From positions 6,071 to 70,070 of the forward strand of contig NW_003207237.1 of the NCBI RefSeq assembly GCF_000006405.1: a stretch of DNA of 64,000 bases, read 5' to 3'. This document shows positions 1 through 64,000 of this stretch, one piece after another. Under the pieces are notes generated by a model. That model did not search any database. It was not told the origin of the DNA and saw only the letters and a program-made list of their open reading frames with translations. This DNA is from Perkinsus marinus ATCC 50983. Its lineage: Eukaryota > Perkinsozoa > Perkinsida > Perkinsidae. A program made the translations under genes and the position numbers. Each line of letters starts with the position of its first letter. The stretch's first letter is position 1.

Positions 1-478
1 AACCACTGATAATGATAGCTAGTATACCAATAACCCAGCCACATCTTGATACAGAATAAGCAAGGCCAAGCATACCAACACCAATCATAGTCTTTGATAA
101 TACTGTCCAAAGGGAGAGTATAGATCCGCTCGGTTCTGGGACGGATCCTTCGGCTCCCTCATCAGGAGATTCCACAACCTTTCCTCCTCTATCGGATGCG
201 GTAGCTGCAGTGGCATCCTCAGTAGAAGATGTTGATCGCTTCATACCACTAATGGTTGCAACCCGACTAGGCCTCCGCGTGAGACCCCCACTAGTCGCAA
301 GGCTAGCTGCTATTGAAGAGTGCCTAGACGAAAGGGGCGAGTCTGAGGTCGCTGATGTCGTTGAAGAAGCGGCTGTCGGGAAGTCTGTCACATTGTTCGT
401 TGGTGTAACACCAACACTGAACATTGCCGAAACACCACTCGAATGCCGGGGACGGGTTCCGTCGGTTGCCTCATTCAT
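1..478 (-). CDS. Amino-acid transporter (AAAP/SLC38-like), N-terminal part, cut by window edge
   Basis: An open frame of 159 codons runs from an ATG at 478 to the window edge without a stop. The first ~120 residues are a Ser/Thr/Ala-rich, probably cytosolic tail. Near the end comes a segment like the first transmembrane helix of the amino acid/auxin permease family: residues around SKTMIGVGMLGLAYSVSRCG and then a hydrophobic WVIGILAIIISG stretch. The family's typical first helix reads KTMIGAGILALPYAFSRSG, so the match is close. Members carry amino acids, often with protons or sodium, across plasma or lysosome/vacuole membranes. The substrate cannot be told from this fragment. The long low-complexity N-tail is common in protist members. 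Family assignment is by remembered motif only. Confidence 0.75.
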   Translation of the reverse strand, partial: MNEATDGTRPRHSSGVSAMFSVGVTPTNNVTDFPTAASSTTSATSDSPLSSRHSSIAASLATSGGLTRRPSRVATISGMKRSTSSTEDATAATASDRGGKVVESPDEGAEGSVPEPSGSILSLWTVLSKTMIGVGMLGLAYSVSRCGWVIGILAIIISG

Positions 479-2317
479 TGAGACTCAGTACTTGGGGAAA
501 TAAATCCTAATTCAACAATAGTAGAAGTGGAGGAGGATTGGTCGTTCCTCCATGAACCACCTCCCTTCGAACACGACATAGTTGTGCATCAAGAAATCAG
601 TACCACTGGTTTAGCATGTAGGACTCTACCCTTCATGGGAATATGCCACGACCACTCTCAGGAATCGCGTTTCATAACCTATCCAATTACACTGTCCGAT
701 ACTACCTCAAGGGGGGAGCTACCCCACTCGAAGTTTATTCAGTGAGTGTGGGTCCATTAGTCCAGTGCGCTTGTTCCATCATAGATCACTATCAAGACAA
801 ACCGTGTGTATTATGAGCTACCTATTGTGTAAGAAGAGTTCCTAAAATGAACTCACTTAAACGCTGCTCCTCATCTACCTATGAAGATCTCCAACATCCG
901 GAAGGCCATACGGGGTTCAATGAGCCGCAGCCAAGCTTCCCTCTCGGATTTGAACCCACAACCTGAACATGATTGGATAAGACGTAGGAGCACATGAATC
1001 ACCAGAAGTGTGAGGGGGACTAACACAGGAACATCTACTTTCAAAGGCACATTGTGTTACACTCACACTATACCCAGAATAATAAGTGCGATGATGCAAC
1101 CCTTGAAGAGGGTCAAAGTTCTATGAAGCTCACTTTCTAGAATTGGATTGGCCCTTCCCCAACCATCAATGGATCGATCTAGTGGGCGCGCGCTAAGTAC
1201 AAGCCAAGGAGCCATTCCGAACTGAACTAAGTACCCTGTGATGAATGGGCTGTGAAGGTCTCCCAAGAGAGCAAGTTCACGGATAGCCGAAAGACAGATG
1301 ACGGAATTTCAAGAGAAAAACAAGACGTCAAGTCGTTGCTAAAGCAGTGATCCAGTCTGATCACCTTCGGACCACACACCCAAGTACAGAGAAAGTTCCC
1401 CCAGAGTGCTTGAGACTTCCTGTTGGAAACCCTCAAGCACTCTTAGTTAGGCATCAGACGAGCTATCTTGGGTGTGACGGTGTTTATATTTTTTTTCTAT
1501 CTGAGATGGGGGGCATTCACCCGGGATCTGCACGGTGGCTGATTGGTATAGCCGTGTTTTATCCCGGGCACTGAATGCGTCACGGACGTGGACTGCTTCC
1601 CACATGGGTTTGTGAGATCCACCCTCGTCCGTGACATATTGCCAAAACTCCCATCACAGAACCTCCATCAACTGCGAACGGCATGACGTGAGGGATTGTT
1701 CTCGTTATATGGAGTGTCTGGACCGTGAAACACGACATTTAACAGGTTCTAAGCTATGAATTCTAAATCTGAAATGAGAGTTTTCATTCGAAGCCTTCCA
1801 AGCCTCTGCGAGAGTTGGCTGTCCGTTTAAAGCACACCGAGTCGTTCACGGCTCCTGTCAAACTTCACACTCTCTTACCTCGAGTAATCGATTAACGCCA
1901 GGGAGTTGGAATGATGGTGGAACTCTACCACAGCGTCCCATCGTTGGAGATAAGTAAAGATGTTTCTGATCTTGCAGCCCTACTGCACTAATGATATATG
2001 GAGGGTGTTTCTAATTGGCTGGTCTTCATAGTTAACAAGTTCCAGGTGAAAGGCACTATGTAATCGAAAGAAATGTACGAATGCATCCATTACACAAACA
2101 CAAAAAACCCCTCATACAAACGTTATATATCGTCAAGTTCATCAAGCATTCCATAAATCGTGTCGGCACCAGCTGTCTCCGCCACCATCACAGTACTCTC
2201 GACCGACCTGAAATGATCAGGAAAGACTGCTAAATTGGTTCGAAATGAGTACGTCCCAGCTGCTTGGAGGAATCACCCCGAGTGAAAGGCATCCAAAATT
2301 ACTCCAAGCAGTCGAGC
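479..2317. other. Gene-poor stretch between divergent/tandem minus genes
   Basis: About 1.8 kb in which I see no frame with convincing protein character; the open frames are short, mostly without ATG or compositional bias. It holds two adjacent inverted repeats at 1520-1635 (separate entry). It must contain the promoter of the transporter gene (reading away to the left) and the 3' end region of the SPRY gene. Confidence 0.5.
1520..1635. repeat. Two adjacent nested inverted repeats (possible structured RNA or small element)
   Basis: First hairpin: 8-bp arms CCCGGGAT (1520-1527) and ATCCCGGG (1561-1568), with a second inner pairing CACGG/CCGTG inside. Second hairpin: 10-bp perfect arms GTCACGGACG (1579-1588) and CGTCCGTGAC (1626-1635), with GTGGA/TCCAC and CCCACATGGG nested inside. 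Only 10 bases separate the two. No tRNA cloverleaf or known snoRNA/snRNA box set was recognised. Confidence 0.4.
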
Positions 2318-3745
2318 TTACTTGGGATCATCAACGGGTGGTGCTGCCCTCGGCCAACATTCATCATAGCATGGCACATCGATCTCCAAGCTCGCACATT
2401 GGCCACTGAGCATCGACAAGTCGGCAGGATCCTCAACGATATCATCAGAGTCTCGTAGTCGTGAACCTGAGTAGATGATCAACCCCACAGCTGCTAAATA
2501 GGTCGTACGTTTCGTCTCAGGCTCCTCATGCATAGCCTTAATCCAGTCATCAAACACTCTCTGCGACACTTCCCGGCCACCAATAGTAGCATGTATGACT
2601 TTGACACCTTTTGATTCCACTGGCAGTGACAAACTCGAGTCACTTGCAGCCGTGATCATTCGACGTAGACGCGAGGCAGCCCCTGCTCGCTCGTGAAGTG
2701 TTCTCACCGAGTCTGGAAGCACCACAGTGTACTGTATGGTGACACTCATGGGGACCACAGACCGCCGGAGCCATCTTCGATATGATTCCAACAAGTGGCA
2801 CGAATCGAGTATGACGGCATTGCATGAGGGCCATCGCTTTGCCATCTTCCGGAGTTGTTTCCAAACAAAAACGGCATGATGACGACGCCAATTCTTAATT
2901 GGCGGCTCGTGAGCGAGCATAATCTCGTCAAACGCAACTTTTTCAGACTTGCCAGCGTTCGGGTTCTTGGCATCTCCATCTAGACAGGCACGGCTGAGAA
3001 TCGATCTCTCAGAAAGGTCCAGGAGTACCCCAGTGATATTGCCTGCTGCTAAAGTCTTATTAAGCTGGAATGATTTGCCACTCAATGGAGGCCCGCATGA
3101 GCAGTAGACTGTCCTTGGAGATCCCAAAGACATAGAGCCAACTTGGAATGGAGGGATCGACTTGGCATCCATGTTTGTGACTTTGCAATCACGAAGCGCG
3201 ACATAGGGAATCCAAATACAATTCTTTGTGAGTTGCCATGTGGGTATCTGTATCTTCTGTGTATTGTCCAGACCCTCGAACCACACTTTGCCATCCTTCA
3301 GGCTGAGCTCAGCACTGACCATAGTCGGATCATGAGTACGCACACCCCCGATGGGACTCGACCATAAGATGATCTGTGGATCAGTGTTGGATGATTTACC
3401 CAGTCGTCCGGTTCGATAGTCGATACACAGGATGCAAGAAGTAGCATTAGTTGTACTATGAGGCACTGCAGCAAAGCCAATTATAGCATCGCTCCGTGCT
3501 TCTGGACTGGGATGCACTTCGACGTTATATCGAAATCTGAAAGTGTGGTGGTCAATCATCGTGAGTAGAAACCTTGCATCTTACTTTCCAGATCTTTCGG
3601 TGGATCGAACCCCCCAGTTCCCTAGTGCCACTCCCCATATCGGATAGCCGAACCCGATGGACTCTCGGCATTGCATTGACTCATCTTCTATCTCCACCCA
3701 AGGGTCGCTCCAGTCCTTTGAAAACCACGGCCGGTCAGATGACAT
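2318..3745 (-). CDS. SPRY domain + P-loop kinase-like protein, hnRNP U-like
   Basis: Two exons, 3585-3745 and 2318-3536, joined across a 48-nt GT-AG intron, give 459 residues. Splicing restores the start of a SPRY domain: exon 1 carries GFGYPIWGVALGNWG and exon 2 continues with FRYNVEVHPSP, then IIGFAAVPHS and the SPRY-like LSLKDGKVWFEG. A nucleotide-binding segment follows (CSCGPPLSGKSFQLN, Walker A-like) and later NAVILDSCHLLESYRRW, which lines up with the hnRNP U segment reading NFILDQTNVS. SPRY followed by a polynucleotide-kinase-like P-loop is the hnRNP U/HNRNPUL order; the SAP and RGG parts are not seen. In animals these proteins bind RNA and chromatin in the nucleus. The Walker A has PLSGKS rather than GxGKT, so ATP binding is uncertain. 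An ATG at 3559 exists but would lose the SPRY start, so 3745 is preferred. Confidence 0.6.
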
Positions 3746-4731
3746 CCAAATGAGATGATAACTGAGATGAATACATTGAGAACGGTGACATTCAATACCA
3801 CGAATACGAGCTAGGAGTTCTATTGTTGAATATTGGAGAAACAGCTGTTAGGACTTAGAAACGGCATACCAAGGATCCTGGTGCCAAAATAAGTACCATG
3901 GCAATGAAGACAACGAAACACTTGAAAGGGTATCGTTCATGGACGCAATACAATGTCTTTCCTTTCCCCAGATGCCTCATAGCAAATAAAGCCTTGGCGT
4001 TCAAGAAGATGCGCCTCCTGTACTGATCACAGCAAGCGTGAACGTTGTGCACGTTTCACATAGTTGTTGGAGTCCCCTATTCTGCTGTGCCAATGGCTGC
4101 CCGTAACTTCTCGACCTCCGTCCGGTCATACCGCTTTTGGATCTACTGAACTTGTACACGAGCCTAGTGTATTACTAGAATATTAATGAGTTACTAGTAG
4201 AAAATCAGTCTCCTTCAATCAGACCGTTCTCACCCACTTCGTCCGCTCTTCTCGTGTATTCTCTAGATGCTCCTTCGCTTGACCAGCTAGAGGAGCGGTC
4301 TCCCTGCTAATTCCTCAAGGATGGTGCAACTACAGTTACTTGATATCAAAGCTCGGGTGGCCTCTACTGCTCGCAACGGAACTGAACCGCCTCATTTAGG
4401 ATGTGTCGCAGCGGCGGATGCGGTGCGAGATTATCAATACGGTACAATCAGACCTGAGCTTTTCGCAACAACCTCAGCTCTCTATTCCACGCGCACACTC
4501 TCCTTGGCACTCATTCCGACTGAAAATTAATCGAATTCACTCTGCCTAAAGGCCGCTACGACAACAATCTCGGTGATTATAGTGTCGGACTCCGACACTA
4601 TAATCACCGGCAAATCGGTGGCCGTCAAATGCCTTGGAGGTTTTGCCCAGTGCGGGCGAGCGAGATTTTTTACATTTGGTCACCTGCCACGGATTTTGGG
4701 ATCTGCCTCTCCAAGTGAAGTTGCAGACTCG
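3746..4731. other. Intergenic region between divergent SPRY gene and NSUN5
   Basis: Roughly 1 kb upstream of both genes, so it should hold both promoters. One 69-codon open frame with an ATG (4321-4530, +) has an ordinary composition and may be a small protein or upstream ORF, but nothing supports a function. The palindrome at 4571-4609 lies here. Confidence 0.4.
4571..4609. repeat. Near-perfect 39-nt palindrome upstream of NSUN5
   Basis: Arms of 19 bp (CGGTGATTATAGTGTCGGA and its exact reverse complement) meet at a single central C (4590). It lies 123 bases upstream of the NSUN5 start codon, so it is in the promoter or 5' UTR. As RNA it would fold into a long, practically loopless hairpin. 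Confidence 0.85.
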
Positions 4732-6164
4732 ATGTCGTTACTGTACAAAGACGCAGCAGCTGTTGTGGATAAAGTCATATCGCATGGTGTTGGCCTTAGG
4801 GAAGCTTTCTACAAGTCTAAGCTGAAGAGTACTAATCCACAGAAAGTCTACGCGTTAGTGTGCAAAACGGTTAAGTCCAGGAAACGTATAGAATCGGCGT
4901 TGCGATCAGCGGGTATTCTGGACACCCTAGGGGATCGCAGTCTCGGCCTCGTCATGGCCTATGACTTGATCTACGGTCAAGGCCTTCGCGGAGGCGGCAA
5001 ATTGGCTCGAGTTTTGAACGAGAAAGCGGCTATTTTGAGGAAGGCGGTTAGCGATGACCAGTCCAGTAGCAGTGAGGATAAGCAGCCTGCTCAGCTCCCA
5101 CGATATGTTCGTGTGAACTTGGCAGAAATCTCCAGGGAAAGTGCTATCGAACAATTAGGCTCAGCTGGTATCAAATCCAAGGCAGATCCACTGATTCCTG
5201 ATGTAATAATCTCAACACTGCCGTCTAAAGATGTGATATGATATTTCAGGTTATAACTGTAGATCCTTGGAATTCCAAGGCGCTCATCGAGTCTCCTCTG
5301 GTCAAAGACTTTACCCTCGTACTACAGGACCGTGGCAGCTGCTTGTCCGCGCACTCTTTGCTGGCCGGCGTTCAGCCAGGAGAGAAAATCACAGTCGTAG
5401 ATGCATGTGCTTCTCCTGGTTCCAAGACGATTCACATGCTACAACTAATGAGGTATCGTAAGATAGAAGGTACTATGGTAGCAATGGAGCTTGATCCTAA
5501 ACGGGCAAAGGTGCTACTGGACCGTCTGGCAAAGGCTGGTTTCTTACCACGAGATGGGACGAGAACTTCTGAAGAAGTTGCTCATCTGTCTGCGGCGCAC
5601 AGCCCTGATATCAATGTTGAAGTACGTGTTGGTGATTTCATCAAGTACAGCTCTGCCGAGGTCACCCATGTAAACTTGGACCCGAGCTGCAGTGGTTCTG
5701 GATTGGTCGATGTTCACGCTGACTCTGAGAGTGTCGGCGCCCAGCGGCTCCGCAAGCTTTCATCATTCCAATGCCGAATGTTGGACCATGCCTTGACGGC
5801 ATTCCCCGCTGTTCAGACCGTGTGCTACAGCACATGTAGTATCAAGAACGAAGAAAATGGCGAAGTTGTGAAGAAAGCTCTTAATAGACTGCAAAGCGGG
5901 TATAGACGGGAGTGGCCTTTTGAAGTGGGGTCCTGTTGGAAGGAGCCGACTCACGGCGCTCGAGACGTTCAAGTTCGACCTGAAGTGGATCACTGTCGGG
6001 GTTTCTATCTCTGCAAACTCGTCAAAGACGCTAGTGTGAAGCGTAGGAGGTCGAGTGACGACGCTACTGGTGTGGGAGAAGTGTCGGCTCCAAGTGCGTC
6101 TAAAAGTAATCCTAAGAAGCACAAGCGCTCTTCGAAGAGCAAGGGCATTACTATTACCAAGTGA
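4732..6164 (+). CDS. NSUN5: rRNA cytosine-C5 methyltransferase, NSUN5/Rcm1 family
   Basis: Exons 4732-5202 and 5250-6164 join across a 47-nt GT-AG intron and give 461 residues. The start MSLLYKDAAAVVDKV matches the NSUN5 N-terminus. Further along are QLPRYVRVNL (the family's LPRFVRVN), LVLQDRGSCLSAH, the SAM-binding motif VVDACASPGSKT, LDPSCSGSG with the motif IV cysteine, and CYSTCSI with the motif VI cysteine used in catalysis; FYLCKL is near the end, followed by a Lys/Ser-rich basic tail typical of nucleolar proteins. NSUN5/Rcm1 makes m5C in the large-subunit rRNA in the nucleolus. The reading frame extends upstream to 4573 only with non-ATG codons, so 4732 is taken as start. Confidence in the family is high because both catalytic cysteines and the N-terminal region agree with NSUN5 rather than NOP2 or NSUN2. 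Confidence 0.9.
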
Positions 6165-6547
6165 TTACTAACGTATTTCATCTACTCCTGTTTTTGTCTT
6201 GTCAATTATCCTCAATAAGAACAAGGATTGCGACACTCAGTCATGTCAAGGGAAATCCCGGCGACTACATACGTGCGGCGAGCGTGAAAACTTCAGTATT
6301 ACTTGTCATCTTGGTGATGTGGTATTACACTATATGAACGGTGGCAATACGAGGCAAGTGAGTTTTCTTTACTGTGTACGGCTCCAAGATTGATGCTGAC
6401 CGACAGCCTGTCGGCGACAGGATTTGGATCAGCCGATGTCCACTATTCAGTAATCACATACAAGTCAATACTGTATCAGTGGAAACAAGCGGGAGTGAAT
6501 GAGAATTGGTGATGTGTTCCATCACCAGGAAAAGCTTCGAAATTCCG
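6165..6547. other. Convergent intergenic region
   Basis: Lies between the 3' ends of NSUN5 (+) and a small minus gene. No coding signal was seen. It contains a 15-nt palindrome at 6400-6414 (CCGACAG, one C, CTGTCGG). Confidence 0.5.
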
Positions 6548-6946
6548 TCAAATCAGGTTCTCAATCGATTCTAAAGTCGCCACCTTCTACACGGGAAAAT
6601 TACCATCAGTGACACGTACATCCTCATTACAGTTCAATATACACATCCTAAAAACTGCTACCATAATTGGTGTAGTAGCAGTGTTGGGTGGTGAGGCTCT
6701 GCCTGGGGTAGAATTGGGCACAGTCGTGCTGTGTGGCGGCAAGTCTATAGGACCAAGGTCGGAACCTACTTGTTGCTGATGAGCCTCATATTTGAAGATA
6801 GAGCCAGTCGAAAGGTTGTCAAGTACTCGCAGCGGTGTTCGAATTGAGGGAGCATCACGATCACTGGAGCCCCCGGTGGGTATACTATCTCGTACAGTAG
6901 CGGTAGTTGAGGACGTAGATGTGTTATCGATATTAGCAGGCATCAT
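6548..6946 (-). CDS. Small Ser/Thr/Pro-rich protein of unknown function
   Basis: Exon 1 (6662-6946) starts with ATG and exon 2 (6548-6586) ends in TGA; the 75-nt intron between them starts GTAGCA and ends GTGTAG, and the splice is in phase. The product is 107 residues: mostly polar and disordered (Ser/Thr/Pro/Asn), then a short amphipathic end KVATLESIENLI. No signal peptide, membrane segment or known motif is seen. The clean second exon with a natural stop argues that it is real; without splicing the frame runs into sequence of different character. It may be a regulatory peptide or a linker-rich binding partner, but I cannot assign a role. Confidence 0.5.
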
Positions 6947-7034
6947 TATCCGGTGTTTTGATATAGTACTATAGTTGTAAATGGCAGAGAAACAATAAGG
7001 GTTTCAGTCGCTCGTTAAGCTCGTGACTATCGGT

Positions 7035-7063
7035 GAGTGATCTCCGACAGTCGGAGATCACTC
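7035..7063. repeat. Perfect 29-nt palindrome with one-base centre
   Basis: Arms of 14 bp (GAGTGATCTCCGAC and its exact reverse complement) flank a single A at 7049. It lies upstream (5') of the minus-strand gene ending at 6548. It shares the TCCGAC/GTCGGA core with the palindromes at 4571-4609 and 6400-6414. Confidence 0.85.
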
Positions 7064-7270
7064 TCTCGTCAACTGATGGCATGGATAAATATCTTTTGTA
7101 TCACTTTTAGTCACTTGAGAGTGATGCAATTAAAGGTTAGACAGTCATTTCAAAAACGAGAAGAGTATGGAGACAAGTATGGTGTCCAGACAGGTAGCGG
7201 CAGCGGGAATTGCAATCCTTGATATTCCCACCAATGATCTCCACCCTATCTTAGAAAGATTCTGAACCCT

Positions 7271-7509
7271 TCAACGTTGCTGCAGCAAGGGTAGGCGCAA
7301 GAGTGAAAATGAGTGGAAGTAATACCCATAGTACAACTTGAGAGCGTTAGACAGCACATACAGCAAGATGAGCACCACTTGCTCAATCGGCGGCAGCAAG
7401 TTTTGGACGGCATCAACAGGAGCTCTCCCCTGTCCAGTAGATATGGCAGGCTAGACTGGACACTCTTTGCCATCAACCATTCATGATAAACGACAGGAGT
7501 CGGGTTCAT
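7271..7509 (-). CDS. Possible small protein with C-terminal membrane helix
   Basis: A minus-strand exon ending with TGA at 7271-7273 encodes a soluble stretch (APVDAVQNLLPPIEQ), one hydrophobic helix (VVLILLYVLSNALKLYYGYYF) and a short tail LLRLPLLQQR. This is the layout of a tail-anchored or single-pass protein. The frame is closed by a stop just upstream, so an earlier exon must supply the start; one reading uses ATG at 7509 and a 43-nt intron (GTCGTT...TCTAG), but I could not confirm it. No family was recognised. The start and the first exon are the weak points. Confidence 0.35.
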
Positions 7510-7664
7510 GAATACAGATACCTCCAAAGTGACCAATCTGTGTTGAGAACAGCCCTGAAGACTGGACTACACAACCAAACAGATGTGAATCATCGGCACA
7601 CGCAATCATGGCATCACAATGCAAACTGAAGCTAATCTGAATTAGATATGGGAATGCAATATAA

Positions 7665-8747
7665 TCAACGAGCAGCTATCAACATGGGAACATTAATAGA
7701 CTGCATCATGTCCGCCCAGACTGGGTTCGTGCTTCCGAATCCCTTGAGGGTAACGGTCATATCTTTGCCGTCTTCCAGGTTCTTGGCAAGAGCCTTCGAA
7801 AACTGAGCGGTAGCTCCACCGAGGGTAAACCAAGTCGCGGTCGCGAACTCAGTGTTTTTTCTGAGCTTGATGCCAAGAGAGCCGACAGACAATATTGCAC
7901 CAACTTCCTCGTCATTCGAGTTTAATGAAGCAAGAAACCTGCCCATATCCCATATAGTGAAGTTGGTTGGGTTGAAGAATTTGAATTTGCTGAGGTAGAC
8001 CGCTTGCTCTATAGTGCTTTGTGCTGGTACGAATTGCATATCGAAGATCCGCGGCTGATAGTCACGGAAGTTGTTGAAGCCCTCGATTTGGATATCTCTC
8101 TTGAGTTCCAAACCGGCCAAAGGTACCCACCAACTCCTACCACCGATATCAGATGCTCTAACTGCAACGACAGAGGATGGCTCAGTGATGATAGCCGAGC
8201 CGAATCTGGTGAATGCCGTCTTGTTTGTAACCACTATGAACACCGTCTCGTTGATGCTGGTGTGGCCACTACCAAGAGACATAACTGGCATCCTTATAGA
8301 CGCGAATCTTGCCTCGTTATAGTACAGATTGACGGTGAATTCATCCAACTTCACCTCGAGGAGTGTCGGGTTATCAACACTGAACACTATGGTGGCACCC
8401 AGACACGCACTAACGGTTGATCCAGCACAAGTTGTAATATTAGTCCCGTTGACGGCGACTGACTCCACGCTTACCATACCATCGTCCAATAGTCCTTGAG
8501 CCAATCTAGGACCAAAGAAGAATGTAAGTAGGAGCGCCACAGTAGCCACAATGGAAGTGCAACTTATAAGCAAGCAGCTCCGATAGCCATTCTTGTCGAG
8601 CCTGCCGAAGCAGTAGCGTTTGCCACCCGAATCGGCTCTAGCTTTGGCTCGGAGCTTCTGATGTCTGCATGCAAGTCGCTCCTTGTATAGTTCCTGTTCT
8701 TCGAGATCCAATTTACTAGGAGTATGCCTTCTGGACCTCCTAACCAT
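7665..8747 (-). CDS. Single-pass membrane protein with LEA-like / DUF3712 ectodomain
   Basis: One uninterrupted 360-codon frame from ATG at 8747. Residues 1-55 are basic and cytosolic. A membrane helix follows (LLISCTSIVATVALLLTFFF, about 58-78). The rest looks like two LEA-type beta-sandwich repeats: ATIVFSVDNPTLLEVKLDEF with FASIRMPVMSLGSGHTSI, then KFKFFNPTNFTIWD. Alternating beta strands, the 'NPT' turn and an outside-facing location match the LEA14/DUF3712 type found in fungi and protists. Many N-x-S/T sites (NGTN, NETV, NKTA, NFTI) fit exposure to the secretory lumen or cell surface. Such proteins may bind lipids or help in stress, but the role here is unknown. No intron is visible, unlike most neighbours. 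Confidence 0.65.
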   Translation of the reverse strand: MVRRSRRHTPSKLDLEEQELYKERLACRHQKLRAKARADSGGKRYCFGRLDKNGYRSCLLISCTSIVATVALLLTFFFGPRLAQGLLDDGMVSVESVAVNGTNITTCAGSTVSACLGATIVFSVDNPTLLEVKLDEFTVNLYYNEARFASIRMPVMSLGSGHTSINETVFIVVTNKTAFTRFGSAIITEPSSVVAVRASDIGGRSWWVPLAGLELKRDIQIEGFNNFRDYQPRIFDMQFVPAQSTIEQAVYLSKFKFFNPTNFTIWDMGRFLASLNSNDEEVGAILSVGSLGIKLRKNTEFATATWFTLGGATAQFSKALAKNLEDGKDMTVTLKGFGSTNPVWADMMQSINVPMLIAAR

Positions 8748-9114
8748 CCCCTATAGTTGTGGTGGAATGTTTGTCATGATGATCATCAGCATGGTCGGAA
8801 TCATAGAGCCTCGAAGCATAGCTGTACTGTGGCATATCCTGGGCATACATCTCATGATCTGGGTTAGCTTTACCATAATACATTTTCAGGTAATCGATGA
8901 TGAGCACTTACAAGCAAAAAGGACGATTCACTGAGAGGCGATTATTGCTGAGCAGTCCCCCCCCTCACATATAACAAAATATGGCAGATCAGACGGTGAA
9001 AATTCCAGTATATCGTTGCAAACACGAGCTCTGATACTTAGGTCCTCACCCATGTGCTGAGACGCGCCAGCTCTTGTGGTGGATTGGCGAGGAACCGGCC
9101 TAGAAATGCAAGGA
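8748..9114. other. Intergenic, no gene seen
   Basis: Holds the promoter of the LEA-like gene and the 3' flank of CSE1. A GTAG...CTAG pair just past the CSE1 stop (9097-9115) could in principle extend that gene by a short exon, but the implied intron would be only about 19 nt. Confidence 0.4.
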
Positions 9115-12100
9115 CTACCATCGGCTGTTCACCGCCCCATCATTACCATCAATGCCACGCAAGGCCTGTTTAACACTACCCGGGACGTCGGTTACTGATG
9201 GGGCATAGTCAGCATGGCCGGGCATCTCGGTCGAGTGAAGGCGTGCAAAGGTAACTGCGTATCTATTGGGACGGATGAAAGGATCAAACAATATATTCAA
9301 CATTTGCGTTACTCTCGATCTTCAGCATCGTCATCTTCATAATCATCATCCTCATCATTAAGCTTAGGGTTAAGCAATGAATTCCCTGGCTGTTGCTCTC
9401 TCTCGTTCAAACCCAGCAGTTCAGATATTCCCATTAGAACCTGTGCCGCTCTGTGACGCAATAAATCCGGTGATGACTTACGGCATGCATTATCTCTCCA
9501 TTGCTCTGGACGGTAGGGTCACTCACGAACTTAGCCGCAGAAAGTAGGCAAACCTGTCGACCAGCCCTCATGAGCGCCTGCATCCTCTCGAATAGCTACG
9601 CACCTTCTTGTTCTCTTTGCCACCCATATTCCCCTTGAATGCTGACATCCACAATGACTTCACAACCATAACAGATAGTCCAGCTTGTATCTGTTCCAGG
9701 GTTGTAAGCAATACCTTAGGACCATCTGGAACACAGTATCTACCAATAACGTCAATATTTTCACTTTGATAGACTGAGGACCTAGTCTAAGGGTGATAGC
9801 CGACTTACACGAACACACTCAGAGTTATCGCGAATTTCCTAGTTAAAGCAGCCGTGTTCTTCTTCTGCAACTTCGTCAAAAACACGGTCAATATACCGGC
9901 CAAGGAACTGAGGCGATGTTCCATCCCGTGCTAGTTTAAGAGCATAATCGCTTTACTCTTTATAGGCAGCAAGCGGTAGGTATCGGAACATTGATACAAT
10001 GAGGTCAAACGCCTGCATCTCGATCTTCCGATGGTTGAGGACCTGCGCCAGAGCAGGATATCCAATCAGCTTCTTCGTTACATTCCTACATATTGGAAGC
10101 GTTGGAGGATTGTCTGCATGTTACGTGTTATTTGCTCACCAAACTGAGCATTCTTCTTGAAGTACCTGAACTCAACAAATCCAGTGAGCTTTCCTACCCT
10201 AGTGGTATTACGAGCTGAAGAGCCTCACCAAGCCCGGTACGTTAGCAGCAGTCCTCCACAGACTATCAGTCAGCAACCTGAAGATACCGATGAGTGAAAA
10301 GGCACACGAGTAAAGCCGTGAACCCCACCGGTCGAACAGGGCACCGTATATCTGTGGCCCTGCCGCTGACGTGGAGCTGTCTCCAGAGTCCAGAAGCAAT
10401 CCGAGTATTTGAAAGCAATACCTGAACGAGGCATTCCATACTTCAAGCGTCCGGCTGGTTATGCACACTAACATGGACCAACAGATGATTAGCATTAGAT
10501 TTATTACGGAATGAAGTCCGCCACATTCTGTTCCAGGATAGAGCTGATGACCGGTAACAACGCCGACTCCACCTCGCCATGTTGGGCAGGAGCGAATTGT
10601 AGCACAGTACGCACCTGGAATGAGCATTCCTCCTCTGTGTTGTGAGTATGTCATTACAATAGAAGCAATGGCTTCAAAGAGATAGTGATTGAAAACGGCA
10701 TCACTAGGATTTGCGGCCACCGCACGCAGTATCTGAATGACCAAGTGATTGAGCCAGGTTGAGCAGGGCAGCCAGGCGGGCATCCAGGTGTAGACATTCC
10801 TAACTATCCTCCTACGGTTGCCAGTTGCCTCAGTGTTGGTAATGCTATACTGAGAGCTCCTTCATTGAAGGTTGAAAACACACCTGCATCACCGTACGTG
10901 AGTCATAAGCTCGACACATAAGTAGCAAATGAGATAGCATCCCTTACGCATAACAAGCTTCATCTCATATGCAGACCGTGTGTTATCTGTAGCCAATATT
11001 TGAAGACAAGGTCCGACCGTTGGTAGTATCTGATTAATATGATCAGCCGGTAGCCTCGGTCGATCGATTATTAGGATGGTTACATTCTGTTTGAGCAGTT
11101 CAAGTGGTATTTTATGTTGCTTATTAGGTCCTTTGAGCAGGAGTAGTACAGTTAAGCAGTGTGCAGCATAAGTATGGAGTACCTTACAACACCGAGTTGA
11201 GACCATTACATGAAGGCTAGTGTGATGCATGGTCGGTATTATTACAGTCACGGGTGTTTGGATATGGTTCGCAACAAGCGGTAGGGCCCGATTAAGTTGT
11301 TCAATGGGAAGGTGGTGTCGGAATACTGCTATATACCTGAGAAAGGCTGCCTTTCACTAACAGCGACTACTGCCCCTATTACTTGAGGATGCTAGCTCTG
11401 AAGACTGCCCGACTGGGCTCCCTATCCGATGGTATTGCTTGCGAGAGCTCAGGCATCAACTGCTGTTCAAAGAAGGCTGGTACATCCACAGCTGAGTTCA
11501 CTATCGAGACTCCTTTACTCCTCGTCTAGGAATGCAAATGATGAAAGCAATGAGCATGCTATGACACTCCTTACTTGGGCCTTAGCCGCAGTTGCAATAA
11601 TCAAGTACACACAAGCATCCCTAGCTCTCCAGGCATCCTCCGTTGATGAAGATCCGACCGATTGCAACAGCATTTGGACGTACCGGACCAGGATATCCGT
11701 CACCTGATTCCAAGGATCAATATCCCAGTTTACAGTCTAGCATTAAACCGATGCTAGTGCCCAACACTGGAGTTCACCAGCTCAGGCCACATTACCTGCT
11801 GCTCATACAACTTGCTAAGTCCCTTCACTAACTCCATTGCCGCTCGACGACGGGTATCTTGATCTGCACTCTCCATGTCCCTTCTTATATATTCCTGCAC
11901 ATATCTAACTTATCCACAGGTTAGCAGAGATCCATTACTGTAGGATTGTCGAAGAAGTCTTCAACATCAGAGTCTCTAAGCTTGATATTAGGGAGAACAA
12001 CGTGTTCACAGATAGCCTGTTGAACAAGCACACTGGATGAGGATCAGCAGTCCCATGTATTACTTGAAGGGAATTCGCCTCCTCAAAGGGACTTTTATCC

Positions 12101-13802
12101 CATTTGGTACTAGCCGCACTTGAGAGCAGTTTTATACCTGCTGATACCTGAGACAAGAGTTGGGTACAGCCACCCACATTGTAATCCCCAACTACCAGCT
12201 GGTCGTTACTCCCATTAGGACTCGTTGAAACTAGCAAGGTCCACACCGACTTCACTACGCCACAGATATACCTTCATGATAGATGATGATGAGCATAAAC
12301 AATATGATTGGTGAAGAGCAAACGATCGAGCTGTCTCTACGCACACCATGTGGGGAATGATCGAATCGTCCGTGGAGAAGTTGATCAGTATTACGGTTCC
12401 ACTTGCTCCTGGTACTTATCGGCATACAGAGCAACATTCCTGCACACTTGGGCTTTGAGGTTCTCGATGGCTCCAGGGGTGTCCTCGTCTACTGCTTTGA
12501 GGGCTAAATCAATGTATAGATAAAAAGGTCATAACATCCAGCCTACTACCAGCTGGGGCATCCTGCCATTCCAATAAGCGCAGAAACCCCTCGAACCAAG
12601 TGGCGGAGTTGTCTTCGTAATACTCCTGGAAACAACAGAGCGATTTACTTCAGTCTGAAGCAGCAGTGAGAGTCTACTTACCGGAATGTCGACAACATTG
12701 AGGTCGTAAAATATTTCAAGCTCGACAACGAGGAGTTTGGCTAACTTACTGGCCTTTGTTGCTTGACCTGGCACAGTATACAAGAGGGTTTCTGAGGTAA
12801 TGTACTACTTGCGTCCTTAAGTGCAGGCGAGAATATCTCTTGCATTGTCTGCCTATAGAGAGCTAGATGAACCTGTAGGAGCAAAGATAACCAAGATGAG
12901 GAGCATAGTAACCTAGACCGTATACGGTATCAACACATGTTGGATGAATTACCTCTTGAAACTCCTTTAAGATATACTGTAACTCCCTGAGGACCTCGTT
13001 GGATCTCACTAAGTATCGGTACCTATCACAGATTCATACGAACACCTTCATCCAAATGAGAGGCCAACAGATGCTATAAATAATCCAGTTCTTGCTGCAT
13101 ATACCCTCAAGTGGAGACTCCTGTAAACTCACTTATCGAACACAGTAGCTGCAGTCTCTAAGGCTCCGAACTGAACACCATCATTGAGATCACCACTACT
13201 TGTCAACCGCTGTACAAGAGTGGGCAGCAGCGTAGGCCAGCCAGCAGGGAAATCTGACAAGAGTATGAGCGAGCCTACAAAGTGTTCAGGAGTGGCTTAT
13301 TACCAAGATCGCTGATGATTTTGATACTCTCTCGAAGCTGGGCCATGAGAGGTGCTGGTACAGATAGCATCAGATCAACGAGATGTGATTTTATAAGGTT
13401 GCGGTTTTCTTCCGAGATCCCTCCATTCTGATGAGAGAATGATCATCATCATCCTGGACAGACCCACTGTTGGCAATAATACCTCATCAGGGGACTCCGG
13501 CCAGTGAGATTTGATGAAATTCTTGAAGTATATACTGCTTGCCAAACGCACGGGTAGTTGTTCATTACCATTAGCTACTAGCTGTAGCAATGAGGATGTG
13601 AGGACACCCCCCGCGGACTCGGCCTGTTAGAGATAACTCCTCTACTATTACAGGAATACCGGAACGGATTACACCCGTACATGGTAAACCCAATCAATGA
13701 TACTACCTGCGTGAGCTTCTCTTCAGCTTGTCGCCGAATATGATAATCAGATGACAACGTGGCTGCCATCACTTGCGACAGCTCCATCTGGTTTACAGCC
13801 AT
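9115..13802 (-). CDS. CSE1: Exportin-2 (CSE1/CAS), importin-alpha re-exporter
   Basis: A gene of many exons. Exon 1 (13707-13802) gives the importin-beta N-terminal pattern MAVNQMELSQVMAAT...YHIRRQAEEKL. After an 83-nt intron come QLPVRLASSIYFKNFIKSHW, then NRNLIKSHLVDLMLS, and across a 50-nt intron DFPAGWPTLLPTLVQRL; these match CSE1 segments with FKNYIKRNW, IKANIVHLMLSSP and DFPQKWPDLL. Further down are YAAHCLTVLLLLKGPN (CSE1 YAAHALERLFTMRGPN), NPSDAVFNHYLFEA (NPSKPHFNHYMFEA), VPGLVRL, LEQIQAGLSVMV, and an acidic stretch DEDDDYEDDDAED before the C-terminal FARLHSTEMPGHAD. CSE1 carries importin-alpha back to the cytoplasm with Ran-GTP. The small exons and ~50-nt introns make the model approximate, but the co-linear matches leave little doubt about the family. 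Confidence 0.85.
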
Positions 13803-14427
13803 GTTGAGGATATTTGTAGACGTTTGGCAACTACTACAACTGGTATGTAGTAATAATCTGAGAGTAGCCCCTACCCATCAGTTGATTATTATCAGATTAT
13901 TCTACTTAACGCAACACGCTCTGAACATCAAAGGGAGGGGGTCCTTAATGCATCTTCGCTGTTCGTTGCCGAACAGAAAGGCATTCCTGACAGCGAAACC
14001 GTAAATCATCAACTATCCCCATCCATGTGCACCACTAAACCGGTTGATATTACTCTCCGCATAGATGCCCAACTTGTAGGAGCTCCGACAAGGTATAAAA
14101 ATTCAAGAGTTCAAGCAGTCGAAATAATGATCTGGGAAGTGTTCAAGAGCCCAAGGGACGTGGTGGCGAGAAACTGTTCTCAATCGACATTCGGAGTAGC
14201 GATGGGAATTGCATATCACTGGGAGGTTCCGAGAACTGGAAGGTGAGGCCCAGGAGATGATGATGAGGTAAAAGTATCGCATTGTATTTACTATACGAGG
14301 AACATGACTATGGGCATTACATAGCGGTAGCGATAACGAGTCATAGAGAAGAGGAATATTTTCTATAAGCAGTGTCTTACAGACAATGACCTCGGGCACT
14401 AGTGAAATAGGAGGCTACGATTTGGGG
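13803..14427. other. Region 5' of CSE1, no supported gene
   Basis: About 600 bases containing the CSE1 promoter and the 3' flank of the next minus gene. Short open frames on both strands (for example 14103-14399 minus) have no recognisable features. Confidence 0.4.
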
Positions 14428-14804
14428 TCACTGAAAGGCAAAGAGGTCTTCCACCAAACCCTCTAAGGCTTGCAAAATTTCTTCGGCATTTGCTGTGTTG
14501 GATGAATTCCAACTGAGGACCTTGCGATGTGTTGAAGTGGTCTCACAACCTTGCGTCACTCCCGGATATCACTCAAGTGAATACTCACGTACATGCATGT
14601 ATTGGGTTTCACTCAAGGCAATGATTCTAGATGGTAGATCCTCTCAAGTCTAGTCGCCTTCGTAACTCAGTGCTTAACTCCCTGGTAGATTGAGGGACAC
14701 AGCTGTGGACTCACGACACAGTACTAACGGTGTACAACGACTAAGCATTCGATACAACAGTTGCCTTCAACTACCACAAATCGTTCAGTGACCTCGATAC
14801 TCAT
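14428..14804 (-). CDS. Small protein of unknown function, head-to-head with the polycystin gene
   Basis: Pieces of coding sequence lie in order on the minus strand: from ATG at 14804 MSIEVTERFVVVEGNCCIECL, then ELSTELRRRLDL, then LPSRIIALSETQYMH, and a last exon with ANAEEILQALEGLVEDLFAFQ minus its final residue before TGA at 14428-14430. GT and AG signals lie between the pieces, but I could not fix the middle junction. The whole would be about 110 residues, with a beta-rich start and helical end. No family was recognised. Its start codon is three bases from that of the plus-strand channel gene. Confidence 0.45.
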
Positions 14805-14807
14805 TGT

Positions 14808-17800
14808 ATGGATAATAGCATACCCCCGATCACCGGAGCAGACATCAATAGTATGGTCAAAGTGGATATCACTGAGGGTAAGCCGGTAGAGAGGTTACCC
14901 ATAGTCTATTATTATGCAACTGGGAAGGAGAGGATGATCGATCTCGTGAGGAAATGAGCAGTCTTGCATCAAGGTCATCCGGGCATCCTGTTCAGATTAA
15001 GAAAGCTTCCCCTGTGCTAATCTTCGCTGCTTTCCTCGTCACATACAACTTATTTCTACTCTCTGATACGAGGCTAGACTACACAAATCTTAAGCACCAC
15101 GTAAGGCTACATGGTTCTGGTATGATATCAACCTTTCACGATACAGCTAACCTCTAAATTGGAGCATCCCACGTCTGCGATTGACGTCGAAAATGGGGAA
15201 CAAAGAAGTGTCCCGGCTCTCAACGAGGTAGTACATTGAAGGCTCCCGTCCTCCCTCGAGGTAGCACTAGCCCAGGTTCAATCAATCGAAACCTTCTGGG
15301 ACTATTTATCAGATTTGCTCCTGGATAATCTGTTTGTGGAGGACATCGTTCCAACAACTATCTACACTGCTCTTGCTCGGAGTACGGCCAGGTCTATGTC
15401 TAGGAGCAAAGGCTCTGCGCCTAGATACTGCTCCGAAAACGTCAACCACAGATGGAGGCATACTCATTAACGATGAAGGCTTGATTGATAGCATAGCCTT
15501 CATGCGGCCGATTGATGAGAGGCAGTATAACAGATTGCTGGGCGCAGTCCGCATCCGTAGCACACATATTCTTGGTACAGAGCATGATGTTGCAGCATGC
15601 GCCCCTTACAGGAACCCTTCGTGTTAAAAGTGGTGAGGGATGTCGCGTGGCAGAACCCTTCAGTTCATACTTCGACTACTGCTACGCCCCGTATGACAAA
15701 TCGCGAGAAGAAAGGTCTGCCTCTCTCTTTTCCTGAGCTTCATAAGCAAAACTACCTTCTTCAGTGCCACCTACGACGCGATCGCTAACAATCAGCCTAT
15801 CATGTATACTGACGCGGGCGGCAACAACCCTGTATATAAGAGAGCAGATTATGCGGGAAAGATAGCTAAGTGATTCCATATCCCAGCGGAACTCTCTCAC
15901 GTCGTAAATGCGAATCTTGCGAGGTACTCCAGCAGTGGGTACGTTACTATCATACCTAGCAACCGTAGTGATCTACACAAGAATCGAGAAAGCTGACTAT
16001 GGGTAGGTTCTGAGGCGGCACAAGCCCTAGCCGTACTGCAGTCTTCACACTATATTGATATAGCAACTCGGGCTGTATTCGTCGACTTGAACGTGTGGAA
16101 CTCCAATCTTGGTTGCTTCGCGGCTACACGGATAGGGTTTGAGGTGACGCTGATTAGTACGAGTTCTCCTGATCAGGTGATCAGGTAACGGCATCTGGAC
16201 TATGGTATAACAGAGTGCAGCTGTTGATACTTAACTTGCGACACATAAATCCATCAGCATTGAAGCAACCTGGAGTCCCTAACTCTTCGCTTTCGAGCTC
16301 CCTATACCTCGTCCCTCAGGAACGGATGCTTGTCGCTGTCGAGATTATGTTGTTCCTCTTCGCCCTTTATTTCATCTATCAAGAAATATCGTATATGAGA
16401 ATACTGAAGATACGGTGCAATGCGACACGCTATTGTGACACAGAGTGATTATTCACGTCATAGGTACTTGAACAACTGCTGGAGTCTCCTCAACTGGGCG
16501 AACCTCATTCTACTCCTGGTAACCTTTTCCCTGTGGCTTAAAGCCTTGGTGGATGCATCTGACTTGGACTTCAAAGTCGCCTCGACCGACACCACGCAGT
16601 ATGTGGACCTCCTCGTAGCTTAGTGCTTCGCCGCTCTTTCGGTGTGATTCTGTCCCTGCACTTAGCCGATTGCCACAACAGTGCAGCTTACAAGGCGGAT
16701 ACATGCCTTTAACATAGCCCTTACATGGGTGAAGGTCTTCAGATTCCTAACCTTCCTCCCGTGAGTCATGAACAAGTGGTCGAGGCTTATTGCTGCTGCC
16801 GTAGTTTCCGTACGGTTGCTATTGTACCGCGACAGGTACGTCAGCACGCTGACATCGACGACCCGTAAGGCCTGGCAGCTCATTGTGTCATTCCTTGGAT
16901 CCCTCGTTGTGGTAGATAGTATCCACTGAATACTCCAACCAATGACCACTCAGCGTCCTCATTATAGGTTTTCCTGGGCTTCAGCGTAGCCTATGTAGTG
17001 GGTTACGGTGAAGTCGTGCCACAGCTAGCTCTCGTTGGTGACGCGTTCTTCGTCTTTAGTCGTACCTTTATCGGAGGTAGAACAGATGACCCTAGTGGTA
17101 ACATGCACTGAACATTTCTAGGTCCTGGGTTTGCGACTATTGCCGATGCGTCCTTCTGGGGTGCCTCACTAGTCTTCTTGTACGAGAGATGCTTGCATGA
17201 CAGGTATAATGCTGATGATGCTCCTCGTTCTAGATTCGTCGTCGCTTCCTGGTTCCTCGGGCTCCGTTACTTGTGTGCAATCATTGCCTACTTCGTTTGC
17301 TCTACACGATCCACAAGGTATGTGGAGCGGTTCTATTGGAGGTCTAACTCCGCTGTCAGATGGAATACCAACGATGGATCCAATAGCATCGTGGATTCCG
17401 TCCTAGCGAGGGCTGCGTCCGTGAAGGATTATGTTTTTAACTCCTTCGATTGGGTCAATTTCATGAAAACGTATAGCATACAGATCGGGGCTCGCTTGCT
17501 GTTGGAGGAGCTCAGCTCAGGAATCTGCAGGGACTTTATGCTCGATGGTATCTTCCTCGGCTGCAACTCCACCAATTCAGGGATGCGGCAGACACCCACA
17601 AGAAGATGGGGAATGGAAAAATGTTACAGCGCCGCATGCCTGTACATGTTCGTCCCTGTCGGGGGTGAATAGGCTCTAGATGTGTTGTTGAACTATCAGA
17701 TTGCTGACGGAGCCATGCCGAGTGGAGCTGGGGAGGTTATGGTTTCTGAAGGTACTCTCAGTGCCGTCGCATATTCGTGGAGTTGTCACAACTGTAGAAT

Positions 17801-18455
17801 CTCATCACACGAAGAGCCTTCAAATGCTACTATCGTCGAAGCCTGGGACGAGATGGGCCGCCACGACGTTGCCTAACTTTTCCCTGAGTGATTCACCAAG
17901 ATTGAAAGCCCGTAGGGAACTCCCACGATGTAGCGCCCCATACCGATCTATTGGTGTAAGGTGCTGCTGCGAATACCAACACTGATGAGTCGAGCTCCGA
18001 TGACGGAATGATCGCATTAGGGCCCTTACAGCCATCAAAAGTGGGGTTGAAGACCAACTCCTGATCGATTCATCAACCAGAATAGATCCGCAAGCAGAGG
18101 AAAGAGTTACTCCGGGAGTACCGGCTGCAAAGCTCTAAAATTGACGACGTATATCTGCCTGTTACAGTCAATGAAGTATTCGAATCAGCGGAGGTATGGT
18201 GCATTATTCATTCGCATTCTCCATATGTGATTCTGACAGGTGATGACTGATCAACTCCTTGAGAGAGTTGAGGGAATCGGCAGCGAAGCAAGGAGTGATA
18301 TGAAACGGGCCGAGGAGAGTTTGATGGTTGATAACTTCAGAACTGATGATGTCGTTCGCATACATCTTGATCAGTTCCTCCGTGACGCGATACAACTATT
18401 GAATCAACGCATCGAAGATCTGACTGTTCAGCAACGAGATGTTCTGACGACTTAG
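14808..18455 (+). CDS. Polycystin-2-like (TRPP) cation channel
   Basis: Multi-exon gene. From ATG at 14808, a 50-nt intron (14946-14995) leads into the first membrane helix ASPVLIFAAFLVTYNLFLL. The extracellular polycystin domain follows: SIETFWDYLSDLLLDNLF, then across a 55-nt intron (15557-15611) GAVRIRTLRVKSGEGC, equivalent to the PKD2 RIRQLRVRNNSC, and FDYCYAPYD. Next are helices VAVEIMLFLFALYFIY and WANLILLLVTFSLWLKAL, then FNIALTWVKVFRFLTFLP (PKD2 FFVWIKLFKFINF), the segment after it, the pore region FLGFSVAYVVGYGE...FSRTFIGG, and S6 VFLFVVASWFLGLRYLCAIIAY matching the PKD2 'LLNMFLAIIND' helix. A charged, helical C-tail ends at 18455. TRPP channels pass calcium and other cations, often in cilia. 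The pore filter reads FIGG instead of LGD, so selectivity may differ. Confidence 0.8.
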
Positions 18456-18608
18456 TGAAAATACATGTGACGATATACACGATCTAATGTCTCATTAGTA
18501 CTATATTATGTTCAGTTTCCCGGCTGGGAATTTTGGAAAGCGTATGCTGTGTGTCTTTTACACTGACAATGTGTTTAACGCTACAACTTCGGTTACGTAG
18601 GAAAGTGC

Positions 18609-19220
18609 TTATTCGCTGCCTGAATATCGGAGCACATTCAGGAAGGTACCCGAATGATCTATGATCTTGATGTAATTGTCATCGCTTACCCGAAGCATCA
18701 AACCTCCTGCAGGGGTGGGGAGTAATACTAGAGGGTCAGATACTTCTACAGCGTCGTCGCATTTCAATACTCCGACTTTCTTATAATCAGTGCTCCTGAG
18801 CCTCAACTTCTTCGCCGCTACCAGTGACTTCCCTTCACCGGGATCCGAAGCCAATTTCTCGGCGATCGATACAGTCTGCTCATCACATACTTCATCTGCC
18901 ACAAAGTCTCGCCATTGATCGACCAGAGCCTTCTTCGCAATAGTTAGTTTAGAGCCACGTTTTCTAGGCATATACTTCAACTCCGTGACACGATGAGAGC
19001 ATATTATGTCAATGTTGGCCACACCAAAGAGATGTTGAGAAAATCGCAATAATAACCCGTGGATGATATCGCGGGTCGATAATCGTCCTTCAGTCAACTT
19101 AGACAACTTCTTGATGTGCTTCTCGAGTTCCCTCAGTGCCTCCGTATAGCAAGTCATTACAGTTGCCGAGTTGGCAATAACATGCTTCAACTCGTCTTCT
19201 TGATTCACCAGATAGCACAT
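18609..19220 (-). CDS. Unknown protein; weak likeness to a TFIIS N-terminal-type helical domain
   Basis: An open frame runs on the minus strand through to TGA at 18609. The first ATG is at 19220; the frame continues upstream to about 19295 without ATG, so an earlier exon may lie toward the nearby gap. A helical region (ALRELEKHIKKLSKLTEG, LSTRDIIHGLLLRF, SKLTIAKKALVDQWRDFVADE) has the 'K-LV-W' ending typical of TFIIS N-terminal (LW) domains, used by transcription elongation factors to bind disordered partners. The C-terminal third is beta-like (DNYIKIIDHSGTFLNVLR). The similarity is by eye and weak; it could be an unrelated helical protein. Confidence 0.45.
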   Translation of the reverse strand: MCYLVNQEDELKHVIANSATVMTCYTEALRELEKHIKKLSKLTEGRLSTRDIIHGLLLRFSQHLFGVANIDIICSHRVTELKYMPRKRGSKLTIAKKALVDQWRDFVADEVCDEQTVSIAEKLASDPGEGKSLVAAKKLRLRSTDYKKVGVLKCDDAVEVSDPLVLLPTPAGGLMLRVSDDNYIKIIDHSGTFLNVLRYSGSE

Positions 19221-19324
19221 ACCCAACAAGACAACTTCAGACCCGTCAGCCCGCTCCAACACCGGACGTAATTGTCCACCACGATTTTACAAGAACAATC
19301 AAGATTCCGCACCCAATCAAGTCT

Positions 19325-19424
19325 NNNNNNNNNNNNNNNNNNNNNNNNNNNNNNNNNNNNNNNNNNNNNNNNNNNNNNNNNNNNNNNNNNNNNNNNNNNN
19401 NNNNNNNNNNNNNNNNNNNNNNNN
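19325..19424. other. Assembly gap (100 N)
   Basis: Exactly 100 undetermined bases, the usual placeholder for a gap of unknown size. It removes the 3' end of KRR1 and perhaps the 5' end of the neighbouring gene. Confidence 1.
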
Positions 19425-20902
<1,478 letters not shown>

Positions 20903-21019
20903 CTACCCCCAACCTCAGGACCAGAGGCATGGCTCAGCGACTTAACACGACACAGTGGTGGACTATCAGTGCTGGGGAGGTAGCACGTGAATTAACGCAG
21001 CATGAAGGAGTATGTGATG

Positions 21020-22861
21020 TTAAACATGAGTGAACCACCGAGTCCTCGGTGTGTGCCGGACAAGGCTATGACTATGATACTCTTGTGGCAGCGACATGGC
21101 CGCATCGGACCTTTCCGTCTTGATAGGAGCAACGGTCGCCTTCGATTGGCCCCCATTACCAGTACCCAATGGCGGTAAGGATAACTCCGTAGAGTCACGA
21201 GCCGTCTGTGGCATCCTTCCCGAGTCAGGTACCTCTCGGCGACTTCGGCTTTCCCGAGCTACCACAATACGATAAGGAAATCACTATCGGAGCTACACAC
21301 AATCCCTTACCACTGTTTGGGCCTCTGCTGAAGTCTACGTCTATCATCCGGAGGACTGCTTCTCTTGGACTCGGTAAAAGTAGACTCACAAGAGGCGACC
21401 GCCGATACGGTACCGGTACCAGATCGTTGTAGTCGACGAACATACTACCATGGATACTCTGATCCAGTACCTGCATGCACCGTATAGACAAGCCTAACGC
21501 GAACCCCCAGCTGGGGTGTCGAAGCACGCACCCGCTTGTCACTACGTCCATAGTCACGGACTAGCTTTCTATGACTTCTCGGTAACCTCGCCCGTTCATG
21601 AGCAGCTTCCACAAGTTCCCGCACCGAAGGAGATACAATTTTCAGTCTGAACTGTTCTCTCTTGCTCAGCACAGCCTCCTCACCTGGGGAATGATTCTTA
21701 CAAGAGCTACTTGGAGGATTCCCTCACCACCTTCCGCCGGAGCCGGAGTGACAGGGGCTTTGGACTGTGCTGATCGGAGCTCCTCAACAGTCTCCTCGAA
21801 TGTTCGCTTGCGCTTCGACTCAATCTCTTCCAGTCTCTTCAATTTGAGTTCCCGTCCATGCATATTATAACTTTAATAAGTACTATGATCCCGAGTGACC
21901 CTGCTATGTGAACTACCTCATCGACTTGAATAATCTGTGCAGGTCGGCAGTAATAAGTTGATCAACTCTAGGGGATGTAAAGAGCCTGCGTGGAGGATGA
22001 TATTCCTGTAGGCATCCCATAACTACTCGACATACGAAGAAATACCTGAACAAATGCATCCAGTAGAAACAGGAACATCTTCCCTACAGGGTCTCAAACA
22101 TGTTCTGGTTAGGGAAGTCGTGCTCGTAACTCAGCTGCACACCAAATTTCCTTCGCCAACGGATCTGTCTGGTCCTCGCTATGCCCCGCTTGCAAGAGCC
22201 TACCCGCAGGACTAGCTCACAATACCTACACAAACTGGATAGTCATCAACAGGAGGTATACCAATAGCCTCACATTTGGGATACGCGGGCCATACTTTCC
22301 TTCACTTGGGCGGCCAGTCTCATAGATTCAGCATCAGGTAGAGTATGTGTTGGGTTCGGATCATAAAAGTGCTCTTCTATGTTGGTATTCCTGGTATTCC
22401 ATCGAGACGGTCCTCGCGACTTACGCGTACTATCGCCGCCACAACACCGAAAAGTGCCTGAACATGATACCAGCTTCTATGCACTATAAGGAAAGTGAGC
22501 CTTCCTACATGGTATAGAATATCTAAGGAGTATATTGTGCCGTTGGAGGCGTATGAGACTGAGGAGCCATGGTATCATAACGCGAGACCGGACCACAGCC
22601 TTGAACTCATTAGGAACACGAACTCGATCGTCCTTAGCTCGATCGGGCCCTTCCATTATGGATAAGACCTGACTTGCAGCCGCTAACTTGGACCCACACG
22701 TGTCTCTTGATGATGACTACCTGCTCCACCTTCGTCCGTACTTCAACTTCCGCCTCGTCCTTCTCGAGCGCTCCTACTCTTGAAGCTACGCCACTATGTA
22801 AACGGGGGACTCGTTGTCGGGATTTGAGGCTTTTTCTCTCTGTGGGAGGGGGGCCAGCCAT
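21020..22861 (-). CDS. Multi-exon protein of unknown function, charged with a Ser/Arg-rich tail
   Basis: Start ATG at 22861 (MAGPPPTERKSLKSRQR). Coding pieces follow on the same strand: MEGPDRAKDDRVRVPNEFKA, NTNIEEHFYDPNPTHTLPD and ESMRLAAQVKESMARVSQ, QTDPLAKEIWCAAELRARLP, then ELKLKRLEEIESKRKRTFEE. A 47-nt intron (GTGGTG...CCCAG) joins AEG to EEAVLSKREQFRLKIVSPSV, followed by ELVEAAHERARLPRSHRK, and a tail with SKRSSPPDDRRRLQQRPK ending at 21020. The pair 'CAAELRARLP' and 'AAHERARLP' may be two copies of a short motif. Composition (charged helices, basic Ser-rich tail) suits a nuclear RNA- or chromatin-linked protein, but this is only an impression; I do not recognise the family. Confidence 0.55.
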
Positions 22862-22875
22862 GCAGTTTGAGTGTA

Positions 22876-23640
22876 TCAGCCAGTTAGATGGATGCGTCGC
22901 AGAACGATTGCACGAACGATTGCAGATTGTGCAAAATTATCCGAAAATGGGATGTAATTACCCGCGCATAACCGCCGATCATCTGTGTGTCCAAGTCTGG
23001 TAACCGCTTTGGCAGACTTTTCGAACAAGAGTTTACATGATGGAGAACGAGAATTAAGAACTCCTAGTGAATCAAGAATTGAATAAGCATGCCGCTCGGC
23101 CTCCATAGGCTCGCTTCGTACAGGAGGTCGATCCGCCATGGAATAGGGCTGAGCTCCCACGTCCAGAGTACACCCAATTCAGCTAGGTTTCAAGTGCCGC
23201 CTTAGCTCGACTGCTAAAGCCGCAGTCCATATGGTAGGCTCAAGTGAAGTCCGGACTTGCTTCTTAGAACGAATCAGCCTTAGCGTTGAAGGATCGAGGA
23301 ATCATCATTTGGAGATTGGACTGCAGAAAATAGACTTGTACCCGAGACACCTCCACCAGTGTCCCTCTGCCCTCGAGGGCCTGATCGGGCGGCAAATGGA
23401 TTCTATGAGGTTCTGATCTGATGACAACTCACTGCTTCAAACGCACACTAAGCGCTCTACCGAACTGGTTATAGATCCGATTTACAACTGTGATAGCATG
23501 TTGGACCTAGTGAGCAGAGTGTTGTTGAGTGAGTCAACTTCAGTACCTCTACGATAGGAAAGCCACCAAGTCGGCCTATCACTCTTGCATCACGGGAGGA
23601 CCACGTAGGAAATACTGCTCGTCACTCAGCAATCAATTGC
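22876..23640 (-). CDS. Probable multi-exon gene, function unknown
   Basis: The minus strand has coding-like pieces: SDEQYFLRGPPVMQE near 23600, LVEVSRVQVYFLQSNLQMMI near 23310, and MEAERHAYSILDSLGVLNSR with a long frame from 23160 to 22876. The plus strand is also open in part of this stretch (23231-23416), so the direction is not certain. No family was recognised and no splice site could be fixed by homology. If real, it lies just upstream of the gene starting at 22861 on the same strand. Confidence 0.3.
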
Positions 23641-23701
23641 TGTATGACCAGCCGTCCAACAGATTTAACAGGGGATTTAGTTTTCCAGGAGGGAAAAAAG
23701 G

Positions 23702-26437
23702 TTGAAGGAGAGTACTAGGATGTGGATCCTCATATTGCAGGGCGGCGATGTTCTGATGAATTCTAGGTACTATGTGGTCTCTATATACGACGATCCTGAG
23801 CTCTCACGAGTGCACTTCGCTGCCTATGAGCTAGGGCGGGATCTTACCTACACCCTGACATACACCTACTCCGATTTCGACGAGTTATTTAGGTAATCCC
23901 TTTGTAGATCATGTCGTTGGTTCAAATGTAGCCTGGAGGGGTGTGTCGCCGGAAGGTTCAACGCCGAGTTGATGAACCCGAATAATACTGACGCGAGATT
24001 TCACTGGGTTGTGGAACGCCTCGACTTCATAGTACAGGACTACCTAGGGAACAAGGTGGGATGGCCCACGACACGATGGAAGTGATTGGAAACCATCTTA
24101 CTAACACATTCTGGTACTGTGCCTCGCTCCGGAACCCACGGCTGCCGGGATAGCTGATATGGCTGGAGAACTGAATATGTCTCAGCGGGGAGAATCTTAT
24201 CGACGAGATGGTGAGAGCGCCAAGCCATGCGAGCGGAGTGGAACGATACTGTTGTAATCAGGCTCCTCTTCCACTTACTTTGGAGAACCGAAATCGGAAC
24301 CCACGCTCACGTAAAGTTTGGAATACGAAACTATATCCATCTTACTGCAGGCAACAACAGAATCAGCCTCTCAAGAGTGATGACTCAGGCTTATATGTTG
24401 ATATGATGAAAAGTGAGGGTGTTCGGAAGGAAGTAAAATGATCTCATCGGTGTGGCCATGGCAACTTGACTTCTTAGTTCCTTGCGGAGGTTCAAGGTAG
24501 ACGAAGGCTCGAGCAGTTAAAAGCTGAACAGAGATTGATTAAGTTGGACGAAGATCGAGCTAATCGATTGGCTAAGGTGGGCATTATAGAGGCAATGTTA
24601 GCCGCAATTTGGAGATATTCAGATGCAGTTAGAGAACCAACTCATGCAGCAGAAGGCATTGAAATACAAGGCAGAGTCCGCAAGTAGGAAGCAACTTGTG
24701 GACGAGTTGGAGGAACTGATGATCAAAAAGCAACAGGAAGAGGTATGGGGGCAGTTCGAATCGAGTCAAGTTACTCCCCAGATTCAACGACTGTTGAGGG
24801 AAAAGGCTGCTGCGGAGAAGGACAAGCAGGCCAGGATTGAAAGTTCGCAGGGTCGGCAACAAGTAACGTCCTTATTACGGCCTTCTGATCGGTTGAAAAT
24901 ATCATCCTACCTTATTGCTCATAAACTTTCAAAATCTGTTCAGTGCAAAGAGTCGAACTTAGAAGAGGACCGTGTTAAAGAGGTCGAGCGGAAAGCGATG
25001 CTTGATGCCCGCAGAGCTGAAGTGAGGCCGTCCTATCTTGGGTCATTCCACTCGTTGCGGTTATTTATAGGTGACTTTGCAACGGGCCAATGCCTTGAAG
25101 CAGCTGAACAAGGAAATTGTTGACAAACGGCAACGGCAGATAAACGTTCAAGTGGTTTGGTTCAATCGTCCGGGAATAGAACATCTCGTATGTGTTATAC
25201 AGACTCGGCATTCGCAGCACTTGGCTGAACTACGTAGAAAGCGTATTCAATCATTGGAACTCGCATGTCATGAAAGGGCACTCGCCAAAGAAGAGAGAGC
25301 TAGGGAATGGGTGACTGAGATTCCACCCAAAATACCGCAAGAGCTACCCCCCCCAGGAACGGCTGGAAGCGTCGAGAAACAATAATGAGGCTGCGAGAGA
25401 GCGGTATCGACGGGAACGAGAGAGGAAGCACATCATTGAGGTGAGCGACACTTTGCTCGCTAGCTATGGATCTACTCAACCTTTTCTGCTGCATCGCCAT
25501 CAAATGCACCTTAGGACGTGCAAAAACCATTCTTACTCGCAGAGGATAAGCAAAGGGCCGCTATCAAGCTGCAAAAGGAAAAGAAGCTGGAAGATGCCCG
25601 GGCTGCGGCCCATGAACGGGCGGTGCTCAAGGAACGACTTGCCAGTATGGACACTGTGAGACAAAGCAACATAAAAGCGAAGGATGAGGATCGCGAGCGG
25701 CGGATGAAAGAACAGGCCCTGATGGGAGGGTCGGAAAGTCTGAGCTTGGACGATCCATTTTTTACGGCAGGATCGAGAAAGGTAAGACTAACTATGAATG
25801 AGCTGCTACCGTCATTTGCAGGTTGAGACTCACGGAAATGGCGCGCCACAGGGCTATGGTTTGGTCCGAATGGAGGAGGTCCTTGCGAAGGACCACGAGA
25901 ACCCAAGAGACAGGAAGTGCCTCGTCAGCACATTTGGTCGATGGGTACGAATGATAGGCCTGTCTATAGGTCTGCGAATGATGCAGAACACAAGAACTGT
26001 CATAAGGAGCGAGAAATAACAGAAGATAGACGGGAGCAAGAAACTCTACAGAAGGGTTTGAAATACAGAGAGATGGAGGAAGTTAGACGACGTGAGTGAC
26101 GGTGGTAACATTAATAAATAAACCCCCTCGTCAGTTGAGGAGTGGAAAGCCTCTGAACAGCAGCGCAAAGAAAAGAGGGCCCTTATACGATCCGAACTGG
26201 AAAGATGCCGCGACGAAACCGTTCGGGCCACACAGGCTAAGAAAGTGACGGTATTTTAACTTTCGAGATCCGCTGCAGGCTCTCTTGATGTAGATCTCCG
26301 ATTATGAGATAACGAACCGCTTAGAAAAGGCCCGTGAGCAGAAGGAGAAAGAGCGAGAAACTACTCGCAACTCACAGTTACATACACGACTTCGAAGTGT
26401 TTCAAATGCTATGGCCATCCCACACTTGATTGCTTGA
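23702..26437 (+). CDS. Long coiled-coil protein, possibly ciliary
   Basis: The first ~60 residues (MWILILQGGDVLMNSRYYVV, then YDDPELSRVHFAAYELGRDL) look like a small beta-sandwich domain. A second piece GRFNAELMNPNNTDARFHWV follows. From 24400 to the end, exons encode almost continuous charged heptad sequence: KQLVDELEELMIKKQQEE, IQRLLREKAAAEKDKQ, ERAVLKERLASMDTV, RERRMKEQALMGGSESL, ITNRLEKAREQKEKERE, ending VSNAMAIPHLIA and TGA at 26435-26437. Length and composition recall trichohyalin/plectin-homology ciliary proteins (CFAP45/CFAP53/MNS1 type), but low-complexity coiled coils align with many families, so this is weak. Introns interrupt at several GTGAG sites. The start is provisional; an alternative ATG lies at 23720. 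Confidence 0.5.
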
Positions 26438-26678
26438 TCAAGTCTCCCTCATTAGAGTATGGTTGTGTTCCGGTGAGGAAGGAAGAGCAACCCGGAACTT
26501 GATTGAACACAACATTCAGTCGTAAGTCTCGAACACTTCTTGAGAAGTCCGTACATAGGAAAGTAACTACATAAACGTCTATCGCACAGAAAACCGCCCG
26601 AAAAGGCAGCATATAGGAACAGGTGAACACCCAAAATTTCTTCGGAGTTGTAGTAAAAAAAGTTCAGTAGTAAAATAT

Positions 26679-28718
26679 CTATCCACGGAGGCTCCCACCA
26701 CGAGTCGGTTCAGGGATACCCTTGCACTCAAACTTGTTGGGCACAACAGTCGTGAGATACTCGTATAGCGACTCGTAATTGCAGAGAGACCTGTAATAGA
26801 CATCATAGCAAACTGTCCGAAACATATCACGATGAATCACACTCGAACGAATTCACTCGATCAACCCAAATGAACAACATTCACTTGCATCTCAATGGGA
26901 AGTAGCTTACTTGCCGCGACATTCCTCGATGGCTTCGACGGAAGTCACACGACCGTTATAGATCCAGCGAGCTTGATTGTCAGAGTAGATCTCCAATATC
27001 AACGCGGTTCCAAATGGAGGCCAATACTTTGCACAGGCGTTACCAGAATCCATCCCTGAAAACGACAGTCAAACAGATACGCATGAAGCGTGCTTACACT
27101 TCAACTGGAGAGTATCAGTGAGGGAGTTAGCCGGACCAGTATCGTGACCAAGATACAATGAGAAACGCCTGCCAGGAATGCTCAAGTCTTCGAGTACGTC
27201 CTGAAAGAGTGTGTGCAATACATAGCAGACAAAAATTCGCCACAAAAGGAAGTCGTAAACACAAGACTCCGCCGACACTCAAACTCACCTTGATCAGAGG
27301 ACCATATGCGAGTCTTCGCAACTCCTCTGTAGTACCATAGCGGTTGTTTAACCAGAACCTACAGTCGCGGATATAACATCCCTCGCTTTTGCGCATCGAC
27401 TGGCTTACGTAGCATCCTCCTCAACACGCTCGAATAAAGGACTGGAAGTACCAAGGCCAAGGGGAACATTCTTGGGCTCGCTAGGGACAGTTGAGCAAAC
27501 ATGACTCGTTAAGCAGTCCTGAAATCCGTGAAATCAGAGAACCACATAACTTCTATATCAAAACCTACATAAAGACCAGAGTAAAGATGCTCCATATCTT
27601 CCGGGTTCTCAGTACTGAAGTCGTCAGGGCGACCAGTAACGAACCCCATGAAAGCACGCTCGAACCTAGACCTCTCAACACGGTCCTTGGCTTCAGCAGA
27701 ATCGTAGAATACTTTCAAGGCGTCATTAAGGCGAGGACACACCTAAGAGAATAGAAGCTGAGCACGGCGATGCCTCGAATGAATATCCAAATATGCGCCG
27801 TTCCAATCACCTGAGCACTAGGGGTCATAGTATCTCTCTGACTATCAGGGATGATGATCTCGAGGTTCGAAGGATCCTCTGAGGAAAAGTCATATGTCTA
27901 GACTCGCATGACCAGTAACGGGAAGAGTATAATCACTACACCTACCAGTCATAATATCGGGGAACATTCCCATGGCAAAAGCTTCGACACTCTGGTACAC
28001 TCGCGGAACATCGGTGGAACGGAACATCACCTGGGGCTCACTCGGGACCTGATGTTTGAGAAGGCATGAGCTCAATCAAAAGATGAGAACAGCAGAATCG
28101 ATAAGTGGGACCTACATCGTCCAAGTCAAGGGCAGTTTTGTAGGAAGCACCAAACTGCTTTCCGTTAGCAAGATGCATCTGTACTCCAGCGTCAACGAGC
28201 TGACCTGATAATCAGAAGACAATAATAAAGTACGAGGCCGTAATAGAGAGACTCACCCAATACACAGTTGTCTCCCGGTAAAACACCCTCCTTGCCACGA
28301 ATGCGGGTGAAGGCAGGGGATCTTCCACCCGAGGGACTATTAGTGAAGCCATAGAAGGTCTCAGTGGGACAGGTATATCTGAATAAGATTGAGACGAGGT
28401 AAATAATACCTCCTATACATCATAGCGCACGCTACCTAGTCTCATCTCCAACCCAGCACATCATGTCATGCACGGGCATTCGAGCGCCATGACGGGCAAA
28501 CACCAGAACACGCTCCTGAAAACGATAAAGTCAAGTGATGGTGATTCCGACATCATCATATGAGATCCTACCAGTTGAGCTCCAGAATCATCTTCACGAG
28601 GAGGAACACTATCCCACTCGATCTCGGGATGGCAGTAGTAGGTGGGTTCTTCTTCAGGGAAACGATGCGCTTCTATAGCGGCTACTGCTCCAAGGAAACT
28701 CAATACAGCGGCTCTCAT
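26679..28718 (-). CDS. Secreted histidine acid phosphatase
   Basis: ATG at 28718 begins a signal peptide (MRAAVLSFLGAVAAIEAHRF). Exons in order give RVLVFARHGARMPVHDMM with the catalytic RHGxR motif, TETFYGFTNSPSGG, GQLVDAGVQMHLANGKQFG (family 'G.QL...G...N'), EPQVMFRSTDVPRVYQSVEA (the conserved RSTD), CPRLNDALKVFYDS, RRFSLYLGHDTG with the HD proton donor, LEIYSDNQARWIYNG, and the end FECKGIPEPTRGGSLRG with TAG at 26679-26681. All key motifs of the branch-2 histidine phosphatase superfamily are present, in order. Such enzymes release phosphate from phosphoesters (or inositol phosphates) outside the cell or in lysosome-like organelles. About ten exons with short introns. Confidence 0.85.
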
Positions 28719-29124
28719 TTGAAGACTAGAAAACCTCCAGGAAGATCCCTTCCGAACAAGATCTAACTCACTTTAGACCAAGAACGAGCAGAAAATGATT
28801 CTTGTCTTAAGACAGAGCTGAGCGGCATCATTGAGTTCAGCGCGCTAGAGCTACGATGACGCTTAAAAGCTTTGATCGACTGAGCTCATAATATCTTTCG
28901 CGCTTAATGTGCGTTTGCTTTCGCTCGCTTCTAATCGTTCTCGAAAGCTCGATCAAACGCTTTGGCAATTAGAGTGTTTCCATTTCGTTGTGGAATAATA
29001 CCGCACACATTTTCTCGTAAACCAGAGTGACCGTTTGAGGCTCATTACAGGGAAGATTGTGGAAGTTACGTCCTGAGTCGCGATATGCTACTATCACACT
29101 CTGACTGAAGTGACTCAGATGAAC
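28719..29124. other. Promoter region of acid phosphatase, no gene seen
   Basis: About 400 bases 5' of the phosphatase start. No coding signal on either strand. Several short GCTT/AAGC-rich inverted motifs occur near 28860-28960 (for example AAGCTTTGATCG and CGATCAAACGCTT), but no larger structure was worked out. Confidence 0.4.
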
Positions 29125-29595
29125 TCAATGACATCGGTGATGACATTGATGGTGGTTGTGATACTTAGGTAATCTCCATGATGAAGTGTTATACTTCGCT
29201 CTATGGAAGCGGAGAAAAGCTATGCGTTTGCGGTCCGCTGCACGCATGAACAACAACTGGTAAGGTCTCTCGTATTGCGCGTGACTAGGACTCTGTTTCT
29301 GGCACCGGAATCGGTCCAATTTTGATCGAGACAACTCCAGCCAACTGATGCTTCCCACGATGAACTCGGTAAGCGACTCTTTTGGAGACACGACCGCTAC
29401 ACAACAAGGCTAGCAAATTCGACATTGGACCGCACTCACTTCATGTGTCAGTTCGTCGTGATGCATGAGTTGAAAGTAGGTAAACAAGCACATATATCCA
29501 ATGCTTTCTATGTACGATATCCTCTCCGAACGACAAGAATGATGTTGTCCATTTGAACCGCCTTGCAAACCGCGTACACTCACTTCACGCAACAT
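29125..29595 (-). CDS. Possible small gene, unknown function
   Basis: Minus-strand reading from ATG at 29595 (MLRE, then a GTGAGT donor) to a frame at 29391-29125 with SPKESLTEFIVGSISWLELS, RSKLDRFRCQKQSPSHAQ and MRAADRKRIAFLRFHRA has protein-like character, ending in a His-rich stretch HNHHQCHHRCH. The intron structure between 29595 and 29391 is unclear, with three possible small exons. No domain is recognised. It could also be 3'/5' flank of the neighbouring WS/DGAT gene with chance open frames. Confidence 0.3.
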
Positions 29596-29789
29596 CCTTC
29601 AAGAAAAATTTACCATTGTACTTGAAATCTGGACCGTTTTAACACTCTGATACAAACTCATCATCGATCCTACAGAGCTGAAATATGATTTGGCAGTTCA
29701 AGGATCCTATCTAGTTGAGAAATGAGTCCTACAAGATCGGAAGATCCTACCCAGTTGAGTGATAAGTTTCATAAGTTGGATATAAAGAA

Positions 29790-31960
29790 TTAGGGGGGTG
29801 GCACTAGAGATAACAAGGTGGCTGCTTCTTGCTCAAGATAATCACGCAGCACCTAACAACAAGGATCACGCTTGGAGCTAATAGCCATGCAAGAACTCAC
29901 GTTCGCACTTATGTGGGCCTTGTCGGTGAAAATGGTCAATCTCAACTGAAAAGAAGAGCAAACCAGTTCTCGATCGCGGTCAGGCGCCCCAAATTTGATG
30001 ACAGAACTAATCCTCAGAGACACCCACATGCCTATCCTGATCAACTAAGAGTCCTACCTCGTTTCGATAGCTGACAGCTACAACCCCGTTGGCATTGTTA
30101 GTATAACCAACAAGTGAGGTTACTCGCCGGCCGCAGAGGGTCTGTTCGGCTTTGGGCCCCGGCACGTTAGCGAGACGCCATGATTTTCCAGAGGCATATT
30201 TAGGGCCGACCAAACGAGTGATGGTAAGAGTCCGCAATAAGGGCCAATTGCAGGCCCACATAGTAATGTAGGATAGTACAGCCCCTAAGACCAGAAGGAC
30301 TTGTATCCCACACATGCTCGCACACTTTCAAGACTACCTATCATCAAGGGGGAACATTTCAACCGCTGTGTTGCGTTTTGTATTGCCACGATTCTGTCGA
30401 GTGCATGGAGCTCAGCAACGGGTAAAGGTACCTGCATTCCATGAAGCGGATTCCAGGGCACAAATTTCTATGTGGAACCCACTCCGAACATTATCGAGAA
30501 ATTTCTCCGCTTCGAGAACATCTTGGACCCTGTCCTAAGGTTGACGGTGAATGAGAGTCCCAAGCCGAGGCTGCTAATTTCCTCGTTAGGAATCTGAAAA
30601 GTAGAAGAGCTCTTCTTGATAATGCATCATCATAAGATTGGATCCTGTCGAACGGTAGGTCCAACTTGAAAGCAGTCCCTTCGTGTACCATAGAGATTTC
30701 ATGTTTGGAGCTCACATTGGCCTGACGATGCAGATACTTCCTCGACGCACCGGCTATGATGGCAATTAGAAAATCGTTAACCGTGACATGTAAGGACTCG
30801 CAGATAGCCTTAACTCGGTCAAGAGGAATTGGTTCGCATAAACGAACCTGACGACAATCTGCATGCCTGACAATGACGCTGAATAAGCCTTACTTGTCTA
30901 TCGCCACGTAGTTCTCCGCAAGGGTGGAAAGGATTTTTGGGATCACTTTTTAAATAACCATAAGTCAACTCTAACAGGGCAAAAGGAAGCATGCAGATCC
31001 AAGATAATAACCATCGCAATCTGAAAGGAATCGATACAGTCAAGAGGTATGAGAGAAGACTCGCAAGAGACTTGCGGCAAACCTTTGATTACGAAAACAT
31101 ATCCGCAGGTCTTGATCGTGGGCGCCAGTGTGACACAGACTGGGAGACCGTGTCACCATTCACACTCGGCATGGTCATATCCAAAAGCGCATTCATCAAG
31201 GTGAAGCCGTCACCAAGTACGTGATGCAAGTTAAATATGAGACTTGTGCGAGTGAGGACTCGCTGAGCTACTTCCACACGCTCATTTACCTAACGCAGAC
31301 CAGACGTTGCCCCCGTGTACCCATGCATAGGGCTCCCACCATAAACACGCGCCATGGTGGAAGGGACTTCTCGAAGGGCTGCTGAACAGAGTTCTCAAGT
31401 AGGGCTTCCACCGGCGTGACTGATGCACTGTCAGAGTATAACGGCCGAATTGTATCTGCAACGCCGCAGAATTGTTAGGAATCCCACTCCAACGTGATAG
31501 GTATTCACCTCCGTCAACTTTGCTAATGACATCAAAGACATCGAATGCATCACCCATATCCTCCATCCAGTAGTGATGCTCAACTCCAAGACGAGCCTTC
31601 TCTGCACAACATAATCTCGACCGGAACCTGTCGGAGACGAAGCAATACTGGACGCGAGGCTGTCGATACGATCCATTATTACGCGGTCCGCTTGGACACC
31701 AGACGAGTACTGAGAGTCTTGGCAAGCTCTTTCCGAGTGAGAGGATCCTCTGAAATGACGTAGATAATCTCAGTCGCGTACTGATCCATTGCTAGGATAT
31801 TAGAAAATGTTTCAACTTCGAGAGACCTACCTGAAGGCTCGAGCTCGATCACACCACCAACATTCCAGGCTGTTTTTGGATGTTCCTCACCCATAGCCGC
31901 TACATATTCGGATAAGGAGCTCAGCTCCCGAACACGATATCCTCCTCCGATCATTGACAT
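29790..31960 (-). CDS. Wax-ester synthase / diacylglycerol acyltransferase (WS/DGAT, WSD1-like)
   Basis: Begins with ATG at 31960 (MSMIGGGYRVRELSSLSEYV). Exons carry PVEALLENSVQQPFEKSLPP and FMVGALCMGTRGQRLVCV, then LIFNLHHVLGDGFTLMNALL, which has the catalytic HHxxxDG motif of the family. Next are LTVNDFLIAIIAGASRKYL (WSD1 'VNDVLL..ISGALRRYL'), KSWRLANVPGPK with the conserved NVPGP, NGVVAVSYRNE joined over a ~120-nt intron to LRLTIFTDKAHISAN, and an end VLRDYLEQEAATLLSLVPPP before TAA at 29790-29792. These enzymes join fatty acyl-CoA to fatty alcohols or diacylglycerol to make storage waxes or triacylglycerol, usually at the endoplasmic reticulum. The substrate cannot be told from sequence. 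About eight exons. Confidence 0.8.
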
Positions 31961-32206
31961 GGATTACGCACTAGATTCAACTATGATGACAAACAACCAA
32001 CGAGAGTTTGACCAAGTTGGACCTGTCCGCAAGCCATCATATACGGCTCCTCAGCAACAGTGAGCATAGCTTGGCTCGATGACCGAAACAACCAAGCATA
32101 TTGCCAATTTCCGATTATAGCGCTGAAATCGTTGATGTGTACGCATGCGAACACGTGTCATCACGTGCGTCGCAGTCGCCACGTGAAGCCGGTGCGAGAG
32201 GGCTGC

Positions 32207-32745
32207 ATGGATGAGACATCGCGCGAGATCGTTGCCGATCTATGCGATCATACTGTCGCCAGTGATGGCGTTAAAAGCGCGATGCTCCGGTCAAGACCAT
32301 TGATGAAGTCATCAATATTCCACCAGTCGGGGAGGACTCCCTGCAGAGAGATGACGAAGCAGAGAGCCGACCGATGGTCTGGAAGCCAGCCACTAGTAAG
32401 GTACCAGTGAGGAAGGCATCAACAACAACTCCTTTGGTCCACGATGACCGCCGGCAGCGCGTTCTTGCAGCTGTAGAGGAGATGGGTTTGAGACCAGTGC
32501 AGCGGAGAGAAGGAGACCCCCAACTATGTGGGGCCTGCCTCCAGTGCAGAGCGCAGACTAACGTCTTTCCGAACGGCCTGCGTCACCACACTATTCGCCG
32601 GGGCGAGGAAGCGATGGGTGGGAGGAAATTGTGGTACCCGTTTGTGGACACTCTGGAGGAGCTCGAAGAGTGCATGGAAGCTAGGCGGATACACCCCGCA
32701 GGAAGGTATGGCCGCTACAATGCGAAGCGGCAGTGTATTCAATGA
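32207..32745 (+). CDS. Small CxxC protein of unknown function
   Basis: Exons 32207-32254 and 32296-32745 join over a 41-nt intron (GTCGCC...TCAAG) to give 165 residues. Start MDETSREIVADLCDHTTIDE; middle disordered and acidic; then a folded-looking half: RRQRVLAAVEEMGLRPVQRR, PQLCGACLQCRAQTNVFPNG, and the charged end TLEELEECMEARRIHPAGRY followed by GRYNAKRQ. The C-x2-C-x2-C cluster could hold a metal ion, and 'GL(R)HHTIRRGEE' could bind nucleic acid, but both are guesses. No signal peptide or membrane helix. An ATG at 32060 lies upstream in frame but the first 49 residues there look non-coding. Confidence 0.5.
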
Positions 32746-32930
32746 AAGTAAGGCTTGTTCTCTAGAAAGCCCTACGATATTGATCCCTGCTCAGGTTGCT
32801 GTTCTTGTTACCTATCAGTCAAATAATGAATGCTTGCATTTAAATTCCGTGTCTGTGTTGCATAATAGTGATTGGAAGCAAGGAGGCATAAGTGAAAATT
32901 TTTCTTCTCTCTCTTTCTTTTATCCTCCTC

Positions 32931-33013
32931 CTTCTTCCCCTTCTTCCCCTTCTTCCCCTTCTTCCCCTTCTTCCCCTTTTTCCCCTTCTTCCCCTTCTTC
33001 CCCTTCTTCCCCC
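32931..33013 (+). repeat. (TTCCCCTTC)n polypyrimidine microsatellite, about 9 copies
   Basis: A pure C/T tract made of a 9-base unit, with one CCCCTTTTT variant near the middle. It lies between the 3' ends of two convergent genes, so it is probably outside coding sequence although all frames are open through it by composition. Confidence 0.9.
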
Positions 33014-33170
33014 CATTTCCTCCAGCCGCTTTTCCCCCGTGGACGTTGGGCTCCGAAGTACTGTTTCGATTAGCATGCCTGAATGAAAGTAAGACAGCTA
33101 CCTGTCTACCTACTGAAACACAACAGATTAACCTTTTAAACACGGTGAGTGTATGCTCATGATGATTTCT

Positions 33171-35470
33171 TCAGAATGTCTTCCGCGCTAGAGTTCCACG
33201 GAGGTTATTCTTATCTTCCTCATACTCTTTCCGTGTGACACACATGTACTCCACAAACGTACTCATTGATGCAATCATGGATCCACCGACCCACGCTGCG
33301 TACCTATCTCACATGCCAGAGCTCCCGCCAACCGTACGAATACAAGGATTATCCGATACAAATAAACAGACTCCTCCTGGTCGATTCTCGTGATGATATT
33401 TTCGCAAAAGAATACGTGCAAATTTGAAATAGACAAATCCAAGGACTATAGAGCACATATGGAGTAGACAACTAAGAGAAGCTTTTTGTGATACATCCTC
33501 GTGTAACAGACGTAGAGTATAGCCGAGATTCCTAACATGGACCGAAATGTCCAGTCCGTCGCAGTCAACAACACGTTCGACGGAGCAACTACAAACGTCC
33601 AACCAACGCGGCGCAGTGCTCTAGCTAGCACTAAGCCGATCAATGAATGGCTCGCTATACTTCATCACTTTCTCTGAGGATCCGCGTTCACTTTCACCGG
33701 CCCTGCTGAGCCTGATATTCCACCGCTATTCAGCTCATCCTCCAACCGAGAAGCTATCCCTGGTATCATGGAAGAACCACCAGAGACGTAAATGTTGCCG
33801 AGCATGTCAGTTCTGGAACATATCAATTGGAATACAGGACATGGGACCCCACACAGGCCTTGCCTTATTTCCGAGTCCACTATTTCGAGCGCAGATCGGC
33901 AGATATCAGTTATCGTACCATCGACCGTGTTGGTCACGACATCATTGTTCTCCTTTGTGACAATATTCCCAGAAGAGAATAGCCTGAGGTATTTCATCAG
34001 GCGCTACCAGAACATATCAAGGATCGGTATACACGTCAGGAGCATCCAGGCAACAATCTTCATCGATCTGAACGATGCTCCCATCTGGAAGTTCGAAATA
34101 GCCATCCTTGCAGCTCGCAGTAGAATCAGCCTAAAGCAATTATGCACTTCTCGTTTGCAGGCTCGACATTGTGAAGACTAACACACACATAAAGAGAGCG
34201 CGGCATAATACTTCTGTGATCACCACCCATCTACCACAACTACTACCTGGATCTGTCCTCTGTTCTGAGTATGAGCCGTCTGGAACTACACAACGCATGG
34301 GTTACTAACACTGCCAGCGAGAAGCTGCCTCACTCGACAGAATCTTTCCTTCATATCAGCATACATGAAATACTCGCGGCCCGACCTTGCTATCCCGGCC
34401 ACCTTGGAAGCGATAGTAGGTTGACGTTGGGATATAAGCTTCTGCAATTGCTCAGTTATATCCATGCCTGTGAACACAGGTGACGAAAGCGAGCCAAGAA
34501 GGGATGGTACCAGCCTTGTCCAAGCGGAAGGTAGCATGAGGGATGGCAAATCCTTGGAAAACCGGTGTGGCATGAGTAACCTACAAGCAGTGACTAGGAT
34601 CCGCGACGAGGCTCAATCATAGAGGATACCCCTTCCCCGATGTCGACCGCTAGCCCCGTGGGTATACCGGTGGAGAACAAGGAGAGGGCTGCTGTATTCA
34701 TGACAGCAAAAGCCGGAACATTGAACTTCTCAAACATAACCTGATTGGTATGAGTTGAGGTCCATATTGGAGGCCGGAGACTCCACCTCTGCCATCCACG
34801 CTCGAGTATAGCTGTTGCCACCAACACCGACGAGTTGATCATTGCTAGCCGTCGCCACAGCAGTACTAGATGGGGTGTCAGCCATTAATACTGTGAACTC
34901 CTCCAGAGACACTGCTCCTGAGACCAGTTGACGACATTCAAGGGTGGATCTGACGAGTAACGACCCCACCATCGAGCTTCCGCTTGGATGGTCTCATTAT
35001 CTGTCTCAGTGTGTACTCCCAGAAGGCCTCGAGATGATCCTTATCAATGATCTCACCACGTTGCACTGGTCGTATTATTTGCCGTTCACCAGCACTCGCT
35101 TGTTGGCCACCACTCTCGACGAAGGCATGGATCGCATCTTTACCGTACAGCTTTGCATCCTTGGCCTCAGCTGTGCTTGCCCGACTCCCACTGGTAGTCT
35201 CAAGGATCAGACTGTCATCAAACGAGCCTAACCAGAGAACTGGCCACTACCCAGATCATGGGCATAAGGAGAAGCCATACTTTCTCGAGTAAACTCGCCT
35301 TGAAAGGCCACAGTCGGGATAACCCTCACAGGGACGTCGTAGCCACTGTAGCCCACTTTAGTGAGACCCGACCCTGTGTCCATAACAATTACATCAGTTT
35401 CGTCGAACTTGCACTCGAGATCGCTAAAGGCGGTTGTTTCCATGATCGAAAAATCGCGAATGCCTTCCAT
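33171..35470 (-). CDS. Divergent actin-related protein (ARP)
   Basis: ATG at 35470 (or 35443, METTAFSDLECKFDETD). Actin-fold landmarks occur in order: phosphate-1 loop VIVMDTGSGLTKVGYSGYDV; DKDHLEAFWEYTLRQIMRPS at the WDDMEKIWHHT position; FTVLMADTP (actin VLLTEAP); QVMFEKFNVPAFAVMNTAAL (actin QIMFETFNTPAMYV); phosphate-2 loop TGLAVDIGEGVSS; GMDITEQLQKLISQR; YFELPDGSIVQIDEDC (actin YELPDGQVITIGNE); GNIYVSGGSSMIPGIASRLE; and the C-terminal YAAWVGGSMIASMSTFVEYM ... NLRGTLARKTF. An insert rich in Ser/Ala/Glu sits between the N-lobe and 'QRGEIIDKDHL'. Both phosphate loops and the adenosine loop are kept, so nucleotide binding is likely. It is not conventional actin; I cannot place it in a numbered ARP class. 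Confidence 0.75.
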
Positions 35471-35576
35471 CGTAGAGGATACAACTAAACAAGCTAACCT
35501 TTGGCAAGAAACTTTCTTAAGTAGTCTAGGAATATACGTATGAATGACGGTGGGCCATCGATCGGCATAAGTGTAA

Positions 35577-37515
35577 TCACTGAGTAAACAGTGATGGATT
35601 GATCATATGAGTACGGACCTTGCCATCCGAGCCCGACGAGAGGATCACCTGAGATAACGCATTGCAACCAGCTGCGACCACGAGGACAGGTATCGTGATT
35701 ACCTTGTCGTTAAGCCATGTGCATCCAGTTACTGCAATGTCTTGGGGCATATCACATCTTTGGAGTGGCAGCCGAGCCGAACGTGAATCATAGAGTCTAA
35801 CAGTCCCATCGAGAGAGCTAGTAGCGACTAGGTAGTCACTCGTCGGGTTCCACGACACCTAAACCCATAGTGAGGAACAGTATCAGCCTTGAAACAAATC
35901 ACTCACCCCTGTGATAGAACGCTCGTGAGTCCTGTACTGTTGAACGAGTTCGAGCTCATTCTTCGAAGAGCGCAGATCCCAGTAAGCAACACGACCGTCG
36001 TCGTGGCCTGTGCATACTCCTAGTCTATTTGCTGAGATCGCCAGAGCGGTTGCCGCCCTAAATCACTAATAATAAGCATTGCAAGAACAGATACACAGGA
36101 GAGCTCTATAACAGGAGATGACAGCACACGCTATAGAACGATGATCCTCTAATATTCGAAGAGCTTAATCGTAAAGGTCCCGAATCCCCCACCTTCCACA
36201 GGGGAGAACTGCATTGCGTTTGACGGCCAAAATGTCCCATAGGGCAAGAGTGTTGTCCAGGGACGCCGACATCACAGTTTCCGCGTCGACCCTCACCAGT
36301 CTAAACACGGATGATCACCATCAATGTAGACCCCGCAGAGTTATCCACCTGCTCACACCGCAGCCCTCCATGTGATGATCGGCAAAGACCGCTCGCGGAC
36401 CAGATACGTCCCGGGATGACTCTAAGGGCGAATGCTAAGTGTTTGACACCAGATACCCTGATCCAATCGATCTCACCAGTGGGAACATTGTACAATGCAA
36501 GGAGTCCACCAGCATCACCAGTAATGACCATGCTCCCATCAGAAGAGATTGTAAGAGCTGTCACCGCCGCGACCCTGACAACCGCACAACTGGCGCCTTG
36601 TCAACACCAACAGTGTAGGATACCCTCCCTTTATTCCATTGTTAGCACTCGACATGAGCTCCGCAGACTTGCTATCCTCACCAATGGCATAGAACCGGAC
36701 TAGCCCATCACGACTACCTGCCATGGAGAATATGTAGATCGAGCGACCGAGATGGACATTCTGTCCCAACTTACCGGTGGCTACGATGTGCTCACGTCCA
36801 GCGAGCGCCAATACAGACATGTCCGAATCGCGCTGTCCGAAGAGCTTGCGATGACCCTCAGATGTGTAAAGGCCCCAAGAACCTCCAAAGGACATGATAC
36901 ACGGAATGGAATAGATCCACTGAAGAGTAGTACCTTTCATCGAGCCAGTAGCATAGAACTCTGAGTCTGTACCCTCGATGACTTCAATGCATGAAAGCCA
37001 CTCTTCCTCTTGAGTGACTTCAGCCGTCTCTGGCTCGGGCATCGCCAGCACATATCTAAATCATGTTACATAACATTTTACGCGAAACGAACAATGGAAA
37101 CTACTCTATGTTGCATGCAACTTCACTAGAAAGGCCATATTGGGTGTAGAAATCTGCGAGGCTGGTTCGCAAGAAGTGTCCGTTGATGATGAAGTCAAAG
37201 ACTGCCGGCTCTTGTAATGAAAGCAGATCATTAAGCATGGCCGATAGACCTGCACAATTCTGTTGCTGGAGGGAAAACTGAATGCCTGAATCATCCTACC
37301 AGAACGGGAAAGATTGGCTTCCAAAACGATAGGGTCCTCAGGGATATGATATTCCTCGGGCAACTCGGTCGTGAAAACACCTTCAACCTGAGCACAACCC
37401 ATAGGTGGACATATAGTGATTTGTGTAGTACATGCGTGATGATTGCAGGGGCTGTCGGTTCCTCCCCTTCATGAGGGGCGTCATGCATGTCAGCTACGGG
37501 AGACGATTCAGACAT
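35577..37515 (-). CDS. WDR12: WDR12/YTM1, PeBoW-complex ribosome biogenesis protein
   Basis: ATG at 37515 (MSESSPVADMHDAPHEG). The NLE domain, typical of Ytm1/WDR12, is clear: VEGVFTTELPEEYHIPEDPI, VLEANLSRSG, FDFIINGHFLRTSLADFYTQ and LSSEVACNIEYVLAMPEPE, split by short introns. WD40 repeats follow: EEEWLSCIEVIEG, LVRFYAIGEDSKS, VSWNPTSDYLVATSSLDGTV with RLYDSRSARLPLQ, CTGHDDGRVAYWDLRSSKNE, and the last strand VILSSGSDGKVRTHMI before the stop at 35577. In yeast and animals the protein joins PES1/Nop7 and BOP1/Erb1 and is needed for 27S pre-rRNA processing and 60S maturation; the NLE domain is the contact for the Rea1 MIDAS domain. The glutamate needed for that contact is likely within 'TELPEEY' but I cannot confirm it by eye. 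Confidence 0.88.
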
Positions 37516-37832
37516 GTGGAATGTGAGACCCTGCAAGATCCTCCTCGTCAGAGTTCATCGAAACCCCAGTCCATCCGGAATAAGCTCGAATGCTGATCAG
37601 GCTTATACACTAGAACGCGAGTAGGAGAATTGAGAAAGGCAAGTTTGATTGAGAGTTTCCCAAGCACAGCAGCGGAGACTGTGAGCAAGGGCCAAAATAG
37701 CAAGAAGTACACCAACAAACGGCCTGTGAAATCCTGAAGCAGGCGAAAACCTTCAGATGGTGAGAAATAATGAGCGTGTTGAGGAATCTTGCTGAGTGAA
37801 TGATATCACAACTCTTCTGCTATTGGTATGAA

Positions 37833-40800
37833 TCACTCGAGACTTGAGTTCCTCGGTGATTCACAAGCGGAGCGCTTAAACCTCCGACATGTGGCCAGGT
37901 CGGGCTTCCGCAGCCTGAATCCACCTAGCAGCCGCTCTGGTAATTCCTCCTAAGCAGTGATAATGGTGAGGTTCGAGGAAGAACTATCCTACTTCCGAAT
38001 GGCCCTCCAGCACGAGCCCAACATCGATGACTAACTTCTTCGCAGCACCGACGACCTACCACACATCTATCGCTTATCAGAGTGATCAGCGGCCTACCAG
38101 TGACATCATATGCCGTGCAGCAGCACTTGAAAAAACATCCACTGAGACTTCAACGTAGTTGTCGCCAGTAAAATGGGTCGTTGTGAGCTTCCGACCGATA
38201 ATCGCTGGAGTCTGCCCAACCGCCTGATAACATCGGTAAGATTGACCCTAACCATTGTAGACACAGCCAATTCCACCTTTTTAACAATCCATGGTCCCTC
38301 AGCAACAGCAGGTATGACTTTAACTCGCCCATTACGATCCTCGTCGTCCATCTCCAAAAACCGCCGCATCAAGACCCCATAGGACTAGGAAGGGAGTGTA
38401 CAATAGGTTCTCTACAGTCATACAACGGAGCTTACTGTCTCTGTATCAGCTTGGAGCCAGGGAGCATCCTTATCGACCATGAAGGTGTTCGTGCAGTAAA
38501 ACGGTGCCATACGCCAGGTGACCGTGAAGAAAAAACTGCCCAATAATTGAATCGGAAGGTCGAATTAGAGAGTGTTCGGAGAATTACCGATCTGGATGAT
38601 CCCGTTGCAGCCAGTAGGCCTTGCAGTGTGGCTCTGTCGAACAGCAGAACACCTCTTCGTCGTCGCAGAAGAACAACTCGAAAGCCACTGAAACAAACCC
38701 CCGGATGCAGCACGATCAGAGTTGCACACCTCACGAGAATCGTAACCCGTTCGACTGTGCTAAAAAGAGAAGCATCGTTCGAGATTTCATCAAGCGAATG
38801 GACAAGAAAGTAGATGAGAGTGCTCCAGTCAGGGTGGACAGAACAAGAGCTATCAGGCCCAGCCCGTGAAAGTCCCAATCTTACCAGTTTGCATTAGTGC
38901 AGGCTCGCTAGGATGTTTCACTTTATCACTGAGATATGTGTGGCCTCTAACCTTAAACTTCGTACAGTCCAACTCGTTCCTGCCATGAATAATACAATCC
39001 TGTCAATACCGAAGAGATCCCTCCAAGCGACAAGCTTAACCCGCATACTACCAGGTATTTATCGCATCCTCGTCTGTGCTAAGAATTGGACGAAATTTAT
39101 CGTTCATGACCGAGTCCCTAGTAACCGCACCATACACTTCCAACCCCAGACCACTTGGCGGCCGTCTTTCGACTAAAACGACTTGTGCCACTCCCGGATG
39201 CGCGACCACCAACCTACCTCTCTCTAGTCTTTTCCGCAGAACTTTACTACTCGTAAGAGCCTTATTGTCCTCATTATCAGAACACTCACCCTCAGAGGCT
39301 GAGTAAAACTCATCCTCGTCCATCTCTAACTCTGCGCCTGATAGAAAATCACCTGTATCTCTCGGGTAGATACATTGAATGGCCAATAGTTCGCCTATTT
39401 CGCTATAACCCAAGCAGGGCCTCGTCTCGATGAGCAAACTTCCAAGGATACCCAACTCACCAATGGGCGGGAATTCTATAGTAGGGGACCCATCCTCATC
39501 TTCTTCAGAGCCTTCTGGTGCCTTAGGCTCCATTTTAGTATCAGCTACCTTCTGACTGATCCCGGACTGCTCGACCAGTGGCGAGCTCGATATCTTCGCG
39601 ACTGAGCCTAGATAGATTTCATACTGTGAATCACCGACGAATCGGGCGAAGGTGTGCATGCCCCCTGATTACCTCCGCTCTTAGCATGTCCTCTGGGTGA
39701 GAGAACGCGGCTGCCACTCATCATTGCACTCGACATGAACTCTTGGACATCAGATCTGGCAACGATCATTCGGGTAAGATAACTATTCCACTATGGAGAT
39801 CTAATATATGGTACTGCTTGGGGATACAATAGCTGCAAGTAGGTCCTCGAACGCTTTACCTCCGCAAGAATTGTGATATCCAGAAAACCGTTGCGGTTAT
39901 CCTATGTTCGCCCTGCTCTGAACGAGTCATAAGGTCCGAATCAGCACGACCTACCACGAATGGTACACACACGCCGAGAGAACGCCGCTCACTAGTACCT
40001 CGTTTACTAGGGTGACTTCGAATGAGACCAACAGTCTCGACTATGGTAGGGAACGTCGAGCGGCACCTACGGGTTGAGCTACATGCAGTTTGTACATCCG
40101 GACCTAACGCACCTCTGAATCATCAATTCAGTGCTAACTTCGTCATTTTCCCACTGCTGCAAAAACTCTGTATTGCAAAAAAGGAAGGCCTGAGGACTCA
40201 ACATAGCAGGTACTAGAGGAAAGATGAGTCGTACCTTATTCACCGAGTCATGTGCTAAGAACTTGTACAATGGGCTCACATGAAGGCAGATCAACGTAAA
40301 TTCACGATGTCTTTTACCCTGAGAAGAGCGGTTCCTGATAAGGCTGATGAACCATCATCATCACCTTATCCTTCTCTGCTCTCGCGACATATTGTTGCTG
40401 TACCCATGGAGAGAATGATCCTATCACTTCATCCAAAGCTGTCATTAATTTAGTACACTGTGCGCTTATCCGTGCACTGTCTCCAGAGTTAACTATAAAA
40501 GGATTCGACTTTGATATAGCGAAACTCGAGAACGAATCTTACGAGCCATCTCCATGCTTGGCAAGGAGTCCTCCACTTGCAGCCGTGCCCATGACACGAG
40601 AAATTTAAGCCTCTTTAGACCTGAGGACGTCGTAACAATGATGACAGATCTACCCCCCTGGTAATACTAGGTTTTCCACCAGCGAGAAACTCATCGAGCT
40701 CGGTCGCTGATTTCCCAGAAATCGTGAAGTAACCTGATGAGACATGAGTTCGGTTAGATCACAAGGAGATGAATCAGGTAGCAATGCTAAGACATGGAAG

Positions 40801-41861
40801 ACAATACGGCGTATTACTCTTGGAGGGCAAGTCGGTGCCAGAGGCCCCCAACATGGTCTGCGTAACATCAGCCGAATGATCCCCTGACTTCATAGTGCCT
40901 TCTGCCTGAAGTAACCCAGGCATGACTGATCGTCATTGACGATGAACCACCACAGCGAGGTCAAGCAATAGTGAGATGTGTTGGACAGAGAGATGATAGT
41001 CAATAACTACCGCTTTGACTTCTCGTTTCCCCTTGTCTCGAAGCAACTTCCATGCTCCACCAGCGCCAACAGCAGCAGCTCCGGCTACGGCCAGAGGTGA
41101 TGCAAATACCTATTAGACTTATACAACCAAGAGCTCAATCCTAACAGCATCAGGTGACTATTTGATGATGCGGCATCATCCATTGTTATAACTATCAAGC
41201 CGTTGCTATTGCCATCATTATAACGAGATGGGGCATTCAAGAACAGGTAGGGTAGATGGAGCACAATGGGATGCGACGTGATGGGATGCCCGTTAGTACC
41301 ACGAATGTTCCAACTGCAGCTGCTACACCTGTCGCCGCGCCACCCACATAGCCTGAGCCCCAATTGTTTGTAGTCCCAGCAAAAGGGAGCCCTCTTACTG
41401 GCGCGATTGGACTTGTGCTTCAATGAGTCGAGGTACTCCTTCTCATAGCATCCGTCCGAGTCTGAGTCAACTAATGTGCCTGATGCAATAACACTATCCT
41501 CCCTCCCAATGAAAATGTATACGAAGGTGACTTCTATACTCGAAACTGATTTGATTCGGCTGTCATTCGTTCCATTGATATTCTTCCACTTACTTCCGGC
41601 CTTGGCCTTTGGATCAATTCTGGCTAGGACTGCATCGTCTTCGGCACCCTCATGCTCACTGCTCTCAACTACAGTCTTAACCTTTCCGGCAGCTTCTTCT
41701 GAACTGGATGCAGAGGCAGCAGAGTAGCTCTTTGACCGTTCATGTCGATGCGTTTTCGATGTATGGTGTCGGTGGTGATGTTGGGAGCCGCTTGAAGAGG
41801 ATGCCGAAGAGACACCAGAGCTGGATTTGGACCACAACCCGAACGGCATCAAGGTTAACAA
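37833..41861 (-). CDS. EDR2-like protein with DUF1336 C-terminal domain
   Basis: The C-terminal half is a clear DUF1336: CTKFKVRGHTYLSDKVKHPS, VAFELFFCDDEEVFCCSTEP, TVTWRMAPFYCTNTFMVDKD, RVKVIPAVAEGPWIVKKV, NKPAIIGRKLTTTHFTGDNY with VEVSVDVFSSAAARHM, LVVGAAKKLVIDVGLVLEGH and EEELPERLLGGFRL, matching the plant EDR2 ending 'EELPERLLG..RL'. The stop is at 37833-37835. Upstream exons give an acidic linker (GSEEDEDGSPTIEFPPIGEL), FTISGKSATELDEFL, an Ala/Gly-rich hydrophobic part (LAVAGAAAVGAGGAW) and a Ser/His-rich start near 41861 (MLTLMPFGLWSKSSSGVSSA). In plants EDR2 has PH and START domains before DUF1336 and acts in lipid-linked defence signalling; I do not see those two clearly. The 5' third may belong to a separate gene. 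Confidence 0.65.
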
Positions 41862-42287
41862 ACCACACCTTTAATAAGTTTACAAAGATACACGAAAATA
41901 ACTCGGTAAGCGAATTACCAGGCCAGACTAAGTATAGACTCAAGACCAGGTCTTACCGCGCCATTTCCCCAGATGAGCTTGATAAGTTCATACAACAGTC
42001 TTACGTATTAATAACACACCACTATGGCCAGCTCTGGGATCCATAATTTTGGGACCAACACAAATTGAAAAACGTGACAACGTGACGCGACAAAAGAGCG
42101 GAGCGATGCAGTCAGAATGTGGTTGAGTTGATCTTCCGCTGTCTAGCATAATGGATTGTCGTATCGCAAGGCACTGTCAACTGTCCCCCAAACTTGTTAC
42201 TTGGCTTGTATGGGGTAAATTCGAGGGAAGTAAGAAGAGATGTGCCGATTCCCCCTGTCTATTCAGTATGATTTTCAATTTGTGGTG

Positions 42288-44922
42288 ATGGCGATAGAAG
42301 AGTCGTTGGTGCTCCCTGTCGGCACACTGGTAGTATCCTTATTGTGGGGTCTGAAGATTCTATCCAGCTACGCAAGTAAGGATACCAGCCTATTCCAGTT
42401 TGTGATGGTGTACTGCGGTATGGCTCTTGCGGTAACTACCTTCATACTGTTGCCGTACGATATATGCTTTTCGAGAACTAACGAGCATACAGAAATCCTT
42501 TCTGAGTCCTGGACTAGCGTCTATTGGGTTTCGTTCACTCTATGCTGGATAGCATACCCTATCATGTTGGAATACGAATCCGTCCACTCTATAAAGAAGG
42601 CTCTCCGCAACAATGCTATCTGGTACCTAGCATACGCCTGTGCTGGACTGTTGATCCTGGCTTACTTGTGGTACATGCAGCGGCTTGGTCTGCAAGGTAT
42701 ACTTGGATTCATCTATGCTGCTTCCAATGCATGGGGTCTGGTATTGGTCACTCTGCTGTTGGGGTATGGTCTAGTGGCTGTACCGCAGTGGTTGCATGTG
42801 TTGTCATATGACAAACGCCATATGGAAGCTATCTATGCTCAGGTGGTATCGGCAGAAGATGTAATAAAGGGAGCGTGTGTAAACACTAGGCATGTTGAAG
42901 AGTAGACTGGAAGTGATCTGCGAGAGGAGTCTTTGACAGGAGTTCGGCATAGTAAATTTATTGCCTTGTGGAATGCGATGAAGTTGTTGCTATTGTGCCC
43001 TGCAGGCACGGCTTTCGGCGAAGTTCGACCTCATGGACGTCTTCAACCATTACCGTGATCAAGAGCGCGAATCAGGGCAGGGAGCTTCTAAGCAACTTGT
43101 AGTGACGGAGCAATGGACGCCAGCCATATGCTTGCGCACGAGTCTGTCACTATGGCATCCGGAGTAGATACGAGAAGCGGGAGAGTTTTTGGGCATTGCT
43201 GTGAATTTCTATGATGGACGGGATGAAGTTGTCTCCGAATGTCTAGAGGGAGACACTGAAGGTGACGTAGATCTCGTCAGCTAACTCTGGGGAAGGGTGA
43301 TGTAGGCACGCCATTGATACCAACGAACCTGTCCCTTGTGAGGCCTATCCCTTCCAAGGAAGATTTGGAATTGTCCAGTGCCTTGGCCACGGCGAGGCGT
43401 AGTCAGCATAGGTAGTATGCTCGCATCTTTCTCTTCCCTAAAACTCGATTATAGGTGGTCTGACTTGATAGAGACAGGATGGGCGTTGGAGGACCGTTTA
43501 GCAGATGAGAATATTCCTGTACCTTCGCAAAGGAATGCATCACAAAGACTACGAGACTCAATTGTAAGGCATTATAGCACAGAAAGTCTTGCTCGACTGT
43601 CGAGCAAAACTTCACAATGACGCCACTTACTTCATAGTGGAGTTAGTAGCGAGATGGAAGGTTTCCGTCATAGCGCATGAATGGGCATGTATCCAATCAG
43701 ATTGGATACAGTGACCACTGTAGTAGAATATTCGTTGTAGGTGTCCGCGAGGCATTCTCTACTCCCATACCTCACGCGTATCACCGCACTATTCTGTGCG
43801 ATTCTAAGCATTGGTATAATAGTTGGACAGGTGAGATACGATCCAGGCTGCTACTATGATACCCTTTATTACTAATAGAATAGTCTTCATTTTAGGCTAC
43901 CATGTTCTGGGGCTCAAAGTGGTCCAGTTTGCTCGCCCTCGGATACGATGAACTCTTGTGGCTGCTCGATATCATTCAGAAAGGTGCATCATTTCATGTA
44001 CCATCCTGACGGAGAGTCAGTCTTCAGATGGCTATGTGTCGCCGGTATACGTCGCAGCATTGGGCCAGTTCGTTGTTGGCTTACCTTTGCTGTATGTTGC
44101 CGGTTGTTGCTTTTGGTCGCTGTTTCGGATCAAGGTTGCTGGGACNNNNNNNNNNNNNNNNNNNNNNNNNNNNNNNNNNNNNNNNNNNNNNNNNNNNNNN
44201 NNNNNNNNNNNNNNNNNNNNNNNNNNNNNNNNNNNNNNNNNNNNNTTGTCGGTGTGAATCAAGGAATCTCTGTCAGGTCGGATGTTCGGAACTCCGACAT
44301 CCACGGCTCCAGTAATAGGCCAGGAATTTGTCATCTACTTCCCTTTGCTAGTTTTGGTAAGTCTGTAAGTATCGATTATACCGCTATGATGATTGATCGG
44401 TAGGTCTTTTCACTACTCCAGCTCACTAACACGTACCATCGCCTCGTTCGAGCTCTTGGTCTGTCGTCAACATTCGAATTTGAAGGCAGTGGTCTTCGTG
44501 CAGATGCGCCGACAGTGGAGGAGGTATTTATACTCTTATATATAGACAGATCGGATTGCCCTTTGTTAGGGCCGTAAATTGTTACGACGCGAGCGGCTTC
44601 GTCGAAGGAATCAGACGGATCTTGAATCTGGCCGACCCTCTCAATACAGTATGGTGGCCTTCCACAGAGGAGTCTCGGAGCTTCGTGACTACGAGCCGAC
44701 TCAGGAGGATCTCCACGTCGTCGTTGCTGACCGGTGAGCCGATCATGACTCTCTCATATTTCACCCTATGACATCCGGTTTATGTTCCTGCTGTTCTCGG
44801 GCAGGTCGCCTAGTGAGGGAACGCCGTTGGTCGCCATACAGAGAGAGAACAGCAGGGAAGAAGATCCGGACTGGCTTTTGGCCGATCGTGATATGGCAGA
44901 CATCCCTCGGGAGCTCCCATGA
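42288..44922 (+). CDS. LMBR1-domain multi-pass membrane protein (LMBD2-like), spans gap
   Basis: ATG at 42288 starts in the first membrane helix (SLVLPVGTLVVSLLWGLKIL). The LMBR1 pattern follows: VTTFILLPYDICFS (family 'FLLPLDVS'), SVYWVSFTLCWIAYPIMLEY, NAIWYLAYACAGLLILAYLW, and [20 protein letters not shown] with AVPQW, closely matching LMBD2 '[24 protein letters not shown]'. Later exons give RLSAKFDLMDVFNHYRDQER, more helices around the N gap (GLPLLYVAGCCFWSLFRI), LTNTYHRLVRALGLSSTFEF and a basic, polar tail. A 71-nt intron (44734-44804) joins EDLHVVVADR to SPSEGTPLVAIQRENSR, ending at TGA 44920-44922. LMBD2 proteins have about nine helices; function is poorly known (receptor-linked signalling in animals). 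Part of the gene is lost in the gap. Confidence 0.8.
44146..44245. other. Assembly gap (100 N)
   Basis: A second 100-N placeholder, inside the LMBD2-like gene and just after a hydrophobic helix. Confidence 1.
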
Positions 44923-45152
44923 TCGTTGGGGATACTATTACTTCCTGTTACAGTTCAGAGGTCGACACTATTTTCGGTATATTTTGGGTTTCTCGAGTTT
45001 GCTCTCGTGAGCCAACGCCGAGTTTTGAGTCTTGCAATCGGTTCAAGCCTTAGGTCTAGTTTTCCGTAGTAGATGCTCATTGCTGTGATCAGTTCGCGTT
45101 GATGCAGATTTGACTTTCCCTCTGGTGGCCTTCCTGTGGGTTTGTGACAATA

Positions 45153-46797
45153 ATGCCTCGTCGACCGGCTGTTGCCGAGCTGGATGATTGCCCAATGAAT
45201 GAATCCTTGTCAGCGACTTGGCGTGTGTAACAATCTTAGGCATGCAGTCAATAGCTCGGATGTAGATCGTTGTCAGAGACTCTGAAGGTGTTATGCACCA
45301 TGAAGCCACTGGTTTGTGTATCGGCGCTTGTGGATTGGCCAACCCCTCTCACTCGTTCATTGTGGATCCGAGAGATATAGAGGTATGTGGTCAGATGCCC
45401 GGGTTGTACCCTGTGAGTAGCTGCTTGCAGATAGATGATTCTGAGAAGCCTCTGGGAAGGGGGACATCTGGCATCGTGATAAAAGGCGTCCATAAGTCAT
45501 CAGGTGCGACTCCGTCACGTGGTTCCCACTCGCCCTAGTTTTTTGTCTAAGGCCTTTTACTAGCGATCAAGAGTGTCAGAACGGAAGATAAGGAACGGAG
45601 GGATCAAGTTATGAATGACTTGAGGGTTTGTCGACTGGTTCTGGTTGGGAAGGGTAGTCTTGGAAGTCAGGGTCTTCTCCGAGCTCAGAGTTGTGAATAT
45701 CTTGTCCGTTTGTATGCAGCCTATTCTACACCTAACAGTGCTTTTGTGAGTGTTGTCACTCGCGTGGCCACAACTGTGTGTTACATCTGGATCCAGGTTA
45801 ACATCGCGATGGAGCTCATGGATAGGGGATCTCTGAGAGATGTTACTAAACACGTCCCTAATAGAACATGGCCTGAAACTAAGGCCACGCTAGTTATTTG
45901 GCAAATCATCCAGGCTCTGAAGTAGAATATCTCATAGCCCAACTCTACTTATCATCATTTACTATGTTGTTGGTAGTAGATTCCTTCATTCCAACCATTC
46001 ATTGCATCGCGATATTAAGCCGGAGAATATACTACTATGCTCTGATGGACATGTATTTTCAGTCCCCAGACTCCGAGCCCCATGTCTTGTCTTCGAATGT
46101 TAGGTGAAGTTGGCAGATTTTGGTATTTCGAAGGATCTTAGCTCGACCTATGGAATCTGTTCTACATTCGTCGGTAGGTCGCAGTTAGTTGGATGGGAGC
46201 ATTCCATGGCTTTCAAGGAACTGCACTTTACATGTCACCAGAGAGGGCCGCGGGGGAGGAGTACACTTACTCCGCAGATATTTGGTATTATGAGGGCTGA
46301 TATTTGCGAGTTATCATGGGAATAATCAGGTCCCTTGGGGTCGTGGCCTTCGAGCTGTTGACCGGAACTAATCCATTCTCAATTAGTCGTGGCTTCATAG
46401 ATCTCTATGACTCATTATGCCATAGACCCGAGCCTCGATTAAATAAGAGCAGGTGATTCATTAGTCTTCCTCTCGTAGTCTCTATGGAAGTATCAAAGCG
46501 TGTAGCGCAGCCACATGAGATGAGCTTCATCAATGCGTTTCATGGTTTCTCTAGAGTTTGTGCATGGCTTTCAGATTTACCTCCGGTGCTTGTGGGTTCG
46601 TGACACACACGTTGGCGAGGGATCCCTTACAACGTCCATCTGCAAGCGAACTATTACGTAACGAGTGGCTGGCTCCTGTGGTCTCGGTGAGTCGCGTGCT
46701 CATTCATGACACCAAGTCCATCAGGCCTCGAGCCTTTTAGGCTGGTGCTCAGGAGTGTTCTGATGAGCTTGCAGCTTGGTTGTCCACATTGAAGTAG
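45153..46797 (+). CDS. Protein kinase of the STE/MAP-kinase-kinase type
   Basis: From ATG at 45153 (MPRRPAVAELDD). Kinase subdomains appear in order over about eight exons: glycine loop PLGRGTSGIVIKGVHKSSG, LAIKSVRTEDKERRDQVMND with the catalytic-pair lysine, LVRLYAAYSTPNSAF and NIAMELMDRGSLRDV, LHRDIKPENILLCSDG catalytic loop, VKLADFGISKDLSSTYG activation segment start, TALYMSPERAAGEEYTYSAD, SLGVVAFELLTGTNPF and ARDPLQRPSASELLRNEWL. The MAPKK-like features are 'MELMDRGSL', 'KPENIL', DFGISKDLSST and SPER; the spacing of Ser/Thr in the activation loop suits phosphorylation by an upstream kinase. The frame reaches a stop at 46795-46797 after DELAAWLSTLK, but a GT at 46794 could splice on, so the true C-terminus may lie further right. 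Confidence 0.75.
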
Positions 46798-48018
46798 ATA
46801 TTAACTCTCGCATATCGACTAAGGCAGAACACTTGGGAACTTATCTTGTCACTTTTCGCCGTGCGGAAATCTATTCACTCCAACTGGTCATTACGCAATT
46901 TCATGTCCAACATCAATATGAGAAGCATTCGCTATCCTTGATAATTCCGTTGTAATTAAACGGTTCGGGAAGCAGTGCGCCTCGGTGTTTCAAAGCCCGG
47001 AGTTCAACTTGTTTGATCTCGTCTCACTATCCTCTTGCTTGAAAAAGAGGAATCAGCTTCGCTCGAATATGTGTGATGTCTCGCCAACTTACTACTGATA
47101 TTCACGTTGGATGTCACTAACGATAATTTGCGAATGCGAAGGGCATTTTGAGTTTTGTTATTGGAAAGAACAACTGTACAACCTGATGCTTGTCAGCTTG
47201 TGGGTTTCTTGTTTTCGTAATGTATGCTATGCCCAGCTACTCCCTCCCGGAGATTTCTAGAGTAGTCTAAGCCAATCCACTCCCTATCCGGTCCAGGGCA
47301 TTTGAGAGCGATAGTCATCTTTGTCTTCGCTTGCCAATATCTCTTCGTGTCTCTAAAGTTCTCCTAGCTATGGAAATAGGTCTAGCATCAGAGAGCCTGG
47401 TCGATCCTACTTCGCGGAGGATGGGGAAGGTTGGCTCAGAAAGGGGACCCCGTTGAATGCTATGGGGAGTCGGCGCATGCCCTGTCAGCTGATGCAACTG
47501 AGAGTGATGATGAAGACGGCTTCCCAGGGAGTGTGTCATTCTAGAACGATAAATTTGTCGGACATCGCTCTGTGTCTCGGATTAGTTGTGACCAGGAGAT
47601 TTTGATGCGGTGTGAGGTAATTTATCTCAGGTAAACCGCCTTTATCTTAAGAGATGATAACGATTCTGGTTTTTCATCATGTGATGGAATCAGCTTTTGT
47701 CATTGGTAGCTATTGCTAGTCGTTGGTAAAGGATACTTCGTACTGCAAGGTTCACCTGCCGGACCTGTGGCTTCATTGTGTGATGTTAATGGTCTCCAAG
47801 TTGTCCCTACGTCTCGTTGCGTTAAGGTCTGTCTGATGCTAACTGTCCTCAATCGCGGGGCCTACTCTAGCCCATTGGAAGAGATAAATAGGGTCAATTT
47901 CGGTCTACAGCCTTTGAGTAAGTCTTCCTACTTTAGTTGGGAAGGTATCATCCAGCGAAATGCACCGATGGTTCGCAGCACAGGATGATAAAGAAGCTCT
48001 ACCTCAATCTGCGGATAC
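46798..48018 (+). other. Unresolved stretch with coding-like pieces
   Basis: About 1.2 kb between the kinase and CCZ1. All three frames are open for roughly 110 bases after 46798. Coding-like pieces are VVIKRFGKQCASVFQSPEF near 46960, ESAHALSADATESDDEDGF ending in a stop at about 47541, and GKGYFVLQGSPAGPVASLCD from about 47719. They could be C-terminal exons of the kinase, a small separate gene, or chance. I could not join them with consistent splice sites. Confidence 0.3.
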
Positions 48019-50332
48019 ATGCAGTGGGCCTATAATAAAGTGGGATGTGGGAAGTCGGATAAACTGATGATTTGGGAGTATCACCTTTGCTTATCAGGTC
48101 CTTTTTCGTGTACAGCCCTGTGCTCAAGGTGCAGGACAGGACACCGGAGAGTTTGGCTTCGGCAGAGGATGAGGATACCCGCGAAGCTCAAGCGAAGCAG
48201 ATCTACTACTAGTGAGTTGGTGATCCATGGTCCAACCAATTGAGAATATCGTCTTAGTCCGTCGTCCAAGCATTCACCCATTGAACAACGAACCCAAGCA
48301 TCCTTGATAGAGGGTGTAGTCCACTTTGCACAGGCCTTCCGGAGGGAGGGGGATTGTGACGATGATGTAAATCTTATCACCACTAGGGACCTGGCGCTTG
48401 GTGTTAAGCAGGTCAGCATTCTCTGTTTGCCAGGATCGACCTATTATCCAAAATCCTCAGGTTGAAAAGGACATCTGGTTCACCTTGGTTGTTCAGCGGG
48501 AACCCTTGGGAGGATCGAGCACCGGTGAGTGTACTACAAGCTCCATCTTATCGATATCGAGGGATTGTTAGGGCAGTCTATCCCATCTTCACCTGAGTCC
48601 GCTCCTAGCTCTGAGAATCAGCGGCAGCAGGAGACACGTTCTATCTCACCATTAGAGAGCGACGAGGATCCACATCTATCTGGACCCCTCCTTGAGGCAG
48701 TCCTGTCGAACATGCATGAGATGTTCACCTTGTTGCATGGGCCAATTCGAAAGTGCTGTGTACTATTTGGATGGCCGCCATGATGCCTGTATCGTCATAG
48801 GTTTTTGGAGATTGAGGACGACAGGGCCAACATGATCAATAAGCTCGGCAGTCTCTTGCACAGCTTTGTGCCATCGTAAGAAGGAGCTCCTTCATGTCAG
48901 ACGTCGATGATTAAATGGAGGCAGGTACATTGAGGTTTTGGGATACGGACCTTTGGGGCTTTTCACAGAACTCACCGGCTTTAGCTATGGTATGTAGTAT
49001 GCATTCGAAGATTCGGGAAGTTGAGCTAGCTCTTCAGCACCAGTCGAGCGGAACACATTGGTTTTAATACAAGCTGCGCTACTTTCTTTGCAGGAGAAGC
49101 ACTCAGATATCAAGGCGTCGGCGGTAATAGAATTCGAATGTCCGTCGCTGGGTCGCCGTGAACCTGTATGCTGCAGGTTTTGTTCGACGCCCATCTCCTA
49201 CACTCCTCCATACCATTAGAAGACATGAAGATTCTCTACTCGTACATCGTCTCTACGAGTATAATTGGGTGAGCTCAATCTCGAAGTACTGCTATGACTT
49301 GCAGTGCTCATTTTATCAGCTTTCGCTCGGACACCCCGACGAGCATGGTTTCGTCGATGAAGTTGTGTGAGCCGCCGTATAACGGAATTGCGGAGAACGC
49401 TGCATCGTTTTGTCGTACGAACCACGTAACAGAGGATATGGCAGAGGGCGAAGCGGGAATGTGAGAATGCACCCTCTCGTAGTAGCTGCAAGGAAAGCGT
49501 CAGATTCCTCTTTGGACCCGGAGCCAGCTCAACTGACCATGGCGTCACGCCTATAGTGCATTTACCATCGCTTGGGAAAGGCAGGCTCGTGGCGCTTCTT
49601 TATCACGGTCTCATGTTCGTCTTCATTATTGACGTTGTTCAGAAGGTACCATGCTTGTCGATGTGACCAATTCTCATTGTGAATTCCTATAGGAAACGGA
49701 TTCTGAGCTTTTCGCTTCGCTGCAGCGATGGGTCGCAGAGTCCAAAAGCGTTAGTCAAGTTGCTCAACTTGTACGACAGCAATTTAGTCAAGCTATGAGT
49801 TTGACGGATGAATACAAGTAATGCATCACGCAGGCTGGATCCTGAATACCTAAGGATTTGTACAGGTTCGCGTATGCGAACAATGTGAACCGTGCTTTGC
49901 GGGTTTCTAATGACGGTTCCTCTTCGCTCAACGACGAAGCCCCTATGGCGCTCATAGGGAACGAGTCTAGTCCGGAGGACCTAGTGCTCTTCAGTACTTT
50001 GCGACAAGTTTTGGTGAGAACGCTGATTATAGGATTCACCGAGTAGCTACTCTTACTCCACAGGTGCACGGGGAAGAGTATCTGGATGCTGCTGGCCTTC
50101 CTAAAGGCAGTCGATGCCGTGAGATCTGCTACAAATCACCTGGGAACGTGAGAGGAACTTAGTGCTTACTGTGGACTACTCTCTATCTCAGGGCTGGGCT
50201 TGTGCGAAGGTCTCGCCGTTGAACCGTGAGTTCTATCTTCTGCTCGCGAAGCCCGCAATGCCGTTGGTGCGATGTCAAGAGGAGTGCGAACGCTTCGCTC
50301 GGATGCATCTCTCCAACATATTCACTATGTGA
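48019..50332 (+). CDS. CCZ1: CCZ1, subunit of the Mon1-Ccz1 Rab7 exchange factor
   Basis: ATG at 48019; MQWAYNKVGCGK splices over about 46 nt to SFFVYSPVLKVQDRTPES, the longin start of CCZ1. Then AQAKQIYY joins the next exon RLSPSSKHSPIEQRTQ with SLIEGVVHFAQAFR (family 'IGLSEGLITFTRIFSP'), KDIWFTLVVQREP ('IWMVMVV'), PLLEAVLSNMHEMFTLLHG ('LRQCYSMYKLFNG'), MINKLGSLLHSFVPS, VRFLFGPGASSTDHG, LVALLYHGLMFVFIIDV, LFASLQRWVAESKSVSQV, YRFAYANNVNRALRVS ('FKFIYFNHMNLAEKS'), and the end WACAKVSPLNREFYLLLAKP ... RMHLSNIFTM ('WVVGKKSDRRELYVIL', 'FNNIFFLD'). CCZ1 with MON1 activates Rab7 for late-endosome and autophagosome fusion. About nine exons; middle exons are less certain than the two ends. Confidence 0.75.
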
Positions 50333-50647
50333 GGCACTGCACTTTGTACGAACAACTGTTGGTTTCATAACTTGGATTTTAGTGTTCAGTCTTCATACTT
50401 TTATGACCTTTACTAGCTCCCTGGGAACAGATGTGGGTTCTCCATGGCGTGATTAGTGTCATTTCGACCTCTCACGGGTTTCGGGTTTCAGAGGCATTGG
50501 CCATCGGGTCTCGGGTTTCAGAGGCATTGGCCATTGGGGGATTAGCAGCTTCCTTGGGAGGTCCTCAGAGAATTCGTGTTGTATCAGTTCTGACTTTATT
50601 CAAAGTGATTCCCTCAATTTCTGTGATCACTTGCCCTGTGGCGCCCA
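50333..50647. other. Intergenic with a tandem duplication
   Basis: Between CCZ1 and the intronless gene on the same strand. Holds the 30-bp duplication at 50481-50540. The plus frame 50431-50655 is open and would repeat RVSEALAIG twice, but it overlaps the next start codon and has no ATG-led context. Confidence 0.45.
50481..50540 (+). repeat. 30-bp direct tandem duplication
   Basis: Copies at 50481-50510 and 50511-50540 begin TCGGGTTTCAGAGGCATTGG and differ only in the last few bases (CCATCGGGTC against CCATTGGGGG), 27 of 30 identical. Confidence 0.9.
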
Positions 50648-51721
50648 ATGACTGACCGTCTGACTATCTATTTGTCATCTCTTGATCGGCTAAAGCCAGC
50701 CATACCGGAAGTCCTCCAGCACAACGTGTGGCAATACCTCCGAGAGGCAGGCACAGTTCGGTTACTCAGTGAAACAATAGAGCCACCACGTAGGCTTGAA
50801 GTGTCTGCTCAAGCTGGCTTTTGGATCAAGCACTTTTGCGTGGATGATAGGGACATGTCCGTTCTCTTGACCTTCCGGGATGGTGCCGGCCAAAGCGGAG
50901 TCCTCTACAAGTATAGAGAAGGCGAAGGCCTCGAAAGGGTTAGCAGCGAGCCAGTCGATGCGTTCTGTGTCAACTCGGTTCGGGGATGCGTCTATGCATT
51001 TAGAGATCAGCAGCTTTTGCGCATACGCCACAGAGCCCCTCCATATAAGGTCGACCATATGTGGACATTATCGCCGGATTGGTCGCCACCAGACTATATG
51101 GTGAGTCGAGGAAATCATATTGTGTTCGGCTCTTCACGCTGGGAGGCTCCCATGCACAGCTATGGTATAACAGTGTTAACCTTGGTTGGATCGGTGGTGC
51201 GAGTATCGTCTCTCGACCTCTGCGGCGATGCAAAAGAATCTATGAAGTTCAGGCGCATGCTGGTAGACGCATTCGTGGACTCGAATGGGGAGCTTTGCAT
51301 CTTGGTCTGCATTGGGGAGACTCTACTATACCGATCGTTATCTAGTGATACATGGATGTCTATGAAGATGCGTGGCCAAGTACGACAAATGGCGATGGTG
51401 CAGAGCTCAATGATAGAGGATCATTTTAAAGAGAGGGAAGAGACAGCTCCTCCGTTGCTGGCCATCGTGCGTCATAGTTCACACAATCATACCTCTGATT
51501 CTGAAGTGTTCTATCTTGCAAGGTTGGAGATAGTTGACTTGAATAGAGGCGAAGTAGTGGTATCGGTTGCATGGTTGCAAACGCCTTGGTGTCCTAATCT
51601 GGCTTATGTGGAGCACACGATATACTTCCAAGCATGTGGCCCTGCAATCGATAAAGTAGATGCATGTCTCGTCTATGACGCGCCTTTCAGCAAATGCAAA
51701 AATATGCGCAAATTCAGTTGA
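50648..51721 (+). CDS. Intronless 357-aa protein of unknown function
   Basis: A single frame from ATG at 50648 to TGA at 51719-51721. The first 50 residues are helical (SSLDRLKPAIPEVLQHNVWQ), a little like an F-box lead. The rest is beta-rich with repeating short strands separated by charged turns: SAQAGFWIKHFCVDDRDMS, FCVNSVRGCVYAFRDQQLL, DYMVSRGNHIVFGSSRWE, LVDAFVDSNGELCILVCIGE, VAWLQTPWCPNLAYVEHTIY. This is the rhythm of an irregular beta-propeller without WD signatures. No signal peptide or membrane helix. Lack of introns sets it apart from neighbouring genes; such genes are often recent lineage-specific family members or retrocopies. No family was recognised. Confidence 0.65.
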   Translation: MTDRLTIYLSSLDRLKPAIPEVLQHNVWQYLREAGTVRLLSETIEPPRRLEVSAQAGFWIKHFCVDDRDMSVLLTFRDGAGQSGVLYKYREGEGLERVSSEPVDAFCVNSVRGCVYAFRDQQLLRIRHRAPPYKVDHMWTLSPDWSPPDYMVSRGNHIVFGSSRWEAPMHSYGITVLTLVGSVVRVSSLDLCGDAKESMKFRRMLVDAFVDSNGELCILVCIGETLLYRSLSSDTWMSMKMRGQVRQMAMVQSSMIEDHFKEREETAPPLLAIVRHSSHNHTSDSEVFYLARLEIVDLNRGEVVVSVAWLQTPWCPNLAYVEHTIYFQACGPAIDKVDACLVYDAPFSKCKNMRKFS

Positions 51722-51961
51722 GGTTGTCTCTCGGATATTTTTGTCATACGTGACGCTCCACCGCCGCCGATCGGTAGCGGCTGATGCGTCGTGCAGAGCG
51801 CTGTACTGCATGATGGGATCAATGACCATTCTGTCTATTGCCTTATCATCGGGAAACCAAACTTGATGCATTGCATTCCCTCGTCAACTGACTGTATTGT
51901 TTCATTCGGGATAGAGAGGAGATCGATTGTGTATAGTTTGTTTCCTGTTGCCTCTGCAGTG

Positions 51962-53594
51962 ATGCCCTCCAACAAGCATCACAACAATAAGCCTTGCCGC
52001 AACTGGGAAGAGACTGTAATGTCGGGATCGTTGGCTCAGCTTATTGAATCGTGTGCAAGAGTTTTTCTACAGGGGACTTGTCGGTACGGAGACTCCTGTA
52101 AATTCGTTCATGCCCAGCGGCGAGGAGTTTCATCATCTAATCCATTTGGAGGTTGGTCATACGATAGGACGGCTCACTTCACTAGGCTTCCCTCACAGGT
52201 GGCACAGTGTCTGCTTCGCCATTCGGTGGCAGCGGCGCAGGTGGGCAAGTGTCTGGGAACCCTTTCGGAGCTACAGCCACACCGGCACCAACTCCCTTTG
52301 GTGCTGGCAACGTCACGGCACCAACTCCCTTTGGTGCTGGCAACGTCACGGCACCAACTCCTTTTGGTAGTGGTAACGTCGCGGCGACGACTCCCTTTGG
52401 TGTTGGCAACATCACATCGTCGTCGCCGACTCCTCCTACATTCGGCGGCACACCAGGTGGTGGGTCTGGACCGTTCGGGAGCTCGAAGCCTGTAACATTT
52501 GGGGCGGCCGCCTTTGGAAGCTCACAACCATCGGGGTTTGGTAACGCAATAGGGACGAAGCCAAGTCCCTTTGGGAGTACTACATCGGGTGTATCCCCGA
52601 GTCCTTTCGGTGGTGGTGCAGCAACCCAACCGTCACCATTCGGCCAATCCAGTCCGCCTTCGCAATTGAGCAACGCGAACCCCTCTGCTTCAACTCTTGG
52701 GAATGCCACTGCACCTGCCACAACCATAGTGCCTCCATCGGGCATTTTGCCTGCCGCTACTGTTGTTGGGACTTTGGTACCGGACGAGAGCAACCGGAAA
52801 ATGAGAGAAGTAAGTGAATGTATTCCATGGTTGTATCAAGTAAGCTCCTTGGTGCTCCTCAGAACATCGCAACCGCGTTGAACAAGGGCGAGCTTTACCC
52901 TTTGTCTTCTTTTGGACCGGATGGTCAGGGCAACCTGACGCCGCCTGGCATCGACGTCAGCTTCGAAGAGCTCCGGTATGAGGACCCTCAGAACCAGCAT
53001 TTACGAGAAACTATCGCCAAGACGGAAGCAAGTCTCGAGAAGATTATTTCTAAGCCCACTCTGTCGAAATACTTTGGTATTGAGGGAACGGCGAAATCGG
53101 TATCGCCTTTCAGCGGAAATGCTGTCGCTCCCTCACCGTTTGGAGGAGCATCTGCCCAAAGTAAATCATCGCCCTTCGGTCCTGCAGCGGGGCCGAAGCC
53201 CTCGCCATTTGGTGCAACACCAGCAGCTACCTCAACAACATCCCCGTTTGGTGGATTCGGAAGCAGTCAATCCTCTGCAACGGGCTCTTTCGGAGGGTTC
53301 GGTAACGCCTTCGGTGGCCAGCCATCGTCATTCGGTGCCACTAGTGGGCCCTTCGGTGCTACTCAACAGTCCTCGCTTCTTCCTACTTTGTCATGGCCGG
53401 ACAACCTGGTGGTTCGACCTGGGATTCCTCCGAACAAGATGCCATCATGGATTTCCCGAACACCTTTAAATCTACTGCCTGAGATCAAACCGTCGAAGGG
53501 GCTATCGGAGGAAGATATCGAACGTTACAAGAATGCGGAATTCTCTTTGGATGCATTTCCGTCTCTGCCCCCTACCATTGAGCTACTCACGTGA
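51962..53594 (+). CDS. NUP42: NUP42/hCG1-type FG nucleoporin with CCCH zinc finger
   Basis: ATG at 51962. A 57-nt intron (52016-52072) joins the halves of one CCCH zinc finger: PCRNWEET + GTCRYGDSCKFVH, spacing C-x8-C-x5-C-x3-H. A second intron brings in an FG-rich part of more than 25 PFG/GFG units (NPFGATATPAPTPFGAGN and similar). A third intron (52810-52862) leads to a helical segment (EELRYEDPQNQHLRETIAKT), more FG repeats, and the C-terminus KGLSEEDIERYKNAEFSLDA then FPSLPPTIELL, matching the NUP42 Gle1-binding end ('FTLGNIPLVPPPRELC'). NUP42 sits on the cytoplasmic face of the nuclear pore and helps Gle1/Dbp5 in mRNA export. All three parts are in the expected order. About 430 residues, close to the human length of 423. 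Confidence 0.88.
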
Positions 53595-53705
53595 TACTAT
53601 TTTATGTGTTTTGCGTCTTCTTCAATTGATCAATGAAATCCTGGGCAACTATTCATCTCATTGAAAATGAATTCAACAATCAATGTGAAAATTGAAACGT
53701 CTCTA

Positions 53706-53729
53706 GAACAGTGGTCTTTGCCACTGTTC
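53706..53729. repeat. Hairpin at the stop codon of the secreted-protein gene
   Basis: 9-bp perfect arms GAACAGTGG (53706-53714) and CCACTGTTC (53721-53729) with a 6-base loop. It starts at the last bases of the minus-strand stop codon, so it would fold in the 3' UTR of that mRNA. Confidence 0.7.
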
Positions 53730-54207
53730 AATCAGTGGTTGAAGTAGGAACTGTAGTCGATTCAGTCGATGGTGACCAAGTGCTTGGGGACTCAGTGGTC
53801 GATGGACTCAGAGTAGTAGTGGTAGATGTAACACTAACAGTTGATATACAAGGACATTCACAAGGAACATTGAGCTGCTCAGGATCAGTAGAGCCTGGAG
53901 GACCCTGGCAATAGGCTTCATTGGTCAGCCAGTATTTACAGAAAGAATTGCTGAAGTCACCGCCCTTAACGGTTTGGCTGCGACAGAAATCGTCTCCTTG
54001 TGGGCAAGGTGACTGAGTTGTAGTAACAACCGGATATTGTGGATAGTTAGGATCAGTATTGGGATCGTACGGAGCATTAGTAGTTCCCCCAGAACCCAGA
54101 GGCTCTGGTCCGCTCGCTTCCAAGTCGGAGCTACAACCACTCAACCAGAGGCCCAAGATGGAGAGGACAACCGCAGTGGCAGATCGTATCATATTGCTCA
54201 AAGACAA
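53728..54207 (-). CDS. Small secreted Cys- and Thr/Ser-rich protein
   Basis: A single exon of 159 codons from ATG at 54207 (a second ATG at 54192 is equally good). Signal peptide SATAVVLSILGLWLSGCSSD. The mature part has a Pro/Asn-rich stretch (NAPYDPNTDPNYPQYP), a Cys-containing core with eight cysteines (SPCPQGDDFCRSQTVKGG, SFCKYWLTNEAYCQGPPGS, VPCECPC), and a Thr/Ser/Pro tail (TTTTLSPSTTESPSTW) suited to O-glycosylation. The layout is that of a surface or secreted protein. 'LSGC' resembles a bacterial lipobox, but the setting is eukaryotic so lipidation is not claimed. No known family. Confidence 0.65.
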   Translation of the reverse strand: MSLSNMIRSATAVVLSILGLWLSGCSSDLEASGPEPLGSGGTTNAPYDPNTDPNYPQYPVVTTTQSPCPQGDDFCRSQTVKGGDFSNSFCKYWLTNEAYCQGPPGSTDPEQLNVPCECPCISTVSVTSTTTTLSPSTTESPSTWSPSTESTTVPTSTTD

Positions 54208-54596
54208 AATGTCGGAAAAATTACTGTATTTTCAGATAAAAACCCTAAGCTAGCTCGGATAGCTTTTTTGTGTGACCTTGCGCCCGCTGTCTCTTCTGAA
54301 TAGTGTCCTCAGTAAACGATGCCTGCGTGTATCCGTTCCGTTTATCTGTTATCTCGTGTATATCCAACATCAAAGATCATCATGGTCTCCGACAAATGAT
54401 TGGAGGATTGGTCAGTGACTCCCGGTGATTGCAGATTGCACGCAAGTACACGGATTCATGTAGACTCTTGTAACACGTTCGTAATTCGAAATTCGCTGCG
54501 ATAGTGGTTCTATTCACATTCTATGAGCCTTCTAATTTGGTTGGTCCATACTTCTCATGTAACAGTTCGCCGAACTGAGTTCGACCTTCCAAATCG
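54208..54596. other. Intergenic between divergent genes
   Basis: No coding signal. Should hold promoters for the secreted protein (-) and the unknown gene (+). Confidence 0.5.
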
Positions 54597-55280
54597 TTGA
54601 GAGATGAGGTGTATGCAGTTGTCGGGCGCGGTCAATCGTCACAATTTGAACTCCACGAATCTTTCGAGTCCTGTTCAGTATCGAAAATTCATGTTATGAA
54701 TGGCATCATCAGTAGAGGTCCACTTTCTCAACTACATCCTTGGACTGAGTCACATTCAGCTTCCAATAGCTTCACGGATCGATACGGTCCCTGCCTTACA
54801 CGAGGAGCTGCGAAAGTGAACCTCCACGACTACGAATCGAGTCAGCTGGCCCAACCGGTGGTGACAAGTGTTCAAGGCTCAGATGTGGATGATCTCGCCG
54901 ACTCCGTTGCTCGGGTGCAGCTGAGGGATAACGATTGGGTTATTGGTTGGATTCTGGCGGTAGACCCTACATCAGTTCTTGGATCGGCCAAGTACTCATA
55001 TGGCCTGCGTGCTTCCTGTGTCATTCACGGTTATTGTCGGCCCTTGTTGATTGAGATCCCTCGAAGTCGTCGCAACGGCTTGGATGATTTGATCGGAATA
55101 CCTCTGGCGGTCTTGCGGCAGGAAATGGACTGCAGCGAAGAGAATGTGGACCAGCTGGGCATGTTCTTGCGGTTCATCGTAACACAACTTGTAGGCGTGG
55201 GTGTGAGGCTGAGCAGGAAGTTGAGATGGTCCCACACTGATCGAGTAGCGTTCGAGAGGCTCGATGTTCTACTCAAGTGA
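54597..55280 (+). CDS. Protein of unknown function, 227 aa or longer
   Basis: Open frame to TGA at 55278-55280. The 54597 codon is not ATG; ATGs in frame are at 54603 and 54690. The middle and end look folded: DLADSVARVQLRDNDWVIGW, ILAVDPTSVLGSAKYSYGLR, LLIEIPRSRRNGLDDLIGIP, NVDQLGMFLRFIVTQLVGVG, with a hydrophobic amphipathic end. A further frame at 55304-55485 (EGTVIAEMGDDEEEVHACEL) may be a last exon. No signal peptide and no known domain. It lies upstream of katanin p60 on the same strand. Confidence 0.5.
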   Translation: MRDEVYAVVGRGQSSQFELHESFESCSVSKIHVMNGIISRGPLSQLHPWTESHSASNSFTDRYGPCLTRGAAKVNLHDYESSQLAQPVVTSVQGSDVDDLADSVARVQLRDNDWVIGWILAVDPTSVLGSAKYSYGLRASCVIHGYCRPLLIEIPRSRRNGLDDLIGIPLAVLRQEMDCSEENVDQLGMFLRFIVTQLVGVGVRLSRKLRWSHTDRVAFERLDVLLK

Positions 55281-55563
55281 AATCTATCGGAATTTTCCTG
55301 AACTGCTCCTCATGCACAGGTACACGCCTCTCTTGAATCTTTTTCGGGGGTATCTGGTAAGTGCAACATCTCGCGGCAAGTGTTCAACCCATCGTTGCAA
55401 TGATCCAGAGGAAGGGACGGTCATAGCCGAGATGGGAGACGACGAGGAGGAGGTCCATGCATGTGAGCTAGTTGATCTTCCTTGATAAGTTTCCATCAAT
55501 AATTCTCTCGAGTTAGTCGTCATCTTCTACATGCATCGTGATTGGGTAAACTGAATTTGATTT

Positions 55564-58380
<2,817 letters not shown>

Positions 58381-58538
58381 CGCAGCACCGGAAGATTGTA
58401 GTATTAAAGCTGTCATACTTGTACATGCTTCGCGGCAATATCAATTTCATCCTTATGCCGCCGAATTGAGGTATCACCTTCGTGGCCGTGTTGGGTTATT
58501 CTTGTCCACAGTCGTTGAGTGTTAGTTATTTGACTATT

Positions 58539-59798
58539 ATGACTATGCATCCACTCACCAGCGGACTGCGGGATTACGTCACAGCAGCCGATCATACCAG
58601 GTGGCGAATCAATCGCTTCAGAAATGTGCCATAAGAGAGTTTTGGTAGATATGACGGTTTGGCAAACGGGTTCATACGAGTCGACGTTACCCACAGCAAC
58701 TTACAGGCTCGAGTACATGATGCCACCCTCTCCCTTGATGCTACCATTGGTTAGCACGACTGTGTTGTGGCATGTAGAGGTTTACGTTGACTCAGAGTCG
58801 GTGAAGCAGAAACTTTACAAGAGGAATGGAACCACTGTGGATCATATGCAATTATTTTTAAGGCGTGCGGATGGGAATACAATCTTTCTCTATGATGACA
58901 AGCTCACTTTGAGGTGGTTGCTGCGATGAGTGCATTTCATCAAATCTGTTCGTGTAAGGGACTTTGGTGCTCAAAACGGCGACTCGATCCACATCAAGGA
59001 CACTGACCCATACAGTGTCTCTGCCGGAGGGGCTTTGGAGAATCTAGATCTGGTACGTGAGGTCGGCTCACTCGCAGCATATTTGCTCTGTTCGTTGTAG
59101 GTTGATAAATACGTTATGGATGACGAGACTTACGATAAGCGTACTAACACACTAAGGCATTATATCAGAGAGCAGAGGAAGAAAAATCCGAATTTCAAGC
59201 TTAAGTTCGGGCCGCAGACAACACCGGATGGTGGGCCGCGTTGGATCCATGGAATAGCTATGTGAGCGCTTGTGTTGTGCAGAGAACCAGGATGCTGCCG
59301 TGCCTGAGAGACCGCCCACCCCAGAAAATGCGCGGGAGATGTAGGCCTACTACTCCTACTGTCACAAGCTTAGTGGAAGCTTGTAGATACGCAGTGGGCC
59401 AACGGTGTGAGGTAAATCCGGGCGGACGACGGGGAGAGGTGGCTTATTTCGGTCCGGTTAAAGGACTTCCAAAGGGCGAGTGTGAACCAGCATAGTCTAC
59501 TAGCATTGTCGCTAGCAGGTTCCTGGGTTGGGGTTCGCTTAGATGAGCCTCAGGGAAAATCCGATGGTGTTGGACCTGACGGAAAGGAGTACTTCAGCTG
59601 CCCCAACGGGTATCGTATTCAAGCTCGATTGTGGACCTACTTTAATTCCTTTAGACCTGGCTACGGTTGCTTCGTATTATGCGAGAATGTAAGAAACAAA
59701 CATTCTCCACGTCTATCACACAGCTTTAGGTCAACGTCGGTGCCGAGTTCGTACCTGCCGATCCGTTTGCTGAGCTCTCCTCTGAAGATGAGCTGTAA
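58539..59798 (+). CDS. TBCB: Tubulin-folding cofactor B (Ubl + CAP-Gly)
   Basis: ATG at 58539; exon 1 MTMHPLTSGLRDYVTAAD joins over a 48-nt intron to the Ubl domain FIRVDVTHSNLQARVHDATL, SLDATIESVKQKLYKRNGTT and VDHMQLFLRRADG. Then DSIHIKDTDPYSVSAGGALE (family 'IHVIDHSG'), VDKYVMDDETYDKRTNTLRH (family 'VEKYTISQEAYDQRQDTVR'), and the CAP-Gly domain: VGQRCEVNPGGRRGEVAYFG, GSWVGVRLDEPQGKSDG (the GKNDG-type motif), KEYFSCPNGYGCFV. The end VNVGAEFVPADPFAELSSED plus EL matches the acidic TBCB tail that binds TBCE and EB1. TBCB takes alpha-tubulin from prefoldin/CCT and passes it to TBCE. It follows katanin p60 by 158 bases on the same strand. Confidence 0.88.
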
Positions 59799-59896
59799 GG
59801 CTCTCACCTGATGTGAGGATTGTGAATTAGAAACTCTTCCTAATGTTGTTGTGTTCAAGAGCATTAATTCGTAAGAAGTGTTTCTCGAGTCAGTTC

Positions 59897-60715
59897 ATGA
59901 TGCTACGCGCATTGCTATTCTACCTAGCAGCCAGTTCAGCTTTGGCGGACGAACGGCCCCATGGAGCCTACTGTGGCAATTACAAAGAACTAGTGAGTTC
60001 CGAAGCTTACACGGGGCCAGCCCTTAGTGAATAATTAGGTCCGAAATGGACGCATAACAATCGACGATGATACACATTTCGACATTTACCTCGAGGTCTT
60101 CTTGGAGCAGGTGGACTGCAAGCGGGAGGAATATCAGGTGTCCCACTCGATGGCGATCATGGTCCACTTCTGGTTCAGTATGATTGTGAGACCCATACAG
60201 GGCAGCTTCCGCACTGGAAGGATCCAGATGATTGTATCAATAAGAAGCTCAATGACTTCGGCGGTGAGACATGATGTCCAGCTGAATGAATGCTCCGTTC
60301 AGTTAAACTGGATTCTATAATGCTCTATTATGATGCTGGTGCGGACCAATTGACACTTGAGATTAACAAGAAGTGGGTGTCATCCATTTCTATCCAGATC
60401 TGTCTCATTCTGATGAACTTCTAGGATCAAAACGATCATGAAGCAGTGTGACGAGTACGTGAAAAGCGGCGAGGATCAGCTATTGGACTTGGGGTTAGAA
60501 ACCTTTCCAAGTGAGTCGCAAGAATCATGAACGAGCCCAAATGCGTCGGATTCTGCATGTATGCCTGTTTCCATGCAAGGTGCCAAACAGGAGGCTATCG
60601 AGATGTCTCTATGATGCAAGAATGTATTTGCGGCCTCGGAACACTTTTTGACGTCCTAATCAGTATTGTACTCATAATTTTTTCATTGATATTTCTGTTG
60701 AGCTTGAAATATTGA
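59897..60715 (+). CDS. Putative multi-exon secreted protein
   Basis: ATG at 59897 begins a signal peptide (MMLRALLFYLAASSALADER) and HGAYCGNYKELV before a likely donor. Downstream exons in other frames read DDTHFDIYLEVFLEQVDCKR, DGDHGPLLVQYDCETHTGQL with PHWKDPDDCINKKLNDFGG, LYYDAGADQLTLEI, IMKQCDEYVKSGEDQLLDLG, and perhaps a Cys-rich piece with a hydrophobic C-terminus (FDVLISIVLIIFSLIFLLSL) ending at 60715. The first parts look like one soluble, Asp/Cys-rich secreted domain of beta strands. Whether the last hydrophobic exon belongs is doubtful. No family recognised. Confidence 0.5.
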
Positions 60716-60969
60716 AGCCTGTGGCGAAGCCAGTAAGCGAACTCTACGTAGTGAAATCACACGACAATATGTATGCATACTAGAAGCTAACGCAACTTGA
60801 AGTCCAGAGTCGGGAAATCCGGTTACGAAATCTATGCATCTGAGACGCATTTCAAGCTGATGATGTGAAAAGGGTATTAAATAATAATGAATGAGTGCTG
60901 ACAAATGTAATAGCTCCTCTTGTGTGGTCAATTACCACACCAAGACTTTAAGGAGCTTCAAGTTGAGCC

Positions 60970-62808
60970 TCAGACTCCGCTTGGTTGTTGATGTTGACGC
61001 CGAGCCGACTGAAGATGGCTTGCAATGTAGGACGGTTGACTAGTGATAACCCCAGTCGTCCCAATGCGGCCAGTCCCCTTCGGTGGCTGAATATCAGTTG
61101 CCTTTGGCGTCATTCTTGGGAAGGCAGTGTGCCCCGGTGCTTGCGCTAGAGGCGTCACCCCAACAGCCGTCAACCAATCGGTCGGCATAGTGGTAGCTGT
61201 CTGGTCAATCTCCTCATGAGGCTGAGTCTGCTTATCGAGATGCCAGTGGGTGGCCTTGACGAAATCGTACCTATCTATAGAGCCAAGACGAATCAAGGTC
61301 TCCTTCAAACCCTGCTTCACTTGAGTGACGCGGCGCTGCTTATTGAAAGATTCACTGCGCTTGCGAGCAACTGGCCAATTTGCAATAGAGTTGAACTCCT
61401 CCTCAAAGGGCGAATAACTCCTGAAGTCATGAATACTCTCCTGACCCATGAACCGAGGGAACTCCTCCTCGAAGGGGCTCACAGTAGTATCCTCAGGCAA
61501 GGGGGTTGCGTCAATGTGCTCCGCAGCAGGAAAGCTCCCCACTCTAGCTCTCAAACTCGGATTAACATTACTTTGCATCCAAGTCTGAGAAGGCACGTCC
61601 ACATCTTGGAGATGCGGGAAGCTCTCATCGAAAGGACTGACCGTAGGATCTTCTGGCAGAGGCGAGTAGTCGACGTTCTTAGTTGGGAATGTACCGATGT
61701 TAACAGTGAGGTCGGGATTCACATTGCTCTGGCAGTAGCCCTGTAGGTGAGGGAAATCCTCGTCAAATGGGCTCTCCGACATATCCTCAGGAAGAGGTCT
61801 CGTGTCACACTTTTTGGTGGGCATGGTACCATCCTTAGCACGTAACGTGGGATTCACGTTACTCTCCCAGTAGGAGCTTGGTAAAGGGAAATGCTCGTCG
61901 AAAGGGCTAACACTGTCGTCCTCGGGCAGGGGCCTCATGTCGATCTTCTTAGTAGGCAGGGTACTATGAGCAACCGGTAGAGTCGGGTTCACATTGCTAG
62001 TCATAACGTGCTGAAGACGGTTCTCGTCCGCTGGGATCGGCCACTCTTCGTCGAAGGGACTCACAGTGTTGTCTTCATCCAATGGCGTCGAGTCAGCGTG
62101 AACGGTTGGGAATGTGTTGCTCCTAACCCGCAGATTCTTGTTGACATTGCTCTGAATCAGAGTCTTCTGGTCAGTGAGCATGTCCCACATATCGTCAAAT
62201 GGGCTCACAGCAAAGTCTTCTTGAATAGGAGCCGAGCCGATCTTCTTGCTGGGTAGACTACCAACGTTCACAGCTAAGTGTGGATTGACATTACTCATCT
62301 TGTGACTCTGAAGGATCGGGAACTCCTCGTCGAAGGGACTAACAGAAGCATCCTCGGGTAGAGGAGTCCTGTCTATGTGCTTAGTAGGGAGAGTCCCAAT
62401 GTGAACCTTCAGACTCGGGTTCACGTTGCTACTCTGGATGCCTTGGCATACAGCACAACGGTGCTTCTTGTTAATGCTGTGTCTTCTACCAGTCTTAGTA
62501 TGAGAGATTGAGTTTGGGGACATCATAGGCATGTCCACGATGACATGAGAGGACTGGGAGGAAGTCGAACCCGAAGGGAGACGCAAGCCCTTAGAGATTG
62601 CCTTGTTTGCCTTGATGCCTAGATTAGTGTTCTCTTGGAAGCCTCCCTTATTCAGCTGAGGCAGCTGGAAGTGAGACCAGCCTCTCTGACCGGCTGAGTG
62701 AAGGTATTGCAGAGGCACATCCGACTTGTAGGAGTGGTGGTCCGTGTGACCGTACTTATTAGTGGTCCTCGATATCACAGCGCTAGCAGGTTGCTGGATG
62801 AGGAACAT
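60970..62808 (-). CDS. Protein with seven tandem ~45-52-residue SNVN...SPFDEEFP repeats, unknown function
   Basis: A single 612-codon frame without introns from ATG at 62808 to the stop at 60970. Residues 1-126 are basic and polar with one CxxC (CAVCQ, 118-122). Residues 127-472 are seven repeats starting at 127, 172, 220, 271, 316, 361 and 413, plus an eighth broken one (SPFEEEF, 466-472). Each reads SNVNPxL, a short variable part, [TS][LFM]P[TS]K..D..PL.ED, then [ST]VSPF[DE][ED]x[FW]P and a spacer of 6-15 residues. The C-terminal 140 residues hold one basic region (VARKRSESFNKQRRVTQVKQ) and disordered sequence. No signal peptide or membrane helix. The fixed hydrophobic/acidic motif in loose spacers looks like a multivalent docking scaffold. 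No known repeat family matches in my memory. Confidence 0.85.
   Translation of the reverse strand: MFLIQQPASAVISRTTNKYGHTDHHSYKSDVPLQYLHSAGQRGWSHFQLPQLNKGGFQENTNLGIKANKAISKGLRLPSGSTSSQSSHVIVDMPMMSPNSISHTKTGRRHSINKKHRCAVCQGIQSSNVNPSLKVHIGTLPTKHIDRTPLPEDASVSPFDEEFPILQSHKMSNVNPHLAVNVGSLPSKKIGSAPIQEDFAVSPFDDMWDMLTDQKTLIQSNVNKNLRVRSNTFPTVHADSTPLDEDNTVSPFDEEWPIPADENRLQHVMTSNVNPTLPVAHSTLPTKKIDMRPLPEDDSVSPFDEHFPLPSSYWESNVNPTLRAKDGTMPTKKCDTRPLPEDMSESPFDEDFPHLQGYCQSNVNPDLTVNIGTFPTKNVDYSPLPEDPTVSPFDESFPHLQDVDVPSQTWMQSNVNPSLRARVGSFPAAEHIDATPLPEDTTVSPFEEEFPRFMGQESIHDFRSYSPFEEEFNSIANWPVARKRSESFNKQRRVTQVKQGLKETLIRLGSIDRYDFVKATHWHLDKQTQPHEEIDQTATTMPTDWLTAVGVTPLAQAPGHTAFPRMTPKATDIQPPKGTGRIGTTGVITSQPSYIASHLQSARRQHQQPSGV
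61393..62430 (-). repeat. Coding tandem repeat array, 7 copies plus a partial
   Basis: DNA of the repeats above; unit lengths are 135, 144, 153, 135, 135 and 156 bases between successive SNVN codons. Codons differ between copies (SNV written with AGT/AGC AAT/AAC GTG/GTT/GTA) while the protein motif stays the same, so the array is old and kept by selection on the protein. Confidence 0.85.
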
Positions 62809-63162
62809 TCGTTAAATAATAATCAAATATGATAACCTACGGCCGAATCTTAGGTTTGCCGGAGCTACGAAGGGCCCAATGAGGGATAAAGATCCAATTA
62901 TGTCCACGTCGAACTCGAATGGGAACGCGTGTCAGTTGATAATTTAGCTATCTGGAGGCGCCCGTATTCGTGATCGACACAGCCCTCTTGTTGATCCTGC
63001 GCCGTTAATATCGCGCGCGCCCGAAGTGGAAGACGGCTACTAGTCTGTGTGAGTGAGTGGGAACATTCTGCTTTCAGTTCGGTGGTTCTCTGTGTGAATT
63101 AATCCGCCAGGAGCTCGCGCCGCATTACTGAGAAAAGGACGTGTTTCACCTGATGTCGCAGG
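62809..63162. other. Intergenic between divergent genes
   Basis: About 350 bases with no coding signal; contains a GC-rich stretch near 63005-63020 (GCGCGCGC). Should hold the promoter of the repeat protein (-) and of the last gene (+). Confidence 0.5.
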
Positions 63163-64000
63163 ATGAGTAAGTTCCTTCGACGACAATCTGTGGGGGCTAC
63201 TTCCCTGAGGGACTCCCTGTTGGTGCCCTGTAGTCATAGAACCTGGGATGGGTTCATCAATTGTATCTTGGGGCTTGTTGGGAGGGTCGCTCAATGCGGT
63301 TCATGCCTGGTCTGGAATAATGGAATGTGCATGGCTTCTTCAAATAGAGGCAAACGTTGCTCGATTTCTTGACGATGTTTACTCAGGTCACCCACCGTGC
63401 CCAACACTGATGTAGCTGTTATTCGTGTTACTGTACAGAGTCTACGAGACTTACAGCTCTCTATCGACGCTCCGAGAGCTAGGTAAGAGGAGTTCGATAC
63501 CGAGTCATAGGAAGGCCAACTTGTTCTTGTCTTTTCAGATTGGAAGCTTTTCAAGAAATCACATCGTGGCTACGGTCCTTGGCCACCACTCGCCGTAGTA
63601 CAGGTTCCATACCATCGGAGATAGACCAGGCCATCAGAATCCTCCTGCGTTTGAGATATACGTGTAGATTCGCTGACATAAGGAGTGTGGCTGATGTAGG
63701 ACGATGAGGCATTTACCCCTCGTGACCGATCATAGTAATCTGTCGTTGTTGCCAGAACTTCCTAGCTGCTCAGAGGAACTCTGGTATCGCAGTCGCAGCC
63801 CGTTATATCAATACGGAGGTCAGCAGATTTTCGAAGAGTAAGCTGTCAGCTCAAAACTGTTGCGGTTTCGCTCCATGAGCTCGAACTCCCAGATCCCCAT
63901 CTTGTGACGGTGCCAGCTGTAGATTGGTCACTATTTGACTCCTCCTCAGCTGCCAGGATAACGCACATAGTAATAATAATATCATGTGGTTACGTCATCT
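63163..64000 (+). CDS. Multi-exon gene of unknown function, runs off the window
   Basis: ATG at 63163 (MSKFLRRQSVGATSLRDSLL). Further exons read TDVAVIRVTVQSLRDLQLSI joined over a GTAAGA...TTCAG intron to LEAFQEITSWLRSLATTRRS, then IPSEIDQAIRILLRLRYTCR, and NSGIAVAARYINTE near 63790, with HELELPDPHLVTVPAVDWSL near 63870. The helical, Arg/Leu-rich character suggests an armadillo/HEAT-like or other all-helical protein, but this is only an impression. No stop is reached before 64000. The join between the first ATG exon and the second is uncertain. Confidence 0.45.

What the first reader, a model, noticed from the sequence alone, without database searches (positions are those of the whole stretch)
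60970..62808. Undescribed seven-copy SNVN...SPFDEEFP repeat protein
Seven tandem units of 45-52 residues keep two fixed islands, SNVNPxL and SPF[DE][ED]x[FW]P, with a third P[TS]K..D..PL.ED between them, while spacers drift in length and sequence. The DNA of the copies has diverged at silent sites, so the protein motif is under selection. An aromatic/acidic core in a disordered spacer, repeated seven times, is how endocytic and scaffold proteins offer many low-affinity docking sites. The gene has no intron although nearly all neighbours do. I know of no named repeat like this.
Basis: partly seen in the sequence, partly recalled or inferred. Interest (0 to 1): 0.75.

Follow-up and report, generated by a model that had tools for sequence, protein, structure and literature searches.

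The report
Perkinsus-only disordered repeat protein family
A gene of an oyster parasite (Perkinsus) encodes a probably floppy protein that repeats a short, strongly conserved aromatic motif eight times, most likely as an array of docking sites for an unknown partner, and a sister gene carries the same motif.

Summary
The repeat is real. The 612-residue single-ORF gene lies on the minus strand at 60970-62808. The match to a P. marinus protein is 99%, to P. chesapeaki 78%. Units are 1:1 orthologous between the species. Silent sites between units are near saturation, and the two copies in the assembly give dN 0.0056, dS 0.049.

New here: a second gene (C266; relatives in P. chesapeaki and P. olseni) shares the C-terminal module and has five SPF...F motifs but no SNVN. 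The persistent element is [S/C]P[F/W][D/E/S]xx[F/W/Y]; SNVN...PL.ED is specific to one paralogue. In the genome all 12 matches to one coded form, SPF[DE]xxFP, lie in this family. No Pfam or NCBIfam match to the whole protein, no credible PDB match, and no named homologue outside Perkinsus.

Best reading: a disordered scaffold of acidic di-aromatic docking motifs, working like, but not a member of, PEX5/PEX13 WxxxF/FxxxF motifs. Partner unknown. DPF and NPF are absent. A lineage-specific orphan family of moderate interest.

The parts
60970..62808 (-). Single-ORF gene, 612 aa, Perkinsus repeat protein (paralogue A)
62296..62430 (-). Unit 1 (SNVNPSL at 62410-62430; SPFDEEFP at 62317-62340)
62152..62295 (-). 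Unit 2 (SNVNPHL at 62275-62295; SPFDDMWD at 62182-62205)
61999..62151 (-). Unit 3 (SNVNKNL at 62131-62151; SPFDEEWP at 62038-62061)
61864..61998 (-). Unit 4 (SNVNPTL at 61978-61998; SPFDEHFP at 61885-61908)
61729..61863 (-). Unit 5 (SNVNPTL at 61843-61863; SPFDEDFP at 61750-61773)
61573..61728 (-). Unit 6 (SNVNPDL at 61708-61728; SPFDESFP at 61615-61638)
61453..61572 (-). Unit 7 (SNVNPSL at 61552-61572; SPFEEEFP at 61456-61479); its end was set by me just after the motif
61390..61413 (-). Eighth SPF motif, SPFEEEFN, without SNVN
61369..61488 (-). Paired-SPF module shared with the paralogue on C266 (SPF..FP..M..E..F...SPF.EEF....WP)
61303..61365 (-). Basic stretch after the paired module, basic in both paralogues; predicted helix, 10-residue block means of pLDDT 60-70
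61231..61257 (-). KATHWHLDK, counterpart of RSYHEHLSK in the paralogue
61105..61122 (-). C-terminal FPRMTP motif, shared with the paralogue; the DNA pattern occurs 3 times in the genome, all in this family (reversed control 2)

Best explanation
The gene encodes an intrinsically disordered scaffold of Perkinsus whose active elements are eight short linear motifs, (hydrophobic)-S-P-F-[D/E]-x-x-[F/W]-(P). Ser-Pro followed by an acidic residue is a good helix start (recalled chemistry), so each motif probably forms one short helical turn on binding. That would put two aromatic rings, four residues apart, and an acidic edge into a basic, hydrophobic groove of a folded partner; eight weak sites on one chain give avidity or recruit several partner molecules. 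The serine before proline is positioned for proline-directed phosphorylation, which could switch binding. The sister gene displays five of the same motifs in a different setting and shares the C-terminal module, so both probably use the same partner. The SNVNPxL...PL.ED cassette is a further element seen only in this gene. Shown: the motif, its conservation, the two-gene family, and that one coded form of the motif occurs in the genome only in this family. Inferred: disorder, the helix, the groove, the partner, phosphorylation.
For: The S, P, F and F/W positions of all 8 motifs are identical between P. marinus and P. chesapeaki (32 of 32 residues). Five motif positions of the paralogue are kept in all three species (15 of 15). 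Across these 31 instances position +3 is D, E or S in 31 while +4 and +5 vary; the S/C, P, F/W and F/W/Y positions were the search criterion, so their counts alone prove nothing, but 31 of 35 [SC]P[FW] sites carry the second aromatic. Species identity: SPFxxxFP 59 of 64, SNVNPxL 44 of 49, P..PL.ED island 72 of 92, rest of 127-473 116 of 142, N-terminus 75 of 126. Islands are held against saturated silent sites. No fold is predicted: mean pLDDT 36, with short helices starting just after the motif serine in four of eight motifs, all at pLDDT under 50. The paralogue keeps SPF motifs but no SNVN. A solved acidic, helical FxxxF precedent exists in PEX13 (PMC11024197, abstract and passages).
Against: No partner, location or expression data. 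Low pLDDT with six sequences in the alignment may reflect a shallow alignment rather than disorder. The proline after the second aromatic (18 of 31) limits helix length. One motif of the P. marinus paralogue has C in place of S, so the serine is not strictly needed. Residues between the islands are also conserved between species (82%), more than pure linkers would need, though two species are too close to judge. The whole-genome motif count covers one coded form only: W forms, forms without the last P and forms with S after the F are not seen by it (5 of 8 motifs of this gene match).
Confidence: 0.5

Rival explanations
1. Structural repeat that lies along a polymer. Each 45-52-residue unit is a ruler segment binding successive subunits of a microtubule or cortical filament, with SNVN, PL.ED and SPF..F as three contact points per unit.
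For: Unit spacing is fixed in both species, residues between the islands are conserved as well, and three islands per unit is what a ruler with several contacts would show.
Against: The paralogue scatters the SPF motif at irregular distances (residues 135, 159, 230, 263, 290) without SNVN, so the motif works without the ruler. No Pfam family matches the whole proteins.
Confidence: 0.2
2. Nuclear co-regulator. Acidic-aromatic motifs act as activation-domain-like sites (compare FxxxWxxL of p53-type motifs, recalled) and the basic stretch is a nuclear import or nucleic-acid contact.
For: Motifs combine acidic residues with two aromatics. Unit 2 reads FDDMWDML, an FxxxWxxL match. The repeat region has 16% D/E and 7% K/R. 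A basic stretch follows the paired motifs in both paralogues. A simple K[KR].[KR] pattern is found in 4 of 5 proteins.
Against: FxxxWxxL occurs in 2 of 31 instances, the same unit in two species. The proline after the second aromatic would break an activation helix. No DNA-binding domain is found by Pfam. A bipartite signal pattern is found in 0 of 5 proteins, and K[KR].[KR] is missing in the P. chesapeaki orthologue.
Confidence: 0.15
3. Multi-site phosphorylation sensor. The conserved SP sites serve mainly as kinase substrates or kinase/phosphatase docking, and the aromatics are kinase docking features.
For: SP in 30 of 31 instances (instances were selected for [SC]P).
Against: The aromatic at +6 is kept as well as the SP, which a bare substrate site does not need. 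The DEF docking form FxFP is absent from five whole proteins. One motif replaces S by C.
Confidence: 0.1

Closest known systems
PEX5 WxxxF/Y motifs and PEX13/PEX19 FxxxF motifs (ligands of PEX14-NTD and, for PEX5 and PEX13, of PEX13-SH3)
   Same: Acidic di-aromatic motifs, two aromatics four apart; F...[FWY] in 30 of 31 instances; the PEX13 FxxxF motif is acidic and helical.
   Different: Wxxx[FY] in only 1 of 31; no Pfam domain of any kind; the fixed SP before the aromatic and frequent P after it are not part of the peroxin definition; PEX14_N and PEX13_N were not detected in the genome, but the control says that this search does not show absence.
   Same: Short aromatic/acidic motifs repeated in probable disorder.
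   Different: FxDxF 5 of 31 (7 of 31 with W allowed); DP[FW] and NPF absent from five whole proteins.
PAM2 motif (poly(A)-binding protein MLLE ligand)
   Same: SNVNP resembles the SNLNP start of PAM2 (recalled); an MLLE domain is present in the genome.
   Different: The alanine and the aromatic at PAM2 spacing are missing in 7 of 7 units.
ATG8-binding LIR motif
   Same: A loose pattern [DE].?[FWY]..[LIV] fits 15 of 31 instances.
   Different: Half of the instances do not fit, so it is not what is conserved.
Paralogue on C266 (L003) with relatives P0003 (P. chesapeaki) and P0005 (P. olseni)
   Same: Paired-SPF module, WP, basic stretch, H.HL.K, FPRMTP; SPF motifs throughout.
   Different: Five SPF...F motifs at irregular spacing, no SNVN and no tandem unit.

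Membership tests
PEX5-type WxxxF/Y array | W-x-x-x-[F/Y] pentapeptides | tested here: not met
   1 of 31 instances; the relaxed F...[FWY] fits 30 of 31
PEX5-type WxxxF/Y array | C-terminal TPR domain of PEX5 | tested here: not met
   0 Pfam families for the window protein at E<=10; also 0 for P0002, P0003, P0005
PEX14/PEX13 ligand | Binds PEX14 N-terminal domain or PEX13 SH3 | not testable with these tools
   PF04695 and PF04088 gave no match in the genome, but the controls rang nowhere
AP-2 appendage ligand | FxDxF or DP[FW] | tested here: not met
   FxDxF 5 of 31 (7 of 31 with W allowed); DP[FW] in 0 of 5 whole proteins. PF02296 was not found in the genome, control uninformative
EH-domain ligand | NPF | tested here: not met
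   0 of 5 whole proteins
MAPK DEF docking motif | F-x-[F/Y]-P | tested here: not met
   0 of 5 whole proteins
PAM2 | [LFP][NS]xxAxx[FYW] core (recalled pattern, simplified) | tested here: not met
   0 of 7 units
ATG8-binding LIR | Acidic, then [FWY]xx[LIV] (recalled, loose) | tested here: inconclusive
   15 of 31 instances
p53-like activation motif | FxxxWxxL | tested here: not met
   2 of 31, the same unit 2 in two species
Any Pfam-A or NCBIfam family | Match to a profile | tested here: not met
   Whole proteins: none at E<=10 (Pfam; NCBIfam, two proteins). Seven units: one weak Pfam match, E 0.18, in one unit
Microtubule or cortical-filament ruler proteins | Binds tubulin or filament with a subunit period | not testable with these tools
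   Only unit spacing was measured

The most novel reading that the evidence does not exclude
SPF[DE]xx[FW]P is a Perkinsus-specific docking code: a private helical di-aromatic motif, multiplied in two paralogous disordered scaffolds, that addresses one dedicated partner domain of a kind not yet known to read peptides. SNVNPxL...PL.ED would be a second, gene-specific code read in alternation with it.
Probability: 0.25. Interest if true: 0.6.

Novelty: new variant of a known kind. Interest (0 to 1): 0.4.

Why it matters
Proteins with many weak docking motifs in disorder are widespread, but few lineage-private ones can be read cleanly from sequence. Here two paralogues and two to three species pin the motif to a few fixed positions, so a partner search is feasible. 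It would give a handle on cell organisation in Perkinsus, a lineage near the base of dinoflagellates (recalled), where the homology searches made here give nothing. Within biology at large it is one more orphan family.

Tried and rejected
Known families: no Pfam or NCBIfam hit for whole proteins. Scanned unit by unit, one weak Pfam match (Parecho_VpG, E 0.18, 1 of 7 units) was rejected as chance. PDB: the whole protein gave only a hemocyanin match at E 0.57. The unit profile gave one chain, 8fje, E 3e-8. That score sums four matches to a 17-residue stretch of a repetitive 145-residue chain, with E-values of 1.3 to 600 one by one, and includes neither the SNVN nor the SPF island; I rejected it as a repeat-sum artefact.

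Homologues outside Perkinsus: three protein searches. One search (E<=1) gave 3 hits, all named Perkinsus. One search (E<=10) gave 4 hits: three named Perkinsus and P0004, an unnamed record 94% identical to the paralogue. One search (E<=10) gave none. By the tool's length rule they cover about 337-1071, 207-658 and 715-2275 residues, and only relatives sharing exact 5-residue words. An orthologue of this gene in P. olseni was not seen; short gene-model fragments would have been missed, so absence is not shown. A further genome hit (C137, E 0.009) has stop codons inside and was taken as chance. A phage-record search gave no match. Structure models were too poor for a fold search, so none was run.

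Literature: the locus tag with Perkinsus gave 0 papers. The motif strings gave 5 papers, 4 listed, all four for the letters SNVNP and none for the three SPF strings; listing only, unrelated titles. Perkinsus with tandem repeat and disorder gave 2, listing only. That I found the repeat undescribed rests on these searches. Listings not used further: except that PMC11024197 was seen as abstract and passages and PMC7789003 as passages. The alveolate peroxisome paper cited there was not read. FxDxF, PAM2, DEF, LIR, p53-type motif and helix-capping rules are recalled.

Rows dropped: one search lists 35 [SC]P[FW] sites in the five proteins counted. The 4 without an aromatic at +6 (three SPFKG/SPFTG sites and one SPFIPQV, all in the paralogue) were left out of the 31. 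P0001 and L002 (same species, 99% identical) and P0004 were not counted. A region labelled VSPFDEEFP in the script was in fact SPFDEEFP plus the next residue; the identity counts given here are the corrected ones.

Full report
Observation. The ORF 60970-62808 is on the minus strand, 612 codons from ATG. Seven SNVN units and eight SPF[DE] motifs are present, against at most 3 such strings in 20,000 residue shuffles. Codons at invariant columns differ between units. Pooled over all 21 pairs of units (40-residue cores), pS is 0.80 and pN 0.29; the ratio is 0.18 in SNVNPxL plus SPFDEEFP and 0.51 in the rest (silent sites are near saturation, so the ratios are rough). Tandem Repeats Finder reports nothing at 60900-62900 at score 30. 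The repeat is therefore old and held at the protein level.

Species and copies. The protein search returns 3 proteins at E<=1: P. marinus PMAR014888 (99%), P. chesapeaki FOL47_003286 (78%) and a weak P. chesapeaki protein FOL47_000041. The assembly has a second copy on C164, 99% identical in protein. In the 30 kb of C164 compared, four pieces at 96-98% DNA identity are colinear with window 43715-64000. An allelic contig is the simplest reading; a recent segmental duplication is not excluded. Between the two copies there are 19 synonymous and 8 non-synonymous differences, dS 0.049 and dN 0.0056, so the coding sequence is under purifying selection.

Between species. All six unit-to-unit distances are the same (45, 48, 51, 45, 45, 52), and each unit is most like its counterpart (0.80-0.93 identity) rather than any other unit (0.20-0.64; ungapped, so unit 7 with its one-residue insertion scores too low against the others). 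The array predates the split of the two species and has not been homogenised. Identity by region: SPFxxxFP 59 of 64, SNVNPxL 44 of 49, P..PL.ED island 72 of 92, rest of 127-473 116 of 142, N-terminus 75 of 126, residues 474-612 111 of 139; the S, P, F and F/W of the eight motifs 32 of 32. The contrast between islands and linkers (about 90-92% against 82%) is modest at this distance; the contrast between units is the stronger evidence.

The family. The weak hit is a true paralogue. A 376-residue ORF on C266 (L003) and P. chesapeaki P0003 are 57% identical; P. olseni P0005 also belongs. With P0005 as query the window gene is recovered at E 6e-8 and its C164 copy at 3e-8, and nothing else beyond the paralogue itself at E<=1. 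Shared parts are the paired-SPF module, a WP, a basic stretch and H.HL.K and FPRMTP. The paralogue's ORF begins with TTG, so its true start is uncertain. It has five SPF...F motifs at irregular spacing and no SNVN.

The motif. Over 31 instances (8+8 in this gene of two species, 5+5+5 in the paralogue of three) the pattern is S30/C1, P31, F30/W1, D24/E4/S3, x, x, F26/W4/Y1, then P in 18; the preceding residue is V, Y, C, F or I in 28. The instances were picked by [SC]P[FW]...[FWY], so only what lies outside that pattern is free evidence: the acidic or serine residue at +3, and the fact that 31 of 35 [SC]P[FW] sites carry the second aromatic. In the genome, all 12 matches to a DNA pattern for SPF[DE]xxFP lie in the two copies of this gene (5 each) and in the paralogue (2), against 7 matches for the reversed control pattern. 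So the form is not found elsewhere, but about as many chance matches could have been expected and other forms of the motif are not covered. A stricter pattern gave 11, all in the family, control 1. FPRMTP gave 3, all in the family, control 2. The SNVN-type DNA pattern gave 45 sites, 14 of them in the two copies, control 21, so by itself it is not distinctive.

Structure. AlphaFold2 with six sequences gives mean pLDDT 36; only about residues 466-512 exceed 50, as helix. In four of eight motifs a short helix begins directly after the motif serine (residues 158, 203, 302, 445), all at pLDDT under 50. The paralogue gives pLDDT 32 with three sequences. This fits disorder, but a shallow alignment would look the same.

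How it probably works. I favour a multivalent docking scaffold. Ser-Pro-x-acidic is a typical helix start (recalled), and F...F puts two rings on one face. The nearest solved analogue is the acidic, helical FxxxF of PEX13, which the paper reports clamping onto a positively charged surface of its SH3 domain and also binding PEX14 (PMC11024197, abstract and passages). It works like that at most: the WxxxF/Y definition fails (1 of 31), no Pfam domain is present, and the SP...P frame differs. Endocytic, EH, DEF, PAM2 and p53-type definitions were tested and fail; a loose ATG8-motif pattern fits 15 of 31. The ruler reading remains the strongest rival because unit spacing and linkers are kept.

Verdict. 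A genuine family of probably disordered multi-motif proteins, found only in Perkinsus as far as three protein searches reach and without a name in the libraries searched. The kind of system is known; the motif and the family are new to those libraries. The partner and cell location are unknown.

Noticed in passing
52207-53594, + strand: Overlapping ORFs rich in SPFG/PFG repeats, with a 33-bp DNA tandem repeat at 52283-52415; looks like an FG-nucleoporin, no Pfam match.
   Followed up: partly
4573-6164, + strand: NSUN5/RsmB-F-like RNA methyltransferase split over two ORFs, as by an intron.
   Followed up: partly
42240-42905, + strand: ORF matching only positions 9-210 of 510 of the LMBR1 membrane-protein profile; the rest is probably in further exons.
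   Followed up: no
7665-8747, - strand: ORF with DUF3712 / LEA_2 match.
   Followed up: no
43715-64000 versus G000:C164: Second contig colinear at 96-98% identity over the 30 kb compared, probably the other haplotype; silent divergence in the repeat part of the gene (0.081) is higher than in the rest (0.016), on small counts (16 and 3).
   Followed up: partly
L019 about 465-745: Tandem array built on a GAACTGTTATACAGTT / GGCTGTTATACAAGGCAAC unit, near a long ORF.
   Followed up: no
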